Positions 1 through 64,000 of a stretch of 64,000 nt of DNA are shown piece by piece (position 1 is the stretch's first letter; each line of letters starts with the position of its first letter). A program made the position numbers and the translations under genes. The notes beneath the pieces are model-generated. The model did no database searches, was not told where the DNA came from, and worked only from the letters and a program-made list of their open reading frames with translations. This DNA is from Armatimonadota bacterium (GTDB lineage: Bacteria > Armatimonadota > Fimbriimonadia > Fimbriimonadales > Fimbriimonadaceae). Location: NCBI GenBank assembly GCA_025360125.1, contig JANYCU010000034.1, positions 1-64,000 of the forward strand, given 5' to 3'.

Positions 1-75
1 CTTCGATATCTCACCAGAAGTGATCCTCTGACAGACATCGAGCTTGAACTCACGACTATAACTACGACGCATCAT
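1..75 (-). CDS. Transposase N-terminus (IS3/IS911 OrfA-like), cut by window edge
   Basis: Reading the minus strand from position 75 gives 25 codons open to the window edge, beginning MMRRSYSREFKLDVCQ. The R-x-Y-S-x-E-F-K-L pattern is the usual start of the helix-turn-helix OrfA protein of IS3-type elements. A GGAGAA ribosome-binding site lies directly upstream (about 81-86). The rest of the element is outside the window, so family and integrity cannot be judged. A Tn-like or phage HTH protein is possible but less likely. Confidence 0.7.
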   Translation of the reverse strand, partial: MMRRSYSREFKLDVCQRITSGEISK

Positions 76-151
76 ATATATTCTCCACACCGAACATATT
101 TGAGTGTCTTAATTTAAGGGCGCAGACCCCAGACCCATCCATCGCACTAAT

Positions 152-176
152 TTGACCGATGCGACGGAGGGGGGAG
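152..176. repeat. Truncated copy of dispersed palindromic repeat
   Basis: This stretch (TTGACCGATGCGACGGAGG plus a G run) matches the right half of the full palindromic elements at 58389-58464, 35439-35517 and 63862-63957. The matching left half is missing here. The side where it should be faces the transposase gene at the window edge, so the element may have been cut by IS insertion. Confidence 0.55.
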
Positions 177-201
177 AAATCCTTTGAACGGAAACTACAT
201 T

Positions 202-2742
202 CTAGTCTTCATCTAATCTATGTACGGTTACCCAGATCTCGCGCTTTGCGTCGAGGTCTCGGAATTGTTTGCGACCCGGCACGATGTCGAGATACAGCGT
301 CGCGATTTCGTGGGCGCGCATTGGGACTGTAACCCGGACCGCCTGAATTCCGAACGGTTCCAATTTCTCGGTCTCTGAGGTCAACAAAGAATTGTCGTCC
401 GGTCGCGGAGTTAGCTCTTGGAGGATTTCGCCCATCAGGTTCGTCTTGAGCGCCTTAGCTATTGGTCCGGGAAGCGTGACTTCGATGTCGCCGTCGATTC
501 CGTCGTACTCGACGAGTCGAAGGACGTACGGATGCCCCATTCCTTCCCCGCCGTAAGTAGCAAGTCCGCGCTTGCAGAACGACCCTTGCTCGCGGTAGAA
601 CGCAGTAGCGAGGACGGTAGGCGAATGGACAGTAACGGCCGAGAAGTTGGCGGGAATAGGGGCACCATCCGGGGAAGGTTCTGAATTCAGACTCTTAATA
701 TCAAATGGCCAAGCATTTCGGGCCCACGCCTCGAACGAGTAACCCAACAGCTTTGCGCCGTGTTGGACACATTCAGTCTTGGTAAGCCCATTATGGAATT
801 TGAGACTCAGTGAAGACCAAGAGGAATGGGAGCGAATCTCACCGTCCCATGGATCAATGGATAGAAGGACATTTTTGAGACCTGATTCAGCAAGGAACCA
901 TTGCTGGTGCCCCGAATGCGTAATTAAAACTCCTGTCCCGTCAGAATTCGAGACATTTACGAAAGATTGAGATGTGAATGCGCCTTGTACATCTTCAAAC
1001 CACTGTGGACTGGTCATCCAATCGCCTTCCGGATACTTTCTCTTTCCGGTTGAGCCCTGATTGATTTCCGATACAGAATATGGACCATCTGCTGTAATCG
1101 TCCGTCCGTTTAGATCAAAATCCCAAACCATGCTGATCGCGCCTTGATAACCGGGATCAATTGCATAAGATGAGAAACCATCGTTTACTCGAATGACAAT
1201 GTCAAGAGATTCGGATTCCATATTTGCAATTAGAATGAGAGTGCCTGGCAACTTATCAAGCTTCAGGCTGAGTCGGTTTCCGTTGATATCCGGGGACCGT
1301 GGAACGTTCACTTGCTTTGTTCCTGAGCTTCTGATCAGCTCACCCCCAGTCATGCACTCAAATCTCAACGGAAAGGAGAATGACGGGACATTCTTTGACT
1401 TGAATTCTTCTACCGTTAGTCTTTCCATATCGACGACGATGGAAAGATCATCCGATGTAAACCGGGCAATGTGCCCCTCAATTTCCCAAGTTGATTCGTC
1501 TTCAATGGTATTCCCAAGGCAGTAGCCCATGGCAGGAGCTTCAAGGCCCTTGACACTATTTTTCCAACCCAATCGGTTGAAGAAGAGATTCTGGCTTCTG
1601 TCCTTAATTCCGAGCCTCTGCGCGATCCTGGCAACAGGATTGCTACGATTTAGCAAGGTGTTAATGAAGGCAAACTGTGCCTCGGCGACATGGCCACAGA
1701 GCCCTTCGCATTCATGGTTATCGTGATGCTGGGCGGCCAAAAGATTCCGCCAACACTCCTCGAGTTCCCATGTCGGATACACGTCCCAAGGCTCATACGG
1801 ACGGCCGAAGAGGCCCAAGATCGCCGACGCGGTCTCTGCTTCCAGAATGCGATGTTCTAATTCAGCTGATCTGCGGGGATGGTTGTCGCCGTACTTGCCC
1901 AGCGTCATTCCGTGCCAAAAGTCGTCCATTGTGTACTTGCGAACCGGCAACTCCTTCCCTTGCCATTTCGCCAAGTACTCGCCGAGGGTGACCGCCAAAA
2001 TCTCAAATCGAGGGTCCTCCTTGAGCTTGGTCAGCATCGGAATCATGAGTTCGGATCGACACATCCAATCCTGAGTCGGCATGAGCTCCAACCACTGCAA
2101 AACTAACGGCGGAATTCCGTCGTCACCCGACGGAGGATTTGCGGCCAAGTCATCGAGCAAAATCTGGAAGTCCTCGGGCCACTGGTGCAGGTTCATTCGA
2201 TTGCGGGTCGCCGTCGGAATTTGGGTGCCATCATGCCCCTCCCACAAGACAACCGGAGCCTCTTCCATCGGAACCTCGGGCGTGTGCCACGTCCATTGAA
2301 AATACAGCGAAGCACCCGTGAATCCACAACCCGCTAGCATCTGGGGAAGCTGAGGATACGCATCGAACTCTTCCTCCCAAAACGTTTTCGGCCGGCAACC
2401 GAGAACGCGCATCGCGGTGCGAACTCCATACACTCGCTGGCGAACGTTCGATTCGCCGCCGTGAAACAATCCGTACGGCTGACCGTAACTACCGCCAACA
2501 ACCTCGATAATTCCCTCTGCGATCGCGTCTCGAAGTTTCGCCAAGTGCTCGGGAGACTCGGAAGCGAGCTTCTCATAACCAATCCCGTCGAAATTGATGT
2601 TCCCTTTGACTCCAGTCGCTCGGCAATAGGCGAGCATGTCGTCAATCGAGCCTGGCAAAACATCGTAGCCCCAAAGCCACTGCATGTCCACCCAGTGCAT
2701 ATGGTTCCCAAAGGTATAAGCGAGGGGGATTGGCCTGGACAT
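202..2742 (-). CDS. Glycoside hydrolase family 38-type alpha-mannosidase-like protein
   Basis: 846 residues, no signal peptide seen, so probably cytoplasmic. The N-terminal half fits the GH38 catalytic barrel: an early metal-site-like NHMHWVDMQW, a nucleophile-region motif FWEEEFDAYPQLPQML (Asp near residue 127) and a QHHDNHECEG motif matching the QHHD metal ligand loop of the family. The C-terminal half is the all-beta mannosidase region. Known role of the family: hydrolysis of alpha-mannosides with a Zn ion. The motif variants (HMHW rather than HxDxxW) mean substrate is uncertain. A TAGACT box ends 8 nt before the ATG. Divergent from the gene at 2842. Confidence 0.8.
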   Translation of the reverse strand: MSRPIPLAYTFGNHMHWVDMQWLWGYDVLPGSIDDMLAYCRATGVKGNINFDGIGYEKLASESPEHLAKLRDAIAEGIIEVVGGSYGQPYGLFHGGESNVRQRVYGVRTAMRVLGCRPKTFWEEEFDAYPQLPQMLAGCGFTGASLYFQWTWHTPEVPMEEAPVVLWEGHDGTQIPTATRNRMNLHQWPEDFQILLDDLAANPPSGDDGIPPLVLQWLELMPTQDWMCRSELMIPMLTKLKEDPRFEILAVTLGEYLAKWQGKELPVRKYTMDDFWHGMTLGKYGDNHPRRSAELEHRILEAETASAILGLFGRPYEPWDVYPTWELEECWRNLLAAQHHDNHECEGLCGHVAEAQFAFINTLLNRSNPVARIAQRLGIKDRSQNLFFNRLGWKNSVKGLEAPAMGYCLGNTIEDESTWEIEGHIARFTSDDLSIVVDMERLTVEEFKSKNVPSFSFPLRFECMTGGELIRSSGTKQVNVPRSPDINGNRLSLKLDKLPGTLILIANMESESLDIVIRVNDGFSSYAIDPGYQGAISMVWDFDLNGRTITADGPYSVSEINQGSTGKRKYPEGDWMTSPQWFEDVQGAFTSQSFVNVSNSDGTGVLITHSGHQQWFLAESGLKNVLLSIDPWDGEIRSHSSWSSLSLKFHNGLTKTECVQHGAKLLGYSFEAWARNAWPFDIKSLNSEPSPDGAPIPANFSAVTVHSPTVLATAFYREQGSFCKRGLATYGGEGMGHPYVLRLVEYDGIDGDIEVTLPGPIAKALKTNLMGEILQELTPRPDDNSLLTSETEKLEPFGIQAVRVTVPMRAHEIATLYLDIVPGRKQFRDLDAKREIWVTVHRLDED

Positions 2743-2841
2743 TGACTTCGAGTCTACCGATTGAAGACCAGGCAGAACTTTTTTGACACCAATTCGAGCA
2801 ACAGTTCGCTTACAATGATAGAACGAGTGCTTTGGAGCAAA

Positions 2842-3549
2842 ATGGATCCATCAAAGCTGAATCACCTTCGTCAAATCGAGATTGCAAAGCCTTGTCCCGA
2901 AGACTGGGATGCAATGGATGGCGACGACCAGCGACGCTTTTGCGCCGGATGCGGTTGTTTCGTCAACAATATTTCGGCGATGGATGCTGAAGCGGCCGAA
3001 GAACTGTTATCTTCAAGTAACAAAACTTGTACAAGAATCCTTGTCGATCCCAAAAAAGGAATCCTTACTCGTGACGGCTGGATTCCACGGCTAGTACTCG
3101 CGGGGGCAGTTGCAGCGACGGTCGCGGGATGTTCGGAAAATTCTCCAACACTTACGGTCGCACCCATACCCAAGGCAAGCAAAGCAACCTCACCTATCCC
3201 CGAACGTGCGTCTATAGGGCTTGTCGCTCCTTCCCTCGCTGAATATTATGTTGACGAGGAATCGAGCCAAACTCGATTAGTTGGTTGGCCAAGCAACGTC
3301 GCGAAGAAGCCAGCGAGTAACGTACGTCAGTCCGCCCCAAAAAACAAAAAGGAAAAGACCAAGCCAGAGAAGCCGATGGTGCTTTTAGGCCATCCGTGGA
3401 AGCGCGCCGTTCAGAAATCGAGGTCAATAAAGCCAACCAAACCAGAGCCCAAGCTCGAGTATTTAGTTGGGGACACCTCGCTGGTGGAAGTGATGAAGAA
3501 AGCAGTCACACCCAAAAAGCCAGCCAAAAACAAGAAATCAAAGCCATGA
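2842..3549 (+). CDS. Membrane-associated protein with CPxxW...RFCxxC Cys motif domain
   Basis: 235 residues from the chosen ATG. Residues about 14-60 carry CPEDWDAMDGDDQRRFCAGC followed by a V-N-N-I-S-A-M stretch and a later CTRI. This four-Cys module recurs at the N-terminus of many uncharacterised bacterial envelope proteins and looks metal- or disulfide-binding (inference). It is followed by a hydrophobic segment ending AAVAATVAGC-like and a Lys/Pro-rich tail. The start at 2842 is preferred because GGAG lies at 2834-2837 and a TACAAT box at 2811-2816; the frame is open to 2761 but upstream codons overlap the promoter. Its stop overlaps the next start (ATGA). Confidence 0.65.
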   Translation: MDPSKLNHLRQIEIAKPCPEDWDAMDGDDQRRFCAGCGCFVNNISAMDAEAAEELLSSSNKTCTRILVDPKKGILTRDGWIPRLVLAGAVAATVAGCSENSPTLTVAPIPKASKATSPIPERASIGLVAPSLAEYYVDEESSQTRLVGWPSNVAKKPASNVRQSAPKNKKEKTKPEKPMVLLGHPWKRAVQKSRSIKPTKPEPKLEYLVGDTSLVEVMKKAVTPKKPAKNKKSKP

Positions 3550-3749
3550 AACCCTTTGCAATGCGGCCAAGTGTGCTCCTCATCCTCTTTGGCGCCGGGC
3601 TGGGTCTCTCGGGCATCGACACCATGCGCGGTCACGAAGGGGTCGCCGGAGGGCCGATGATATGGGTGCTCTACTTTGGGGGCAGCTTGATATTCGTCGG
3701 ATGCGGGATTTGGTTGCTCGTCAAAGGTATCGCGAAGAAGGAAAAATGA
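3546..3749 (+). CDS. Small two-helix membrane protein (67 aa)
   Basis: Begins at an ATG that overlaps the stop of the upstream gene by 4 nt, and ends overlapping the next start by 4 nt, so translation of the three genes is very likely coupled. Two hydrophobic helices are seen, joined by a loop with GGPMIWVLYFGGS. The same loop (GGPMVWVLFIGGS) occurs in the next gene, so the two are tandem paralogs. No known family recognised. Confidence 0.7.
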   Translation: MKPFAMRPSVLLILFGAGLGLSGIDTMRGHEGVAGGPMIWVLYFGGSLIFVGCGIWLLVKGIAKKEK

Positions 3750-3937
3750 ATCCAAACATCCGCTCAGGTTGGTTCCTCCTGGTCGCAGGTGGGGTCTTGA
3801 CCATTTCTATGCTTTATGCCGGATTTAATTCCGATTGGCAAGCCGTTGGAGGTCCGATGGTTTGGGTTCTCTTTATTGGCGGTTCTGTGCTCCTAGTTGC
3901 GACGGGCATTTTGCTCATCCGGCGAACCCGTCAATGA
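3746..3937 (+). CDS. Small two-helix membrane protein (63 aa), paralog of upstream gene
   Basis: Starts at 3746 with GAAGGA just upstream and a 4-nt ATGA overlap with the preceding gene. The protein has two predicted membrane helices flanking GGPMVWVLFIGGS and ends in a basic RRTRQ tail. It aligns over its whole length with the product of 3546-3749. Function unknown. Genetic coupling suggests both act with the Cys-motif protein encoded at 2842. Confidence 0.7.
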   Translation: MNPNIRSGWFLLVAGGVLTISMLYAGFNSDWQAVGGPMVWVLFIGGSVLLVATGILLIRRTRQ

Positions 3938-3989
3938 CCAAAGAAAACAGCAACATTCCGATATACTCAAAGTCAGGTTACTGGTCACC

Positions 3990-5321
3990 ATGAACATTTC
4001 TGGACTTACGAAAATTGCAATTTGCCTCACTCCATGCTTAATGGCCGGATATTCGGCGGCAAACCAAGACCCACAAAAGGTTAAACCAGTCAGAACTGAA
4101 CTCATCAAACCATTTCATAACGAGACTTTTAACAAGAAAGGGACGGCCAAGGAGCGAAAGCAAGGCGGCAACCCGCGAACCACCAATGGATTCTTGACTT
4201 TTGACGGTTCGATGGATGGAAACCGACAAGTCGACCCCCAGATTGCGGTGGGCGGCGGATATGTCTTTCACGGAACGAACAGCGGGCTGATCATTTACGA
4301 CAAGAAAGGCAACTTTGTTCAGGGCGTTCCTCAGTCCGAATTTAACGGCGGCATCGACCCCAAATTGTTCTATGACATGAACAACCACGTTTTCGGATTT
4401 GACCTCTGGAACCCGTGGGATAACGAAAAACTCAAGCCCGTCAACATCTCCATTTCCGAAACCAACGACCCAACCAAGGGCTGGTATACCTATCCGGTTC
4501 CCGCTCCTCAAGGCGTCGACGGAGGGGGAATTGGGCACAGTCGAAAGTGGATCGGCTACTCGTTTCCGGGCGGACCCGAGCAAACATTCGTGATGAAAAT
4601 GGCCGATGCCAAAGCGGGCAAACCAGCAACCATTTACCATTTTGCCGGGAGCCTCGGACATCCCGTCAACACCCAAGACGCCATTGACGATCTCTATTTT
4701 GTGAAGCTCACTTCACGAGAAATCATCATCACCTGTGTATCAGAAGGAGTAGACGGATCTCCGGAGGTTTCCTCCGTGGTTCGCGCGGCGCATCAATTCA
4801 AATCCTTTGGTTCGCCGCCTCAGTCACCCCAGAAGGGCACCGACATCAAAACCGCTTCAGGTGACCGCAATCCCAAGAACCTCGTTATTCAAGGGCAGCA
4901 TCTATGGTTTTCACAGGCAGTAAATCTGGACGGCCGAGCAGGGATTCAATGGCACCAATTCAAACTTGACGGCACCACGGTTCAGTCAGGAATCATCGCC
5001 AGCCCCACGAACAGTTACATTCAAACAACCATGGCGGTCAACAAGAACTGGGACGTGCTGATCGGATTCCAAGAGACCGGACCCGATATGTTCATAAGCC
5101 CGCGATGTGCCATGCATCGGCATACCGATCCCAAAGGAGTCACCCGAGAGGTGATCAGCTTGGGTGAAGGCAAAGGAGCCACCGATGGCGTCTCGTGGGG
5201 CGACTATAGCTGCACGGTTATCGATGGGGACAACAAGACTGATTTTTGGACGATTCAAAGCATCACTTTGCCGACCGGAAAAGGTGGAACGGTGATCGCA
5301 AAAATTCCGGTAAAGCCTTAG
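3990..5321 (+). CDS. Exported protein of unknown function, probable beta-rich
   Basis: 443 residues from ATG 3990. The N-terminus (MNISGLTKIAICLTPCLMAG) is a signal peptide. The body has many Gly/Asp/Trp turns and phrases such as VDPQIAVGGGYVFHGTNSG and VDGGGIGHSRKWIGYSFPGG, typical of a beta-propeller or extracellular beta-sandwich, but no family is recognised. TATACT at 3962-3967 is a possible -10 with a short leader. The frame is open upstream to 3897, but that part overlaps the previous gene. Confidence 0.6.
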   Translation: MNISGLTKIAICLTPCLMAGYSAANQDPQKVKPVRTELIKPFHNETFNKKGTAKERKQGGNPRTTNGFLTFDGSMDGNRQVDPQIAVGGGYVFHGTNSGLIIYDKKGNFVQGVPQSEFNGGIDPKLFYDMNNHVFGFDLWNPWDNEKLKPVNISISETNDPTKGWYTYPVPAPQGVDGGGIGHSRKWIGYSFPGGPEQTFVMKMADAKAGKPATIYHFAGSLGHPVNTQDAIDDLYFVKLTSREIIITCVSEGVDGSPEVSSVVRAAHQFKSFGSPPQSPQKGTDIKTASGDRNPKNLVIQGQHLWFSQAVNLDGRAGIQWHQFKLDGTTVQSGIIASPTNSYIQTTMAVNKNWDVLIGFQETGPDMFISPRCAMHRHTDPKGVTREVISLGEGKGATDGVSWGDYSCTVIDGDNKTDFWTIQSITLPTGKGGTVIAKIPVKP

Positions 5322-5335
5322 CTCTGAGTTCATGC

Positions 5336-5341
5336 TAGAAT
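5336..5341 (+). promoter_or_regulatory. TAGAAT -10 box, leaderless-type
   Basis: Six nucleotides separate this box from a TTG codon at 5348. The expected transcription start therefore falls on or next to the start codon. Confidence 0.5.
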
Positions 5342-5347
5342 TTGAAC

Positions 5348-6010
5348 TTGGATCGACCCGCTAAAGCAATTCCCGATTGGCTCCCGTATGTGTTGCCGAT
5401 GGCCCTCTTTTTGGGTCTCACCGCCCTGGAGGGGCAATCGCCAGCGAATTACGTTTGGATCTACTTTGCCAAGGTCGCAATCGTGGTTGCGGCTCTCATC
5501 TGGGCAAAGCCAACATGGCGGGACATCAAATTTGATGCGAAGCAGATTCCATTAGCCGTTATCATTGGCCTCGTTCTGTTCGCTGTTTGGGTCGGGATTG
5601 AGAACATTGCTTATCCCCATCTTGGCCAGCGAACCGCCTACAATCCATTCGAAAAGATTCCTGATGCCGGGCTCCGAACAGCGTTCATCGCAGTTCGGCT
5701 TTTCGGCCTAGCCCTCCTGGTTCCGTTCATGGAAGAACTCTTTTGGCGATCGTTTGGGCTTCGATATGCCTCGCAAAGTAACTTTAAGGATCTCGCTATT
5801 GGGACGTTCACGATGACCGGAGCGGCAATTTGCTGCGCCGTCTTTGCCTTTGCGCACCCCGAATGGATTCCTGGCCTCATCTTCGCCGCGTCGATGACCG
5901 CCCTGCTGTGGAAAACCAAAAGCGTCTTCGCTTGTTTCGTTGCCCACGCAGTAACTAACCTTGCGCTAGGAATCTACGTCATCACCCAGCACGCTTGGAA
6001 TCTTTGGTAG
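5348..6010 (+). CDS. CAAX prenyl protease-related (CPBP) membrane protein of the PEP-CTERM type
   Basis: About 220 residues with six or more hydrophobic helices. All three CPBP motifs are visible: EELFWR (glutamates of motif 1), FAFAHPEW (motif 2 His) and AHAVTNLALG (motif 3 His/Asn), with the protein ending AWNLW. This wording matches the CAAX-protease-related family that accompanies exosortase/PEP-CTERM systems (TIGR03008, from memory). A PEP-CTERM protein is encoded at 48541. No ATG is available at the N-terminus: TTG at 5348 follows a TAGAAT box by 6 nt, and TTG at 5342 is the alternative. Known activity of the superfamily: intramembrane metalloproteolysis. Confidence 0.8.
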   Translation: MDRPAKAIPDWLPYVLPMALFLGLTALEGQSPANYVWIYFAKVAIVVAALIWAKPTWRDIKFDAKQIPLAVIIGLVLFAVWVGIENIAYPHLGQRTAYNPFEKIPDAGLRTAFIAVRLFGLALLVPFMEELFWRSFGLRYASQSNFKDLAIGTFTMTGAAICCAVFAFAHPEWIPGLIFAASMTALLWKTKSVFACFVAHAVTNLALGIYVITQHAWNLW

Positions 6011-6012
6011 CC

Positions 6013-9000
6013 CTAACTTCCAGAAGCTTGAATATTGGACGTGAACGAATAAGAGCCTGATCCGACCTGGAAAACGTCATAACCGGGTTCGCTACGCAAG
6101 AACTTCACGCCCTTGGCACTTGATGCCTCGGATAGCCCTTCGCGAACTTTTCTGGCGCCGCCCGTCGGAACATAAACCGTCGCCGTCGTATTCGCCGGAA
6201 CCGTGATCGAGGTCGTTAAATCCATTCCCGACCTTTTCCAAGAAGACTCAATTCGCCCGTTCACGCTGTCGTAGTGAGACTTCACCCAGGTCAAGTCATT
6301 GGCGACCGACGGTTTTACGACAAACTTCTTAAATCCTGGGCCCGCAGGATCGGGACGAATTCCGCCTAACCCTTGGTACAGCCAAAAGCCAATACACCCA
6401 AGCGTCGGGTGGTTGTACGACCCGTCTCCATTCCAAGCTTCCCACAGCGAAGTCGCTCCAGAGTTGATCATGTGCAGCCAGCCTGGATAATCTTCCTGAG
6501 TCAACATTTTGTAGGCCAGGTCGTCGCGGCCATTCTCCGCCAAAGCGTGAAACACGTAAAGCGATCCCACCATTCCCGCACTAATATGCCCCTTTCGTGG
6601 GCCGTCGATGCTCTCAACCAAACGGTCAATAATAAGCGACTTCGACTCATTTGGAGCAAGGCCTAGGGTGAGAGGCAAAGCCTGGGCAGTTTGACTATCC
6701 TTGGCGTAAAGCCCGGTTTCCCGGTTAAGAAACTTGGCGTTATATGTCGACTTAACAGATTCAGCTTTTGACCTATAAGCGGTGGCATCCGCTTCTTTTC
6801 CTAGCAAATGAGCAACTTGGCTGATAATCGATGAGCCATAGAATAGTGCCGCCGTCGAAGTCTGCTCGACGGGAACGCGTCGTCCGCCTCCGCCTGCGCT
6901 GTCATCCAGCCAGTCACCCAGTCCCCATGAAACAACATTGCCCTTCGCGGTCGAACTCAGATAATCGACGTACGCCTTCATTGCCGGATACCCCTCAGCC
7001 AGAACCCGCTTATCGCCGTAGTTCAAATACAACTTCCAAGGAGCAAAGACAATAGCTCCGCCCCACCACGGGTCCGCCATTTCTCCCGGCGAGCCGGCGG
7101 CCCGCGTCCGTCCCCAGCCGCTGGTCGGAACAATGTCGGTCACATGTCCGTTCGCGTCTTGGGCGTCCACCATGTCGTTAAACCATTTGCGATAGAACTG
7201 GGGAGTGTCGAGGTTGAAGAACCCGGTCTCCATATCCACGCACCCGTCATCCATCCAGCCCATTTTTTCTCGCTGAGGACAGTCGGTCGGGATGCTATGG
7301 AGGTTGTTCAAATACGCACGGACGATCAGGTTTTGCACCAGATTAAGGCGGTCATTCGAGCAACTGAATGACCCGGCCACGGCGGGATCAGTGGTGACCC
7401 ATTTGCCGCTTAACGAGTCGAGCGTCGGTTTTTCGGTCAGTCCAGTAACCTCAACGTATCGAAACCCGTGATAGGTGAATCGAGGTTCAAACGTGTCACG
7501 CTCACCACTCAAGATGCATTCATCGGTTTGGAATCGGCCATAAGTGTGGCTAGCCGTATGGTGCATGTCGGCTAAACCATCGGGCGTGAGGGCCTCGTTA
7601 TAGCGCAGGGTCACCTTGGTGCCCTTGGGTCCGCGGGTTGTCAACGTGGCCCAGCCTGCAATATTCGTCCCGAGGTCAAAAACATAAACTCCCGGCTTCG
7701 GCTCCTTCACCGAGATAGGTTTGATCGATTGTCGGACTCGGATTGGAGGTAACTGCTGCGAGGTTAACATCCCTTTCGGTTCGTCGACCACGGTAACTGG
7801 TTTCCAAGTTGGCATACCGCGCGTGAAGTCGACAGTCTCGCCGCCGCGAACGCAGTTAAATGAAATTTGACTCTCGCCCCATTTCCAAGACTCGTTTGAA
7901 ACCACCATTTGCGAAGTTCCATCGGAATACTCAACCTTGAGGTGAAACAATGCTCGAGGCGAAGCGGACCATGGAGCCTTTTCGAATCCGAAAAGGTCAG
8001 GCGTCGCGAGGTTAAACCAACCGCCTCCGAGCAGGATTCCTAGTTCATTTTTGCCTTGCTTTAGCGCTTTCGTGACGTCGTATGTCACATACAAGATCCG
8101 CTTGTCGTAATCAGTAAAACCTGGGTCCAAGACGTGGTCACCAACTTTCTTGCCGTTGATCGATAGTTCGTAATAGCCAAGCCCACAGATAAATGCGGTT
8201 GCTCGCGTCACTTGCTTCTTGACCGAGATGTCCTTTCGAAGCTGAATCGCGGCGTTCTCAGGCTGATCCGCCCGACTTGATTCCTTCAGCGATGCAAAGA
8301 CTCCATCGGTGAGGCGCCGTTTGTTCCAATCCGAATTCTCCACGCTGTCAAAAGCAGTGACCGGAGCGTGTAGGGCGACATTCGTGTTGCCAGAGAAGAC
8401 TTCGAACTCCGAAAGAGCAAAACAGAACGGCTCGGGGCCATTACCCCGGTTCCATAGCTTCGTTGCGGTTACTCGAACGTAGCGAGCCTTGATTCCTTTA
8501 CCATGAAGGCGAACGGACTCACCATGAGGATTGGGAAAGTCTTGATCGGTATGATCGACAATCATCCTCCGATCGCTGAATTTCGGATCATCCGAGACAT
8601 CTACTCGAAATCGGATTGGGAAACCAAAACTATCTTTCAGCGAAAACCCAGGCGAAACTGGTGAGTGAAGCATGATGTCGTCAATCGATTTTGCTGAACC
8701 TAAATCAAGTTGAACCCACTTTGTCGCGACTTGAGCCTTTGACTCCAAAGCGTGATATCCGTACAAAACGGGCGAACGAGTGTAAAAGTGCTCCGCAGTT
8801 GCTCCGATCCATTTGGCTTGCCAGTCTTCGGACGAAAACAGTCCGGTTGTAAACCTGGCCGCTTGACTCCATTCCGAGGCTTTTCCCGCCCGGTCCCACG
8901 CTCGAACCTTCCAAAAACATGCTATGTTCAATTGAAGGTATTTGCCCATATAGACGACGTGAGCCGACTCATCAGAAATCGTCTTTTCAGAATTCCAAAG

Positions 9001-9249
9001 GTCAAACTTGTTCGCCATAAGGTTCTCAATTGAACTAGAAACCCCAATTTGGTACGCCGTCTGAATTTCGTCGCGAACGTGCGATTCGAACCACCATCCA
9101 AACCGTGGGTGCTGATGGTCGATTCCCAGGGGCGCCGACTGATATTCGCACTGCAATCGAACCGGACTTAGGGCAAAACTCATAGCGGATCCACAAACAG
9201 TCAGCAGGATTCCCGCGAGGCGAACAAGAGCCAAAATGGCATTCCTCAT
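6013..9249 (-). CDS. Secreted alpha-L-rhamnosidase (GH78) with inserted F5/8 type C-like domain
   Basis: 1078 residues from ATG 9249; a TTG three codons upstream is an alternative. Signal peptide at the N-terminus. An Ig-like rhamnosidase N-terminal domain is interrupted by a discoidin (F5/8 type C)-like segment at about residues 170-310. Then come the carbohydrate-binding-like domain with WFNLATPDLFG, the (alpha/alpha)6 catalytic barrel with DCPQREKMGWMDD near residue 650 (the GH78 hallmark), and a C-terminal beta domain. Predicted role: release of terminal alpha-L-rhamnose from plant glycans or glycosides outside the cytoplasm. It ends 2 nt from the convergent CPBP gene. Confidence 0.88.
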   Translation of the reverse strand: MRNAILALVRLAGILLTVCGSAMSFALSPVRLQCEYQSAPLGIDHQHPRFGWWFESHVRDEIQTAYQIGVSSSIENLMANKFDLWNSEKTISDESAHVVYMGKYLQLNIACFWKVRAWDRAGKASEWSQAARFTTGLFSSEDWQAKWIGATAEHFYTRSPVLYGYHALESKAQVATKWVQLDLGSAKSIDDIMLHSPVSPGFSLKDSFGFPIRFRVDVSDDPKFSDRRMIVDHTDQDFPNPHGESVRLHGKGIKARYVRVTATKLWNRGNGPEPFCFALSEFEVFSGNTNVALHAPVTAFDSVENSDWNKRRLTDGVFASLKESSRADQPENAAIQLRKDISVKKQVTRATAFICGLGYYELSINGKKVGDHVLDPGFTDYDKRILYVTYDVTKALKQGKNELGILLGGGWFNLATPDLFGFEKAPWSASPRALFHLKVEYSDGTSQMVVSNESWKWGESQISFNCVRGGETVDFTRGMPTWKPVTVVDEPKGMLTSQQLPPIRVRQSIKPISVKEPKPGVYVFDLGTNIAGWATLTTRGPKGTKVTLRYNEALTPDGLADMHHTASHTYGRFQTDECILSGERDTFEPRFTYHGFRYVEVTGLTEKPTLDSLSGKWVTTDPAVAGSFSCSNDRLNLVQNLIVRAYLNNLHSIPTDCPQREKMGWMDDGCVDMETGFFNLDTPQFYRKWFNDMVDAQDANGHVTDIVPTSGWGRTRAAGSPGEMADPWWGGAIVFAPWKLYLNYGDKRVLAEGYPAMKAYVDYLSSTAKGNVVSWGLGDWLDDSAGGGGRRVPVEQTSTAALFYGSSIISQVAHLLGKEADATAYRSKAESVKSTYNAKFLNRETGLYAKDSQTAQALPLTLGLAPNESKSLIIDRLVESIDGPRKGHISAGMVGSLYVFHALAENGRDDLAYKMLTQEDYPGWLHMINSGATSLWEAWNGDGSYNHPTLGCIGFWLYQGLGGIRPDPAGPGFKKFVVKPSVANDLTWVKSHYDSVNGRIESSWKRSGMDLTTSITVPANTTATVYVPTGGARKVREGLSEASSAKGVKFLRSEPGYDVFQVGSGSYSFTSNIQASGS

Positions 9250-9441
9250 GGTCTCCAAACATTACCCCAGACCAATAGAGGGTGTTGCACGGATTCGGAA
9301 GACTCGGATGTGCTGCCTCGGTAGCTCACGATGGAACTAACTCCAGGCTTAATACCGCTAACGGAAATCCAGGACTAAGCTACCAAGGCTAAAGAAAGTT
9401 GGGCGGAGATCATCCATGCAGCACCCTCAATGACCCGGTAC

Positions 9442-9447
9442 GATAAT
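9442..9447 (+). promoter_or_regulatory. GATAAT -10 box, leaderless-type
   Basis: Lies 7 nt before the second of two tandem ATG codons (9455) and 4 nt before the first (9452). This favours the second ATG as the real start. Confidence 0.5.
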
Positions 9448-9451
9448 CAAC

Positions 9452-10135
9452 ATGATGTTGACCACGTTAGTGTTTGCAACTATTCTTCAAGCATCGCCAC
9501 AAGACTATATGGCGAATGTGGTCACCGAGCTCAAAAAGGATTGGCCAAAAAATAGAATGGTCGAAATTGTTTGCCACGGGCACAGCGTCCCCGCCGGATT
9601 CTTCAAGACTCCCGAAGTACAGACCATGAACGCTTATCCAAACCTCCTCAAAGCAGATCTCTCGGCACGGTTTCCTCATGCAGTCATCAATGTAACCGTC
9701 ACCGCAATCGGCGGTGAAAACTCAATCTCAGGAGAAAACCGTTTCGCCAAAGATGTCCTATCGCGCCATCCTGACGTGGTCACCATCGATTACGCCCTCA
9801 ACGATCGAGGATTCCCTGCCGAGGTTATCAAGTCGGCGTGGAAATCCATGGTATCTCAAGCCAAAGCCCAAAACGTCAAGGTAATTCTATTGACTCCAAC
9901 CCCCGACCAATCGGCCAAAATGGACGACCCAAACGACCCGATCAACATCCGCGCCGAAGAAATCCGGGCTCTGGCCAAAGCCGAGGGTGTTGGCCTTGTT
10001 GATAGCCTCGCTGAATTCAAATCGGCAATCCAGTCCGGGACCAAACTTCCCGACCTCATGTCGCAGGTCAACCACCCAAACCGAAAGGGGCACGAGCTTG
10101 TAGTCAACCAATTGATGAAGTGGTTTCCCAATTGA
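9452..10135 (+). CDS. Secreted SGNH/GDSL-type hydrolase (esterase)
   Basis: 226-227 residues with a short signal peptide (MLTTLVFATILQASPQ). SGNH blocks are visible: GHSVPAG in place of GDSL (block I, catalytic Ser), GGEN (block II region), ALND (block III Asn) and NHPNRKGH (block V with Asp/His replaced by Asn and His). This type of enzyme removes acetyl or other acyl groups from polysaccharides. The GHS and NHP variants make the catalytic triad slightly unusual. Start is 9452 or 9455. It lies just upstream of the large six-hairpin enzyme and probably works with it. Confidence 0.78.
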   Translation: MMLTTLVFATILQASPQDYMANVVTELKKDWPKNRMVEIVCHGHSVPAGFFKTPEVQTMNAYPNLLKADLSARFPHAVINVTVTAIGGENSISGENRFAKDVLSRHPDVVTIDYALNDRGFPAEVIKSAWKSMVSQAKAQNVKVILLTPTPDQSAKMDDPNDPINIRAEEIRALAKAEGVGLVDSLAEFKSAIQSGTKLPDLMSQVNHPNRKGHELVVNQLMKWFPN

Positions 10136-10167
10136 TCGTGATAGAATGAGCCTGCTTGGGCCGCAAA

Positions 10168-13100
10168 ATGTCGGTTGTTGCGTCAAGCCGTAGCGAACAA
10201 TTCATGAGCATCCTTCTCTTTCTCGGAATCACCGCCTTATCTGAAGTTGGCCAGCCCGTTGACATCGCTTCGAGTGCTTACCAATACCGAGCAAATCGCC
10301 CTGCTCAAGCAAGTCCTCCCGAGAGCTTAATCGCAGTCAAGTACGCCGCTCATCAACCCCTCAATCAACCCCTCAACGAGGCGGCACCCGGGGTGCAGCA
10401 GTGCCTGACGAGTCTGATTTGGGAAGAAATCCGCCCGATCCAAACCCTTGAACTAACCTGGCCCAGCAAGTATCCCGATCAGCCAAAGCCAGATGAACTC
10501 GAAATTAGTGCCCTCATCAACAATGGAGCCTCGAGCTCATGGTGGAACAATCTCAGCTCGGTCGTGCAACCGATCAAGCCAACGGTTTCCAGGGATGGTC
10601 GAACGTACCGATATCCAATTGGATTCAATACCTGTGGCCTCATTGTTTCAACCCCAAAGCGCACGGACTCACATTTGTATTCCATCCCTCAAGTTCGGGT
10701 CTTGGTACCCCAAACCTGGAAGTCGATGGATGTGGAAGTCGAATGGGGATTTGACAAGACAAACGCCTCGAAAGACTATTCGGGACAGATCGGCACTTAC
10801 GATGCCAAAGTTTCCCAGTTGCGACCTCTAGCCGGGGACAAGCGAACCCAAGCGAATTCGTTGACCTGGCGGTCGCCGGGAGGCCCATCGACCCGTCGCG
10901 GAATCTCGATGAACCTACATTATATGGGAACGTCAAAATGGCGTAAACAGCAGCAATACACCACCCAATCCGATGACGTTGCCCGATCCATCGTGACCGT
11001 CAAAACCAAATCTGGAAGCTTTTCATTCCTTGCTGCCGACCTTGAGAATGGCCCAATATACGCTCCTGAATACGGCTTTTTCGTTCGCCGAACAAGTGCC
11101 TTGGCCCCTAACAAGCCATCCCCAATTCTCCAGGCCACCACGCTTACCATGACCAAACAGGCAAACGCCATCGCGGGTGATGCCCGAGTCAAAGGATGGG
11201 GCACCGACGAAACGCCATGGTTTGGCTCGAACACAAGCGACGAAGCAATTGCACCGTTCGGAATCAAGCTCCCAGCGAAATGCGTTGCGATCCATCCTGG
11301 ACAATTTGTCGACGCGGTGGTCCAGTGGCGAAGCCCGATCAAGGGCCGAATATCCGTCACCGCTAACTTGATTCATGCCCAGCAGAGTAGCAACGGTGTC
11401 GATTGGTCAGTGCTGCGCGAGACAGATCGAGATTCAGTTATCGTCAAGCAAGGCTCAACAAACGGATCGGGCACCCAAGCGATTCAAACTGGCCCAATCG
11501 AAGTCGAAGGCGGGGACCGAATCTCCTTGGTGGTTGGTCCAAAGGGCGATCATCGCTTCGACACCACCGTTCTCGATTACACGATCAATGAACTTGACGG
11601 ATCGCGCCGAAGTTGGAATTTAGCAAAAAACGTTGGTGGTTCCATTCTCGAAGCCAATCCCCACGCGGACACTCTTGGGCATGGTGATGTCTGGCGATTT
11701 GGGTCTCGCGCTGCCATTCAACCAGATCGAAACCCATCCGATCCGCCAATCAAGCTTGGTTCAAACGCAACCAGTGCCCGGCAATATGTGGCCGAACTAA
11801 AGGCTCGCAACCTCGAAACCATTCGCGAGCGGACCCGGCACCATGCCGAACAAACTTGGCTTGGAGCAATAACCGCAACCAGAGGGCAAAACCTCCCTCC
11901 CCATCCAACACCACCTTTTGGCGCCGAACCAATGATGCAAGTCGATGTCCCGTCGGACCGCCTCAACGCCCAATGGATACTCGGAGCGTGGCACCTTCTT
12001 CGCCACTGTGGCAAGAATCCGCAAACCGGGAAACTTTGGTTTAACGACTTCCCCTACGGAATACTGGCCGCCGAAACCTACTTAGTCCTTTCCGTCCTCG
12101 ACCAAATGGGCTCGCACGATGAAGCCGCGGCTGGCTTCGACCAGTGGCTCACAATGCCGATGGAACGCGAACATCCAGTTGGACTCTTTTCCGAGGCTCG
12201 TGGAGTATTTTCGAACGCCGTCGGGCCAGATGGCTACGGCGGAAACATGGATACGATTCATGCGTTTGGACCGGGATCGATCGGCTGGGCACTCGCCCAG
12301 CACTACAACATGACGGGCAACACCAATTGGCTCCGCGTGAACGAAAAACGACTCGTAGCCAACGCTGATTGGATTCTGCGACAACGCCAGGTCATGGCCA
12401 ATTCCATCCCGGGTGGCAAACGACTTTGGATCAACGGCCTTCAACCTGCGCTTCAAGTGACACCGGACAGTGGTGGACTATGGATGCAGTTTTATGAGTG
12501 CGAGGCGTACTACCTGTCTGCGGTTACCAAACTCGCCGAAGCCGTCATGATCGTCGACCCAATGGAAGGGAAACGACTTTCCGGAGAAGCCGAAGAATAC
12601 CGGAAGGATTTGAAGGCGGCAGTCGAGAAATCTATCGAGCGCTCTCCCGTAGTCCCTGTTCGCGATGGAACGTATCATTCGGTCATTCCTTTTGCGGCCT
12701 ACGTTCGCGGGCTGAGCGTCGGAGCTTGGGGCTGGCAACGAGAAGGCTCGGGCAGTCACGTCGGGCCGCTTTATTGGGACACCGTCCAGTCCGCCGCGGC
12801 CTTAATTAGTCCCGCCGGATTGCTTCCCGCAAACGATGTTCGCGTCCAAGGTTATCTCGATGTGCTCGAAGACCGCGTCCTACTCGAGAACCAAAATGTC
12901 GGAGACCGAGACTGGTTCCAAGCAGGATGGCAATACCAAGGCGGGCTCGAAAGAACCGCCAACATGCACCTTGCCGCGGACGACGTCCCCGTGTTTCTTC
13001 GATCGTTTCTCAACTGTTACGCGGTCGATATCCTCCCTGACCAAGGCTACACATTCAACGAACATGCGGTGCACGGGCCACCTGACAAAATTTTCGAAGA

Positions 13101-13473
13101 AGCCGCCTTCCTCGAAAGGTTCCGAAATCTGCTCGTGATGGAAGATGGTCCAAAGCTTTGGCTCGACCGGGCCGCGCCGCGCGAATGGCTAGAACAAGGC
13201 AAGCGAATATCGGTTAAACATGCTCCGAGCCAGTTTGGAGAAGTGAGTTACGAAATTGTCTCGCACGCTTCTGAAGGCAAAATCCTCGCAACCATTTCTT
13301 TACCGACAAGGAATCCGGCCAAAGAAGTTTGGATGCGAATTAGGCATCCAAAGGGCTTTCGGATGAAGAGAGTGTTGGTCAACGACAAATTGTGGACCGA
13401 TTTCGACCCTAACAAGGAAATCGTCAAGCTCCATGGCCTAAATGGAATGCCAAGGATTCAGATTCAATACTAG
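10168..13473 (+). CDS. Very large secreted six-hairpin glycosidase-like protein
   Basis: About 1101 residues. A hydrophobic signal segment (MSILLFLGITALSEVG) begins at an internal ATG at 10204; upstream starts are TTG 10156 and ATG 10168, and I chose 10168 with modest confidence. A TAGAAT box is at 10142-10147. The first 560 residues are beta-rich and look substrate-binding. From about residue 590 an (alpha/alpha)6 barrel pattern appears (NAQWILGAWHLLRHCGKN, WFNDFPYGILAAETY, DTIHAFGPGSIGWALAQHY, GPLYWDTVQSAAALI), as in GH78/GH63/GH127-type clans. I do not recognise the family. The stop overlaps the convergent gene by 4 nt. Confidence 0.65.
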   Translation: MSVVASSRSEQFMSILLFLGITALSEVGQPVDIASSAYQYRANRPAQASPPESLIAVKYAAHQPLNQPLNEAAPGVQQCLTSLIWEEIRPIQTLELTWPSKYPDQPKPDELEISALINNGASSSWWNNLSSVVQPIKPTVSRDGRTYRYPIGFNTCGLIVSTPKRTDSHLYSIPQVRVLVPQTWKSMDVEVEWGFDKTNASKDYSGQIGTYDAKVSQLRPLAGDKRTQANSLTWRSPGGPSTRRGISMNLHYMGTSKWRKQQQYTTQSDDVARSIVTVKTKSGSFSFLAADLENGPIYAPEYGFFVRRTSALAPNKPSPILQATTLTMTKQANAIAGDARVKGWGTDETPWFGSNTSDEAIAPFGIKLPAKCVAIHPGQFVDAVVQWRSPIKGRISVTANLIHAQQSSNGVDWSVLRETDRDSVIVKQGSTNGSGTQAIQTGPIEVEGGDRISLVVGPKGDHRFDTTVLDYTINELDGSRRSWNLAKNVGGSILEANPHADTLGHGDVWRFGSRAAIQPDRNPSDPPIKLGSNATSARQYVAELKARNLETIRERTRHHAEQTWLGAITATRGQNLPPHPTPPFGAEPMMQVDVPSDRLNAQWILGAWHLLRHCGKNPQTGKLWFNDFPYGILAAETYLVLSVLDQMGSHDEAAAGFDQWLTMPMEREHPVGLFSEARGVFSNAVGPDGYGGNMDTIHAFGPGSIGWALAQHYNMTGNTNWLRVNEKRLVANADWILRQRQVMANSIPGGKRLWINGLQPALQVTPDSGGLWMQFYECEAYYLSAVTKLAEAVMIVDPMEGKRLSGEAEEYRKDLKAAVEKSIERSPVVPVRDGTYHSVIPFAAYVRGLSVGAWGWQREGSGSHVGPLYWDTVQSAAALISPAGLLPANDVRVQGYLDVLEDRVLLENQNVGDRDWFQAGWQYQGGLERTANMHLAADDVPVFLRSFLNCYAVDILPDQGYTFNEHAVHGPPDKIFEEAAFLERFRNLLVMEDGPKLWLDRAAPREWLEQGKRISVKHAPSQFGEVSYEIVSHASEGKILATISLPTRNPAKEVWMRIRHPKGFRMKRVLVNDKLWTDFDPNKEIVKLHGLNGMPRIQIQY

Positions 13474-15764
13474 AGACTTCCGACAAATTCCGTCGCGGGT
13501 TTCGAAAGTTGATTTCCTGAGCGGATTCTGAATGCGGTCGGGCCCGAGATATTGTAGGAAATCTGACGTCCTTTTCGGGTCCAAGCGACGTGAATCTTGC
13601 CGCCACTAGCATTCGGAAAGTCGCCGCTAACCTGACTCAGCGATCCTGAGTTCGGATTAAAGTCATAGACATTGCTACCTAGATCAAACCGAGGACGGAG
13701 CCCAAGAACGTACCGCGACAACTGCCAAGTTGGACATCCCGACCACTCATGACAATGCGACCACCGAGTATCAAACACTTCAAGCCAAGTCGTACGATCA
13801 TCTCCCAACGCCCATCCCCAACACTTTCGGTACTGACCCAGCACAAAGTCAATTTCTCCGTGATTGAGCAAAGCAGTGAATGCAAAATGCCCGAAATAGG
13901 GCGTCATCACATGCTCATTCGAAACCGATGGGTCGCTCAACCGTGGCCCATCCGGATTATTCGGAAAGCAGCTCATGAGGTGCGCTTTCATGCGGGCGAT
14001 GCATGGCTGTACTTGATCCTTCTGAACCAAATCCGTCAACAATGCTAGAGATGCGGCTTGATATCCGACATTCTTCCATTGGCCCGGCATGGCGATTTGG
14101 GACTCCAACCAATTGGTAACAAGACGCTCCAATTCACGAGCGATCTGAACATCTTCGTCGGCCTTTGCAGAGTCTCCAACGGCCCGCTCCCATCGGACCA
14201 TCGATCGAACCGCCATCAAATAATGCATGTTGAGCGCCATGTCGGTTGGGCCCTCATTCCGCACATATCCCCAATCGACAAACGCCCATCCAAGGCTATC
14301 GCTGACTCCCGACGCCGCCCGTTTAGCCTCAAATGCGTCCATATTCTTTCGGGCAGCAGGCAGCATTTCTTCGAGCAAACTTTTGTCGCCCGTCAATTCC
14401 CAATAATGAACGCAGGCAGTCGCCCATTGGGCCGCATAGGTCGACAAATAGCCTGGGTCCCCAGGACCAACTCCGGCAACCAATCCGTCGCCTCTGGCCG
14501 CCTGAGCCGCTTGGACCAAAGCCCGCCGCGCTAACCGCATGTCAGACCACGCAACTGCGGCAATATCTGATGCGACGCTCGCCACATCGCCCGTCCATTG
14601 GCCCCGTTCGCGGGTCGGGCAATCGACAAACGAGTCTTCTGAACACGACCGGACCGTATTCACGCCCGTCATCCAAATTTTGTTCAAAAGCGGATCATCC
14701 GAGCTAAAGCTCCCAGCCGGATCCGGAAAATATGTCCGCTCCAAGAACGTTTCTTTCACAAATTTCACGGGTTCCTTCGATTGAACATGTACTTCGAGGA
14801 ATCGCCCTCCTTTCGGCGTAAACGGCATGAATTCTTGCACTCCACCACGAGCAACAAAATGGTCCATGTTGCAAGTCGCGGAACCCGAAAGAGTAATCCA
14901 GGGGGCCACTCGACCGTGCCGCAACTCTTCGCACATGGCATATTCGACAATCGCTCCGCGGGGCAAGTCGAGAGTCAACATCAGACGTCCGAGCCGTACC
15001 CGCCCGAGGTCATATCGTCGCCAAACGCCCTGGGCCGGAACTCCCTTCGGATCGAGGTCATCGAGAAAGAACCTGGCCGCTGGTTCATCCCGTTCATAGC
15101 CGTAGTTCACGGTCATGCCTCCACCCGCAATCGCCTTCAGTGGTAATTCGTTGAGGCGAACTGGAGCAGTTTTTGCCTCCAAAAAACGCCCTACTCCAGG
15201 ATCAACAGTCACCGGAGCTAACCATTTTGAATCGTCAAAACTGCTCCCTTGCCAATCCCGCCAAACATGTGTCGTGTCGCACCAATCAATCCAACCTAAA
15301 ATATCGCTTATTCGATGAGCCTTCGAAAGGTATCCCGGCATTCGGGCGCACTTCCAGGTCGTGCGATCAACGCCGTTCGGTGGTGTTACCGAACACCATA
15401 AATAGGGCTTCACCGCGCTCAATATTCGCGTGGTGACGCCGTCGTTTCGAACCTGGATCGCAATCACATGATTCCCCCCGGTCAAGTCAACGCCAAATGA
15501 TTGATACTCGGGAAACTCTTGCGCATATCGGGGCGGGCCATCGTGTACTAACTTTCCATCGATCCAGACGAGGTACTCCGACGCTCCAACCATTCTGATC
15601 GTGGTGCGTGCTGTCCTGGTCGCAATTTGCGGTGTTGTGATGATCCCTCGAAAGGCGACAAAAGAGTCGGCATCATCAGCCACTCCTTTGGGAGCCCAAA
15701 GCGGAACTGTCGTACTAGCCCCCGATTGAGCAAGGACTGCGAGGGCCACAAGAGAACCGATCAT
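13470..15764 (-). CDS. Secreted alpha-L-rhamnosidase-like (GH78 clan) enzyme
   Basis: 764 residues from ATG 15764, where the protein starts MIGSLVALAVLAQSGAS, a signal peptide. A CATACT box ends 7 nt upstream; the frame is open 8 codons further, but that part contains the promoter. A beta-sandwich N-domain (YLVWIDGKLVHDGPPRYA) is followed by the six-hairpin domain with DCPTRERGQWTGD near residue 375, the GH78 signature, and a short beta C-domain. Predicted extracellular removal of rhamnose or a related deoxy-sugar. Shorter than the enzyme at 6013, with no F5/8C insertion. Confidence 0.82.
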   Translation of the reverse strand: MIGSLVALAVLAQSGASTTVPLWAPKGVADDADSFVAFRGIITTPQIATRTARTTIRMVGASEYLVWIDGKLVHDGPPRYAQEFPEYQSFGVDLTGGNHVIAIQVRNDGVTTRILSAVKPYLWCSVTPPNGVDRTTWKCARMPGYLSKAHRISDILGWIDWCDTTHVWRDWQGSSFDDSKWLAPVTVDPGVGRFLEAKTAPVRLNELPLKAIAGGGMTVNYGYERDEPAARFFLDDLDPKGVPAQGVWRRYDLGRVRLGRLMLTLDLPRGAIVEYAMCEELRHGRVAPWITLSGSATCNMDHFVARGGVQEFMPFTPKGGRFLEVHVQSKEPVKFVKETFLERTYFPDPAGSFSSDDPLLNKIWMTGVNTVRSCSEDSFVDCPTRERGQWTGDVASVASDIAAVAWSDMRLARRALVQAAQAARGDGLVAGVGPGDPGYLSTYAAQWATACVHYWELTGDKSLLEEMLPAARKNMDAFEAKRAASGVSDSLGWAFVDWGYVRNEGPTDMALNMHYLMAVRSMVRWERAVGDSAKADEDVQIARELERLVTNWLESQIAMPGQWKNVGYQAASLALLTDLVQKDQVQPCIARMKAHLMSCFPNNPDGPRLSDPSVSNEHVMTPYFGHFAFTALLNHGEIDFVLGQYRKCWGWALGDDRTTWLEVFDTRWSHCHEWSGCPTWQLSRYVLGLRPRFDLGSNVYDFNPNSGSLSQVSGDFPNASGGKIHVAWTRKGRQISYNISGPTAFRIRSGNQLSKPATEFVGSL

Positions 15765-15771
15765 TGAACCC

Positions 15772-15777
15772 AGTATG
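15772..15777 (-). promoter_or_regulatory. CATACT -10 box, leaderless-type
   Basis: Minus-strand hexamer ending 7 nt before the ATG at 15764. It supports the signal-peptide-bearing start of the GH78-like gene. Confidence 0.4.
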
Positions 15778-15880
15778 CACTGAATCAATCAGCCAACTCT
15801 TGGAACTGATTTTTTGTTTCTCGTGTTCATTATTGAAAGCTGTTTCCCAAGCAAAAGAATCAGCTAGAGTAAAGAAAAGA

Positions 15881-16420
15881 ATGGTTCTCGCCGTCCTCCT
15901 TGCGGGTCTTGGTCAAATATCTTCGCCAGAATCTTTGGCGAAGTTCACCTATCAATCCGTCGAAGCCATTCTGAAAGCACAGCCTCTTCCGACCCCGACG
16001 ACAAAAACCCCGCCCAAGGGAATCTTTGTTACGATCGAATCTGACGGTAAAGTTCTGGGTTGCCGTGGCACCTTGGACTCAAGTGAAGCAACGATTGAGC
16101 TCGAAATTCAAAAGAGTGTCCGTGCCGCCGCAATTTTTGATCCTCGCTATCATGGCGTCCATATCGGTAACAAACCGTTTGCCGTTACCCTCACCATCGT
16201 CGATCGCTTCGAACCAATTGGCTCAATTTCATCCCTTCTTCCCCAAGAGGGGCTCATTCTTCGATCAAAACTCGGAGTCGGAATCGTCCTTCCCTATGAA
16301 GGCAAAGACCCATTCATCCGGCTTAATTGGGCTTACACCAAAGCCAAAACTCCGCATGGAGAGCCCGTCCAACTTGAACGCCTGTTCGCCCAACGATATC
16401 GGCACCCAGAACAAAAATGA
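15881..16420 (+). CDS. Exported AMMECR1-domain protein
   Basis: 179 residues. Starting at ATG 15881 gives a clean signal peptide (MVLAVLLAGLGQISS); a TAGAGT box lies at 15865-15870 and a purine-rich AAAGAAAAG precedes the start. The body shows the AMMECR1 pattern: FVTIESDGKVLGCRGTL (equivalent of the LRGCIGT motif), a DPRYHGV segment, then ILRSKLGVGIVLPYEGKD and a KA-Gly-like end (AYTKAKTPHGE). The biochemical role of the family is unknown. An exported form is unusual. First gene of a three-gene operon with ATGA overlaps. Confidence 0.7.
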   Translation: MVLAVLLAGLGQISSPESLAKFTYQSVEAILKAQPLPTPTTKTPPKGIFVTIESDGKVLGCRGTLDSSEATIELEIQKSVRAAAIFDPRYHGVHIGNKPFAVTLTIVDRFEPIGSISSLLPQEGLILRSKLGVGIVLPYEGKDPFIRLNWAYTKAKTPHGEPVQLERLFAQRYRHPEQK

Positions 16421-19400
16421 CCATCATCGCCCTTTCTCTTTCCTTTCAGCTCAACAATCCGTTTATCGCAGGGGATCAATCTCAACCGCCCGCAAAAGTT
16501 CAAAAGCCGTTGCGAAAGGACGTAAATTTCTCGGTCGAACGAAACGTCGCGCCTTCACCTAAGATTCAATTTCACGTCAACGTCAAGAATGTTCGACAAA
16601 TTCCGATCCAGATTTATCGCCTCAACAGCAGCGACTTGGTGCGCCAATTTGAACCAAGGCCAACCCGCCCTGCCACCACCGGGCGACCAGTTCTTTCATT
16701 TCTACTCGATGTCGCTCAAAAAAACCCTTCACGCACGGCACCACAAGATTCCTACTTCCAACGTCAATTTAACCTTCCCAATATCTCGCCTGGCTACTAC
16801 CTTATCCAGTCACCGGGATATGAAGGTCGTTCGTGGGCAACGTTCAACGTCACCAACTTATCCCTGGTCTTCAAGCGTGGCGAGAAGCACGCCTTGGCGT
16901 GGATCACTGATGCCAAATCGGGAAGAACGCTTCCGGGGGTTCATGTCACCGATTTTCGAAATCACAAAAAAATTGCCGAAGTCACGACTGACGCCAAGGG
17001 GGTCGCCCCCCTCTCTATCCCACCGGGGCAAGATATCTTGCTCGCACAACGTGGTAACGACCTTGCCGCCATCCCAACCGCCGGATATTCACGAGACGGA
17101 ACCGTTGTCGCCCACATGCAATTTGATCGCCCCGTCTACCGACCCGGACAACGGGGAGAATACAAATCCATTTTGCAGCGAATTAAGGGTCTTGGCTACG
17201 AGCCGATCGCGAAAAAAGCAATTACGATGGAGCTATATGACCCTCAGTCAACGTTGCTTGAACGCCATGAACTCACGACGACAAGCCTCGGAACCTTGGC
17301 CGGAAGTTTTGATATTCCACGCGAAGGTGCCCTCGGTTCTTACACAGTTCGACTGGTGAAAGGCGACGAGTCTTTTGCTTACGAAAGCTTCCAAGTCGCG
17401 GAATACCGAAAACCGGAATTTAAGGCCACTTCAACCTTTTCTAAGAATCGGTACCTCTCCGGCGAGAAAATCCATTTCAAGCTCGCAACTGAATATTATT
17501 TCGGAGCGAAAGTACCAGGGGCCCAAGTTCAAATCACGGTCCGACGATCACCCATGAATTGGGGCATCGATCGATTTGAGTACTCAGACGGAAATCTCTA
17601 TTCACGAAACACATTGATGGCCAATGAAGTCGTCGCCCAGGATGTACGAACCACCGCCGCCGACGGAACCCTTGATTTCGAGTTGCTATCAACCGCGGGC
17701 TTTGCCGATGCAAATTATGAATTCCAATGCACCATCACGGATGGCAGTAGCCGCCAAATCACTTACGGTGCCTCGGTGCCTGTTTACGCCGCATCGATTC
17801 GAGTCTCCGCAGTATCGACGGTTGGCTATGTGCCACTCGGACGCCTGATTCCAATTGCGGTCCGATTGTCAGACCTCGACAATAAACCAGTCGGTGGAAA
17901 TGTCGACCTCGAACTCAGGCAACGAGTTTGGAGCGAAAAAGAAAAGCGAGAAATTGAAGTCGTAACCGAGAAGACTACAGTGGTTGTTCCGGCAACCGGA
18001 AAAGCGACCGCATCCATGCCCGCAAAATCCGAAGGATATCTCATCCTGGTTGCTACCTCAAAAGACTCGACCGGACGCAAAACGACGTCACGAAGCGACA
18101 TCTATGTTGCGGACCCATTTAGTTCGCCAGCGTCGCAAAAAGCCGCGCCAATGGTCGGGATCCGCCTCGAAAAGCAGAAATACACGGTTGGTGATACCGT
18201 TAATGGCTTCGTTGAATCGAATCGACCGGGGCACCCAATACTGTTGACTATGGAAGGAGCCGACCTTCTCAGCTACAAAGTCATCGACAAGCCGGGGCCC
18301 TTCACCTACAAGCTCGATCTAGCGACTTGCCCGAACATGAACTTCGATGTCAATCAGTGGGTCGAAGGCAACCGAACCACCGGAAGCGCGATGATCACCG
18401 TTGACGATCCTACTCGCCGAATTTCGGTCGAGCTCAAACCGGAAAAAACCGAACTCTCTCCGGGTGACAAAGCTCATTACTCAGTGACGACTAAGAACTC
18501 AGCTGGAAAGCCAGTCGCGGCGGAGATTGCACTCCAAGTCATCGACGACGCAATTTACGCCATCCAAGCCGATCACACGCCGAAATTATTTGACACGTTC
18601 TATGGACGTCGGCCAAACGGAGTCGTCACCGAGGCATCCGCTCCTCGCGAGATGTCGGGCGGGGCGTATCAGAGAAATGCCATGGCGATGGAGGCCATGT
18701 TTGGTGGAGCACCTGGAGGAAAAGATGCCTCGATGCGGACCCAGTTCGTCGATACTGCCTACTGGAACGCTTTCGTCCAAACTGATGAAAACGGCCAAGG
18801 CAGCATCGACTTCGAAATGCCAGGCAACTTGACCGCATGGCGAGCCCAAGCCAGAGCCATCACCACCGCGACCCAAGTCGGTGAGGCCGAAGCCATGACC
18901 CGATCATCTCGCCCATTAACCTTGCGCCTTGCGACACCGAGACAAATGGCCGTCGGCGACCGATTGAACGTGATAGCCACCGTCACAAACCGAAACCCTC
19001 AAAGCGAAAATGTTCGCATCAGGGTCAAGATCGGCAGCAAAACTACTGAAGAATCAATCGTCGCTCCAGCGAGCGGTGATGCCCGAATCCAGGTCCCCAT
19101 CGAAGCCGAGCAGCTGGGCGCAATGGCGATTGTTGGTGAGCTACTCGATTCTTCTGGCCTTCGCCTTGACGGACTGGAAGTCAAAGTCCCCGTCAACCCC
19201 AACGGTGTCCCGTTCAAAGTGGTAACCACCGGAGTAACTGGCGACGGAAAGCTTTCGGTCACCCTTCCCGAAAATAGAATTCTCGACTCAGAGTCCGTAA
19301 AAATCCGATTCCTGTCGGGTCCGGCCTCCCAAATCGGACAAATTGAAAAGAACCTGCTCGACATGGGTCGATATTCGCCCGTCATCGCGGCCGAGCAAGT

Positions 19401-20670
19401 CGAAGTTGCCGCCAGAATGGGCATTCCATGGACCGATGACCGCATTCGTGAGCCAATCGCCATGCTTGGTCGCACCCGTCAATCCGCGGGTTGGGGCTGG
19501 TGGGACGGAGGTACTCCGAACCCAGTCATCACCGCGCGTGTTCTTCGTGGCCTATCTCAAACTACGTCATATCCAGAGTGGCAGACCCTGCGGCAAGCTG
19601 CCCGAGAAGCGGCCGAGCACCAATATGCCAGCGTGCAATTTGCCGAATTTCGAGCGTTTCTTGTCGAAGCCTTGGCGATTTCTGGTTCGCCAAAGGCCGC
19701 CCCTTGGACGCTCGAAACCGACGATACAAAAACCGCCATTTCACCGACCGCCCAGCTAGCCTTGGCTCATGCCCTTTTTCTGACTGGCCAACCAGGTCGA
19801 GCCAAAGCAAGACTTGCTCGGCTTACCGCCCTCGTCTCACGAGGAACGTCCAGCTTCTTGCCCGTTGGCAACGGCGTCGGATGGTCCGGAAGTCAACTCG
19901 AGGCCAATGCTCGACTGCTCGACCTCACCTGTGAATTCGATCCAACCAACAATTTGGTCGACACGCTCGCTGAATGGGTTTCTGATCATTCGTCCGAAAG
20001 CAACGGTCCCGGAGACACAATAGCCCTGGTCAACTCGCTTCGTCGCTACGCAGACCTGCGGAAGTCACCGAGCCAAGTTGGAATATTGAAAGTTCATGTT
20101 GGCAACGCCGATGTTCCAGTAAACCGACAGCCCGACGGAATGTGGGCTGAGGTCATTTTGCCGGGTCAAAGTGAAGGCAAACCAATCACCGTAGACGGCA
20201 TCGATCCAAGCCATCCTCTCCGCTACGTTATCGAAGCTCGAGCCTACAAGAAGGCTATCATCGAGTCGAAGGGCGGCATCCGAACCCTCTTCCGATGGGA
20301 AGTCCTGAACGAGGCCGGAGCCTGGGAAGAGCTCAATCGCCCGCTCAAGCGAAACGAGGCCGTTCGAGCGACTTCGGTTGTCTGGGGCGACTCGGTCAGC
20401 GATGCCGTTCGGGTCACGCTTCCCATTCCCGCCGGATTTGAATTCGTTGATAGCGACCGCTTCACCAATTCACGACAAGAAGTCCGCGACGGCGCAGTTA
20501 TTTACTACACTGTCTTGGCCGATGGAAGGCCGTCCAGCTTCCGCTTCTACCTGAGATCCGAAACCGACGGAACCATTTCGGTTCCTGCGGCGATGGCTGA
20601 AGCCTTGCGACGGCCCGAGTCGCGCGGAAACAGCGATGCACTTCATGTCGTCATTTCTGGAGGACAATGA
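16417..20670 (+). CDS. Alpha-2-macroglobulin family protein lacking the thioester Cys
   Basis: 1417 residues, ATG overlapping the upstream stop by 4 nt. MG2 signature FDRPVYRPGQRGEY is near residue 234. The A2M domain signature (DTAYWNAF ... DENGQG ... PGNLTAWRA) is at about 778-810. The place where the C-x-E-Q thioester normally sits reads PVIAAEQVEVAARMG (about residue 990), so the Cys is Ala and no thioester can form. The C-terminal ends with a receptor-like beta domain. Bacterial A2Ms protect the periplasm from proteases; a thioester-less form may act as a scaffold or a pure bait trap (inference). Signal peptide weak (MTIIALSLSFQLNNPFIAG). Confidence 0.85.
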   Translation: MTIIALSLSFQLNNPFIAGDQSQPPAKVQKPLRKDVNFSVERNVAPSPKIQFHVNVKNVRQIPIQIYRLNSSDLVRQFEPRPTRPATTGRPVLSFLLDVAQKNPSRTAPQDSYFQRQFNLPNISPGYYLIQSPGYEGRSWATFNVTNLSLVFKRGEKHALAWITDAKSGRTLPGVHVTDFRNHKKIAEVTTDAKGVAPLSIPPGQDILLAQRGNDLAAIPTAGYSRDGTVVAHMQFDRPVYRPGQRGEYKSILQRIKGLGYEPIAKKAITMELYDPQSTLLERHELTTTSLGTLAGSFDIPREGALGSYTVRLVKGDESFAYESFQVAEYRKPEFKATSTFSKNRYLSGEKIHFKLATEYYFGAKVPGAQVQITVRRSPMNWGIDRFEYSDGNLYSRNTLMANEVVAQDVRTTAADGTLDFELLSTAGFADANYEFQCTITDGSSRQITYGASVPVYAASIRVSAVSTVGYVPLGRLIPIAVRLSDLDNKPVGGNVDLELRQRVWSEKEKREIEVVTEKTTVVVPATGKATASMPAKSEGYLILVATSKDSTGRKTTSRSDIYVADPFSSPASQKAAPMVGIRLEKQKYTVGDTVNGFVESNRPGHPILLTMEGADLLSYKVIDKPGPFTYKLDLATCPNMNFDVNQWVEGNRTTGSAMITVDDPTRRISVELKPEKTELSPGDKAHYSVTTKNSAGKPVAAEIALQVIDDAIYAIQADHTPKLFDTFYGRRPNGVVTEASAPREMSGGAYQRNAMAMEAMFGGAPGGKDASMRTQFVDTAYWNAFVQTDENGQGSIDFEMPGNLTAWRAQARAITTATQVGEAEAMTRSSRPLTLRLATPRQMAVGDRLNVIATVTNRNPQSENVRIRVKIGSKTTEESIVAPASGDARIQVPIEAEQLGAMAIVGELLDSSGLRLDGLEVKVPVNPNGVPFKVVTTGVTGDGKLSVTLPENRILDSESVKIRFLSGPASQIGQIEKNLLDMGRYSPVIAAEQVEVAARMGIPWTDDRIREPIAMLGRTRQSAGWGWWDGGTPNPVITARVLRGLSQTTSYPEWQTLRQAAREAAEHQYASVQFAEFRAFLVEALAISGSPKAAPWTLETDDTKTAISPTAQLALAHALFLTGQPGRAKARLARLTALVSRGTSSFLPVGNGVGWSGSQLEANARLLDLTCEFDPTNNLVDTLAEWVSDHSSESNGPGDTIALVNSLRRYADLRKSPSQVGILKVHVGNADVPVNRQPDGMWAEVILPGQSEGKPITVDGIDPSHPLRYVIEARAYKKAIIESKGGIRTLFRWEVLNEAGAWEELNRPLKRNEAVRATSVVWGDSVSDAVRVTLPIPAGFEFVDSDRFTNSRQEVRDGAVIYYTVLADGRPSSFRFYLRSETDGTISVPAAMAEALRRPESRGNSDALHVVISGGQ

Positions 20671-21629
20671 TTGCCGCCCTCATCGCGCTTGTGAGTATCG
20701 GGACCCCTCCACTCAAGGGAGACATTCTGGCGCCATTCGAAACATCCGAACCCGATAAAGGGGTCTTCACGTGGAAGCCAGGTCGAGTGACCGTCATTTG
20801 CGCCTTTGCGTACTGGTGCGATACGTGGAAAACTCAGCGAGAGCGGCTCATGGCGACTCGAAAAAAGATGATCGGAATGCCCGTCGATTTTCTTGCCGTC
20901 AGCGTTGACGGGCACTGGATGGATGTTGATAAAAAGGCCGATTGGTCCCGACGACTAGTCGATGTGGGCGGACATTGGAGCCAATCCCTAGGAATCGATC
21001 GGGTGCCTTACACGCTCGTCGTGGACGAATCGGGCACGATTCGTTCGGCCACATTCGGCATTTCCCGAAGCGACGATTTGGTCAAAGAGGTCCGCGATTC
21101 GCTAACCCCACAGGCTCCAACCGACAACACCATCTACCTTTCCTTCGATGACTTTCCCGCAAAGTCCGGCAATGCCGAGTTGCTGGATGCCCTCCGTCTC
21201 GCCGATGTCAAAGCCAGCCTTTTCATCATTGGGGAAAACGCTGAATTAAACCCGACCTGGGTTCAAAGGGCCGCAGCTGACGGGAACCATATTGAAGTCC
21301 ACGGCTGGAAACACACCGCCGAAGGCTCTCAACCAGAGCGTTGTAAACAGTGGATTGAGCAACGCATCGGTCAATCTCCCAAATGGGTGCGCGGCCCTGG
21401 CTCCAGCGTCATTCAAGACTTCGCGGGTCATGCTTTTCAAACCAACGACGTCGATCCTTACGATTTTTTACGCCCTGGCGAACCCGAATTACTCCGCCGA
21501 ATCATGGGTAACTTAAAACCTGGCTCGACTCTCCATCTTCACGCAGGTGTACCCGAAACGGTGGCGGTTCTTCCGACCCTCATTGAACGGGGGCGCGCCC
21601 TAGGTTTCCGATTTGAGCCACTGCCCTAA
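20667..21629 (+). CDS. Thioredoxin-like/NodB polysaccharide deacetylase fusion, exported
   Basis: 320 residues, coupled to the A2M gene by an ATGA overlap. Short signal peptide, then a TlpA/thioredoxin-fold half (residues about 15-150) in which the redox motif reads WCDTW, so only one Cys remains. Residues about 155-320 form a NodB-like half: LSFDDFPAK in place of TFDDGP and HIEVHGWKH in place of the H-x(3)-H zinc site, then RGPGSS. A deacetylase on an N-acetylated glycan would be expected, but the altered residues may make it inactive. The fusion itself is the notable point. Confidence 0.7.
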   Translation: MIAALIALVSIGTPPLKGDILAPFETSEPDKGVFTWKPGRVTVICAFAYWCDTWKTQRERLMATRKKMIGMPVDFLAVSVDGHWMDVDKKADWSRRLVDVGGHWSQSLGIDRVPYTLVVDESGTIRSATFGISRSDDLVKEVRDSLTPQAPTDNTIYLSFDDFPAKSGNAELLDALRLADVKASLFIIGENAELNPTWVQRAAADGNHIEVHGWKHTAEGSQPERCKQWIEQRIGQSPKWVRGPGSSVIQDFAGHAFQTNDVDPYDFLRPGEPELLRRIMGNLKPGSTLHLHAGVPETVAVLPTLIERGRALGFRFEPLP

Positions 21630-21856
21630 GTCTGTAGTCATCCTATTTCCGGCTTTTCGTAGTGCTAAATACCTAGAACTTTTCTTAACGCTTAAATTTT
21701 ATTGGGTTCAAGCCATGCCAGTTTCCAATTTAATATCGAATTTCGACACATTGTTGTCCGAAACATGACCGCTTGATCCTCTTTTATGAGTATCGGTTCA
21801 ACTATTTACCGAGAGCCTTTTGAGTTGAGAGAACTTCACATTTGGGGATCTAGAAA

Positions 21857-22810
21857 ATGATCAATACAACAATCAAGTACATCGTGTACACACACAGCGG
21901 TGGCGGCGTGCGCCATCACCATTTCGGCACAGCAAATAACATCATCGACGAGGCAGATGGTCACGCATCAACCGGGGACGTCATCAATGCGCTTGGGTTT
22001 CCGACCCTTCCATTTGGCCCGGACACTTTGCCATTTGCATTTATGTCGGTGCACGGAGCCGCCGATGGCAACCACCTATACACCAGCCCAGGAAATCAAA
22101 CTGTGCCGGTCGGTACGACTGACATCGATATTTTAGTCGTTTACGCTCCTCCAGGTGGAATTGGGGGACCTGGTGGCGGGCCTGGCGTCTGGGTCGATGC
22201 GTTCAATGTGGACACGGGCAACTTTTCGGACAGCCTTGACTTCGTAAAAGTCCTGACTCCGCCAACTCCCCCAGATACCATTAACGTTGCGATGACCACT
22301 TTCGTCAATCAAGATGGAGGCGTTTCGACCGCCAATGCCGAAAATGTTCGGGCGAATAATCATGTTGATGGCGCACCGTTTGTAGAATGGAAGCGAATCA
22401 CTGGACCGCAGACTTTACACCCTGCGCCAGAAATTGACCTGAACCAAGGCGAAACGGGCGAAATCTGGTTCGCCTTTTACCAAACTCCCACGCCCCCTAC
22501 GTTCTCACTTCCGCGAATCGAGCAATTTATGGAAGCAGGAATCTTTCTCTTGGTTGGAGACGGAACTTGCGGAAATGGTGGACGCTGGTTTGGACCAGGT
22601 CACGGACCAGTTGGACCAGGACCAGGAACTTTCAAGATTTCGCTCAGCAAACACGTTATTGAGAAATTGAGTCCGGCCCAGCATAAACAGCTCAATGAAA
22701 TCATGGAGAAGTATCCAGCAACGGCCCAAGCCGCTCTCGTTTCAATGACAAATGTACTTAATGACATCAATGCCATCAACGGTATGGTCTCCGGAATCAA
22801 ATCTCGCTAA
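21857..22810 (+). CDS. Orphan Gly/Pro-rich protein of unknown function
   Basis: 317 residues, no signal peptide or membrane helix seen. GGGGA at 21844-21848 is a good ribosome-binding site 8 nt before the ATG. The middle holds GGIGGPGGGPG and a later GPGHGPVGPGPG, which look like flexible linkers separating a His-rich N-domain (GGGVRHHHFGT), a beta-like middle domain and a helical C-terminus rich in Asn and Met. Not matched to any family I know. The 230 nt upstream are AT-rich compared with the neighbourhood, which may hint at recent acquisition. Confidence 0.6.
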   Translation: MINTTIKYIVYTHSGGGVRHHHFGTANNIIDEADGHASTGDVINALGFPTLPFGPDTLPFAFMSVHGAADGNHLYTSPGNQTVPVGTTDIDILVVYAPPGGIGGPGGGPGVWVDAFNVDTGNFSDSLDFVKVLTPPTPPDTINVAMTTFVNQDGGVSTANAENVRANNHVDGAPFVEWKRITGPQTLHPAPEIDLNQGETGEIWFAFYQTPTPPTFSLPRIEQFMEAGIFLLVGDGTCGNGGRWFGPGHGPVGPGPGTFKISLSKHVIEKLSPAQHKQLNEIMEKYPATAQAALVSMTNVLNDINAINGMVSGIKSR

Positions 22811-22840
22811 CCAAAACCACGTGGTTTCATAAGTCGAAAT

Positions 22841-22870
22841 GGATGCAGATGACAATTGTTCTCTGCATCC
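22841..22870 (+). other. 9-bp perfect hairpin between orphan gene and cyclophilin gene
   Basis: GGATGCAGA and TCTGCATCC flank a 12-nt loop. There is no U run after it, so it is not a classical terminator, but it sits just downstream of the orphan gene and 11 nt before the next -10 box. It may protect the 3' end of the transcript or end transcription weakly. Confidence 0.4.
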
Positions 22871-22881
22871 AATTCTGGTGC

Positions 22882-22887
22882 TAAAAT
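22882..22887 (+). promoter_or_regulatory. TAAAAT -10 box, leaderless-type
   Basis: Six nucleotides separate this box from the ATG at 22894. No Shine-Dalgarno sequence fits in the interval. Confidence 0.55.
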
Positions 22888-22893
22888 CTGCTG

Positions 22894-23481
22894 ATGAAGT
22901 GGATTCTCTTGTGTGCCCTTGCTCTCGCTATCCCTGCTGCAAAAGCCATAACAGTGACGAAAGCAAAGCCAAAGGTCATCATTGAGACTTCGATGGGCGA
23001 CATCACTGTCGAACTTGAATCCGAAAAGGCTCCAAATACCACCAAAAATTTCCTTCGCTACATCACGGCTGGCCGCTACAAAGACGGCAAAATTCATCGA
23101 ACCGTGACGATGGCCAACCAGCCCGACAAGAAGATTAAGATCGAGGTCATTCAGGGCGGAACCAGTGCCGAGCAAGAGAAGCATGCCTATCCGGCCATTA
23201 AGCTGGAACGGACAAACGCAACTGGGCTCAACCATCTGGACGGTACCATCTCGATGGCCCGCGACGGTGCGGACACCGCGACATCCGATTTCTTCATCTG
23301 CATTGGGAACCAATCTGAACTCGATTTTGGCGGAAAACGGAACCCCGACGGCCAAGGATTCGCTGCTTTTGGGCATGTTATCAAAGGGATGGATATCGTC
23401 CGCAAGATCCAAGCTCAACCCTCAAAAGATCAATCCCTCACGCCGCCCATCGTTATCAAGAACATTCGCAAACAAAAGTAA
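22894..23481 (+). CDS. Exported cyclophilin-type peptidyl-prolyl isomerase
   Basis: 195 residues with signal peptide [18 protein letters not shown]. Cyclophilin landmarks in order: [58 protein letters not shown], and [11 protein letters not shown]. The classical catalytic FHRVI is changed to KIHRTV, as in many divergent bacterial cyclophilins. Expected role: proline isomerisation during folding of exported proteins. The stop is 2 nt before the next ATG, so it is co-transcribed with the enolase-superfamily gene. Confidence 0.88.
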
Positions 23482-23483
23482 TC

Positions 23484-24587
23484 ATGAAAATCACCGCAAT
23501 TCGAGCCTATCAAGTCGATCTCCCGCTTCACGAAGGCAGTTATAAGTGGTCGGGCGGCAAGTCCGTCAACGTCTTCGACAGCACCGTGGTTGAAATCGAA
23601 ACCGATGAAGGGGTCACTGGCTGGGGTGAAGTTTGCCCGCTGGGACCCTTCTATCTTCCCGCCTACGCCAACGGAGTGCGCGCCGGAATCATCGAACTCG
23701 GGCCCCACCTCATCGGTTACGATCCTCGCGAAATCGGAGTCCTCAATGCTCGAATGGATGCCGCCCTCCAAGGTCACAACTACGTAAAATCGGGAATTGA
23801 CATGGCCTGTTGGGACATCCTTGGCAAGGCAACCAATCAACCTGTTTGCACGCTTCTCGGTGGACGTTCGGGCGATGAAATTACCTTGTATCGAGCGATC
23901 TCCCAAGAGTCACCCGTGGATATGGCCAGCAAGGTCGCTGAATACCGAGCCCAAGGCTATCGACGCTTCCAACTTAAGGTCGGAGGGGATCCAGATGTCG
24001 ACATTCAACGAATTTTCGCCGTTGCTGAGCGGCTCGAAGCCGGAGATCGACTCGTTGCCGACGCCAACACCGGTTGGGTTCTTCACGAGGCAATGCGCGT
24101 CGCCCGCGCAGTCAAAGATGTCGATGTTTACATCGAACAGCCCTGCCGAACCTACGAGGAGTGCCTCACGGTTCGTCGCCATACCGACCGCCCGTTCGTC
24201 CTCGACGAGAATATTGACTCGCTCGAAATGCTGATGCGCGCCCAACGGGACCTCGCCATGGATGTTGTCAACATCAAAATAAGCAAACTCGGTGGAATCA
24301 CCAAGGCTCGCCAGGTTCGCGATCTCTGTGTGTCACTGGGCATTGGATTGACGATCGAAGACAGTTGGGGTGGCGATATTGTCACCGCCGCAATCTCCCA
24401 TCTTGCCCACAGCACGCCCGAAGAAAGCCGCTTTACATCAACCGATTTCAACAGCTATGTGACGGTGAGCATTGCCGACGGCGCACCCCAACGAGTGAAC
24501 GGTAAGATGCGGGCGTCTAGTGAGCCAGGACTGGGAATCACGCCGAAAATGGATGTTCTCGGCAAGCCAGTCTTGGAAGTTCGCTAA
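23484..24587 (+). CDS. Enolase-superfamily (mandelate racemase/muconate lactonizing) enzyme, possibly cis-3-hydroxyproline dehydratase
   Basis: 367 residues, cytoplasmic. N-terminal capping domain (residues 1-125) then the modified TIM barrel. Seen: [10 protein letters not shown] (catalytic Lys), metal ligands in [13 protein letters not shown] and VLDENID, and the second Lys in NIKISKLGG. The set fits the racemase/dehydratase branch; overall wording resembles hydroxyproline-metabolising members (cis-3-hydroxy-L-proline dehydratase or betaine epimerase), but the exact substrate is inference. The stop overlaps the convergent aldo/keto reductase by 4 nt. Confidence 0.8.
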
Positions 24588-25501
24588 GGCAGAATGTTTC
24601 CGGCGGCTCGGTAAATCTCGTACCAATGAGGTCGCGAAAGGTTGATCGCGCACGCCTCGACGACCTGCTTAACTCGGTCTGCATTCGTCGTTCCAATGAC
24701 AGATTGCATCTTCGCTGGGTGGCGTTGAATCCAGGCAATCGCCATTCCCGTCTTCGTCACTCCGTACTCATCGCAAAGTGTATCCAACGTCGTGTTCAAC
24801 TCAGGAAAGTCTGGGTTATCAATAAAAACGCCCTCGAAGAACCCAAATTGGAATGGCGACCACGGCTGAATCGTGATCTTCTTCAATCGGCAATAATCCA
24901 AAATCCCGCCATCTCGGTCAATCGAGTTAGCGTGCTTCATGTTGACGGTCAGCCCCTGATCGATCATCCCCGTATTGGTGATGCTCAGCTGCAACTGATT
25001 CGCTTGCAGCTTCATCGGTAGCGATGCTTGAACAAGCTCAACTTGCTGAGGATTGAAGTTGCTCACGCCAAAGTTTCGTACCTTGCCGCTCTTCTGCAAC
25101 GACTCAAAAGCCACACAGACTTCTTCGGGCTCAACTAATGTGTCGGGGCGATGCAGAAGAAGGAAGTCAATATAGTCCGTCGACAGGCGACTCAAAATTC
25201 CATCAACCGAACTCAGAATATGCTCCTTCGAAAAGTCAAAAAAGCCCTTTCGAATCCCGCACTTGCTTTGGAGAAATAAGCTCTTTCGATCAATCCCTTG
25301 CCGGGCCAATGACGCAGCAAACACTTCCTCGCATTTCCCCCCACCATAGATGTCGGCATGGTCATAGAAATTGATTCCAAGGTCAATCGATGACTTGATG
25401 AGGTTGTCTAACTTCGCCGGATCCATTCCGCCGATGCGCATGCATCCCAGCGACACCTCAGACGCCATGATCCCCGATGTTCCAATCTCTATTGTGTTCA
25501 T
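24584..25501 (-). CDS. Aldo/keto reductase (YdhF-like)
   Basis: 305 residues from ATG 25501. The NADPH-dependent AKR barrel is clear: N-terminal beta hairpin with [18 protein letters not shown], catalytic Tyr in DHADIYGGG, Lys in LQSKCG, His in LLLHRPD, and the C-terminal cofactor segment [12 protein letters not shown]. Closest in wording to the E. coli YdhF group. TAGACT at 25509-25514 ends 7 nt before the ATG, which argues against the 23-codon upstream extension. Divergent from the permease gene. Confidence 0.87.
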
Positions 25502-25508
25502 TGGGCAC

Positions 25509-25514
25509 AGTCTA
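25509..25514 (-). promoter_or_regulatory. TAGACT -10 box, leaderless-type
   Basis: Minus-strand hexamer ending 7 nt before the aldo/keto reductase ATG. It defines the start and leaves no room for a ribosome-binding site. Confidence 0.45.
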
Positions 25515-25560
25515 CTTAAACTCGAATGCTCTACGACTGGTAAGGTAGCATCCAGATCAA

Positions 25561-27036
25561 ATGAGCGCACCAGCCGGACAAAGCGTAAACCACCTCGTCC
25601 GAAGAATTGGTCTTGGCAGCGGAATCGCGGTCGTGGTCGGCAGCACCATCGGCTCGGGGATATTCAAGAGCCCATCCGGCATCGCCACGAAGCTGCCCGG
25701 CCCGTTACCCATGCTCCTCATCTGGGTGATCGGAGGTCTATTCGTACTTTGTGGTGCCCTTACCCTCGGCGAAATCGGAGGCGCATTCCCTTATTCAGGT
25801 GGGCTTTACGTTTATGTTCGGGAAGCCTATGGCCGACTAGTTGCTTTCCTCTTTGGTTGGGCACAACTAGTCCTCCTCAGACCTTCTTCGATCGGTGCAG
25901 TCGCAATCGTTTGCGCACAATACGGGCTGAAACTAACCGGACTTCAAGAAGGCAAACCAGGATTCAATGAATGGACGGCCGCTATCGCCATTCTCGCCGT
26001 CGCCGTCGTGACCATCGCGAATGTGTTGGGAGTAAAAGTTGGAACCTTCATCCAAAATATTACGACCCTGGCCAAAACTGGTGGACTACTCGTCCTGATC
26101 ATCCTCGCGTGCGTCCTTCGCTTACCCCACGCTTCCGCGCATTTCACGCCGGCCATGCCGCCCGGCAGCTTCTCAATTCCGATGTTTGGTTTAGCCCTTG
26201 TTTCAGTGCTCTGGGCCTATGACGGTTGGGCGGATGGCTCCTATGTTGGGGGCGAGATGATCAATCCGCGAAAGAACGTTCCCCGGGCAATCATTCTCGG
26301 CACCCTCGGAGTTATTGGTATCTATCTCCTTGCAAACCTCGCGTACCTTTCCGTCTTCTCGGTAACCCAAATCGCCAAAAGCGAAGTGATCGCCGCCGAC
26401 ACGATGTCCACCCTCGTCGGCAACTGGGGCGTCACTTTCATTGTAGCAACCGTTGTGATTTCCACATTCGGCACCCTCAATGGGACGATGCTCACCTCGC
26501 CAAGAATTTTCTTCGCGATGTCCGAAGACAAGCTTTTCTTCGAGCCCCTCGCCCGCGTTCACCCCCGCTACAACACTCCCTATATCTCTGTCATTCTGGC
26601 CGGAGTATTGGGAACAATCTATATCCTCGCTGCAACCATCTGGAGCGGCAGCAAAGCATTCGGAGCGCTTACCGACGCATTCGTCATTGGAATCGTCCCA
26701 TTCTATGCCTTGTCGGTTGGTGCGGTCTTTGTGTTCCGCAAGCGTGAAAAGCAGAGGTTATCGACAATGACCCCGAGTGAAATTGAAGACTCCATGATCG
26801 ACCCAATTGAAGCAGGACATCCAGAAACCCATCCACACCCATACCGACCGTCGTTCCGCACTCCGCTTTTCCCCGTAACCCCGATCATCTTCATCTTATC
26901 GACCATCTTTCTCCTGGCAAACTCGCTGATCGATCACGATTCAAGGATTCCGACGATCATAACACTTGGACTTGTACTCGTGGGAATTCCAATCTACAAA
27001 TTGACCTTGGCCATGAGGGCCAGTCAAGGATCTTAG
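25561..27036 (+). CDS. APC-superfamily amino-acid permease
   Basis: 491 residues with about 12 membrane helices. TM1 carries the unwound GSTIGSGIFKSP motif that binds the substrate amine/carboxylate in APC transporters. Helix 6 region FGLALVSVLWAYDGW and the following GGEMINPRKNVPRAI cytoplasmic loop are characteristic of the LAT/serine-threonine exchanger-like branch. It probably imports or exchanges amino acids, which fits the nearby peptidase and hydroxyproline-type enzymes. The stop codon shares 4 nt with the convergent usher gene. Confidence 0.85.
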   Translation: MSAPAGQSVNHLVRRIGLGSGIAVVVGSTIGSGIFKSPSGIATKLPGPLPMLLIWVIGGLFVLCGALTLGEIGGAFPYSGGLYVYVREAYGRLVAFLFGWAQLVLLRPSSIGAVAIVCAQYGLKLTGLQEGKPGFNEWTAAIAILAVAVVTIANVLGVKVGTFIQNITTLAKTGGLLVLIILACVLRLPHASAHFTPAMPPGSFSIPMFGLALVSVLWAYDGWADGSYVGGEMINPRKNVPRAIILGTLGVIGIYLLANLAYLSVFSVTQIAKSEVIAADTMSTLVGNWGVTFIVATVVISTFGTLNGTMLTSPRIFFAMSEDKLFFEPLARVHPRYNTPYISVILAGVLGTIYILAATIWSGSKAFGALTDAFVIGIVPFYALSVGAVFVFRKREKQRLSTMTPSEIEDSMIDPIEAGHPETHPHPYRPSFRTPLFPVTPIIFILSTIFLLANSLIDHDSRIPTIITLGLVLVGIPIYKLTLAMRASQGS

Positions 27037-29636
27037 TTTCCGATCGGAACTTTGATCCCCTTAAGGACTTCGCCAAAGTGGGCAAATTGGGGTTTCTTTG
27101 CTAAGATATTTCCGTCGCCATCAACAATCACGATATCGTATTGGGCGGGCCAAACCCGACTAAAAATAAAATCTCCGTCTGGTCCAACCAGGCTTCGACC
27201 CACGCACTTGCCAGAATGGTCCATCAGTCGCGCCTCCGCTCCGGTCCATGACTTCCACTCGCCTATCTTTTGGGTTACATTTCCTTCTAACTCAGCGGTG
27301 GCAACGACGGGGAGGTCAATCTGAACCGTCTTTCCCGATCGAAGCAAAATCAAAAGCTCATCACTACCAGCCACCCATGAAGGGTCCAGTAGCGAGTCAT
27401 CATCAAGAATAACCGAGACTTCCTGACCCGACCGCAGTCCCCCGACAAGGCAAATTCCCTTTTTATCAGAAAGAGTAGGCGCTCCCCGGCCCGAAATTCT
27501 CAACCCAGCATCCGGCAATAGCTCGTCTCCAGCATCGTATTTTCCAGACATGTTTTTGTCCAAAAAGATCCTGGCACGAATCGTCGCTCCCATCGCCGTA
27601 TTCGGCGCACGGAAATCATAGCGGCTTCCCGAATCGAGATTTCCTATTCCCGTAGAAACCAAGAATCCTAGTCGAACATTCTCATTCGTCGCCCGAAAAT
27701 CAAGACCCACCGCGAGTGAGCCTACCGGGCGATAAATCGCGCCATAAAGGGTTGACTGATTTGAAATCCGCTCGTGTTCAAGTCCATATTGCAAGCGAAA
27801 ACTCGAAGAGAAATTTTGGTCAAATGAAAGTCGGCTCAGTCGGTAGTATTCGGTCGACCCAAATCCGTAACCAAACTCAAATCGAGCCACTGACGATCCA
27901 AATTCGTGCCGGAAGGTTGTCAGTCCGAAATTCTCTTCAAAGTCTCTGCCAAGGTGAGCAATCACGTCGTTCGTCAACGACACATTACCAAACATTTTGT
28001 TGCCGCGCGCCCGAAAATAAGTCGTCGGATTGGAACCATTGTAACGGTCAAGACTGAAGCTATAACTGACAGGTTCAAGGCCTCCGGCCAGTCCATCAAA
28101 CCGAAGCTGCGAAAGCGACGTAATATTCGTGCCCAGCCCTCGCAAGTCGCCAATCTGACCAGTCGACGTTTCTTGAGTTAAGGACAATGTAGAATTGCCT
28201 ATTCGTTTCGATAGCCCGAGCGAAATTGCCCGTGAACCATCATCGGAGGCAATTGCTTCGACCTTGCCCAGAGTCGTTCCGAACCAAGCGTTGTAGCCTA
28301 TTCCTAAATATCGAGAGCGATCAATTTGAAAGGCCAAGCCCGTCAACCATGACGATTCTGATACTCCCCGGTTCAATTCAAGACCAAATTCTGAAGCCCG
28401 TGGGCGGGCAAATACTCCAGTATCCGATCCAAACAAACGTTCACCTGTTTTGCATGCAAAAGCGTTGTATCGCACCTCGCCGCTTCCCAGCCGTAAGGCG
28501 GTTCCATAGAGAGTCCGACGTTTTTCGGAAACCTGACCGGTCGCGTCAACCGTCACGATGGTGAAGACATTCGCTCCCTCGTGGCATCGGATGCCTGGGA
28601 ACTTATAGTGTCCCTTGTCATTCGCCTTCATCCTTGCTTGGCACTTACCTTCAAAATACAATTCAACAATCGAATTAGCCGGGGCATCACCTTCAATATC
28701 GCGATTCCAAGCGAAATCTGCACTTTGAATTGCCGCATTGGACACGGAAATTCCCACGCCGCTATTTCCGGTCTGGATCAGCGAAATCGGCGGAACGACG
28801 AGGTCTCCCACCTCAACTTTGCTCGCATGCAATGAGCCTAAAAGCCCATTCCGAGGATCTGTTCGGCCAAGAGTCAGATCAGCCCGAGGACGACCAAAAT
28901 AGTCGGTGGAAACCGAATACTTGGCTCCCATATACAGCAGATCACCGTATCCTTCGAGCGACGGTGTCGTGACATCGTTGGTTCGGTTTACTCCTAGTCC
29001 AACTATCTTCCTTAGTCGAAAGTCCATCTGTGGAAGGGTGATCAACTCATAAGGACTCGAAATTGGCTTTGCCTTCTTGGCGGTTGTTGATGCCGCTGGC
29101 ACAAATGCCTCGGCCGCTTCTTCAGTGATTTCGCGCGGGATATTGAGCAAGAGGTCGGAAATGACGTCTACTTCAAGTCGATCCATCTTCCAAATGAAGT
29201 CGAGTTTGGCCCACTTGCAAAATAACGATGATTCGATGTAAAGATCACCGTCCTGCACAAAACAAGCGGCCGGATCAAAAGTAACTGCCCTTCCTCGACA
29301 AATACCTGAACCTGATTTGAAGTCCAAGTTGACTCGGTCTTTCGGCGTTGCCAAAAAGCCTGTTATCTTTCGCTCAACTAAATTCACTTGGAGGCGATAA
29401 CCCAACGACACCCCAACATTGCGAATGGGAACAAATTTTCTACCCGCAGAGTCTTGCAAGATGGTTACAAAGCTATCGATTCGACGGTGAGCGTAAACAA
29501 AATCGAAAAGCATCAATTCGTAGGCTGAATTCGGGCTTTTGTTGGCAACAGTTTCCTGCTGATCCACCTGCGCCATTAGAAACGCGGGCGTTAATCCAAC
29601 CAACCAAAGGGCTAAAAGCCACTTGAGAAAACGCAT
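27033..29636 (-). CDS. Chaperone-usher-type outer membrane usher-like protein
   Basis: 867 residues with signal peptide (MRFLKWLLALWLVGLTPAFLMAQ). Residues about 35-170 form a stalk-like N-domain. About 240-380 is an usher-like region with VGDLVVPPISLIQTG, EGDAPANSIVELYFEG and an Ig-like plug. About 400-700 is a long run of alternating-residue beta strands (barrel). The C-terminus has a Ca-binding-like DKNMSGKYDAGDE (SdrD B-like) and a carboxypeptidase-regulatory-like domain. Usher assignment rests on architecture plus the adjacent PapD-like chaperone and DUF4402 subunit genes. Starts 7 nt after the chaperone stop. Confidence 0.7.
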   Translation of the reverse strand: MRFLKWLLALWLVGLTPAFLMAQVDQQETVANKSPNSAYELMLFDFVYAHRRIDSFVTILQDSAGRKFVPIRNVGVSLGYRLQVNLVERKITGFLATPKDRVNLDFKSGSGICRGRAVTFDPAACFVQDGDLYIESSLFCKWAKLDFIWKMDRLEVDVISDLLLNIPREITEEAAEAFVPAASTTAKKAKPISSPYELITLPQMDFRLRKIVGLGVNRTNDVTTPSLEGYGDLLYMGAKYSVSTDYFGRPRADLTLGRTDPRNGLLGSLHASKVEVGDLVVPPISLIQTGNSGVGISVSNAAIQSADFAWNRDIEGDAPANSIVELYFEGKCQARMKANDKGHYKFPGIRCHEGANVFTIVTVDATGQVSEKRRTLYGTALRLGSGEVRYNAFACKTGERLFGSDTGVFARPRASEFGLELNRGVSESSWLTGLAFQIDRSRYLGIGYNAWFGTTLGKVEAIASDDGSRAISLGLSKRIGNSTLSLTQETSTGQIGDLRGLGTNITSLSQLRFDGLAGGLEPVSYSFSLDRYNGSNPTTYFRARGNKMFGNVSLTNDVIAHLGRDFEENFGLTTFRHEFGSSVARFEFGYGFGSTEYYRLSRLSFDQNFSSSFRLQYGLEHERISNQSTLYGAIYRPVGSLAVGLDFRATNENVRLGFLVSTGIGNLDSGSRYDFRAPNTAMGATIRARIFLDKNMSGKYDAGDELLPDAGLRISGRGAPTLSDKKGICLVGGLRSGQEVSVILDDDSLLDPSWVAGSDELLILLRSGKTVQIDLPVVATAELEGNVTQKIGEWKSWTGAEARLMDHSGKCVGRSLVGPDGDFIFSRVWPAQYDIVIVDGDGNILAKKPQFAHFGEVLKGIKVPIGN

Positions 29637-29643
29637 AAGATCT

Positions 29644-30471
29644 TCAACGACTGTGAATAACTAGAAGCTTGGATACAGGGTTTTTCCGCCGATCAGTCTC
29701 AATAAACTGGACTTCGAAGTCACCAGCACCAAGGCTCGACGGACTCTTCGATAGGCCAACGACCATCGATCGAGTCGGGTTAGGGAAATAAACTGCAACA
29801 CCATTCGACTGTCCCACGAGAACGGCTTTGCCACCGTTAGCAGGTTTAAACCGAACGAAAACGTCGCCCCGAATAGAAGCATTGCCATCGCGATGAAGCG
29901 AGAATTTGACTGAATTAGCTTTGTGATCGATAGAGCCGTCCGAAAGCTGGGCCGAAGCGGAAACGTTCCCCATTCGAACGACAATTGGTATCGTGATTAA
30001 TAATCGAACGTTCAGGTTAGTGCTCAGGACCTTCTCTCCTCCTTCCGTTTGCTTTGGCGTTCCCGGGCGAGTCAGCGGTTCAAATTCCAGGTGTGACCGA
30101 AACTCTCCATCAATCGAGCCCAGCGGAAGGACCGATAGAATTCGAATCTTCTGCGATGCCCCGGGGGCCAAAATTATTTCCTTCGGAGAGAGACGAAGCG
30201 AAGAGATTGCTGAATTCCTGGTCCCGTCAGAAGTCTTTTTCAATACTCCTTCGGGCGACATGTTCATGTCAACCAGGTTCAAACGGTACCGAACCGTGCT
30301 TTGGCCAGAGTTAACCACGATGATAGTTCCGCCCCGGCTCTTTTCATCAAGAGTCAATCGGGTGGGCGAAATCATTAGGTCACCAAGTCGTTGGGCACTG
30401 CCTAATGCCGGCGTAAGACTGAGGATTCCAATAATCAGGAATCGAGTCTTCGTTGAAAGTAAATGGACCAC
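29644..30471 (-). CDS. PapD-like periplasmic pilus chaperone
   Basis: 275 residues. GTG at 30471 is chosen because GGAGG stands at the right distance upstream (about 30481-30485) and gives a compact signal peptide (TKTRFLIIGILSLTPALGSAQ). Domain 1 begins with LGDLMISPTRLTLDEKSRGGTI and continues with YRLNLVDM, SLRLSPKEIILAPGASQKIRIL and EFRSHLEF, the pattern of FGL/archaic-type pilus chaperones. A second Ig domain follows. Expected role: donor-strand chaperoning of the subunit encoded at 30682 and delivery to the usher encoded downstream. Confidence 0.72.
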   Translation of the reverse strand: MVHLLSTKTRFLIIGILSLTPALGSAQRLGDLMISPTRLTLDEKSRGGTIIVVNSGQSTVRYRLNLVDMNMSPEGVLKKTSDGTRNSAISSLRLSPKEIILAPGASQKIRILSVLPLGSIDGEFRSHLEFEPLTRPGTPKQTEGGEKVLSTNLNVRLLITIPIVVRMGNVSASAQLSDGSIDHKANSVKFSLHRDGNASIRGDVFVRFKPANGGKAVLVGQSNGVAVYFPNPTRSMVVGLSKSPSSLGAGDFEVQFIETDRRKNPVSKLLVIHSR

Positions 30472-30604
30472 GTTGTTTTTCCTCCGAACGATCAAGGGCA
30501 AGAAAATAGGAAGCCCTAATTTAGTTATCGGTAAAAATACTAGGATTACTACAGGGAAGATTTGAACTCAAACTAACTCGCCGCGAATGAGAAACTTGAA
30601 GGGC

Positions 30605-30652
30605 TGGAAAAATGAAATTGGCCAGCCCATCCATTCAGGAGGAGCTGGCCAA
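30605..30652 (-). terminator. Intrinsic terminator/attenuator after pilus subunit gene
   Basis: On the minus strand TTGGCCAGC and GCTGGCCAA form a perfect 9-bp stem (30644-30652 with 30618-30626), followed by TTTCATTTTT. It lies 30 nt after the subunit stop and before the chaperone gene. Partial read-through would give many subunit transcripts and few chaperone/usher transcripts. Confidence 0.7.
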
Positions 30653-30681
30653 CATTCGTTGTCCAAATGAAGCTAGTTAGC

Positions 30682-31194
30682 TTATTGGTAATCGACGGTT
30701 AAGTTGATTGTTGCCGTTTGGGTCGTGATCGTGGCGGTTGACGCAACGTCAAGGGTTCCGCCGAGCTTGATCGTCAAATGACCGGAGCCATCCAACTGAC
30801 CAGTTCCCGAGTTTGCGGATCCGTTGATCGACATCGCCGAAATGCTGACGCCCGAACCGCTAAACGCTCCGACCGAAACGCTAAATGAAACGTTACAGTT
30901 AGCCGCGCCAGTGATCGAATAATCACCTGCGTTTCCGTCGCTAAAGCTAAATCCTGCGCCACTCGAGAGTGAAGTCGCTCCCGTAGTGTCATCCAGTACG
31001 TAAGTCGCCGTGCCACTAGCAGGAACAACCACTCGTCCCCAGTTTGTGTCGGCATTGCGAGTGATTGAAATTGTTGGCAACAGCGTAACTGTCGCAGTTC
31101 CAGTGGAATCTGAACCCTGGGCACCCGAAAGAGCCGCTACGAGTAATAGGATTCCAACCGATCCGAATCGATTAATTTTCTTTGTGTAAAACAT
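30682..31194 (-). CDS. DUF4402-type secreted pilus subunit candidate
   Basis: 170 residues with signal peptide ending ALSGAQG. The mature part is Gly/Ser/Thr/Ala-rich with short beta strands: SITRNADTNWGRVVVPASGTA, a central ITGAANCNVSFSVSVG, SISAMSINGSANSG, LGGTLDVAS and a terminal INLTVDYQ. This matches the DUF4402 layout (d-x-x-W/F-G-x-x-x-P start, v-G-g-x-L-x-v middle, V-x-Y end), a fold of small beta-sandwich surface subunits. A single Cys is present. The ribosome-binding site AGAGG is at about 31202-31206. First gene of the locus. Confidence 0.72.
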   Translation of the reverse strand: MFYTKKINRFGSVGILLLVAALSGAQGSDSTGTATVTLLPTISITRNADTNWGRVVVPASGTATYVLDDTTGATSLSSGAGFSFSDGNAGDYSITGAANCNVSFSVSVGAFSGSGVSISAMSINGSANSGTGQLDGSGHLTIKLGGTLDVASTATITTQTATINLTVDYQ

Positions 31195-31210
31195 TTTTTC
31201 TACCTCTTAG

Positions 31211-31300
31211 ACCCGGCATCGAAATGCGATTGGATCCATTTATCCCTGTCTGCCAAGTTCCAGAGATTGAGGGGCAATTTTCCCAGCATATATGCCGGGT
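31211..31300 (-). promoter_or_regulatory. Structured leader of pilus subunit gene with two exclusive pairings
   Basis: In the minus-strand leader, ACCCGGCAT (31292-31300) can pair with a nearby ATGCTGGG (31282-31289, one mismatch) or perfectly with ATGCCGGGT (31211-31219), which sits directly upstream of the ribosome-binding site. Such mutually exclusive helices are typical of riboswitches or attenuators. No known riboswitch consensus (GEMM c-di-GMP, cobalamin, TPP) was recognised. Confidence 0.45.
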
Positions 31301-31334
31301 TTTATGTTTTTTAGGGGACAGTGGCACGCCTGGC

Positions 31335-31529
31335 CTAATCGTGTTTTGCTTGGCGTTTGGCCAATTCAGCAAGCAAATCCCACCGCTGATCGTCGGTCAT
31401 TTTGAGCCAATTTGCGACCTCGTGACCGCTTCTCAGACATCCCGAGCAAACCAACGATTCATCAATTCCGCAGTGCCGGACGCAAGGAGACGGACACGGC
31501 AAAGTCAGTTGAACCGAGGTCTGCTCCAT
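31335..31529 (-). CDS. DUF1289 small Cys-rich protein
   Basis: 64 residues from ATG 31529. The sequence PSPCVRHCGIDESLVCSGCL followed by R-S-x-x-E-V-A-x-W and M-T-D-D-Q-R matches DUF1289, with its four conserved cysteines. Function of the family is unknown; a metal or Fe-S site is assumed from the Cys spacing. A perfect TATAAT ends 5 nt before the ATG. A TTG two codons upstream is the alternative start. Confidence 0.78.
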   Translation of the reverse strand: MEQTSVQLTLPCPSPCVRHCGIDESLVCSGCLRSGHEVANWLKMTDDQRWDLLAELAKRQAKHD

Positions 31530-31534
31530 ATCCA

Positions 31535-31540
31535 ATTATA
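31535..31540 (-). promoter_or_regulatory. TATAAT -10 box, leaderless-type
   Basis: Perfect consensus on the minus strand, 5 nt before the DUF1289 ATG at 31529. It lies in the 15-nt gap after the stop of the AlkD-like gene. Confidence 0.5.
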
Positions 31541-31544
31541 GTCT

Positions 31545-32210
31545 TCAGCCTTGTCGGCCAGCCATTTCCTTGATCCAAATCGGAGCGAACGGTGACGTGC
31601 AACCCTTCGACGTCGGATAATCGCGCAAAACCTCAAGCTTCTCGCCAATCGCAATCGCCCTTGCTCGATGCTCGGCATAAAGAATTCCGATCTGGGCAAG
31701 GCTGTAATTCATTGTCCATTGAACAAACGGATCGGCGCCGCCCATCTCAGCCTCGATTCGATCGAGCAAAGCCGAAAGGTCCAGCCCCTCCGGATTCTTG
31801 ATAATCCGCTCCGTCGTCAAGCTCCAACCCGCTCTGCCAAGGGCATTCTCCTTCGAAGTCATCCACTTTTGGCGCAATTCCTCCTTCGCCGGATGACCCT
31901 TCACCACATTCGAATTGAGCCAATCGGCCACGTGAGAATATGTCATCGGGCGCACCATCGCTTCCAACTCGACTGCAGACAGTTGCTTCGGCTTGATAAT
32001 AAGCGTTGCCAGCAGCATCGCGTCGGCATTCCCCGTTCGCCAAAGTCCCATTCCCAACTCATGGTCCGACTTGATTGTCTTCGCAATCGCCCGGATATCG
32101 GTCGTTCGCACCCCAAACTGGTTGTCTCCCGTGCCAGCTTTCGCATTGTGCTTGAGCACCGTCTCGTTCGAGAGAGACGCGAGCTTAGTCATTACCTCGT
32201 CAACAGTCAT
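31545..32210 (-). CDS. DNA alkylation repair protein (AlkD-like HEAT repeat)
   Basis: 221 residues, all-helical. The opening NAKAGTGDNQFGVRTTDIRAIAK is the usual start of the DNA alkylation repair (AlkC/AlkD-related) family in its short form, and later helices contain YSHVADWLNSNVV and WMTSKENALGRAGWSLTTE. Members flip out or recognise alkylated bases. The C-terminus reads CTSPFAPIWIKEM, a common ending in this subgroup. No -10 box at 6 nt is obvious; a TAAAAA stands 7 nt before the ATG. Confidence 0.78.
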   Translation of the reverse strand: MTVDEVMTKLASLSNETVLKHNAKAGTGDNQFGVRTTDIRAIAKTIKSDHELGMGLWRTGNADAMLLATLIIKPKQLSAVELEAMVRPMTYSHVADWLNSNVVKGHPAKEELRQKWMTSKENALGRAGWSLTTERIIKNPEGLDLSALLDRIEAEMGGADPFVQWTMNYSLAQIGILYAEHRARAIAIGEKLEVLRDYPTSKGCTSPFAPIWIKEMAGRQG

Positions 32211-32235
32211 CGCACTTTTTTACCCGGAAAACGAC

Positions 32236-33465
32236 CTAAACCCACTCGCCGGACTTCATCAAAGGCACTCGTGAACCGTCGCCCAAGATTCCGTCGATGT
32301 CGATCTGGTCTGAACCGATCATCCAGTCAACGTGGATAAGGCTATCATTCGCGCCCCGCTCAAGCTTCTCCTCATCGGTCATGTCGTCTATGCCCGTCAA
32401 GTTTTCGCTGTACGAAGCCCCCATCGCAATGTGACACGCCGCATTTTCATCGTATAGCGTGTTCAAAAACAGCGTGCCCGTTTGCCCAACCTTGCAGCTA
32501 TTGGGAACCAGGGCCACTTCACCGAGCCGCCTTGCCCCATCATCGGTGTTGATTAGGTTTTCAAACGCAGATTGTCCGACTCCGGCGGTGACTATAACCG
32601 CGACTCCATCCTTAAACTCGGCGCGAATCTTGTCGACCATCTGCCCGCGGAGGCTGAGCGGCATTGTGCTCGAAACCACTCCATTCACATTCGCTCGATG
32701 AGGCATGGTAAACACTTCTTCGGTCGGAATATTTGGCGAGCACCGAATGCCGTTCTTGGAGTACCCGCGTCCTCCCGCCCATTCGTGACCTTCGACAAGA
32801 CCGACCGTGAGGTCCGTTCCCGGCCCCGTAAAGTGAAGGGCGGCCAATTTAAGACCATTCAAATAAACAACCTTAGATTCCAATGTTTCGCAGTGAGTCG
32901 CCCATGCCGCTAGCGGATCCTCTTCGAGGATTCGAGATGCCATGAAAATCTTTTCCCAAAGCTTGGTCACGCCTTCGGTTGCCGACAGGTCAGGAAAAAC
33001 GCGTGAAGCCCAATCGACCGAAGCCGCTCCAACGATGCACCAATTGATCGCAAAACCAGAAACTAGTTCCGAAGTCGCCTTCGTGGCCCGGCTTGCTGCC
33101 GTGCTCGAGATCGAAATCCGCTCGGGAGAAAGCCCCGCCAACATTTGCGGATCACTGCTAGCGACACCCAACCGAGCGGCACCATCCTTGTGGGCCTGCG
33201 TGATTCCATCATACAGCCAAGTTGGCGCATAGGCAACAGCAGCGTCGCTCCCATCGCGCAATCGAGTCTTGATTACTTCGGGGTCCTTCCACAAAACTTC
33301 GACATTTTTGGCGCCTGCTCTGTACGCTTCCTCGACGAGGAGATGAACAAACGGTCGTTGGTCAATCTCAGCCGACAAAATTAGTTCTTGATCGACAGCA
33401 AGGCCAAGTCCTTCCTTAATTGTCAGTTGGGCGTAGAGCCGTAGGTTTTCCTCGAATGAGCGCAT
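32236..33465 (-). CDS. M29-family metallo-aminopeptidase (thermophilic aminopeptidase type)
   Basis: 409 residues, cytoplasmic. M29 features: the N-terminal alpha/beta part ending ATHCETLESK, then metal ligands in PNIPTEEVFTMPHR, LGEVALVPN, a His in NAACHIAMGASYSENL and IHVDWMIGS. The family removes N-terminal residues from peptides with two metal ions. TAGAAT (33472-33477) ends 6 nt before the ATG. Divergent from the S15-type peptidase gene, with the two promoters back to back in 70 nt. Confidence 0.9.
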   Translation of the reverse strand: MRSFEENLRLYAQLTIKEGLGLAVDQELILSAEIDQRPFVHLLVEEAYRAGAKNVEVLWKDPEVIKTRLRDGSDAAVAYAPTWLYDGITQAHKDGAARLGVASSDPQMLAGLSPERISISSTAASRATKATSELVSGFAINWCIVGAASVDWASRVFPDLSATEGVTKLWEKIFMASRILEEDPLAAWATHCETLESKVVYLNGLKLAALHFTGPGTDLTVGLVEGHEWAGGRGYSKNGIRCSPNIPTEEVFTMPHRANVNGVVSSTMPLSLRGQMVDKIRAEFKDGVAVIVTAGVGQSAFENLINTDDGARRLGEVALVPNSCKVGQTGTLFLNTLYDENAACHIAMGASYSENLTGIDDMTDEEKLERGANDSLIHVDWMIGSDQIDIDGILGDGSRVPLMKSGEWV

Positions 33466-33471
33466 GAATAA

Positions 33472-33477
33472 ATTCTA
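33472..33477 (-). promoter_or_regulatory. TAGAAT -10 box, leaderless-type
   Basis: Minus-strand box 6 nt before the aminopeptidase ATG (33465). Confidence 0.55.
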
Positions 33478-33522
33478 CGACTTTCGAACCCTCGGATGCT
33501 CCCTCGACCAGCTCCATTCCAC

Positions 33523-33528
33523 TATAAT
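33523..33528 (+). promoter_or_regulatory. TATAAT -10 box, leaderless-type
   Basis: Perfect consensus, 7 nt before the ATG at 33536. It rules out the longer open frame starting at 33464. Confidence 0.55.
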
Positions 33529-33535
33529 CATGTCT

Positions 33536-35398
33536 ATGCGCACTCTCGCGTTCCTCTCTCGATTTAGCATCATAGGCACTGCCATCGGGTTGACGATGGC
33601 CTTATCCGGCTTCACCCATCCCAAAACCCAGGCAGCCAAGCCCGAGTTCGCAAACGGTCAGGCACAAATCGTCGAAGCCTTTTCCAATTCAAAAGAATAT
33701 ATTCGCGAGCACCTCTGGGTGGAAACCGAATTTGACTCGGACCACGATGGCAAAAAGGACCGTGTCTTCGTCGATGTGACCCGCCAAAAGCAAACCGAGA
33801 CCGAAGGCTTAAAAGTCCCCGTGATTTACGAGTCATCGCCCTACTTCGCTGGCACTGGCGCGGGCGATGTCAACTGGAATGTGCATCAAGAATTAGGCGC
33901 CGAGCCGCCCGCCCGAACCTTTCATCCCAACATTCGATTCGATCCCAACCGAGCGTGGATTTCGAACGAGCTCGTGGGAAACTGGGTTCCGCGTGGCTTT
34001 GCCGTTGTGCATAGCGAAGCGCCCGGAACCGGACAGTCAACCGGCGCTCCCACCGTAGGCGGCGCCCCCGAGCGATTAGCCCCGAAAGCGGTCATCGACT
34101 GGCTCAACGGTCGAGCAAAGGGCTACACCACCGTCGACGGAACCGAAGAAGTCAAATCCCCCACCTGGTGTACTGGCAAGGTTGGAATGATTGGCACGTC
34201 TTATAACGGAACAATCCCTCTCGCTGCGGCGACGACTGGGGTCAAGGGCCTAGAGTGTATCATTCCCGTCTCGCCCAACACGTCGTACTACCACTACTAC
34301 CGATCGAACGGCCTGGTGCGTAGCCCCGGCGGCTACCTCGGCGAAGACGTCGACTCACTGTACGACTTCATTGCTAGCGGAAACCCCGTTTTTCGGGCCA
34401 ATAACGACAAGCTAGTTCGAGATGGGCTGTTCGCTCAAAACCAGGATCGAAAGTCTGGCGACTATAACCAGTTCTGGGCTGATCGCGACCTGCTGAAATT
34501 TGCAAAAAACATCAAATGCGCGGTCATGATCGCCCATGGATTCAACGACTGGAACGTCGTCCCCGAACACTCCGTGCGGATCAGCAACTTTCTCAAAGGA
34601 CGAGTGCCACTCATCCAATACTTCCACGAGGGTGGACACGGTGGAGATCCACCGATGGAACTTCAAAACAAGTGGTTCACTCGCTACCTCTACAATTTCC
34701 AGAACGGCATCGAGGATGGACCCAAGTCATTTATTCGTAGGTTGTTAGAACCTGGAGTGGTTTCTTACGCCGACTATCCAAACCCCGACGCCAAACCAGT
34801 AACCTTCCGACTCTCGGCTGGTGGTGCCTTACTCGAGCCAGGCAATCCGCTTAATCTGAAGCAAGGGACTATGGCCCTTGTCGACGACGCAAGCATCAGC
34901 GCGGCAACCCTTGCCCTAGCCGAAAAGTCCGAGAATCGACTGATTTTCGCCCTGCCCGAACTGAAGACTTCGCTTCACATGTCGGGAACTTCGCGCATCA
35001 CTATTCGATTGAAATCCAGCGCCCCGGCGGCAAATCTTTCTGTCTATTTGGTGCAGCTACCGTGGGCAGCCGGTCGAATCGGGAACAACAACCTCATCAC
35101 TCGCGGCTGGGCCGATCCCCAGAACTACAAGGCCCTGACCAATGGCGGAGACTTCCACTCGATGGAACCCGGCGTTCCGCTAAAGCCTGACCAATTCGTG
35201 ACGTTAACATTCGATCTTCAGCCCGACGATCAGATCATCGCATCAGGAAAGAAGATCGCACTCATGATCATGTCCAGCGATCATGACTTCACACTCGCCC
35301 CCAAACCAGGCACAATCCTCACCGTCGACCTCGATGGAACAAAGATCACCATGCCGATCGTGGGTGGGATGGATGCGCTAATGAAGGCAATTAAATAG
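33536..35398 (+). CDS. Secreted CocE/NonD-type alpha/beta hydrolase (Xaa-Pro dipeptidyl-peptidase, S15-like)
   Basis: 620 residues from ATG 33536 (a second ATG at 33530 is almost inside the promoter). Signal sequence RTLAFLSRFSIIGTAIGLTMALSG. The hydrolase core shows EHLWVETEFDSDHDGKKDRVFVDV, the oxyanion-like IYESSPYF, the nucleophile elbow GTSYNGT, the acid HGFNDWNV and the catalytic His in HEGGHGGDP. A beta-rich C-terminal jelly roll follows (X-Pro dipeptidyl-peptidase C domain). Role: cleaving X-Pro peptides or ester/amide substrates outside the cytoplasm. Confidence 0.85.
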   Translation: MRTLAFLSRFSIIGTAIGLTMALSGFTHPKTQAAKPEFANGQAQIVEAFSNSKEYIREHLWVETEFDSDHDGKKDRVFVDVTRQKQTETEGLKVPVIYESSPYFAGTGAGDVNWNVHQELGAEPPARTFHPNIRFDPNRAWISNELVGNWVPRGFAVVHSEAPGTGQSTGAPTVGGAPERLAPKAVIDWLNGRAKGYTTVDGTEEVKSPTWCTGKVGMIGTSYNGTIPLAAATTGVKGLECIIPVSPNTSYYHYYRSNGLVRSPGGYLGEDVDSLYDFIASGNPVFRANNDKLVRDGLFAQNQDRKSGDYNQFWADRDLLKFAKNIKCAVMIAHGFNDWNVVPEHSVRISNFLKGRVPLIQYFHEGGHGGDPPMELQNKWFTRYLYNFQNGIEDGPKSFIRRLLEPGVVSYADYPNPDAKPVTFRLSAGGALLEPGNPLNLKQGTMALVDDASISAATLALAEKSENRLIFALPELKTSLHMSGTSRITIRLKSSAPAANLSVYLVQLPWAAGRIGNNNLITRGWADPQNYKALTNGGDFHSMEPGVPLKPDQFVTLTFDLQPDDQIIASGKKIALMIMSSDHDFTLAPKPGTILTVDLDGTKITMPIVGGMDALMKAIK

Positions 35399-35438
35399 CA
35401 AGAATTGACAGGAGACTACTCACCAGAAAGTAGCCAAC

Positions 35439-35517
35439 GCTCCTTCCTTGGGGAAGGTGGTGCGCCAGTCAATCCAGAATTTTTGATCTCGGTTTGACTG
35501 GCGTGACGGAAGGGGTG
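35439..35517. repeat. Dispersed palindromic repeat, full copy
   Basis: Outer stem CCTTCC/GGAAGG followed by the inner inverted repeat CGCCAGTCAA (35463-35472) and TTGACTGGCG (35494-35503), then GACGGAAGGGG. Same layout as the copies at 58389 and 63862 with compensatory base changes in the stem. It lies between convergent genes and could act as a bidirectional terminator. Confidence 0.7.
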
Positions 35518-35570
35518 TACGGGCCTAATTTAGCGAGGACGTCTAGCCATGCCGACTAACCCTATCAAAT

Positions 35571-36983
35571 TTAGAGCTTGTAATACTCTTCCCAACCCTT
35601 TCGCGGCGGAGCTCCTTTCAACAGCTCATTCGCGATCTTATTGTTCGTGATCTGCTTCTTGACCGGATCAAATTTCAGCTTTGCATTGAGTCGTTGAGCG
35701 ATGACCCCAAGCCCCATCGCTTGCGACAATGGCCCCGAAACCGCAAACCGAGAGCGACACTCCTCTTCGCCCCGAATGGCGCGAATAAGGTTCACATAAT
35801 GGTTCGAAGGACTCTTCATCACTTCCGGAAGCTTCAAATCTCGCGCTGCTTCTTTGTTAATAATCTCCAGAGTAGAAGCGTGTGATCCACCCTTAAACGT
35901 CAGCCCTTCGCCATAAATGACTTTGCCTGGGGCCAGAACTTTCGTATCCAGCTTGCCCGTCGTCGGCGGAGGAATATTCGGGTCCACAATGCTTCCCCCG
36001 AAACCCGGCGGAAGTGGCGGAAGGTTCTTTTGTCCGTCGTACCAAGTCAGCTCAACCGGGGGCATCGAACCTCGCTTCGGGAACCGAAATGCAATCGTCG
36101 ACTCTTGCGGGAAAATATACGGGCTGTGGCCATCAACATGGGTCAATTCGACCTCCGTCGGCAATCCGAGATGTAGGAACTCGTGCGCCGTATCAAAGAT
36201 ATGCGCGCCCCAATCACCCAGGGCTCCGTTGCCAAAATCGTACCAAGATCGCCAATCGCCATTCACATATTTGATATTGTACGGATGATCAACCGCAGTC
36301 GTCAGCCACACGTTCCAATCAAGGTATTCGGGCGGCATCAACGCCTTGAGGTAGCCGTCGACCACCATGCCGTGCCATCGCCGCGAGGCGTTCATGAACG
36401 ACGTAATCTTCGTGACGTTCTTGATAATCCCAGCCTCAGTCCACGCCTTGAACTGGAAGTAATTCGCCTCCGAGTGACCTTGATTACCCATCTGGCAGGC
36501 AACTTTATATTTCCGCTCCGCGGCCATCATTAGCTCAATTTGATAGAAACTCTGCCCCAGCGGCTTTTCGACGTAAACGTGCTTGCCAAGCGACATCGCC
36601 AGCATCGCAATCGCAAAGTGAGAATGGTCAGGAACCGCAATACAAACCGCATCAATCTCTTTACCCATCTGGTCAAACATCTTCCGGAAGTCTTGAAATT
36701 GCTTGGCGTCGGGGCATCGATTCAACGAATCGAGGGTTCGCTTTCCACCGATTTCTGTGTCGCAAAGCGCCACGATATTCACCAGTCCGGTCGCCATAAA
36801 GGCCTGTAGATCATCATTGCCACGGTTGCCAATACCAACGCAGGCAAGATTGATCTTTTCATTGGGCGAAGTCGGTCGATTTCGGCTAGTCGCGCCAAAA
36901 ACTCCGGTCGGCAAAAGGGCAAAACCGCCCGCCGCCAAGGCACCCTGAATGAAAGTTCTTCGGTCGAGTTGATTGGATTTCAT
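35571..36983 (-). CDS. Gfo/Idh/MocA-family oxidoreductase with Tat signal
   Basis: 470 residues. The N-terminus MKSNQLDRRTFIQGALAAGG is a twin-arginine signal, so the folded cofactor-bearing enzyme is exported. The Rossmann fold shows NLACVGIGNRGNDDLQAF, then VCIAVPDHSHF and HVYVEKPLGQSF (the EKP lysine). The C-terminal half is the usual open beta-sheet domain. Its ATG overlaps the stop of the DUF1080 gene by 4 nt. Gfo/Idh plus DUF1080 is a known pairing for 3-keto-glycoside chemistry: one oxidises a sugar, the other cleaves the 3-keto-disaccharide. Confidence 0.9.
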   Translation of the reverse strand: MKSNQLDRRTFIQGALAAGGFALLPTGVFGATSRNRPTSPNEKINLACVGIGNRGNDDLQAFMATGLVNIVALCDTEIGGKRTLDSLNRCPDAKQFQDFRKMFDQMGKEIDAVCIAVPDHSHFAIAMLAMSLGKHVYVEKPLGQSFYQIELMMAAERKYKVACQMGNQGHSEANYFQFKAWTEAGIIKNVTKITSFMNASRRWHGMVVDGYLKALMPPEYLDWNVWLTTAVDHPYNIKYVNGDWRSWYDFGNGALGDWGAHIFDTAHEFLHLGLPTEVELTHVDGHSPYIFPQESTIAFRFPKRGSMPPVELTWYDGQKNLPPLPPGFGGSIVDPNIPPPTTGKLDTKVLAPGKVIYGEGLTFKGGSHASTLEIINKEAARDLKLPEVMKSPSNHYVNLIRAIRGEEECRSRFAVSGPLSQAMGLGVIAQRLNAKLKFDPVKKQITNNKIANELLKGAPPRKGWEEYYKL

Positions 36984-38395
36984 GGCTTAATTTCTCGTAT
37001 CTTAACGTTCTTAAAGGAGACGCGGTCTCCGTGTTCCTGCAGCAGAATATGCCCTTCGGGCCATTCCCCGAAACCGGGAATAGACTTGTACTTGCTCTCC
37101 GCGACCAAATCGCGATAAGCGGCCGAACCGCGTTCGTATTCCAAAACCTTGATTCCATTAAGCCAATGCTCGACATGGCTACCTTGAACAAGGATTCGGG
37201 CGGTATTCCACGCTCCAACCGGATTCGTTCGTTTGGACTTAACTGCCGGAATTAAATCATAAAGTGATCCAACGGTTCGATCTCCATCACGACCAAGCTT
37301 CGCGTCTGGATGTTTTTCGTCATCCAAAATCTGAAACTCAAGGCCAATCGCCGAACCCGTGGTGGCTTTCTGGCCAGTCGTGGTGATTGGGTCAAGATTT
37401 GTTTGAGTGAAATACTTAATTCCGCTGTTTGCGCCTTCAGTGATCTTAAAATCAACCGTCAACTCAAATTGACGGTAATTCTTCACCGTAACGATGTCGC
37501 CTCCACCAGCCGACTCGGCGCCGCCACTCGAAAGTACAGTCAGCACCCCATCGCTGATCTCCCAACCCTTTGCGGGGAAGGTCTCCAATTTTGCTCCGCG
37601 CCACCCGCTCGAAGTCTTACCGTCCCATAGCAACTTCCACCCAGCCGCAGCTTCTTCGCGAGTCACAGTATTGTCCTTCGGCGTCATATCCGCAATCCGC
37701 ATATTGCGAAATCGAACCTGAGCCCCTTCCTTCGTCTTATCATTGCCAATGCCGTGAACCTGCAAACCAATAAATCCACGAGTAACGAAGGAATCTTGCA
37801 CATCGACACAGGCCTTGCCGTTCAACCATGTCTTGATCGAAGCACCTATCGCCTCAACCCGAATGTGGTTCCAATCTCCCTGCTTAAAAAGCTTGCGCCC
37901 AGCCTCGGTAAACGCCTTCCCATCGCCACCCAATGAGCCTGGAAAAAGCCAATCGCGTTGCCCTTCGTCATAGAGGCCAGCCGTCCACCAGCGGTCTCGC
38001 GTCGGCTCTGGGTCAATCTCGATTTGATATCCATGAACCCGCTTCGCCGGAATATCGATCGTTTTGCCCCGCCATGTGATTTGGGTTTTCTGATCAAAGC
38101 ATTCACTTCGAATCTGGACCCCAGAATTAAGCTTCGGGTCGACCTTAAAGTCGTATTCCAAAATGAAGTCGCTGTAAGTTCGCTCCGAGCAAAGAAAGCT
38201 GTTGGGAGTGTTGAGAACGCACGACCCGACCAACTCATTGCCGTCCATCGCATACGAAGCATTTCCACCCCGCTTCACCCATCCGGACAAGTCCTTCCCC
38301 GGCAAAAGGTTCACAAATCGTTGCGCAACCGCTACCTGAGAACCGAACATCAAACCGCAAAATGAAAAAAACAACAATCGACTCTTAACCATCAT
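36980..38395 (-). CDS. Secreted protein with two DUF1080 (3-keto-disaccharide hydrolase) domains
   Basis: 471 residues from ATG 38395 (a second ATG follows at 38392). Signal peptide MVKSRLLFFSFCGLMFGSQVAVAQ. Two tandem DUF1080 beta-jelly-roll domains: the first at about 25-225 (FVNLLGKDLSGW-like start, FILEYDFKV, GVQIRSE, WNHIRVEAIG), the second at about 245-470 (WKLLWDGKTSSGWRG, FELTVDFKITEGANSGIKYF, WNTARILVQGSHVEHWLNG). The family hydrolyses 3-ketoglycosides. Translationally coupled with the downstream oxidoreductase. A single-domain relative is at 63037. Confidence 0.88.
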   Translation of the reverse strand: MMVKSRLLFFSFCGLMFGSQVAVAQRFVNLLPGKDLSGWVKRGGNASYAMDGNELVGSCVLNTPNSFLCSERTYSDFILEYDFKVDPKLNSGVQIRSECFDQKTQITWRGKTIDIPAKRVHGYQIEIDPEPTRDRWWTAGLYDEGQRDWLFPGSLGGDGKAFTEAGRKLFKQGDWNHIRVEAIGASIKTWLNGKACVDVQDSFVTRGFIGLQVHGIGNDKTKEGAQVRFRNMRIADMTPKDNTVTREEAAAGWKLLWDGKTSSGWRGAKLETFPAKGWEISDGVLTVLSSGGAESAGGGDIVTVKNYRQFELTVDFKITEGANSGIKYFTQTNLDPITTTGQKATTGSAIGLEFQILDDEKHPDAKLGRDGDRTVGSLYDLIPAVKSKRTNPVGAWNTARILVQGSHVEHWLNGIKVLEYERGSAAYRDLVAESKYKSIPGFGEWPEGHILLQEHGDRVSFKNVKIREIKP

Positions 38396-38479
38396 CGCAA
38401 CCAACTTCGGGCAACCAACCCGGGGCACCCAGTTGGGCCAGTATACACCTGGTTTTACAGGCATAATGGCAATGAAATC

Positions 38480-39865
38480 TCAAGGAAAAACCCACAAAGT
38501 CGATGGAGAAATCCTTCGCGTATAAACCAGAATATCGTGGCTCGGAAGCGTCGGCGAAGCTTCTTCTGGATCCGTAAGGAACTTGGTCGGATCGAATAAC
38601 CATCCGAGTGAAGGTCGGTAGTAAGAAATCTTCCCCCACTTCTTGGTCGCTTCATCGGCGCCCCGGAAGTCAATGTAGAAGTTATCAAACCCGAGTCGAC
38701 CAAGAAACTCGCCGAGGTCGCCCTTTCGATCAGCATTTACCGGGACCTGAGGAATTGCCGCTTTCTGAAGATTCACGAGATCAGGAGCGTTTCCACCCGA
38801 GACCTTTGCGTGTATGACGCCCGTCGACCAAGTAAAGCCCACCGTCACGTAATCAGTCTTCATGGCTTGCTTCAAAACCCAACCCAGCGACGCATATCCG
38901 AGCTTCGTGTATTCGCCAGGAAGTTCCCCGTTAACATGCCCATCGTGAGCCCAAAGGCACGCTCTCTTAGTACCTATTCGCGCCAGAAGGTTGCTCGCCA
39001 TGAACCGATCTCGTCGACTCAAGTAATCCGGTTTGAGTTTGGAAAAGTCCTCAGGTTGGGGACCAAAACTAAACTCGAATGCATTAAACGCCTGCCAAGC
39101 GGTCGTCGCGGCATAGGCCGCTTCCTCGTATCCTGGTTCCTTTTTGAAATCGTCAATTCGCTTGATGATCGACTTTGCAGGTTCGGCAAACTTTGCATAG
39201 TCGTCTTTGCCGCAAGACTTCAACCAGGCCAAATAAGTCTTTCCCTGCTTATCCGATTCAAAAAGCGGAGCATAGAGTTTTGTGAACTGGTCAGTGGCCC
39301 TTCGATCCTTGCGCTTCAAAAAATCCAAAGCAACCTTGAGGTCCTTCGCGGGCAGCTGGCAGTCAACGCCGTAAATGTGAACCTTCTTCCCCGTCTGAAC
39401 TACATATCCACGAATCCACCCGATCAGCGATGCGAAGTCGTCCGTTTGCCAGATTTTGAACACGCCTTGGTTTCGGATCACATCGGCAAAATCGCCTTTT
39501 CCTTGATTGACGAAATCATCAAGGGCTTGCCCTGCACTGCGATTGATTTCAAAGACAACTTGGTCAAGTCCCTGGTCAGCAATGAGTCGCCGAATAACGT
39601 GCGACTTGAAGACTTGAGACTGGTGGTCACCATGCGTCGATTCTCCCAATCCAATCAGCCTCGCCGAAGCTAACTTACTCAGTAGCGGCTTCAGTTCCGC
39701 TTGGGTTGGAACATCAGTCGCAAATGGCGTCAACTGAGACTTAATCCAACTCGCCGCCCCCGGCTCAGCCGCCTCTCGAGCCGACAATGGCGACGGCTCA
39801 GGCCGTTGGGCGAGAACACTATTGGCGATCAGACTAAGTAGTATTAACACCGACTTGGCATTCAT
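38480..39865 (-). CDS. Secreted erythromycin-esterase family protein
   Basis: 461 residues. ATG 39865 is chosen because TACAAT ends 6 nt upstream and the protein then starts with signal peptide MNAKSVLILLSLIANSVLAQ. Family motifs: LIGLGESTHGDHQ (catalytic His/Glu region), VVFEINRSAGQALD, IYGVDCQ, RRDRFMASN and CLWAHDGHVN. Known relatives hydrolyse macrolide lactones, but many genomic members are not resistance enzymes; substrate here is unknown. Gene is monocistronic. Confidence 0.85.
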   Translation of the reverse strand: MNAKSVLILLSLIANSVLAQRPEPSPLSAREAAEPGAASWIKSQLTPFATDVPTQAELKPLLSKLASARLIGLGESTHGDHQSQVFKSHVIRRLIADQGLDQVVFEINRSAGQALDDFVNQGKGDFADVIRNQGVFKIWQTDDFASLIGWIRGYVVQTGKKVHIYGVDCQLPAKDLKVALDFLKRKDRRATDQFTKLYAPLFESDKQGKTYLAWLKSCGKDDYAKFAEPAKSIIKRIDDFKKEPGYEEAAYAATTAWQAFNAFEFSFGPQPEDFSKLKPDYLSRRDRFMASNLLARIGTKRACLWAHDGHVNGELPGEYTKLGYASLGWVLKQAMKTDYVTVGFTWSTGVIHAKVSGGNAPDLVNLQKAAIPQVPVNADRKGDLGEFLGRLGFDNFYIDFRGADEATKKWGKISYYRPSLGWLFDPTKFLTDPEEASPTLPSHDILVYTRRISPSTLWVFP

Positions 39866-39871
39866 GCGGTG

Positions 39872-39877
39872 ATTGTA
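39872..39877 (-). promoter_or_regulatory. TACAAT -10 box with TTGTGC at 17-nt spacing, leaderless-type
   Basis: Minus-strand TACAAT ends 6 nt before the ATG at 39865. TTGTGC stands exactly 17 nt upstream of it, the best -35/-10 pair seen in the window. Confidence 0.6.
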
Positions 39878-40001
39878 CTTGTACATCGATTTCAGCACAA
39901 GGTTTGTAGTTGAATGGCCATTTGCAACCCGACTTCAAGCTCAATTCAGGTTCGTTTCTCGCACAAACCGTTCGAATTCGGGTTTAATATAGACCGACCT
40001 C

Positions 40002-40077
<76 letters not shown>

Positions 40078-40081
40078 ACTT

Positions 40082-41686
40082 TTAATCGCTAGCTGACTGC
40101 CCAGTGACGATCGGAACATAACCGACTTTCAGACCTTTCGGCGGGGTCACCAGCAACGCTGGATCTAACGAAACAAGCCGCCCGTGCGTCGGCGGAGCCA
40201 TGTAGTTTCGATCCGACTTCCAAGCATAATGCAACTTCTCCACCATGGCCTGCAGCTTATTCTTCTTCGCCTCATCCCATTGGTACTGTTGGAAAGAAGG
40301 CTGATCAACAAATCGGTACCAAGAGTAAGTCACGACCGACCCATCCGCAAGCTTGACCTTAAATGGCCCCAACTTCGGACCAGGTTTTGCCCAAGCCCCA
40401 ATCGTCGATGAAGTGTAAGTTGCTCCCGTCCCGGCAAGCTTAAATTCTGCGGTCACCAGATTGGTTTCGGCTGGCACATCCGAGGCGGCAACCGCTTGGC
40501 GCTTATCCCCAACTTGCTTGTAATACTGAGGAAAGGTTCCGGTCGCCGTTGTACCGTCGCCAAACCACTGGAGGCCCCAAACATTACCCTCGAAAATCTT
40601 GGTATCGAATGCCTTTTCAACTCCTTCGATAGCCTTGCCATCCTGGTCATAGCGAGTCGTATTTGTCCTCAATTTGGGCTTGAACGCACTACCAGTTTGG
40701 AAGGTTCCCAAGCAAGCAGGACCGCCATCCCTCCAAGATTTGAAACCGTCATACAGAGCAGCTTTTGAATAATAAGTCACATCCTGGACAAGAATTGCGC
40801 GGCCCGATGCATCGACCGGGAACTGAAGCTTTGGTAGCTTCGAATACGTCGTACCCTTGGCATCCGTGCTGTCGAACCGAGGAACCGTATTGATCTCCAT
40901 CGCCCCGCCACCCATGATTCCAGGGCGAGCGTCTAAGCCACGACCATAGAGATAGGGATAGTTGAAAATCTTGCCAATCTTGCTCCACGTTTCAGGAATG
41001 TAGTAAGCGATTGGCCCTTTGAAGTTCGCCGAAGAAAGGAAGCAGGTCCAGCTCTGATCGCCCGTCGGAGGATCTCCTGCCGTAGGGTCAGTAAAAGGAA
41101 GCGACATCCAGCTATAACCCAAAAACTCGCCGTTGGGCTTGCCCTGGAAAGGTAACCCATCGGGCGGAATCAGGAGTCGGTTGCTGAGTTGGGCAATGCC
41201 CAGTTGATTGTCGGGCAACGCCTTATTGCTATAAAAGAACGACCAACCAGGTGAGCCGACCTCATAGTCGTAACACTGGGGCGTTCCGTTCATGCTGAAT
41301 TTCGGCGGCCCATAGCGGAAGTGGTTGCCCGCCCAATACCCAAGACCGCCTTCAACCGTCTGAAAAACCGAACTCCATGTCGGCCCCCGCTCTTTCCATT
41401 TGCGCGCCAAAGTTCCTTCTGGCGCTAAGGGCGTATCCTTATCGTCAGAATTGTCTGGTTGAATCCACGAGCCTGGCAAACCAATCTGAAATCCGGCAAG
41501 AGGCTTATCGGTGAGCGGCCAAACCGCGGCATAGAATCCCATTCCCGCCGTAAAGTCTCCACTTTTCGGCAATGGCTCATGGCTAAAACCGATGTAACCG
41601 TGAAGACCCTGACCATGCGAGGTCACTTGACCCTGAACTGGGTTCGACTGGGAAGTAAGCAAAGTAAATGCTGCAAACAAGATCAT
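40082..41686 (-). CDS. Secreted protein of unknown function, paralog of 45535-47040
   Basis: 534 residues with a signal peptide (MILFAAFTLLTSQSNPVQG). Rich in Trp, Tyr, Gly and Pro, beta-type. It aligns along most of its length with the protein encoded at 45535; shared blocks include EGGLGYW, an N/S-x-x-NFKGPxAyyxP block, DGSVVTYSWYRFVDQP, APPTHGRLVSLDPALLVTPP and a VGYVPI end. No domain recognised. A true Shine-Dalgarno AAGGAG (41694-41699) precedes the ATG by 7 nt, unlike the many leaderless genes around it. Confidence 0.65.
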   Translation of the reverse strand: MILFAAFTLLTSQSNPVQGQVTSHGQGLHGYIGFSHEPLPKSGDFTAGMGFYAAVWPLTDKPLAGFQIGLPGSWIQPDNSDDKDTPLAPEGTLARKWKERGPTWSSVFQTVEGGLGYWAGNHFRYGPPKFSMNGTPQCYDYEVGSPGWSFFYSNKALPDNQLGIAQLSNRLLIPPDGLPFQGKPNGEFLGYSWMSLPFTDPTAGDPPTGDQSWTCFLSSANFKGPIAYYIPETWSKIGKIFNYPYLYGRGLDARPGIMGGGAMEINTVPRFDSTDAKGTTYSKLPKLQFPVDASGRAILVQDVTYYSKAALYDGFKSWRDGGPACLGTFQTGSAFKPKLRTNTTRYDQDGKAIEGVEKAFDTKIFEGNVWGLQWFGDGTTATGTFPQYYKQVGDKRQAVAASDVPAETNLVTAEFKLAGTGATYTSSTIGAWAKPGPKLGPFKVKLADGSVVTYSWYRFVDQPSFQQYQWDEAKKNKLQAMVEKLHYAWKSDRNYMAPPTHGRLVSLDPALLVTPPKGLKVGYVPIVTGQSASD

Positions 41687-41787
41687 AATTGGACTCCTTC
41701 ACGTTACCCAAACGGATTCTTGGATTGGGTTCGGACTGATTAGGACTGAGCGGGCTGGGCAAATGAAATTTTTGGTAACCTCAATCG

Positions 41788-42327
41788 ATGGCGTCCAACC
41801 GAGAACTGCGACCATTCAGGCTGGAAACCTTTTCATTCTGGTGCGCAAAGCAAATGTTGGATCGCCATCCTGAATGGTTGCCGTTCGTAGATTCAGATGA
41901 ACATGAACAAGACGGCCTAACCGTTCGAACACTGGCAATTCGCCTACCGTCCCAGAACCCACGAATTCCTGAGCCACTTTCGATCACGGTTGACCTAGGC
42001 AAGATTATTACTGTGTCTTGGTTTCCGATGCAGGGCACAAAAGTGTGGGAATATGACTTTATTATGTTCATGCAGGGAATTACCAACAGGGGCCCAAACT
42101 GGGTAAACGATGAGTCGGGCATTGACATGGTTGTGGATTTCATTGAGAAGTTTTTGAACGAAGATATTGCCGCGATCTATAAAGGCGACGGTCCAATTAG
42201 ATTCGACGCATACGGAATTGTTTCTGCGCAGGAAGTTCGGGAAAGAACCTTCAAACCAGGCAAAGCAAGAACAGAAATTCGCTCTTGGATTGGAACCCTC
42301 GACACTTCACTCTCATGCAACGACTAG
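41788..42327 (+). CDS. Conserved-looking cytoplasmic protein of unknown function
   Basis: 179 residues, no signal peptide. Mixed alpha/beta with several Trp/Phe residues (FSFWCAKQMLDRHPEWLPFV, ITVSWFPMQGTKVWEYDF, SGIDMVVDFIEKFLNEDI). The long acidic/aromatic pattern resembles immunity-type or SMI1-like small proteins, but I cannot name a family. TAACCT at 41776-41781 ends 6 nt before the ATG. The next gene's open frame overlaps its end, but the true start there is downstream. Confidence 0.6.
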   Translation: MASNRELRPFRLETFSFWCAKQMLDRHPEWLPFVDSDEHEQDGLTVRTLAIRLPSQNPRIPEPLSITVDLGKIITVSWFPMQGTKVWEYDFIMFMQGITNRGPNWVNDESGIDMVVDFIEKFLNEDIAAIYKGDGPIRFDAYGIVSAQEVRERTFKPGKARTEIRSWIGTLDTSLSCND

Positions 42328-42407
42328 CAGTCGAAAAACTTAAAGGGCAGCCTCTTGGCATAAACCCAACGAACAACAAGAAGGCTAAAACGAAATCGAA
42401 AATTTTG

Positions 42408-42413
42408 TACAAT
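42408..42413 (+). promoter_or_regulatory. TACAAT -10 box, leaderless-type
   Basis: Ends 6 nt before the ATG at 42420. It sets the start at the signal peptide rather than 45 codons upstream. Confidence 0.55.
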
Positions 42414-42419
42414 GGAAAT

Positions 42420-43307
42420 ATGACGGCCCTACTCGCGTTGCTTCCGATGTTACTCCCCGCTCAAGTGACACGCGCCCAAGATGATCCACTGCATGTAAGC
42501 GGTGCGGATGCCTTTGTCGAAATCGATGCGGGTGGTGACGGCCTCCGAAATGACAGCGTCGTGTACGCCGACGTAATCTTCAAGAATGGAATGCGGTCGC
42601 AAACCACCTTTACTCACGGAATCGCCGACAATGGGAAAGGTCGAATGAAACTTCCTACCCCTTGGATTGGTCCGAGCTCAAGAATCGCTTACGTCAACTT
42701 GACCCTCACCGGAAAGCGAGGAGGAACCGAGGGAACCGACGATTTCGACATCAAAACGGTGAAAGTCGTTATTCGGCCGCGCTCCGGAGGCGAACTCGTG
42801 ATGTATCGAAAAAACAACATCAACGTCCGCCTGCATGGCGTCGGTAGCTGGACTTCCAACCTCATCGAGCCAATGACCGTAACGCCGATGTTTGACATCG
42901 AAAACAACGTCTACGCCGACATCTACACCGGAGAGCAACCGCTCCGCGGCGGAACCATGGAACTCGGCCTCGCGGTGAACGGGACTTATGTTTGGGGGCA
43001 ATCTGGCCGAAATCTGCGAGCCGAACCCCTGAGTCATATTCGAGTCGGGTTCTTGTTCCCCGCCGTGGTCCACTTGTCTCAGGTTAAGGAAATCGAGTTG
43101 AGGCAAATGGGTCGAGGGTTTAAAAGATTTGGTATCAACGGACTATCCATTTTCACGAATCGGACTGCGGAAAGAGTTCCTTATCCCATCGAAACCGAGC
43201 TCATCCACTCGCTGAATACGAACTTCGATATGTCGCCCGGAAAGACTTGGGTCAGCAGCCGAGTCACGATCAACCCGCCAGAATTCACGACAAAGGGCGG
43301 CGGCTAG
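42420..43307 (+). CDS. Exported protein of unknown function
   Basis: 295 residues with signal peptide MTALLALLPMLLPAQVTRAQ. The mature protein is beta-rich with Asp/Gly turns near the N-terminus (GADAFVEIDAGGDGLRNDS) and repeated R-x-V/I-x-V strands, suggesting one or two beta-sandwich domains. No family recognised. The open frame begins at 42285 inside the previous gene, but the TACAAT box at 42408 marks the real start. Confidence 0.6.
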   Translation: MTALLALLPMLLPAQVTRAQDDPLHVSGADAFVEIDAGGDGLRNDSVVYADVIFKNGMRSQTTFTHGIADNGKGRMKLPTPWIGPSSRIAYVNLTLTGKRGGTEGTDDFDIKTVKVVIRPRSGGELVMYRKNNINVRLHGVGSWTSNLIEPMTVTPMFDIENNVYADIYTGEQPLRGGTMELGLAVNGTYVWGQSGRNLRAEPLSHIRVGFLFPAVVHLSQVKEIELRQMGRGFKRFGINGLSIFTNRTAERVPYPIETELIHSLNTNFDMSPGKTWVSSRVTINPPEFTTKGGG

Positions 43308-43328
43308 GCAGACTGTCGGGATTAACTT

Positions 43329-43838
43329 TCAGGCAAATTCAGCCCAACGACAAAGGCTCTCGATTGCATCGCAAAGACTCTTTGGCCAATCCTCTGGAAG
43401 CCCATTTTCCCATTCAAGCGTGGGGTGATTACCGATTTGGAATTCGAACGATGTTCCATCGAGGAAAATACCTCTGTCTTCCCAATCCGTGGGAATATCT
43501 ATCGGCTCAAAAGCATCCAAGATTTGACGAATCGCAGATTCCGATTTTTCCAATCGCACCGAAGAAAGGGTCGCCACAAATGGTCGCGGATGCCGTAATC
43601 GCACTAGCCAGTCCTGAAAGCCAAGCGAATCCTGACTAGAATGCCACGTTGTTCGATAAGCCGACAAAGTCCCATCGGTTTCTAATAGATCAAGGCACCA
43701 TGAATCATGAAATGACGGCATTGCGAGCAGTTGCAAGAGGGGTTTATGCTTAGGCTGCAGAATATGGCCACGAGTTCGCAAATGCTCCCAGGTACGACTC
43801 CGTAGATCGATCCATTCCTGCAGAAGTTGAGGTTCCAT
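43329..43838 (-). CDS. Hypothetical cytoplasmic protein (169 aa)
   Basis: ATG 43838 chosen: GATAAT ends 7 nt upstream, and the 16-codon upstream extension overlaps the GNAT gene. Composition is Trp/Leu-rich with MPSFHDSWCLDLL and DWEDRGIFLDGTSFEFQIG, reminiscent of SMI1/KNR4-type proteins, though the signature is not convincing. Follows the GNAT and SDR genes on the same strand with 8-nt gaps, so co-transcription is likely. Confidence 0.55.
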   Translation of the reverse strand: MEPQLLQEWIDLRSRTWEHLRTRGHILQPKHKPLLQLLAMPSFHDSWCLDLLETDGTLSAYRTTWHSSQDSLGFQDWLVRLRHPRPFVATLSSVRLEKSESAIRQILDAFEPIDIPTDWEDRGIFLDGTSFEFQIGNHPTLEWENGLPEDWPKSLCDAIESLCRWAEFA

Positions 43839-43846
43839 TGCTGAGA

Positions 43847-44422
43847 TTATCTCGAAATTGGGACGACAACCTTTCTCACGACCCATTGAGTCTTGCCGAT
43901 CAGTCGAACCCGTTCAAATCCAAGCCGCTCGAACATCGCCAGGGTTCCGCCGTGCAAAAAGGAGGACGACGTCTTCATTCCCTCAACGTCGTACGGATAC
44001 GCCTCAACCACCCCTCCGCCAAGACTCGCAATTTGTTCCAAAGCACTGGTAAGCGCGATATTCGCCACGCCCTTTTTTCGATGCTTTTTACCGACATAGA
44101 AGCAAGGAATTCGCCACTCGGGCAAATGGTCCAAACTCGCTTCGTAGTTTTTTCGATTCTTGATATTCGGTAAATCGTCGGTTCGACCAAATTGGCACCA
44201 ACCAACCGCTTCGTCACCCTCAAAAACCAGGGCCGCCAACGCTTTCCCTTCGTGAACAAATCGCTCTTTTGTCTCGCGGTACGGTTTGCACTGTCCTTTC
44301 GGCCCATTCGGATCTAAGTGAAAGCCAATGCACCAGCATCCGCCCCACACTCCACCTTCGCCCTCGACGAGGCGAGCAAACGCGGGCCAAGTCGTGTCAT
44401 CAAGTGGCCTCACTGTAAGCAT
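43847..44422 (-). CDS. GNAT-family N-acetyltransferase
   Basis: 191 residues. Beginning MLTVRPLDDTTWPAFARLVE and containing GGCWCIGFH, AVGWCQFGRTDDLP and an acetyl-CoA-binding segment VGKKHRKKGVANIALTSALEQI (Q/R-x-x-G-x-A loop), ending in a typical MFERLGFERVRLIGKTQWVVRK. Substrate unknown. TAAACT ends 5 nt before the ATG. Middle gene of a likely SDR-GNAT-hypothetical cluster. Confidence 0.8.
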   Translation of the reverse strand: MLTVRPLDDTTWPAFARLVEGEGGVWGGCWCIGFHLDPNGPKGQCKPYRETKERFVHEGKALAALVFEGDEAVGWCQFGRTDDLPNIKNRKNYEASLDHLPEWRIPCFYVGKKHRKKGVANIALTSALEQIASLGGGVVEAYPYDVEGMKTSSSFLHGGTLAMFERLGFERVRLIGKTQWVVRKVVVPISR

Positions 44423-44430
44423 GGCTCAGT

Positions 44431-45153
44431 TTATTGCCCAGCGAGCTTTCGAAGGTTGTCGTTCGCGAAATATTGTGCTTCGCCATGTTCAATCGCTTGA
44501 ACAATTAACTCAGCCACAAATTCAGGAGTGTCTCCGTCGGCGTAGCTTGCCGCTGGTCCGCCACCATCATCATTGACCATCCGGTTTTTGCCAAAGTTCG
44601 TCGCGGTAATGAATGGATAAACCTCGCTGACCACAATGCCGTCCTTCTCGAGTTCGGCGCGGGCAGTCATACTGATTCCCAGAAGGGCTCGTTTTGACGA
44701 TGAATAGACGCCGTACGACGGAATCGTCATGAACGCCGTCCCCGAATTGATATTCACAATCGACCCCGCACCCTGCGTTCGCATAATCGGGATCACGCCC
44801 TGCATCGCAACGATGGGAGCGAGCACATTCAGGTGATAGATCTCATCGAAAATCTTCGGATCAATATCTTCGATAGTCGACCCGTAACTACAGCCTGCAT
44901 TATTGATCAGTCCGTCGATCTGGCCAAAATGGCTGTGAACCTGAGCGATGGCGGCGCGAACAGCTATGAAATCGGTCATATCAACCGTGATCGGAAGACT
45001 TCCAGGCAGTTCTTTGGCAATGTCACCCAATACCTCAGTACTTCGAGCCAAGAGGGCGATCTTGCCTCCATTAGCGGTCAGGGCTTGAGCAGTAGCAAGG
45101 CCAATGCCCATCGACGCGCCTGTGACAATAAATACTCGATCTTGAATCTGCAT
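44431..45153 (-). CDS. Short-chain dehydrogenase/reductase
   Basis: 240 residues, classical SDR: cofactor loop TGASMGIGLA near the N-terminus, NNAG at about 87, catalytic Ser in NINSGTAF and Tyr/Lys in YGVYSSSKRA. A basic residue after the first strand (LLARS) points to NADP(H). Substrate unknown. TAGATA lies 7 nt before the ATG. First gene of the cluster with the acetyltransferase. Confidence 0.87.
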   Translation of the reverse strand: MQIQDRVFIVTGASMGIGLATAQALTANGGKIALLARSTEVLGDIAKELPGSLPITVDMTDFIAVRAAIAQVHSHFGQIDGLINNAGCSYGSTIEDIDPKIFDEIYHLNVLAPIVAMQGVIPIMRTQGAGSIVNINSGTAFMTIPSYGVYSSSKRALLGISMTARAELEKDGIVVSEVYPFITATNFGKNRMVNDDGGGPAASYADGDTPEFVAELIVQAIEHGEAQYFANDNLRKLAGQ

Positions 45154-45229
45154 GAGGAAATATCTACTACGTCAGAAAACAAAAATTGTGAACAAACGGA
45201 AGCCTAGGTCGTCAAACAAAATTACAACT

Positions 45230-45506
45230 GGGGTTGTGGCCGAGATCGGACAGGCACCGCAAAACTAAGGAAGCGGCCCGAACGGGAGTCTGGGAGCCTT
45301 GCGTAGAGTCAATAGGCGCGTTGCGTTGTTCCTCGAAAAGGGGTTCGGATGACGGGTTTCAGAAGTACCAAAACGAACATCAGATCGGAGATGGGGGTAG
45401 CTCCCATCCGTGCAAGTCGCCCCAAAGGAGCAATCGAACTGCGAAGCGAGTTTTCCTAAATGTCATCGTCAGGTTTACGGGGGTTCTAATCCCCCCAACT
45501 CCACCA
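45230..45506 (+). ncRNA. ssrA: RNA with tRNA-like ends, tmRNA (ssrA) candidate, 277 nt
   Basis: The 5' end GGGGTTG pairs with CAACTCC at 45496-45502 as a 7-bp acceptor, including a G3-U70 pair (alanine identity), followed by A and an encoded CCA. A T-arm GGGGG TTCTAAT CCCCC (45479-45495) is in register. The 5' side has a TCGGACAGG stretch like the D-loop of tmRNA. These are the features of one-piece tmRNA. Against it: no tag ending LAA is visible; the only short frame ending in Leu-Ala runs from GCA 45259 to TAG 45304, too near the 5' end. A tRNA split by a large insert is the alternative. Confidence 0.5.
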
Positions 45507-45534
45507 CTTTCATGGCGTACAATGCGTAAATCTT

Positions 45535-47040
45535 ATGTTCGCCGATTGCATAAAATCCCGCACCCTGATTCTCAGCCTATGCCTTGCCTCACTCAGCGCC
45601 TTCACACCTGCCGGAGGAAGACGAGATGATTATCTCGCCGGATATCTCATCGTTCCCATCAAAGACAAAGCGCCAAAGGACATGTATTCCGACATCGAAG
45701 GCGGCCTTGGCTGGTGGCGTGACACCCGCTTCCCAACCGAGACTCCGAAGTTCATCATGGGCGGAGTTGGGCCAAATTTTAGCAACATTGCCAATGGCCC
45801 CGCCCACGGATGGGGAACCTGGGAAGAGCCGCGCGGTCTATACGGCGTTGCACAACTTAGCCCCTGGGTCCTGTTTCCGATTGATGGACTCAACGTCAAG
45901 CAAGGCACGAATGGAGAACTCTTTGGTTATGGATATTTAAACCTGCCGTTATGCCAACCGAAGGCAAGAACCAAGGGTCAAGATATACCAACGGGTGGCA
46001 ATACCTGGACGCTCTTCCTGAATACCGAGAACTTCAAGGGCCCGCTCGCCTTCTTCTTGCCTCATTTCTTTTCCCAATCCGTCGTCAAACAGCCCGCGTT
46101 AGCCGGGCAATTGCTTGACACAAGACCATCGGATCCGAATCGGCATGTCCAGATGGAAACTCAGTACATCCCGTGTCGCCTGGCGACCGACGCAAAAGGC
46201 GAGCAATACGCCCGCATCGCCCCAACTCAATTTCCCCACGATCCAAGCGGGAAATCGATCTTGTTGCATCAAGATACGGTTTATAGTCACACCGCACTAT
46301 GGGACACCGTCGATGCCTGGTTCAAAGGCGGACCACCGGCCACCGGATCAATTGACGTCAAGGGTGCTTTCCGGCGACCGTATACGAGTGGAGGTTCGTC
46401 AAGTTGGCAGATTCATTCCCCGGGCGAAGGAAACAAGGAAACTAAGACCTCGATTGCTTGGCCATCGTTCGCAAAACCATTTGCCATCGACGAAGAAACC
46501 TACGGATACCAATTTAGCTCAACGACATTGAGCCAAAACGGCAAACTTCAAACCATACCGGAGTACTTCCACCTTGAAAGAGGCAAAGATCCGAAACAAG
46601 ACAAATGGGTCCCCGTTCCGCAAACCGAAGTTCCTACGGAAACCCATTTACAAGAAATCCAATGGAGCCGCCCCGAAGAGAAGCCCGAGGATCCGTATCT
46701 AACACCAACCAAGCCAACCAGCTCATTTAAAAAACCTGGCCCCGTGGCAGGTCCTTTCAAAGCTCACCTCGGTGACGGCAGCGTCGTGACCTACTACTGG
46801 TATCGATTTGCCGACCAACCTGCCCTCCTAAACGCTGACCTTTCAGACTCCGAACGCGAGGAAATGCAGAGGAAGGTCGAAAAGATTCACCGAACCTGGA
46901 CCAAGAGTAAACAGTATCTTGCTCCTCCGAAGTTTGGTAAATTAGCGAGCCTTGATCCCGCTCAAATCGTAAAGCCACCAAAGAGTTACGAGATTGGCTA
47001 CGTTCCGATCGCGACAAAACAAGAGCTCGAAAAGAAGTAA
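45535..47040 (+). CDS. Secreted protein of unknown function, paralog of 40082-41686
   Basis: 501 residues; signal peptide MFADCIKSRTLILSLCLASLSAF. Beta-rich, Trp/Pro/Gly-rich, homologous to the protein encoded at 40082 (shared EGGLGWW, NTENFKGPLAFFLP, DGSVVTYYWYRFADQP, APPKFGKLASLDPAQIVKPP, GYVPI). TACAAT at 45518-45523, about 11 nt before the ATG and 12 nt after the RNA gene. Followed by the sulfatase gene after 47 nt, so the pair may form an operon. Function unknown. Confidence 0.65.
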   Translation: MFADCIKSRTLILSLCLASLSAFTPAGGRRDDYLAGYLIVPIKDKAPKDMYSDIEGGLGWWRDTRFPTETPKFIMGGVGPNFSNIANGPAHGWGTWEEPRGLYGVAQLSPWVLFPIDGLNVKQGTNGELFGYGYLNLPLCQPKARTKGQDIPTGGNTWTLFLNTENFKGPLAFFLPHFFSQSVVKQPALAGQLLDTRPSDPNRHVQMETQYIPCRLATDAKGEQYARIAPTQFPHDPSGKSILLHQDTVYSHTALWDTVDAWFKGGPPATGSIDVKGAFRRPYTSGGSSSWQIHSPGEGNKETKTSIAWPSFAKPFAIDEETYGYQFSSTTLSQNGKLQTIPEYFHLERGKDPKQDKWVPVPQTEVPTETHLQEIQWSRPEEKPEDPYLTPTKPTSSFKKPGPVAGPFKAHLGDGSVVTYYWYRFADQPALLNADLSDSEREEMQRKVEKIHRTWTKSKQYLAPPKFGKLASLDPAQIVKPPKSYEIGYVPIATKQELEKK

Positions 47041-47087
47041 TCCGGCGATTAAAAGGTGAAGTCATAAGAAAAGCAATTGTTCTGTTA

Positions 47088-48479
47088 TTGGTCAACCTTC
47101 TCGGTTGTTGCGTCGCGCAGGCTCAAGAAGCAAAGCCCAATTTCCTCTTCATCCTGACCGACGACCAACGGTTTGATGCCATCGGCTATGCCGGGCATCC
47201 GATTCTGAAGACGCCCAACATGGACCAATTGGCAGCCAAGGGAGTCCGGTTCCCGAATGCTTTCGTGACGACTCCGATATGTGCGGCAAGTCGAGCGTCA
47301 ATCCTATCTGGCACCTATGAGCGAACTCATAAATACACATTCGGAACCCCTCCACTTTCGGCTCAATTATGTGAAACTAGCTATCCGGCCATGCTCAGAC
47401 AAGCCGGATATCGAACCGGGCTTATCGGAAAACTTGGTGTGAACCTTGAAAAAGGACAGCCCGCCAAGATGTTTGACCTTTTGTCGACCATCGGATACCC
47501 CTACCTTCGCAAGCAACCGTCGGGTGAGATTCGCCATATCGACGAAATTGCAACCGATCGCGCAATTGAGTTCTTGAATCAGCAACCCGCCCAAAAGCCG
47601 TTTTGCCTTTCCGTTTGCTTCAACAGCCCCCACGCCGAAGACGGGGAGTTGGACAACCTCTATCCCTGGCCAAAGTCGGTGGACGGCCTTTACAACAGCA
47701 CGACCATTCCGCTCCCTCCTTTGGTTGATGAGAAGTACTACCGAGAATTACCAACATTTCTCCAAGATGCAATCAATCGAATTCGATGGAAGTGGCAATT
47801 CGATACACCAGAAAAGTATCAAAAGAATGTTCGCTCCTACTACCGAATGATCTCAGGAATCGATCACGAGATCGGTCGCTTAACCAACGAATTACGCCAA
47901 AAGGGTCTCGATAAAACCACCATTATTGTCTTCATGTCGGACAATGGTTACTTCCTCGGCGAACGCGGACTATCGGGAAAATGGGTTCATTTCGAAGAGT
48001 CTCTACGAGTTCCGCTCGTCGTCGTTGATCCTCGTATGACGAAAAAACGTCAAGGCACAGTTGCCGATCAGATGGCTTTGAATATCGACGTCGCCCCCAC
48101 GATCTTGGATTTTGCCGGGCTCAAAGTCCCCAAAGCATATCAAGGACAAAGCCTGGTCCCCCTGATTCGCGGAGAAGTGCCGTCTTGGCGGCATGACTTC
48201 TTCTGTGAACATTTGCTCGTTGATCCCACGATTCCACAGTGGGAAGGTGTCCGAGACAAACGCTACGTCTATGCCCGGTACTTTGGCCAAAAGCCAACCT
48301 ACGAATACTTACACGACCTAATAAGGGACCCAAAGGAGATTCAAAATTTTGTCAATAGCAAAGACTATAAAGGAGTGCTGGAACGAATGCGTCGGCGCCT
48401 CAAGCAGCTCAAAGATGCCAGCGGCGGCGAATATTCAAGCGAAAAATTTCCTCTTCTACCAAAGCCGAGTACTAACTAG
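47088..48479 (+). CDS. Secreted sulfatase (formylglycine-dependent)
   Basis: At least 463 residues. Sulfatase family: metal ligands FILTDDQRFD at the N-terminus, the modified-cysteine site TPICAASRASILSG (Cys at the C-x-x-S-R position needing conversion to formylglycine), GLIGKLG, HAEDGEL-type His and VFMSDNGYFLGERG. It removes sulfate from carbohydrates or similar. The first canonical start is TTG 47088, but the signal peptide clearly continues upstream to an ATA codon at 47064 that follows AGGTGA, so translation may begin on a non-standard codon. Confidence 0.88.
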   Translation: MVNLLGCCVAQAQEAKPNFLFILTDDQRFDAIGYAGHPILKTPNMDQLAAKGVRFPNAFVTTPICAASRASILSGTYERTHKYTFGTPPLSAQLCETSYPAMLRQAGYRTGLIGKLGVNLEKGQPAKMFDLLSTIGYPYLRKQPSGEIRHIDEIATDRAIEFLNQQPAQKPFCLSVCFNSPHAEDGELDNLYPWPKSVDGLYNSTTIPLPPLVDEKYYRELPTFLQDAINRIRWKWQFDTPEKYQKNVRSYYRMISGIDHEIGRLTNELRQKGLDKTTIIVFMSDNGYFLGERGLSGKWVHFEESLRVPLVVVDPRMTKKRQGTVADQMALNIDVAPTILDFAGLKVPKAYQGQSLVPLIRGEVPSWRHDFFCEHLLVDPTIPQWEGVRDKRYVYARYFGQKPTYEYLHDLIRDPKEIQNFVNSKDYKGVLERMRRRLKQLKDASGGEYSSEKFPLLPKPSTN

Positions 48480-48528
48480 GTGATTTAAGCACTTCGTCCC
48501 GGTCAACGCACGATACATTCAGCTGTGT

Positions 48529-48534
48529 TATAGT
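48529..48534 (+). promoter_or_regulatory. TATAGT -10 box, leaderless-type
   Basis: Ends 6 nt before the ATG at 48541. The intervening GTGGAA contains an in-frame GTG that could be mistaken for the start. Confidence 0.5.
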
Positions 48535-48540
48535 GTGGAA

Positions 48541-49341
48541 ATGTTGCGCTGCTTTGGATTAATTGTGGCAATTTCGCCCATTTGTGCTTTCGGAGTTGGA
48601 CCTGGAACCCCTGGCGGAACCAATACTTCAGACTACTTATCGGTTGGGCAGTCTGGGGTACTCATTGGGCCGGACATGGTTTTGACTGCCAAGCACGTGG
48701 GAGCATTCCCATTTACCTTGCCTGGATACGGCACTTTTTCGGTCATTGTCAATTCGGAAAGGACTGATCCCAATAGCGACCTGGCTCTCTTTCGCATCAA
48801 TAATCAAGGCATGGTTCTTCCTTTTACAACGGTGCTAGATACTCCTGTTATCGACGGCTCAACAATAACCATGGTCGGATTTGGTAGTTCGGGAGTTCTG
48901 AACTCTGCCGGAACAGGTTACGACAACAGCCTCGGGAATGGAATTCGCCGGAAGGCAAACGCAATCGTTAATCGAACAGAGTTCATTTCCTATCCAAATA
49001 CCCTGATCGGAACTGCCTTGATTTCAATCTTACGAGAAAATGGCGAGGGGGCCTTATATGGGGGAGACTCTGGTGGAGGTTGGTTCCAGAATGTGAATGG
49101 CACGAGCTACTTGGTTGGCACTAGTTCATTCATCAACGTATGGGGGAGTTGGACGGGTAGCAACGCATGGCAATTCAGTTCGTCAAACGACGATTATTTT
49201 GCCAGTGGAGCTGTCTCACTGGCTCACGCATCTTCATGGCTTCGCGCAAATGGTGCAAATGTTGTGCCTGAACCAAGCAGTTGGTTCGTTCTTGGAACTG
49301 TATGCATCGTATTTGCGGGCCGCTATCGAAGGTCGACTTGA
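48541..49341 (+). CDS. PEP-CTERM trypsin-like serine protease
   Basis: 266 residues: signal peptide, trypsin-like domain with catalytic His in LTAKHVGAF, Asp in NSDLALFRI and Ser in GGDSGGGW, and a C-terminal sorting tail VPEPSSWFVLGTVCIVFAGR followed by basic YRRST. This is the PEP-CTERM layout (PEP motif, helix, basic end) recognised by exosortase and CAAX-like machinery; a related membrane protease gene is at 5348, while no exosortase gene is in this window. Expected to be anchored or exported at the cell surface. Confidence 0.87.
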   Translation: MLRCFGLIVAISPICAFGVGPGTPGGTNTSDYLSVGQSGVLIGPDMVLTAKHVGAFPFTLPGYGTFSVIVNSERTDPNSDLALFRINNQGMVLPFTTVLDTPVIDGSTITMVGFGSSGVLNSAGTGYDNSLGNGIRRKANAIVNRTEFISYPNTLIGTALISILRENGEGALYGGDSGGGWFQNVNGTSYLVGTSSFINVWGSWTGSNAWQFSSSNDDYFASGAVSLAHASSWLRANGANVVPEPSSWFVLGTVCIVFAGRYRRST

Positions 49342-49549
49342 TTGAGACCAGATCGGTTGCACCGGACTATTTTGAATTCATGAGCGAGTTCCACTGGTAG
49401 TTCATTGTCGGATCGGGTCATTCGGCAATCGGATTCCCCACCAGAGAACCGCCGTTCACATAACCGTATGGCAGAGCAATCGGTGACCGCAACTGCAAGA
49501 TGTCCTCATCCTCTTGTCGCGAGAAGAGCAAAAGCGATGAGGCTAAGGC

Positions 49550-52500
49550 TCACTTTGCGCCCCGATAAACTCCAAACTCATAGATCGACCAGTGGTACAG
49601 CGAACTCGTCCCCGTTTGAGTAATTCGAATCCATCTGGCATGTTGCATTGGAAATGTTATGTTTGTAATTCCCAATTCGCCGCGCCCTGAAACAATAACA
49701 TTGCTCCAGCGAACACCGTCTTCCGACACGCGAACTTCGTAACCCTGCGGCGAATCCCACAAAGCCCACGTGTTGTCAAGCACGATTTTGTCGAACGACT
49801 GATTTGACTTCATATCCACCTGGAACCACTGGCCCGGATATTGGGTTTTTGTCATGTCTCGCCAGCCGTTCCAGACATCTCCGTCGATCGCGTTTTCGGC
49901 CGAAATGTCGATTGGAATATTGTCGCCGCTAAACAAGTAGGTCGAGTTGGGAACCGAAGCCGATGCACTCCACCCCCGCTTTTCGAGTTCCATTTCTTTA
50001 CGCTTGGCAACTGGCAATGGCTTCGGCGAATCCATTGGTACAGAACCCTGTCCAACCAAAGTCCAAGTGCCTGGTCCGACTTTGAACTTCACATATCCGC
50101 TTTTTTCGTCAACAAAAGTTGCTCCCTTCACGTCTCCCGTGAGACCAGATTTCCAAACCTGGCGGCCCTGAAGGGCAACCGACTGCAAGTTTTTGAAAGA
50201 ACCAATCGGCATACCCAACACGGCCGATGTTCCGGCTGGAACTACCACCCGCAAGGTGTAATCCGACGCCGACTTCTTGATATCAACACTCACATTGCCC
50301 TTAACTGTCGGAACCGTCATCTTGATTGACTTGAGAAAGGCCTCTTGAGGCAGAACTTGAAATTCGTTCCAACCGGGCAAGGTTGGCTCAACGCCCGTGA
50401 TCACTTTCGAGAGGATCAAAGCGGGCGGGTTCCAACCATGGTTTAACGAAGATGCTGTGTCGAAGGCATCAATGTGAGATGCCCACCATCGATCGTAATG
50501 CTCCCAAAGAGTGGTGATGCTAGTTGGGATCATCGTTTTGTACCGAGTCGCCATTCGCATCAATGCTGCTTCTGGCTTTTCCATCTTGCAAAGCGCCTCG
50601 AACACCCATCGGTCAAAGAAACAACTCGAATAAGTCTTCTTAGCTAGGACGTTGGTGTAAATTGCCTCCCATTTCGACTTGTCGGCCAGACCCGAATTGA
50701 CTGCCATCGCATTCGCTCGGTCGTCCGGTTCGGTCACCTGACTAGACATGTAAAAGCTGCCTTTCCAATAAATAGAATCAAAGCTCGCTTTGATGCCGGC
50801 CAATTTTTTCTCGATCAGGGCAGCATCGGCATGATGCCCGGTTGCCATCGCCATCTTTTGCAATGTTTCGAGGCAGTTATAGTAGAAGCAGGTCTCGATC
50901 ACCGCAGTGTCTTTGTTCTCTTTGCCCCAATCGAACCAGGTGCCCTTGTTGCCAAACTTGTAAGTGTCAAACAAGAACGTTTTTGTCTGATCATAGACGT
51001 CGCGGATCGAATCCAGATCACCAGTCTGCATAAAGTAAAACCACAGCCCGTACTCCCCCAAGAACTCAAGATGCTGCCCCGGATAGAACTTAGGTTGAAG
51101 CTTTCTTCGCACGAGATCCTTGGCCAGTCGATGAGCCTTAGAATCGAAGACGTAAAAGCACTGATCTAATTCCGGAGTGCCGTCACCCCAAAATCCAACC
51201 CTTTCTCGATCTGGGCAATCATAAAAGTGGTCCCTCATGCAGATGTATGCGGTTCGAGCCGCTTTCGTCCAAAGCGTATTGAAATCGCTATCGTTACATT
51301 CAAATGATCCGGCAAATGTTGTATCAAACCCAGTTTCTCGGTACTTCACCGATTTCACTTTGACCCCGGCGGGAATCGTGTAAATTGCACCTTCTCCGCT
51401 CAGCCAATTCTTTGCTTCTGTCGTTTGTCGTCCCGAAATTGTCGTGTACGTTTCCGTCTTGGTCAGATATTGCACCAACGGGTTGGATGAGTTCAGCAGG
51501 ATTTGTTTGCCTGCCTCAGATTCCAATTCCATCCACATCTGAAAGTGACAGTTGGTTGGCATCGTGCAAACAAGTTTCCACGGTTTGTTTTCCAAGTGGG
51601 GGAGTTGCTTCGACAGTCGAACATATGGCTTTAAGCCGAAGTCTTTAATGATCGGGGCTTTGAGGTTTTCAAGAAGGCTAACCATCCCTTTGCCCATCGC
51701 GTCGCCAACCAAAAAGTAGGTTTCGGCGTTGCCAAATTCATGGTGACCATGGGTCGGGTTCGGCGAATCCTCAGCCTTTCGAACAAAGTCGTGAGTGGGT
51801 ACAAACAACGCGTTCCCGTCAACCTCATATCGCTCGACCGCGTTCTCTTGAGCCTTTCGCAGGGTGTCCCAAGCTCCCTCGGCTTTCACCCACGGACCTG
51901 TGAGCTCGCCAACCACAACCGGGAGCTTCGGTGACTTGAACTCTTGTCGGACATCTCGAATCAGGTTCACCAGATTCTGTTCGTACTCGGGGACGGCTTT
52001 CTTCGGATCAACTCCATCATTCCAACCCTGATACCAAACAAACCCCGAGAGCTCATAACCGAGCCCTTTTGTTGTCGGAAAATCGGACTCCATGTTTGCC
52101 AACGCGGTTTTCACGTCGGCGAGCATCAATTTGTAATACTTGCCGACTTCACCGCCGGAAGAAGGTGGGCGGAAATCTTTATAAAGGCTCTTTCCGCCCC
52201 AAGCCGTTTTGATCAACAAGACGGGTTCTTTGTAGTAGTCGCCAAGCACATGACCAAGCTGAAATTCGGGCCCGAAGTGGTGCAGATCACCGTAAACGGA
52301 AAATCCTAAATCTAACGGCCCTTTCAGCAAAGGCTGATTCTCCCTCTGATACCGCACGAACACATCGTCCCGAACCTTCCACGTTCCGTCGGCATTCTTC
52401 AGATGCTTAAACATCGGCAACTTAGCCGGATTTGACATCAGGGTTGCCAGGGTTCCTTTACCATCGTTGTAGTCTTTGCCAGTGAGGTCGACAACTGCCT

Positions 52501-52627
52501 GACCCTCCATATTGGACTGACCCGCCAAAATGAAAACTTTGACTGGCTTCTTCGCATCAAGCGACTGAGCATGAGCAGTCGAAAGCATAGCGAGCAGAAA
52601 AACGATACTAATAAGAGCTTGTCTCAT
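49550..52627 (-). CDS. Multi-domain secreted enzyme: CE6-like acetylesterase + GH78-like domain + F5/8 type C domain
   Basis: 1025 residues from ATG 52627 with signal peptide (RQALISIVFLLAMLSTAHAQ). Residues about 28-330 are a sialate-O-acetylesterase/CE6-like SGNH domain (VFILAGQSNMEGQ, Ser38; GYELSGFVWYQGWND; THGHHEFG). Residues about 440-800 form a six-hairpin GH78-like barrel with DCPDRERVGFWGDG and DWGKENKDTAVIETC. Residues about 900-1025 are a discoidin-like carbohydrate-binding domain (NAIDGDVWNGWRD, GQWFQVDM). One polypeptide would thus de-esterify and then cleave a rhamnose-type glycan. The frame is open 31 codons further upstream without a signal. Confidence 0.82.
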   Translation of the reverse strand: MRQALISIVFLLAMLSTAHAQSLDAKKPVKVFILAGQSNMEGQAVVDLTGKDYNDGKGTLATLMSNPAKLPMFKHLKNADGTWKVRDDVFVRYQRENQPLLKGPLDLGFSVYGDLHHFGPEFQLGHVLGDYYKEPVLLIKTAWGGKSLYKDFRPPSSGGEVGKYYKLMLADVKTALANMESDFPTTKGLGYELSGFVWYQGWNDGVDPKKAVPEYEQNLVNLIRDVRQEFKSPKLPVVVGELTGPWVKAEGAWDTLRKAQENAVERYEVDGNALFVPTHDFVRKAEDSPNPTHGHHEFGNAETYFLVGDAMGKGMVSLLENLKAPIIKDFGLKPYVRLSKQLPHLENKPWKLVCTMPTNCHFQMWMELESEAGKQILLNSSNPLVQYLTKTETYTTISGRQTTEAKNWLSGEGAIYTIPAGVKVKSVKYRETGFDTTFAGSFECNDSDFNTLWTKAARTAYICMRDHFYDCPDRERVGFWGDGTPELDQCFYVFDSKAHRLAKDLVRRKLQPKFYPGQHLEFLGEYGLWFYFMQTGDLDSIRDVYDQTKTFLFDTYKFGNKGTWFDWGKENKDTAVIETCFYYNCLETLQKMAMATGHHADAALIEKKLAGIKASFDSIYWKGSFYMSSQVTEPDDRANAMAVNSGLADKSKWEAIYTNVLAKKTYSSCFFDRWVFEALCKMEKPEAALMRMATRYKTMIPTSITTLWEHYDRWWASHIDAFDTASSLNHGWNPPALILSKVITGVEPTLPGWNEFQVLPQEAFLKSIKMTVPTVKGNVSVDIKKSASDYTLRVVVPAGTSAVLGMPIGSFKNLQSVALQGRQVWKSGLTGDVKGATFVDEKSGYVKFKVGPGTWTLVGQGSVPMDSPKPLPVAKRKEMELEKRGWSASASVPNSTYLFSGDNIPIDISAENAIDGDVWNGWRDMTKTQYPGQWFQVDMKSNQSFDKIVLDNTWALWDSPQGYEVRVSEDGVRWSNVIVSGRGELGITNITFPMQHARWIRITQTGTSSLYHWSIYEFGVYRGAK

Positions 52628-52847
52628 GATGGTGTGCTGATCAACGCACCGAAACGTTGATCGAGAGTAACCCGCTTGGCGTCCCGGGCTCTCGGTGGTT
52701 TTACCCTTCGACTCGACCACAATTTCTTAAAAGACGCACAAACCTCGTGAACCTCAATGACCACTTATCTGATGGGGCTGAGCCTGCAAAAGCCAAATGA
52801 AAGCGATATCAAGTCGAAATGGGATAAACAGGTGGACTCGACGGACG

Positions 52848-52853
52848 TATAAT
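52848..52853 (+). promoter_or_regulatory. TATAAT -10 box, leaderless-type
   Basis: Perfect consensus ending 6 nt before the ATG at 52860. Confidence 0.55.
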
Positions 52854-52859
52854 TCGGCG

Positions 52860-54554
52860 ATGCTTTCGCCAAAAGCCGTTTACTTACTCTCAAGTGCCCT
52901 TGCGATTGTTCCGACTGCTATTTTGGGTGTCCACGCCCAAGTCGCCAAGAAGACAATGCCAGTGTTGGCATTGACGCCACCGATGGGGTGGAACAGTTGG
53001 AACGCCTTTGAAAAGGATATCGACGAGCAAAAAATTCGCGCAACGGCTGACGAGATGGTGAACTCCGGCATGCGGGATGCCGGTTATATTTACTTGGTGT
53101 TGGATGATGCTTGGATGGCGAAGGACCGCGATACCAATAATCGACTCCAGGCTGATCCCACGAAATTTCCAAATGGAATGAAAGCGGTCGGCGATTACAT
53201 CCACAGCAAAGGGCTCAAATTTGGAATTTATGAAGATCGTGGGAAGCTAACCTGCCAGCAGTTACCCGGCAGTCTTGGACACGAAAAGATCGATATGGAA
53301 ACTTTCGCCGAATGGGGAGTCGACTATATAAAAATGGACAGTTGCTATGCCGAAAGCAACGGTCACGCAAGTCCGGACGATTACGGTTTATATCGGAAAT
53401 CCATCGATGCGACCGGTCGTCCAATAGTCCTGAGTATTTCAGATTTTGGTAACGCAGCCTGGGCGTGGGGCGGGAAGGAATCGTCGCAACTCTGGAGAAC
53501 ATCCTACGATATCTATCCATTTATGGATTCGATCTACGCATGTGCCGAAACTTCAGGGGGCAGTAGCTCGATTCACGCAGCGTTCAACGGCCTGGGTCAA
53601 TTTGCCGGTCCTGGACATTGGAATGATCCGGACATGCTCCAAGTTGGCAATATCACTGACGGATCCGAGGCACAAAAAACGATGTTGAATCGAACCCATT
53701 TTGGCCTTTGGTGCATCCTCGCTGCACCGTTGATGGCGGGTACCGATCTTCGCTCCCTGAAAAGCGAGATCAAGATGGTTCTGACTTCCCCAGAAGTCAT
53801 CGCGGTTGATCAGGATAAACGGGGGATTCAGGGTTACAAAGTCTTTTCTAACGGGCGGATCGACGTTTATAACAAACCACTGTCAGACGGAACTACCGCG
53901 GTTTTCATACTCAATAAAGGCAGTTCGAAAACAAATATCACTGTGTCTTGGAATCAAATTGGGCTCAAAGGGAACCAACCCGTCCGTGACCTTTGGGAGC
54001 GAAAAGACCTTGGTAAATTCAAGGACATGTTTACGGTTGAGCTTGGAAAACATGAAAGTCGTCTGGTTAAAATTGGGAAGCCAGGACAACCATTGCCCGC
54101 CCCCAAACCAGTTGCACCAGAGAAATACACAATCACTAGAAGTGGAACCACATACCTGTCGGACCTCTTCTACATTTGGAAGGCTGGCAGCATCCCCGTA
54201 TATGACACGGCCTTTGGGGGTGAGCCGATCGTCGTCGAAGGCAAAGCGATGATGCGTGGTTTGGGTGTTCAGGGGAAAAGCAGCGTCATGTTCAAGCTAG
54301 GCGGCAATGCGAATCGCTTTAAAGCGATTGTTTCCGTCGACAGGAAAAGCAAGGCTGGCGGAAATGGACGATTCCGAGTCTACAGCGGTGATTTCTTTAG
54401 CAATAAGGTCTTGTGGGACAGTGGAAAACTTGCCGTTGAATCCGATTCAAAAGAAATTGATATCGATGTGAAAAACGTTGATTGTTTAATGCTTGTTTTT
54501 GAAGGAGAACAAATGTTTGGGAATTGGGGAGATGCTCGAGTCGAGAAGTTATAA
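52860..54554 (+). CDS. Secreted alpha-galactosidase (GH27) with C-terminal NPCBM domain
   Basis: 564 residues, signal peptide MLSPKAVYLLSSALAIVPTAILGVHA-type. GH27 landmarks: TPPMGWNSWNAF, YLVLDDAWM, GIYEDRG, nucleophile Asp in YIKMDSCY (about 155), acid/base Asp in GHWNDPDML (about 252), then a beta C-domain. From about 430 a novel putative carbohydrate-binding module (NPCBM) is seen (YLSDLFYIWK, MRGLGVQGKSSVMFKLGG, FRVYSGD, DIDVKNVDCLMLVF). It releases terminal alpha-galactose. Upstream codons from 52797 overlap the promoter and are excluded. Confidence 0.9.
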   Translation: MLSPKAVYLLSSALAIVPTAILGVHAQVAKKTMPVLALTPPMGWNSWNAFEKDIDEQKIRATADEMVNSGMRDAGYIYLVLDDAWMAKDRDTNNRLQADPTKFPNGMKAVGDYIHSKGLKFGIYEDRGKLTCQQLPGSLGHEKIDMETFAEWGVDYIKMDSCYAESNGHASPDDYGLYRKSIDATGRPIVLSISDFGNAAWAWGGKESSQLWRTSYDIYPFMDSIYACAETSGGSSSIHAAFNGLGQFAGPGHWNDPDMLQVGNITDGSEAQKTMLNRTHFGLWCILAAPLMAGTDLRSLKSEIKMVLTSPEVIAVDQDKRGIQGYKVFSNGRIDVYNKPLSDGTTAVFILNKGSSKTNITVSWNQIGLKGNQPVRDLWERKDLGKFKDMFTVELGKHESRLVKIGKPGQPLPAPKPVAPEKYTITRSGTTYLSDLFYIWKAGSIPVYDTAFGGEPIVVEGKAMMRGLGVQGKSSVMFKLGGNANRFKAIVSVDRKSKAGGNGRFRVYSGDFFSNKVLWDSGKLAVESDSKEIDIDVKNVDCLMLVFEGEQMFGNWGDARVEKL

Positions 54555-54701
54555 GCGATAACTCAACCAAAGAGAAAACAGGCGGTGGCGAGAAGTAACC
54601 GTAAATCTCAAAGTCTGGTGAAAGTCTCCATCAAAGTTCCAACGCCAAATCAAGGTCCCTTGCATGGATCAAATTCGTCTTACAATATATCGGTAGGCAC
54701 C

Positions 54702-55241
54702 ATGAAGCTAAAACAACTTTCTTTCGGATTCTTATTCGCCTCAACCCTTCTGATGACCTCCCAGGCGCTCGGTCAAGGAACAAGCGAAGGACCAGAATAT
54801 GATTCAGCCAAGAAGCAGGTTATCGAGCTTTTTCGGGTGTTCAAAACTCAAGATTGGAAGCGGCTCTACGACATTTCAATGTTCTCTCCCGCCGTCAGTA
54901 AAACCATCAAGGATCGAGAGACCTTCGCCGTAGACTTCGCAAAAGGAGTCACCAACGGTGGGAAGGATGATACATTCACGAAAGTGATGAGTACCCTTTC
55001 CGAAACGTCGGTCGGGCTCGTCATTATTGAAGGAAAGTCAGCGTATGTCTCCACATCATGCAAGATCGCCGTCAGTGGTCAAAAAGTCCCTCTCGTAGGA
55101 ATTGCCAAACTGATCAAAGTCGGCGAAACCTGGAAATGGGACCTTTCGTTCACCGATGACGCCGAAAAGGCTGCATCAACACGGACGACCGAGTTTTTGG
55201 GGCAACCAGTCACTGAATCCAAGTCCGGCAATCAGGCTTGA
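54702..55241 (+). CDS. Small exported protein of unknown function
   Basis: 179 residues from ATG 54702, signal peptide MKLKQLSFGFLFASTLLMTS. The mature protein has DSAKKQVIELFRVFKTQDWKRL near the N-terminus and ends with VGETWKWDLSFTDDAEKA, a pattern close to NTF2-like/DUF4878-type secreted proteins (tentative). TACAAT at 54681-54686 leaves a leader of about 9 nt. The frame is open to 54585, but upstream codons precede the promoter. Confidence 0.6.
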   Translation: MKLKQLSFGFLFASTLLMTSQALGQGTSEGPEYDSAKKQVIELFRVFKTQDWKRLYDISMFSPAVSKTIKDRETFAVDFAKGVTNGGKDDTFTKVMSTLSETSVGLVIIEGKSAYVSTSCKIAVSGQKVPLVGIAKLIKVGETWKWDLSFTDDAEKAASTRTTEFLGQPVTESKSGNQA

Positions 55242-55284
55242 CAATCTCCATTTCTCGCAATAAACTCTTTTCAGGCAGCAACAA

Positions 55285-55968
55285 ATGAACCTTCCCCAAC
55301 GCAAATTCACGATCTTCGTCGCCGCTGGATGGTTCGCAACCGTTGCCTTTGCAACTTACCTATCCGCACCGATGAAGCTAATCATCAATGGCAAATCAGT
55401 TCCCGGAAAGACCGCAACCGTCGAGGGCCAAACCTATGTTCCGCTCAGCGCCCTCAAGGCTGCTGGAGCAACTGCCGATACCAAGGGCGACACCCTAACC
55501 ATCAACTTCCCGTCTGCAGGCGGGGCAAACCAAGCCACCGCCCTCGAAGGCAACATCAACGATTGGCTGTTCAATGGCATCTGGCGATTCCGTGTCACGG
55601 GCGTTCGGGCAAACGATGACGGTCGTCCCGGTTGGAAGGTACACGTCGAACTCCGCAACGGAACCAAGATCGACAACCTCGCGCTCGACGGCTCCGGTTT
55701 CGACAGTCTTCGCCTCATCATGGCTGACTCGAACTCGATCTCACCATACAATATCGTCGACATCGCCAGCAAAGGCATTGGACAAGGCCAAAGCATTGAA
55801 CTTGACGTGCTGTTTTATGACGACGATGGAGCAGGGCGCAAGCCGGATAAGCTCATTCTAAAAATCCAGCCCGACAATGACACCAAAGGATTCCTCAAAA
55901 ACCAGGGTGCGACCTATTCAACCGCCGATCCAAGCTTCCGAATCAATTTCACACCATCCAAAGAATAA
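55285..55968 (+). CDS. Exported stalk-domain (copper amine oxidase N-like) protein
   Basis: 227 residues with an N-terminal signal/anchor (RKFTIFVAAGWFATVAFATYL). Residues about 30-75 (MKLIINGKSVPGKTATVEGQTYVPLSALKAAG) are a short version of the stalk domain commonly attached to secreted enzymes. The rest is a beta domain (NDWLFNGIWRFRVTGVRAND) that I do not recognise. Stalk domains are surface or wall attachment units; the partner here is unknown. Follows the small exported protein by 43 nt. Confidence 0.65.
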   Translation: MNLPQRKFTIFVAAGWFATVAFATYLSAPMKLIINGKSVPGKTATVEGQTYVPLSALKAAGATADTKGDTLTINFPSAGGANQATALEGNINDWLFNGIWRFRVTGVRANDDGRPGWKVHVELRNGTKIDNLALDGSGFDSLRLIMADSNSISPYNIVDIASKGIGQGQSIELDVLFYDDDGAGRKPDKLILKIQPDNDTKGFLKNQGATYSTADPSFRINFTPSKE

Positions 55969-56038
55969 AAAAGTGAGAAGCCGATAGTTTTTCATTCCCA
56001 CTATTGAATTTACATAGCTAACCCGGCAGAATGAAGAT

Positions 56039-58333
56039 ATGATTTCCCTTCTTACTGCGACGCTGTTATTGGCTCAGACCCAACCAATAACCATCACGGT
56101 CCAGCCGGACCATGTGCTTCACGCCGCCAGCAAAGACCTCTTCGGGATTTTCTTTGAAGAAATTAACTGCGCCGGAGATGGAGGAATCTATCCCGAACTG
56201 GTTCGAAATCGCTCCTTCGACGACTCCGATAAACCTGAACATTGGGAAGTTTCGCCCGGACTCAAAACGGAAGTATCAAACGGCAAGCTTCAAGTCGAGG
56301 CCATGGCGGACGGAGAGCTCACCAACAATGGCTACTGGGGAATGAACCTCGAACGAGGTCAAAAATACACCCTCCAAGTCATCGGCGACTTCCCATCAAA
56401 ATGCCAAATCGACGTCGAAGCGGGAGAGACAAAAAAGAAACTCTCGTTCGATGCAGGAATGGGCAAAACCTCAACCACTCCGCTCATCGCTTCAACCTCC
56501 ACCGCTGCCGGGTCGCTGAAAATCAAAGTAGCAAAGGGACAAAAATTTGCCCTCGACTATGTCTCCCTGTTCCCGAATACAACGTTCAAAAATCGCCGGA
56601 ACGGCCTCCGACCTGGGCTCATGGGCATGCTGACCGACCTTACCCCGGCATTTGTACGGTTCCCCGGTGGCTGTTGGGTCGAAGGCGACCGAATGGATTC
56701 GGCATACCGATGGAAAACAACCATCGATAACCTGCCAACAAGGCGAACGGTTCCAAATCTCTGGGGTTACAAATCCACCAACGGCCTTGGTTACCACGAA
56801 TATCTTCAGATGTGCGAAGACCTCGGTTCAGCCCCGCTATTCGTCGTGAATTGCGGGATGTCTCACAAGGAAACCATTCCCCTCAATCAGATGGATGAAT
56901 ATGTCCAGGATGCCGTCGATGCCGTCGAATACGCCAACGGACCCGCCACCAGCAAGTGGGGCGCCATTCGCGCGGCCAACGGGCATCCGAAGTCGTTCAA
57001 CCTAAAGTACCTAGAAATCGGAAATGAAAACGGAGGTGCGGCCTATAACGAGCGATACAAGCTCATCTACGACGCAGTCAAAGCCAAGTTCCCCGACATC
57101 ATCACCATCGCTGACGTATGGGGCGGGACTCCAAAGGGTCCAAAAGTCGAAACGATCGATGAACACTACTACTCCAATCCCAACTTCTTCTTCAGCAATG
57201 CCAGCCGATACGACTCCTATGATCGAAAAGGGCCCAAAGTCTACGTTGGTGAGTACGCGGTAACCGAGGGAGCTGGAAGCGGAAACCACATCGCTGCCAT
57301 CGCCGAAGCGGCGTTCATGACTGGCATGGAGCGAAACTCCGACCACGTCATCATGGCCAGCTATGCCCCGCTTTTCGCCAACGTCAACGCCAAAGCCTGG
57401 AACCCAGACCTCATCTATTTCGACTCCAACAAGGTCTACGGAACCCCAAGCTACTTCGTGCAAAAAATGTTCTCGCAAAACCGAGTGTCAAAGATCGTTA
57501 AGAGTTCCGCGACCAACATTACCGAACCTGTCACCCCATTCCACAAAGGCGGAATCGGCGTTGGAACCTGGATCACTCAAGCCGAATACAAAGACATTTC
57601 CCTCATCGAAAACGGGATGACCAAGCAACTCGACAAGCCTCAATCACAAATGAAACCGTTAAACGGAACCTGGCAGTTCGATGGCGGCACCTTGCGACAA
57701 ACATCAAACCAAGAAGGCACGCGATGCATCTTCCCCAGTCCAAATTCATCGAATTACACCCTCAAACTAAAAGCGAGGAAGATTAGCGGCCGAGAAGGAT
57801 TCCTCATTACGGTTGGGTTCAAAGATAGCGACAATTACCTCTGGCTCAATCTCGGTGGCTGGGGCAACACCCAACACGCCATCGAATACGCAGTTTCCGG
57901 TGGAAAATCCGAACTCGGACGGCACATCAATGGCACCATCGAAACTGGTCGCTGGTACGACGTCCAAATTGACTACGCACCTGATCACATCGTTTGCAAG
58001 CTGGACGGAAAAACGATCTTCGATCAAAAGCCGACTTCATCACCGCGGTTCTTTTACACGACAGGCATCGACTCCGCAAAAAATGAACTTGTCGTCAAGG
58101 TCGTTCAGGGAAATGAAACCAACCAGCAAGTCGTTATCAACATTCCTAACCGAAAAACGAGCGGCTTCGTCTACGGCCTATTCCTTGCCAGCAACGACAT
58201 TCACGCCGAAAACTCCCTCGAATCCCCAACCCACGTCTCTCCAGTTCCTATGAAGGCAAAAATTGAAGGCGGAAAGCTGGCTTTCACCGCTAAACCTTAC
58301 TCACTAACCATCTTCCGCATCCCGTTGAAATAG
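56039..58333 (+). CDS. Secreted alpha-L-arabinofuranosidase (GH51) with inserted LamG-like domain
   Basis: 764 residues, short signal peptide (MISLLTATLLLAQTQP). Catalytic barrel features: GIFFEEINCAGDGGIYPELVRNRSF, RFPGGCWVEG, acid/base Glu in YLEIGNENGG (about 327) and nucleophile Glu in YVGEYAV (about 404). A beta-jelly-roll segment (about 535-690, GREGFLITVGFKDSDNYLWLNLGGWG) resembles a LamG/DUF1080-type carbohydrate-binding insert before the final GH51 C-domain strands. Removes terminal arabinofuranose from arabinans or arabinogalactans. CAGAAT ends 6 nt before the ATG. Confidence 0.9.
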   Translation: MISLLTATLLLAQTQPITITVQPDHVLHAASKDLFGIFFEEINCAGDGGIYPELVRNRSFDDSDKPEHWEVSPGLKTEVSNGKLQVEAMADGELTNNGYWGMNLERGQKYTLQVIGDFPSKCQIDVEAGETKKKLSFDAGMGKTSTTPLIASTSTAAGSLKIKVAKGQKFALDYVSLFPNTTFKNRRNGLRPGLMGMLTDLTPAFVRFPGGCWVEGDRMDSAYRWKTTIDNLPTRRTVPNLWGYKSTNGLGYHEYLQMCEDLGSAPLFVVNCGMSHKETIPLNQMDEYVQDAVDAVEYANGPATSKWGAIRAANGHPKSFNLKYLEIGNENGGAAYNERYKLIYDAVKAKFPDIITIADVWGGTPKGPKVETIDEHYYSNPNFFFSNASRYDSYDRKGPKVYVGEYAVTEGAGSGNHIAAIAEAAFMTGMERNSDHVIMASYAPLFANVNAKAWNPDLIYFDSNKVYGTPSYFVQKMFSQNRVSKIVKSSATNITEPVTPFHKGGIGVGTWITQAEYKDISLIENGMTKQLDKPQSQMKPLNGTWQFDGGTLRQTSNQEGTRCIFPSPNSSNYTLKLKARKISGREGFLITVGFKDSDNYLWLNLGGWGNTQHAIEYAVSGGKSELGRHINGTIETGRWYDVQIDYAPDHIVCKLDGKTIFDQKPTSSPRFFYTTGIDSAKNELVVKVVQGNETNQQVVINIPNRKTSGFVYGLFLASNDIHAENSLESPTHVSPVPMKAKIEGGKLAFTAKPYSLTIFRIPLK

Positions 58334-58388
58334 TTACCGAATCGTCAACACCAGACCTATTGTTGGGTCTGAGGTTGGAATCAAAGAT

Positions 58389-58464
58389 CCTCTCCTGAGG
58401 AGAGGTGGCGCGTCGGTCATCCCGAAATCATAGGCATCCGATGACCGACGCGACGGAGAGGGGG
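58389..58464. repeat. Dispersed palindromic repeat, best copy
   Basis: CCTCTCC-TGA-GGAGAGG is a perfect 7-bp hairpin. It is followed by GTGG and a 12-bp perfect inverted repeat CGCGTCGGTCAT (58409-58420) / ATGACCGACGCG (58441-58452), then GACGGAGAGGGGG. Related copies are at 152, 35439 and 63862. Confidence 0.75.
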
Positions 58465-58526
58465 ATGCATGCCTGAGTTCTACCAAGGTTAAGTAAATGT
58501 AAATCGCGAGCCATGTTCAAGCTCCC

Positions 58527-58675
58527 AGCATTTCGTGAAAAGGACGAGCCCATGGAGGGGAGGAACGAAGTTCCCAAGCGTCCCGCTCGCCAAAATCGAA
58601 CGGCCAACCAAACTTTCGGCTAATCCGCACCATCCCTGTCGTCCCTATTGCTAGCATTTCGCGAAAAGGGCGAGC
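58527..58675. repeat. 23-nt direct repeat pair flanking a conserved hairpin
   Basis: AGCATTTCG-T/C-GAAAAGG-A/G-CGAGC occurs at 58527-58549 and 58653-58675 with two differences. Between them, 58559-58576 (GGAGGAACGAAGTTCCCA) is identical to 63931-63948 inside another repeat element. It looks like a composite of mobile or REP-like units. Confidence 0.65.
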
Positions 58676-58719
58676 GAATCGGCAACACTCGCCCTGATTC
58701 TTCCATCATTAACAGTTAT

Positions 58720-59640
58720 ATGAAAATTCACAAAGACTACGCAGCCCTGTTCATTGACTTTGAAAATATATTCCACTATGTCCGAAAAAGAACCGTTGAC
58801 TCAGATCGAGCCCACGACATCGTTCTCGAACTCATCCAAGAATTAAGAAAAAAATTAAGCAATGAATTAGCCCAAAGCTGCATCGTCCAATACGCCTACG
58901 CAGATTTCGAGCAAATCGAGGGCAACGCCCAAGGACAACTCTTTCTCCTCGGAGTAGAAACCAGAAATGTCGTCGGAACCGAACACAAAAATGCCGCCGA
59001 CATGAGGCTTTGCATCGATGTGATGGAGACGATGTACACCCGGGAAGAAATCGGCACCTTCGTTCTGATGGCCGGAGACCGCGACTACATCCCTGTCCTC
59101 CAACACCTCCGAAAGCACGCCAAAACCGTCCAGGTCGTAGCCTTCAAAGAGAATATTTCTGGTGACCTGTTCACCCTCGTTGGCGACGGCTACATTGACG
59201 CAGTGTCCTGCCTAGGCAAAATTTCGCAAAGCGAACTGGAAGTTGGCCAAGAACGCCTCTCCCAATACTTCGAGCAACGAGCAGAAGCCTCCAACGATCA
59301 AGCAAACCAAATTGCCGATGCCCGCGCCACCGGTAAGATCGCTCCCGTCGCGTTTGCAAAAGCTCAAAGACTTGAAGGGAAAGATAATCTCATCGCCCTC
59401 GAAGTGATGCTCCATAACTTTGGGGACAAGCCCGAAGTCTGGTTCACCCCCTTCTTAAACAAACTGAGAAATGCCCTCCAACACCTGGCCGAATACGAAC
59501 GAAAGGCTATTGTGACTACTCTCGAAATGACCGGAATCATCAAAGTTGAAAAGCGACGCGGAGAACCCCACGATTATTCGGTAATCGTTATAAACTGGGA
59601 CCATCCTGACGTTCGAGAAAATAATCCCGCCAATATCTAA
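58720..59640 (+). CDS. NYN-domain (PIN-like) ribonuclease, LabA-like
   Basis: 306 residues starting at ATG 58720 (MKIHKDYAALFIDFENI). The NYN/PIN-like fold is seen with acidic residues in FIDFENI, NAADMRLCIDVMETMY and VLMAGDRDYIPVLQHLR, the metal-binding set of the family. The C-terminal part (about 170-306) is helical with a winged-helix-like end (ALQHLAEYERKAIVTTLEMTG). Probably an RNA endonuclease. The stop overlaps the next gene's ATG by 1 nt, coupling it to tRNA CCA addition. The upstream frame to 58648 lies in repeats and is rejected. Confidence 0.85.
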   Translation: MKIHKDYAALFIDFENIFHYVRKRTVDSDRAHDIVLELIQELRKKLSNELAQSCIVQYAYADFEQIEGNAQGQLFLLGVETRNVVGTEHKNAADMRLCIDVMETMYTREEIGTFVLMAGDRDYIPVLQHLRKHAKTVQVVAFKENISGDLFTLVGDGYIDAVSCLGKISQSELEVGQERLSQYFEQRAEASNDQANQIADARATGKIAPVAFAKAQRLEGKDNLIALEVMLHNFGDKPEVWFTPFLNKLRNALQHLAEYERKAIVTTLEMTGIIKVEKRRGEPHDYSVIVINWDHPDVRENNPANI

Positions 59641-61010
59641 TGCACCCCGCCCTCAACAAGATTCAAATCGCAATAAAAGGCACTGCCTTCGACGGCGACT
59701 TGTTTCTTGTGGGTGGTGCAGTTCGCGATGAATTGCTAGGGCGCCAAGGTTCCGATGATCTCGATCTCGTCACGCGACAATCCGCACCAGAACTCGCAAA
59801 ATTTCTGTTCGAGCAACAAGTCTCGTCGATCTACCCCGTCATCTTCGAGCGATTCGGAACCGCAATGGTCGAAGTCGATGGCGTAAAAATCGAGCTCGTT
59901 ACGGCCCGCAAAGAAAGCTACGCCAAGAATTCTCGCAAGCCCGTGGTTACCCCTGGAACGTACAAAGACGACGCCCTTCGACGCGACTTCACCGTCAACA
60001 CCCTCATGCGGTCCCTAAACGACGAGAGTCTGATTGACCCGCTCGAACAGGGAGTGAACGACCTCGAAAACCGAATCCTGCGTACCCCGCTCGATCCGGT
60101 CCGTACCTTCGAAGACGACCCCCTCAGGATGTTACGAGCCATCCGGTTCCGATGGAAATTCGACCTTGCGCCCGTAAAAGGACTCTACGACGCTATCTAC
60201 ATGAAGCGAAGCCGCCTCAAGATCATTAGCTTCGAACGGATTCGAGATGAACTTCAGAAGATGCTGACCTATCCAACCGCCGCCGATGCCCTCGACGACA
60301 TGATGAAACTCGGCCTCTTCGACATCATCGCTCCCGAATTCAAAGCCATGGTGAAGTGCGAGCAAGGCAAATATCACCACCTCGATGTCTGGGACCACAC
60401 CCGCCTCGTCGTCAAAAATCTCACGCAAAGAACGACCGATGATTTTCCCCTCGTCCTCAGCGGCCTCCTCCACGATGTCGGAAAGCCCAGCACTCGAACC
60501 ATCGATGAAAGCGGCAACACTCGCTTCTTTGGCCACGAAGCCGTCGGCGCAGGCATGGCCAGAGCCATCCTATCCCGATGGAAGCTCTCTAGTGAAGATA
60601 TCACCCGTGCCACCAACCTTGTCAAAAATCACATGCGACTCGGTAGCGCTCCGGTTTTCACCGACTCCGCTGCCCGACGACTCATCAAAGACCTTGGACC
60701 TGATCTTGAAAGCCTCTTGACCCTTGTGAACGCCGACGCAAACGCACTCAAAACTGGAGTACGAGTCTTTGACCTCAACCAGATCCGCCAAACTATCAGC
60801 CGAGTCCAGTCCGCAACCCCCGCTCACAAACTAATCAGCCCACTCACCGGCGAGGAAATCATGGAACTAACCGGGCTCACACCAGGCAAGAAAGTAGGCG
60901 AACTCAAAAAAATGCTCGATGAACAAGTTCTTGACGGAGTACTAATGTCCGACGATAAGGCCAAAGCAACAGAAATTATTCTTGCTTCTTGTCCATCCGT
61001 CGAATCCTAA
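59640..61010 (+). CDS. CCA-adding enzyme / poly(A) polymerase family nucleotidyltransferase with HD domain
   Basis: 456 residues. Class II nucleotidyltransferase head: LVGGAVRDELLG and SDDLDLVT (two catalytic Asp), then DALRRDFTVNTLM and the tRNA-binding neck DPVRTFEDDPLRMLRAIRFRWKF. An HD phosphohydrolase domain follows (YHHLDVWDHTRLV, GLLHDVGKPSTR, GHEAVG). The enzyme maintains or builds the 3' CCA of tRNAs; poly(A) polymerase activity cannot be excluded. The two tRNA-like genes in this window already encode CCA, so repair is the likely main job. Confidence 0.9.
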   Translation: MHPALNKIQIAIKGTAFDGDLFLVGGAVRDELLGRQGSDDLDLVTRQSAPELAKFLFEQQVSSIYPVIFERFGTAMVEVDGVKIELVTARKESYAKNSRKPVVTPGTYKDDALRRDFTVNTLMRSLNDESLIDPLEQGVNDLENRILRTPLDPVRTFEDDPLRMLRAIRFRWKFDLAPVKGLYDAIYMKRSRLKIISFERIRDELQKMLTYPTAADALDDMMKLGLFDIIAPEFKAMVKCEQGKYHHLDVWDHTRLVVKNLTQRTTDDFPLVLSGLLHDVGKPSTRTIDESGNTRFFGHEAVGAGMARAILSRWKLSSEDITRATNLVKNHMRLGSAPVFTDSAARRLIKDLGPDLESLLTLVNADANALKTGVRVFDLNQIRQTISRVQSATPAHKLISPLTGEEIMELTGLTPGKKVGELKKMLDEQVLDGVLMSDDKAKATEIILASCPSVES

Positions 61011-61047
61011 CTGCCACCCAATTCGTAATCATTCATAGGCAAGACCT

Positions 61048-61311
61048 TTGAACATAATTCTTGAAACAATCCTCGGGTTGGCATTCATCTTTGGCATCAT
61101 TTGCGTGGTCGGTTGGTTCCTCTTTCGCGAGCAATTCAATCGGGCCCTGAAATACTTCAAACTTTGGTCCGAGCAAGACGCAAAACGTGAGGCCAGAGAG
61201 GCAAAAATCCGTGAACAGCTCGCTCGCCAAGAGCAAGAAGCTGAACTTCTAAAAGCCGCCGCCGCCGAGCGCGCCGAGGCTGAAGTCGAAGAGTTAGAAG
61301 GTCGGAGCTAA
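61048..61311 (+). CDS. Small membrane protein with charged coiled coil (87 aa)
   Basis: Starts on TTG 61048. One N-terminal membrane helix (ILGLAFIFGIICVVGWFLF) followed by a long Glu/Lys/Arg/Ala coiled coil (AKREAREAKIREQLARQEQE). It lies 2 nt before the first SPFH gene, so the three proteins likely form one membrane complex. No named family. Confidence 0.65.
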   Translation: MNIILETILGLAFIFGIICVVGWFLFREQFNRALKYFKLWSEQDAKREAREAKIREQLARQEQEAELLKAAAAERAEAEVEELEGRS

Positions 61312-61313
61312 CC

Positions 61314-62210
61314 ATGAAACGCCCTCCGTTAAAAAAACTGTTACGAACCATATTCCTCGTAATCTTCATCCCAATCATCGCATTCCTGTTTTACATGTCC
61401 AGACTCGACTGGATTCCCGCCGGGCATGTCGGCATAGTCTATGATGCAAACAAAGGCATCGTCCCCGAAGTCTACAAGCCAAGTGCAATCTTCATCGGAT
61501 GGCGGCAGCAATTATACACCTACCCAACCCGGCTCCAAGCCGCAATCTATACCGAGGATCAAACCGCTGGGGAATCAAAGTCCGCCGATGGAATCCTGAT
61601 TACAACCAATGATAACGCAAGCACAACTTTCGACGTCGTAGTCCTCTATCGCATAAAGTCCGAAGACGTCATGAACGTTTTCAACTCTTTCGGCGCGGTT
61701 CCAATCGACGAAATTCAAAGAAATTTCATCCGCAGAGCCGTCAAAGAAGCGGCCAATGATATCGGCACTCAATTTGATCTCTTTTCGCTGATGGGGGCCA
61801 AACGAATGGAGGCATCAAAAAAGCTTTCCGAACTTCTCAAATCGAAGCTAATCACGAAGGGGATCACCGTCGAAGCCGCAATGCTTGGTGGCTGCTACCC
61901 TTCCCAAGATATTCAACAGAAGATCGCTAGCCGAGTCAACAGCTACGTTGAACTCGAAATCTCTCGACTCAAGCGAGAAATCGCTGAAATTGACCGACAA
62001 GTCGCGATCGTTAAAGGTGAAGCAAATGCTACCGCCGCAGTGATGACCGCAGGTGCCGCCAAGGATCGATCCATCGAACTTCTTCGACTCGACACCGCCG
62101 AACTCGCCATCGAAAAGTGGGATGGAGCCCTGCCTGCGATCAGCCCCAAGAGTGGACAAACTGTCGTCCTTACTCAAGACCTCATGAGCCAACTCGAGGG
62201 ACACAAATGA
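61314..62210 (+). CDS. SPFH/Band 7 membrane protein
   Basis: 298 residues: basic N-terminus, one membrane helix (TIFLVIFIPIIAFLFYM), then the SPFH domain starting DWIPAGHVGIVYDANKGIV and continuing with ILITTNDNASTTFDVVVLYRI and a helical extension with EISRLKREIAEIDRQVAIVKGEANA. Members assemble large membrane rings. The next gene encodes a lipoprotein paralog, with 4-nt overlap of stop and start. Confidence 0.85.
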   Translation: MKRPPLKKLLRTIFLVIFIPIIAFLFYMSRLDWIPAGHVGIVYDANKGIVPEVYKPSAIFIGWRQQLYTYPTRLQAAIYTEDQTAGESKSADGILITTNDNASTTFDVVVLYRIKSEDVMNVFNSFGAVPIDEIQRNFIRRAVKEAANDIGTQFDLFSLMGAKRMEASKKLSELLKSKLITKGITVEAAMLGGCYPSQDIQQKIASRVNSYVELEISRLKREIAEIDRQVAIVKGEANATAAVMTAGAAKDRSIELLRLDTAELAIEKWDGALPAISPKSGQTVVLTQDLMSQLEGHK

Positions 62211-63040
62211 AAAAGCCCATTCTCGCCATCATTCTTATCTCCTCGATCTTGCTGACTGGGTGCATGAAGCAAATTCCGCCCGCTTCGGTCGGAGTCAAAT
62301 TCAATGCAAGAACGGGCCTCAGCGAGCATCTCGTCAAACCTCAGGTCGTTTGGCTAGGTTTCATGGAGAAACTAATCGTCTATCCAACGAGTATCCGAAA
62401 CGCAACCTATACCAAAAACTCAAACGAGGGTGAGCGAACCGAAGATGACAGCATCAAGGCCAGCACCATGGAAGGCAGCATCCTGCCCGTCGACATCACG
62501 GTCTCCTACCACGTCGAATCGGCCGACGTTCTCAAAGCATTCCAAAACTTTGGAACCGAAGACTTAGCCGAAGTCCAACGCGACTTCATTCGATGGACAA
62601 CCATCTATGCCGTCAACACCGTGACCGGTAGCAAATCCATTTTCGACCTCACTTCAAAAGACCGGGCCGGGCTAAGTAACGAGGTCAAAACCGTCATCAA
62701 ACCCCTCCTCGGCAATTGGGGCTTAACTGTCGATGATGTTTATGTCGGAGAAGTCTATCCGTCGCAGCAGGTGAGAACCAAGGTCGATGAGCGAATCGCG
62801 AATGTCAACGCCCTCGAACTGGCGAAAGTCTCGCTTCAAAGGGCCAGAATTGACGCCGAAACAACCCTCACGAACGCGAAAAAGCAAACAGAGTTGAACC
62901 GACTCCTCGCCTCTCAGGGCGACAAAGTCTTAGAACTCAAGAAACTAGAGGTTTTGAAAAAGGCAGTAGAAAAATGGAACGGAAAAGCCCCGATCATCGG
63001 CGGCAATTCCGTTCCATTTACCAATATTACGTTGCCCTAA
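62207..63040 (+). CDS. SPFH/Band 7 lipoprotein, paralog of upstream gene
   Basis: 277 residues from ATG 62207 (overlaps the previous stop). Signal peptide with lipobox SILLTGC, so it is lipid-anchored rather than helix-anchored. The SPFH domain follows at once (IPPASVGVKFNARTGLSEHL, SILPVDITVSYHV, EVQRDFIRWTTIYAVN) with a C-terminal helix ELAKVSLQRARIDAETTL. A soluble-side lipoprotein partner to a membrane-spanning SPFH protein is unusual and suggests one ring on each membrane face. Confidence 0.83.
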   Translation: MKKPILAIILISSILLTGCMKQIPPASVGVKFNARTGLSEHLVKPQVVWLGFMEKLIVYPTSIRNATYTKNSNEGERTEDDSIKASTMEGSILPVDITVSYHVESADVLKAFQNFGTEDLAEVQRDFIRWTTIYAVNTVTGSKSIFDLTSKDRAGLSNEVKTVIKPLLGNWGLTVDDVYVGEVYPSQQVRTKVDERIANVNALELAKVSLQRARIDAETTLTNAKKQTELNRLLASQGDKVLELKKLEVLKKAVEKWNGKAPIIGGNSVPFTNITLP

Positions 63041-63723
63041 GCCTTCGCCTTGATCGGTCGGATCTTAACGTTCTTAAACGAAACAACCCCGTGGTCGCCT
63101 TGGATTCCAATGCGGCCGCTGGCCGATTTGGCAAACTCGGGCCACTCGTGGAACTTGCTTTTCTTGACCCGCGCCCAAAAGTCCTCGCTGCCGTAAACGT
63201 AATCGTAATACTTCACCCCGTTCATGAACGTCTCGCACTTCTTCGGTGAAACGATGATGTGAATTCGGTTCCACTCTCCCGGAGGCTTGGTCGCATCCGG
63301 TGGTTTCACCGCTTCGTCGTGCGACGGATAAATTTCGTAAAGATATCCCGCCAATTGACCATGAGGATCAACCGCCGAGTCCATGATCTGAACTTCCGGA
63401 CCGCTGTGCCACATCGCATCGCCTGTGTCGGCCACTCGGAACATGATCCCACTGTTACCACCCTTCGAAACGTTGTAATCAACCCACATTTCAAACCACT
63501 CATACTTGTCTTCCGAGACGATGTCGCCCGCATTGTGAGGGTCGCTGCTCGAAAGAACGCCATCCTTAATCGTCCAACCTGCCCCAACTCCTGTCTTCAT
63601 AAAGTTATGCCAACCGTTGGTCGTCTTTCCGTCAAAAAGGAGCTTATAACCTGCTCGAGATTCACGAGCAGAAAGCGTGTTGTCCGCTTGAAAAGCGAAG
63701 GCTGCGGCGAGGATTGCAATCAC
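63037..63723 (-). CDS. Secreted DUF1080 (3-keto-disaccharide hydrolase) protein
   Basis: 228 residues, GTG start at 63723, signal peptide IAILAAAFAFQA. One DUF1080 domain: GYKLLFDGKTTNGWHNF, FEMWVDYNVSKGGNSGIMFRV, EVQIMDSA, GEWNRIHIIVSPKKCETFMNG and a final GVVSFKNVKIRPIK. TACAAT ends 6 nt before the GTG. Single-domain relative of the protein encoded at 36980. The stop overlaps the convergent SPFH gene by 4 nt. Confidence 0.87.
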   Translation of the reverse strand: MIAILAAAFAFQADNTLSARESRAGYKLLFDGKTTNGWHNFMKTGVGAGWTIKDGVLSSSDPHNAGDIVSEDKYEWFEMWVDYNVSKGGNSGIMFRVADTGDAMWHSGPEVQIMDSAVDPHGQLAGYLYEIYPSHDEAVKPPDATKPPGEWNRIHIIVSPKKCETFMNGVKYYDYVYGSEDFWARVKKSKFHEWPEFAKSASGRIGIQGDHGVVSFKNVKIRPIKAKA

Positions 63724-63729
63724 GATGGA

Positions 63730-63735
63730 ATTGTA
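63730..63735 (-). promoter_or_regulatory. TACAAT -10 box, leaderless-type with GTG start
   Basis: Minus-strand box 6 nt before the GTG at 63723. It shows that leaderless spacing is kept also for non-ATG starts. Confidence 0.5.
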
Positions 63736-63792
63736 TCACACGTTCGCGAACTTTACTCAACCTCCCAACTCTGATCTCCGATCTCCGATTCT

Positions 63793-63826
63793 CGCCATCG
63801 CCATCGCCATCGCCATCGCCATCGCC
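63793..63826. repeat. Hexanucleotide microsatellite (CGCCAT)5
   Basis: Five exact CGCCAT units plus a partial sixth. Just upstream, ATCTCCG-type units also repeat. It lies in the 280-nt tail upstream of the DUF1080 gene and is prone to length changes. Confidence 0.85.
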
Positions 63827-63861
63827 CAAGCCAATTCACCATATGAAAAGTCCACAGCTAA

Positions 63862-63957
63862 GCTCCCCTCCGAAGCTGGGAGGGGTGGCGCGCCGGTCAT
63901 TCCAAGAGCTTGTCGAACCAATTGACCGGCGGAGGAACGAAGTTCCCAGGGGGGTGG
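63862..63957. repeat. Dispersed palindromic repeat, composite copy
   Basis: Stem CTCCC/GGGAG, then GGTGGCGCGCCGGTCATT and AATTGACCGGCGGAGG. Here the right end is joined to the GGAGGAACGAAGTTCCCA hairpin found alone at 58559-58576, and then a G run. Confidence 0.65.
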
Positions 63958-64000
63958 ATGATCAATACTCCGGCAAGCCACTGCGTGGGTTGGGAAAAAA

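Follow-up and report, generated by a model that had tools for sequence, protein, structure and literature searches.

A three-gene locus of an Armatimonadota bacterium very probably encodes a minimal, divergent chaperone-usher pilus system, and what is new about it is an overlooked usher family. The locus lies in a stretch of 64,000 nucleotides that was analysed at its full length, the window. On the minus strand, to which all coordinates of the locus refer, it comprises in this order a gene for a DUF4402 subunit (31194-30682; 170 aa, with a signal peptide at approximately residues 1-26), a gene for a PapD-type periplasmic chaperone (~30471-29644; 275 aa) and a gene for an 867-aa outer-membrane protein (29636-27033). 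All three open reading frames were present in the order and on the strand given in the initial annotation, and each of the proteins opens with a signal-peptide-like stretch. NCBIfam provided no name for any of the three. Judged from the sequence, the chaperone more likely starts at the GTG codon at 30471 than at the alternative TTG codon at 30501; a GGAGG site precedes the GTG codon. The gap between the chaperone and usher genes is 7 bases, and that between the subunit and chaperone genes is ~180-210 bases. The latter contains a strong hairpin with a folded core of ~-28 kcal/mol, followed by the T-rich TTTCATTTTT (30608-30652). An automatic scan did not report this hairpin, probably because its stem is mismatched. 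It would probably act as a partial terminator, giving more subunit than chaperone and usher. Profile searches of the genome showed that the locus is single-copy, with one DUF4402 protein, one chaperone of this family and no protein matching the Pfam usher model PF00577. No second subunit or tip adhesin was found elsewhere in the genome, in agreement with the initial annotation, which had listed a single candidate subunit and no tip adhesin. The same genome encodes an Omp85/BamA protein, which fits the need of an outer-membrane barrel and a cell with an outer membrane.

The well-characterised ushers FimD and PapC have a 24-stranded barrel with a plug after strand 6. Judged from its predicted structure and its sequence relationships, the 867-aa protein is an usher, very distant from the known ones. 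The AlphaFold2 model, built on a 37-sequence alignment, was of moderate confidence (mean pLDDT 74, pTM 0.56) and showed an N-terminal domain (residues 40-160; 29157-29519), six barrel strands (residues 203-299; 28740-29030), a small beta domain as the plug (residues 311-378; 28503-28706), 18 more strands (residues 388-666; 27639-28475) and two C-terminal beta domains (residues 683-779, 27300-27590, and residues 781-865, 27042-27296). When this model was compared to the PDB with Foldseek, ranks 1-17 were all FimD or PapC, with E between 1.6e-26 and 1.5e-12. The highest-ranking protein other than an usher was SdrD (E 2.8e-9), matched through the C-terminal domain, and the first porin followed at E 5e-6. 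VIA-align aligned residues 202-667 to the PapC pore and gave a Z-score of 21.4 over 404 residues, compared to at most 14.0 for non-usher barrels. A porin or TonB-receptor identity was rejected, since both score far below ushers in the Foldseek and VIA-align comparisons. Thus, the chaperone-usher-type assignment of the initial annotation was borne out by the predicted barrel and plug, as it was by the subunit fold discussed below. Its description of the SdrD-B-like and carboxypeptidase-regulatory-like domains as extra was not, since the AlphaFold2 model and hhalign place them at the normal positions of usher C-terminal domains. Of the two C-terminal domains of the model, the first, CTD1, matched usher C-terminal domains (hhalign E 7e-5 for this one comparison), and the second resembles SdrD_B and CarboxypepD_reg (Pfam match at 785-846), two models found in 37/37 and 36/37 members of the usher family, respectively.

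The sequence relationship to known ushers is far less apparent from Pfam. In the 867-aa protein PF00577 gave no match, let alone one over its curated cut-off; the matches obtained with other models were weak, below cut-off, and concerned Cu_amine_oxidN1, which marks the N-terminal domain, Big_6 and SdrD_B. A profile comparison of an 11-member family alignment with six known ushers using hhalign gave a probability of 98 over 541 columns (E 1.6e-13, a value that applies to one comparison), and reversed and column-shuffled controls remained at or below 0.6%. When the comparison was done by domain, the signal was located in the plug, the barrel and CTD1, and the N-terminal domain had no sequence match to the N-terminal domains of FimD or other known ushers. 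In FimD, this domain recruits chaperone-subunit complexes. When the PDB was searched with the usher profile by sequence alone, no usher came up, and the matches were limited to SdrD-like C-terminal domains. So faint a sequence similarity is still compatible with the protein being an usher, because EcpC, an accepted alternative usher that was included as a single-sequence control, scored below the family profile against the canonical set.

Among the known ushers, the family profile was closest to archaic-like PF00577 ushers (hhalign probability 98.6, versus 56 for classical ushers), the archaic-like label of these proteins (L099, L101 and L137) resting on the likeness of their chaperones to CsuC. 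This proximity would be expected if the locus were an ordinary archaic (sigma-clade) system that has drifted below the Pfam thresholds and does not form a distinct lineage, an explanation that we consider rather unlikely. It is at odds with the finding that just 1 of 37 diverse family members touches PF00577 (E 0.039) while the match between classical and archaic-like ushers remains strong (probability 99.8), and with the fact that the subunits are DUF4402 proteins. The chaperone is informative for the same question. PapD_N was not reached in Pfam by the chaperone of the window and was found in 30 of the 32 members of its family (best E 8.7e-9), through which the window protein is classed as PapD-type. 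The family profile matched FimC, YehC and EcpB (hhalign E 7e-6), and it also matched the chaperone that lies beside a PF00577 usher in the same phylum (4e-11), as an archaic origin would predict. Also in line with such drift, the invariant residues Arg125 and Tyr228, together with Arg194, look equivalent to Arg89, Tyr196 and Arg174 of CsuC, which form its carboxylate anchor (PMC4654587). However, Arg38 is invariant too and sits in the classical Pro-Thr-Arg motif of strand A1, and archaic chaperones have no analogue of this arginine (PMC4654587). Because the Arg38 motif and the anchor-like Arg125/Tyr228 pair are both invariant, the chaperone family seems to mix classical and archaic features.

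The subunit was the only one of the three proteins to pass a Pfam cut-off, with PF14352 (DUF4402) at E 8.6e-10. The HMM check proposed with the initial annotation therefore held for DUF4402, held for PapD_N in the chaperone family though not in the window chaperone itself, and failed for PF00577. Judged from the model and from sequence features, the DUF4402 subunit is pilin-like, with a predicted incomplete Ig fold and a donor-like N-terminal extension. Its AlphaFold2 model (pLDDT 84) had FimG, the PapG pilin domain and FimF as best PDB matches (Foldseek E 2.2e-3, probability 1.00), and the top PDB rows were almost all chaperone-usher pilins, though the scores were moderate. VIA-align gave a Z-score of 8.5 to FimG over 111 residues, just above the level where chance arrangements occur, and 7.5 to the Csu pilin. 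Comparison of DUF4402 profiles with FimA-type pilins by hhalign gave no match, so that structure was needed to link DUF4402 to pilins. Residues 39-170 aligned to FimG residues 13-144, which leaves a 12-residue N-terminal extension at the position of the FimG donor strand. The candidate donor strand, GSDSTGTATVTLLPT (residues 27-41; 31072-31116), is the N-terminal extension of the mature subunit and lies ahead of the FimG-aligned core. At the other end, the C-terminal strand (30685-30726) ends in Tyr-Gln, a pilin-type motif with a penultimate Tyr; FimA, FimI and FimF likewise end in YQ. Within the DUF4402 family, Tyr or Phe is found at position -2 in 62/66 members and Gly at -14 in 60/66, a pattern also seen in FimA, FimI and FimF; the window subunit has Thr at -14. 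None of the scanned subunits matched the SCPU models (spore-coat-U/Csu-type) in Pfam, and all of them match DUF4402. In the searchable literature, outside which most subscription papers lie, no paper mentions DUF4402. The analysis suggests a pilin function for this uncharacterised family.

From the computed folds, the gene linkage described below and the relatedness in sequence to known ushers and chaperones, we infer the following assembly route. The DUF4402 subunit would enter the periplasm without the final strand of its Ig-like fold, and the PapD-type chaperone would lend it a strand. The chaperone-subunit complex would dock on the outer-membrane usher, the plug, as a gate of the pore, would leave the 24-stranded barrel, and donor-strand exchange would follow, with the N-terminal extension of the incoming subunit displacing the chaperone strand in the previous subunit. 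A thin fibre of one repeated subunit would thereby be pushed out to the cell surface, where it would probably serve in attachment or biofilm formation. Conceivably, the barrel instead exports a single, non-polymerising DUF4402 protein and no fibre is made, in line with an usher N-terminal domain that is not recognisably that of FimD. We regard this as very improbable, as it leaves unexplained a dedicated PapD-type chaperone, a pilin fold with an N-terminal extension ahead of the core as in FimG, the pilin C-terminal motif, and a plug inserted as in ushers.

Relatives of the locus were searched for in the same phylum and beyond. Full-length ushers of this family were present in 7 of the 291 available genomes of the phylum; usher-profile matches occurred in 145 genomes, but outside these 7 the match covered just part of the profile, for the most part the C-terminal domains, and such genomes were excluded. 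In the genus of the window, 4 of 19 other genomes carried the usher (21-32% identity), in each case together with a chaperone gene and DUF4402 gene(s) arranged as in the window. Outside the genus, one other genome of the same family had the usher and kept the triplet, and outside that family one genome of the phylum carried it, on a short contig on which chaperone and subunit were not detected. A tblastn search of plasmid sequences recovered this protein from Novosphingobium, Polaromonas, Sphingopyxis and Pseudoalteromonas, and in the six annotated plasmid loci the usher always followed a chaperone-like gene and small genes for DUF4402 or hypothetical proteins. When 84,980 species genomes were scanned with a single short pattern, 204 relatives were obtained, of which 80 were kept. 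These were mostly from Burkholderiales, Halomonas and Marinobacter, with single members from Pseudomonas, Phenylobacterium, Desulfuromonadaceae and Geobacteraceae, and one 'Candidatus Eisenbacteria' MAG. The contig search used a tight usher alignment, the alignment of all 11 first relatives being too diverse. The ushers of the plasmid loci are named hypothetical, SdrD B-like or 'carboxypeptidase regulatory-like' protein in the databases, and under such misleading names the system is widespread in Proteobacteria.

Among the loci with enough upstream DNA, which come from named genomes and nearly all from Proteobacteria, the chaperone gene lies immediately upstream of the usher gene on the same strand in 54 of 57, and a DUF4402 gene precedes the chaperone gene in all 54 linked loci (exactly two such genes in 49). 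This linkage of the three genes far exceeds chance. The initial annotation had named the lack of a barrel or chaperone fold, or of linkage in related genomes, as outcomes that would count against it; none of these occurred, and the linkage extends from these loci to the genus and family of the window. It had also expected the locus to widen the chaperone-usher family beyond Proteobacteria. This was not borne out in that form, since the usher falls outside PF00577, Proteobacteria carry its family far more often than the phylum of the window does, and archaic chaperone-usher systems are already known in Cyanobacteria and Deinococcus-Thermus (PMC4654587). With 7/291 genomes and a higher frequency in Proteobacteria, the locus is better described as a minimal one-subunit member of an overlooked lineage that is not unique to its phylum. 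Beyond subunits, chaperone and usher, and apart from synteny at the genus level, no accessory gene beside the related loci was clearly common across genera. A possible sensor or signalling gene recurs near 12 related loci, and two loci (L093 and L094) are rearranged, with the chaperone gene and extra DUF4402 genes downstream of the usher gene on the opposite strand. In the usher tree, the window protein forms a long, fully supported branch with the ushers of one congener (G017) and of the one genome from the same family (G137). A second branch, closer to the proteobacterial ushers, unites the remaining three congeners with the more distant member of the phylum, and the long branches make the deep order of the tree unsure. 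The patchy distribution, and the fact that a single genus has two lineages, point to old transfers or losses. The sole PF00577 usher above cut-off among the 291 genomes (L137:940-3219, genome G245, with an estimated contamination of 6%) adjoins a chaperone related to the window family.

The two DUF4402 genes of most related loci differ in the length of the segment between signal cleavage and a conserved LxFG motif. With cleavage sites taken from a simple home-made predictor, this segment is mostly 19-32 residues (mode 22) in the first subunit and mostly 8-17 residues (mode 10) in the second, so that the second subunit of the two-subunit loci (L018-L097) is without the ~10-12-residue N-terminal extension of the first. 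A subunit without a donor extension could not plug into another subunit, as is expected of a tip, which suggests that the donor-bearing first gene encodes the shaft and the donor-less second gene the tip subunit. The window and its congeners have donor-bearing subunits only, and their fibre would need another initiator or none. A Novosphingobium locus (L008) contains, directly 3' of the usher gene, an unannotated 327-aa ORF (8637-9617, plus strand) with an extra N-terminal domain of ~150 residues followed by DUF4402, the layout of a two-domain tip adhesin. Single-subunit chaperone-usher systems with a coat-type output are known, and the single subunit and missing tip adhesin of the window genome could thus indicate that linear fibres form an amorphous coat or capsule, as with the Caf1/F1 antigen, and not a discrete pilus rod. 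We think this unlikely, as most relatives have two subunits, of which one has a donor extension and the other does not, the combination required for a fibre with shaft and tip; the assembly chemistry of such a coat would in any case be the same.

Returning to the pilus assignment, the locus can be compared to three groups of known loci. With type 1 and P pili of E. coli (FimACD-FGH, PapCD) it shares the usher architecture, the pilin fold and the C-terminal Tyr motif, whereas usher identity is ~12-14%, the N-terminal domain differs by sequence and there are no fimF/G/H-like genes. The archaic pili, such as Csu of Acinetobacter, have the same subunit-chaperone-usher organisation in addition to the similarities in usher profile and pilin fold and the apparent one in chaperone Arg/Tyr pattern given above, and are likewise found beyond Proteobacteria (PMC4654587). 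They differ in that the window usher misses PF00577, its single subunit is a DUF4402 protein that is not accompanied by a tip adhesin, and its chaperone family retains the Pro-Thr-Arg motif. The same three families in the same order are found in loci annotated as DUF4402, 'molecular chaperone' and 'carboxypeptidase regulatory-like domain' in Novosphingobium, Polaromonas, Massilia, Halomonas, Marinobacter and others. These proteobacterial loci usually have two DUF4402 genes where the window has one, and the product of the second gene has no donor extension. In their usher plug there is a GWD motif, which is missing from the branch of the window.

There is, in our estimate, an even chance that these loci constitute a fourth major chaperone-usher lineage, which would have branched off earlier than the classical, archaic and alternative lineages or alongside them. 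It would span Alpha-, Beta- and Gammaproteobacteria, Desulfuromonadaceae/Geobacteraceae and the phylum of the window, build two-part DUF4402 fibres from a donor-bearing shaft and a donor-less tip, and use a new N-terminal recruiting domain in its usher, with the window as the most stripped-down, single-subunit form. In the searchable literature, to which subscription papers mostly do not belong, we found no description of the usher family. Surveys of ushers and classifications of pili depend largely on PF00577. PF00577 proteins were absent from 18 of the 21 tested genomes that carry the family, and since the family escapes this model, these 18 would be scored as having no chaperone-usher pili. 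With its three genes the locus is a minimal system that lends itself to reconstitution, and its usher family provides a distant outgroup for studies of usher evolution.

Several minor observations were made along the way. A SPOR domain, which binds peptidoglycan, occurs in 2 of 37 ushers, candidates being the longer ushers L061 and L067, and SPOR-domain genes flank the Pseudoalteromonas locus L011 (3353-3838 and 8655-9293). The region upstream of the subunit gene gave no Rfam match to a riboswitch or known RNA, permissive limits included; it contains an inverted repeat, CCCGGCATATATGCTGGG, within 31195-31335 (minus strand), for which there was no Rfam match either. Just upstream of the subunit gene, at 31336-31527 (minus strand), lies a small unlisted ORF of ~63 aa with the Cys-rich sequence CPSPCVRHCGIDESLVCSGC, which we take to be DUF1289-like. 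The sole RNA gene found in the window is a tRNA-Ala (GGC) at 40002-40077 on the plus strand.
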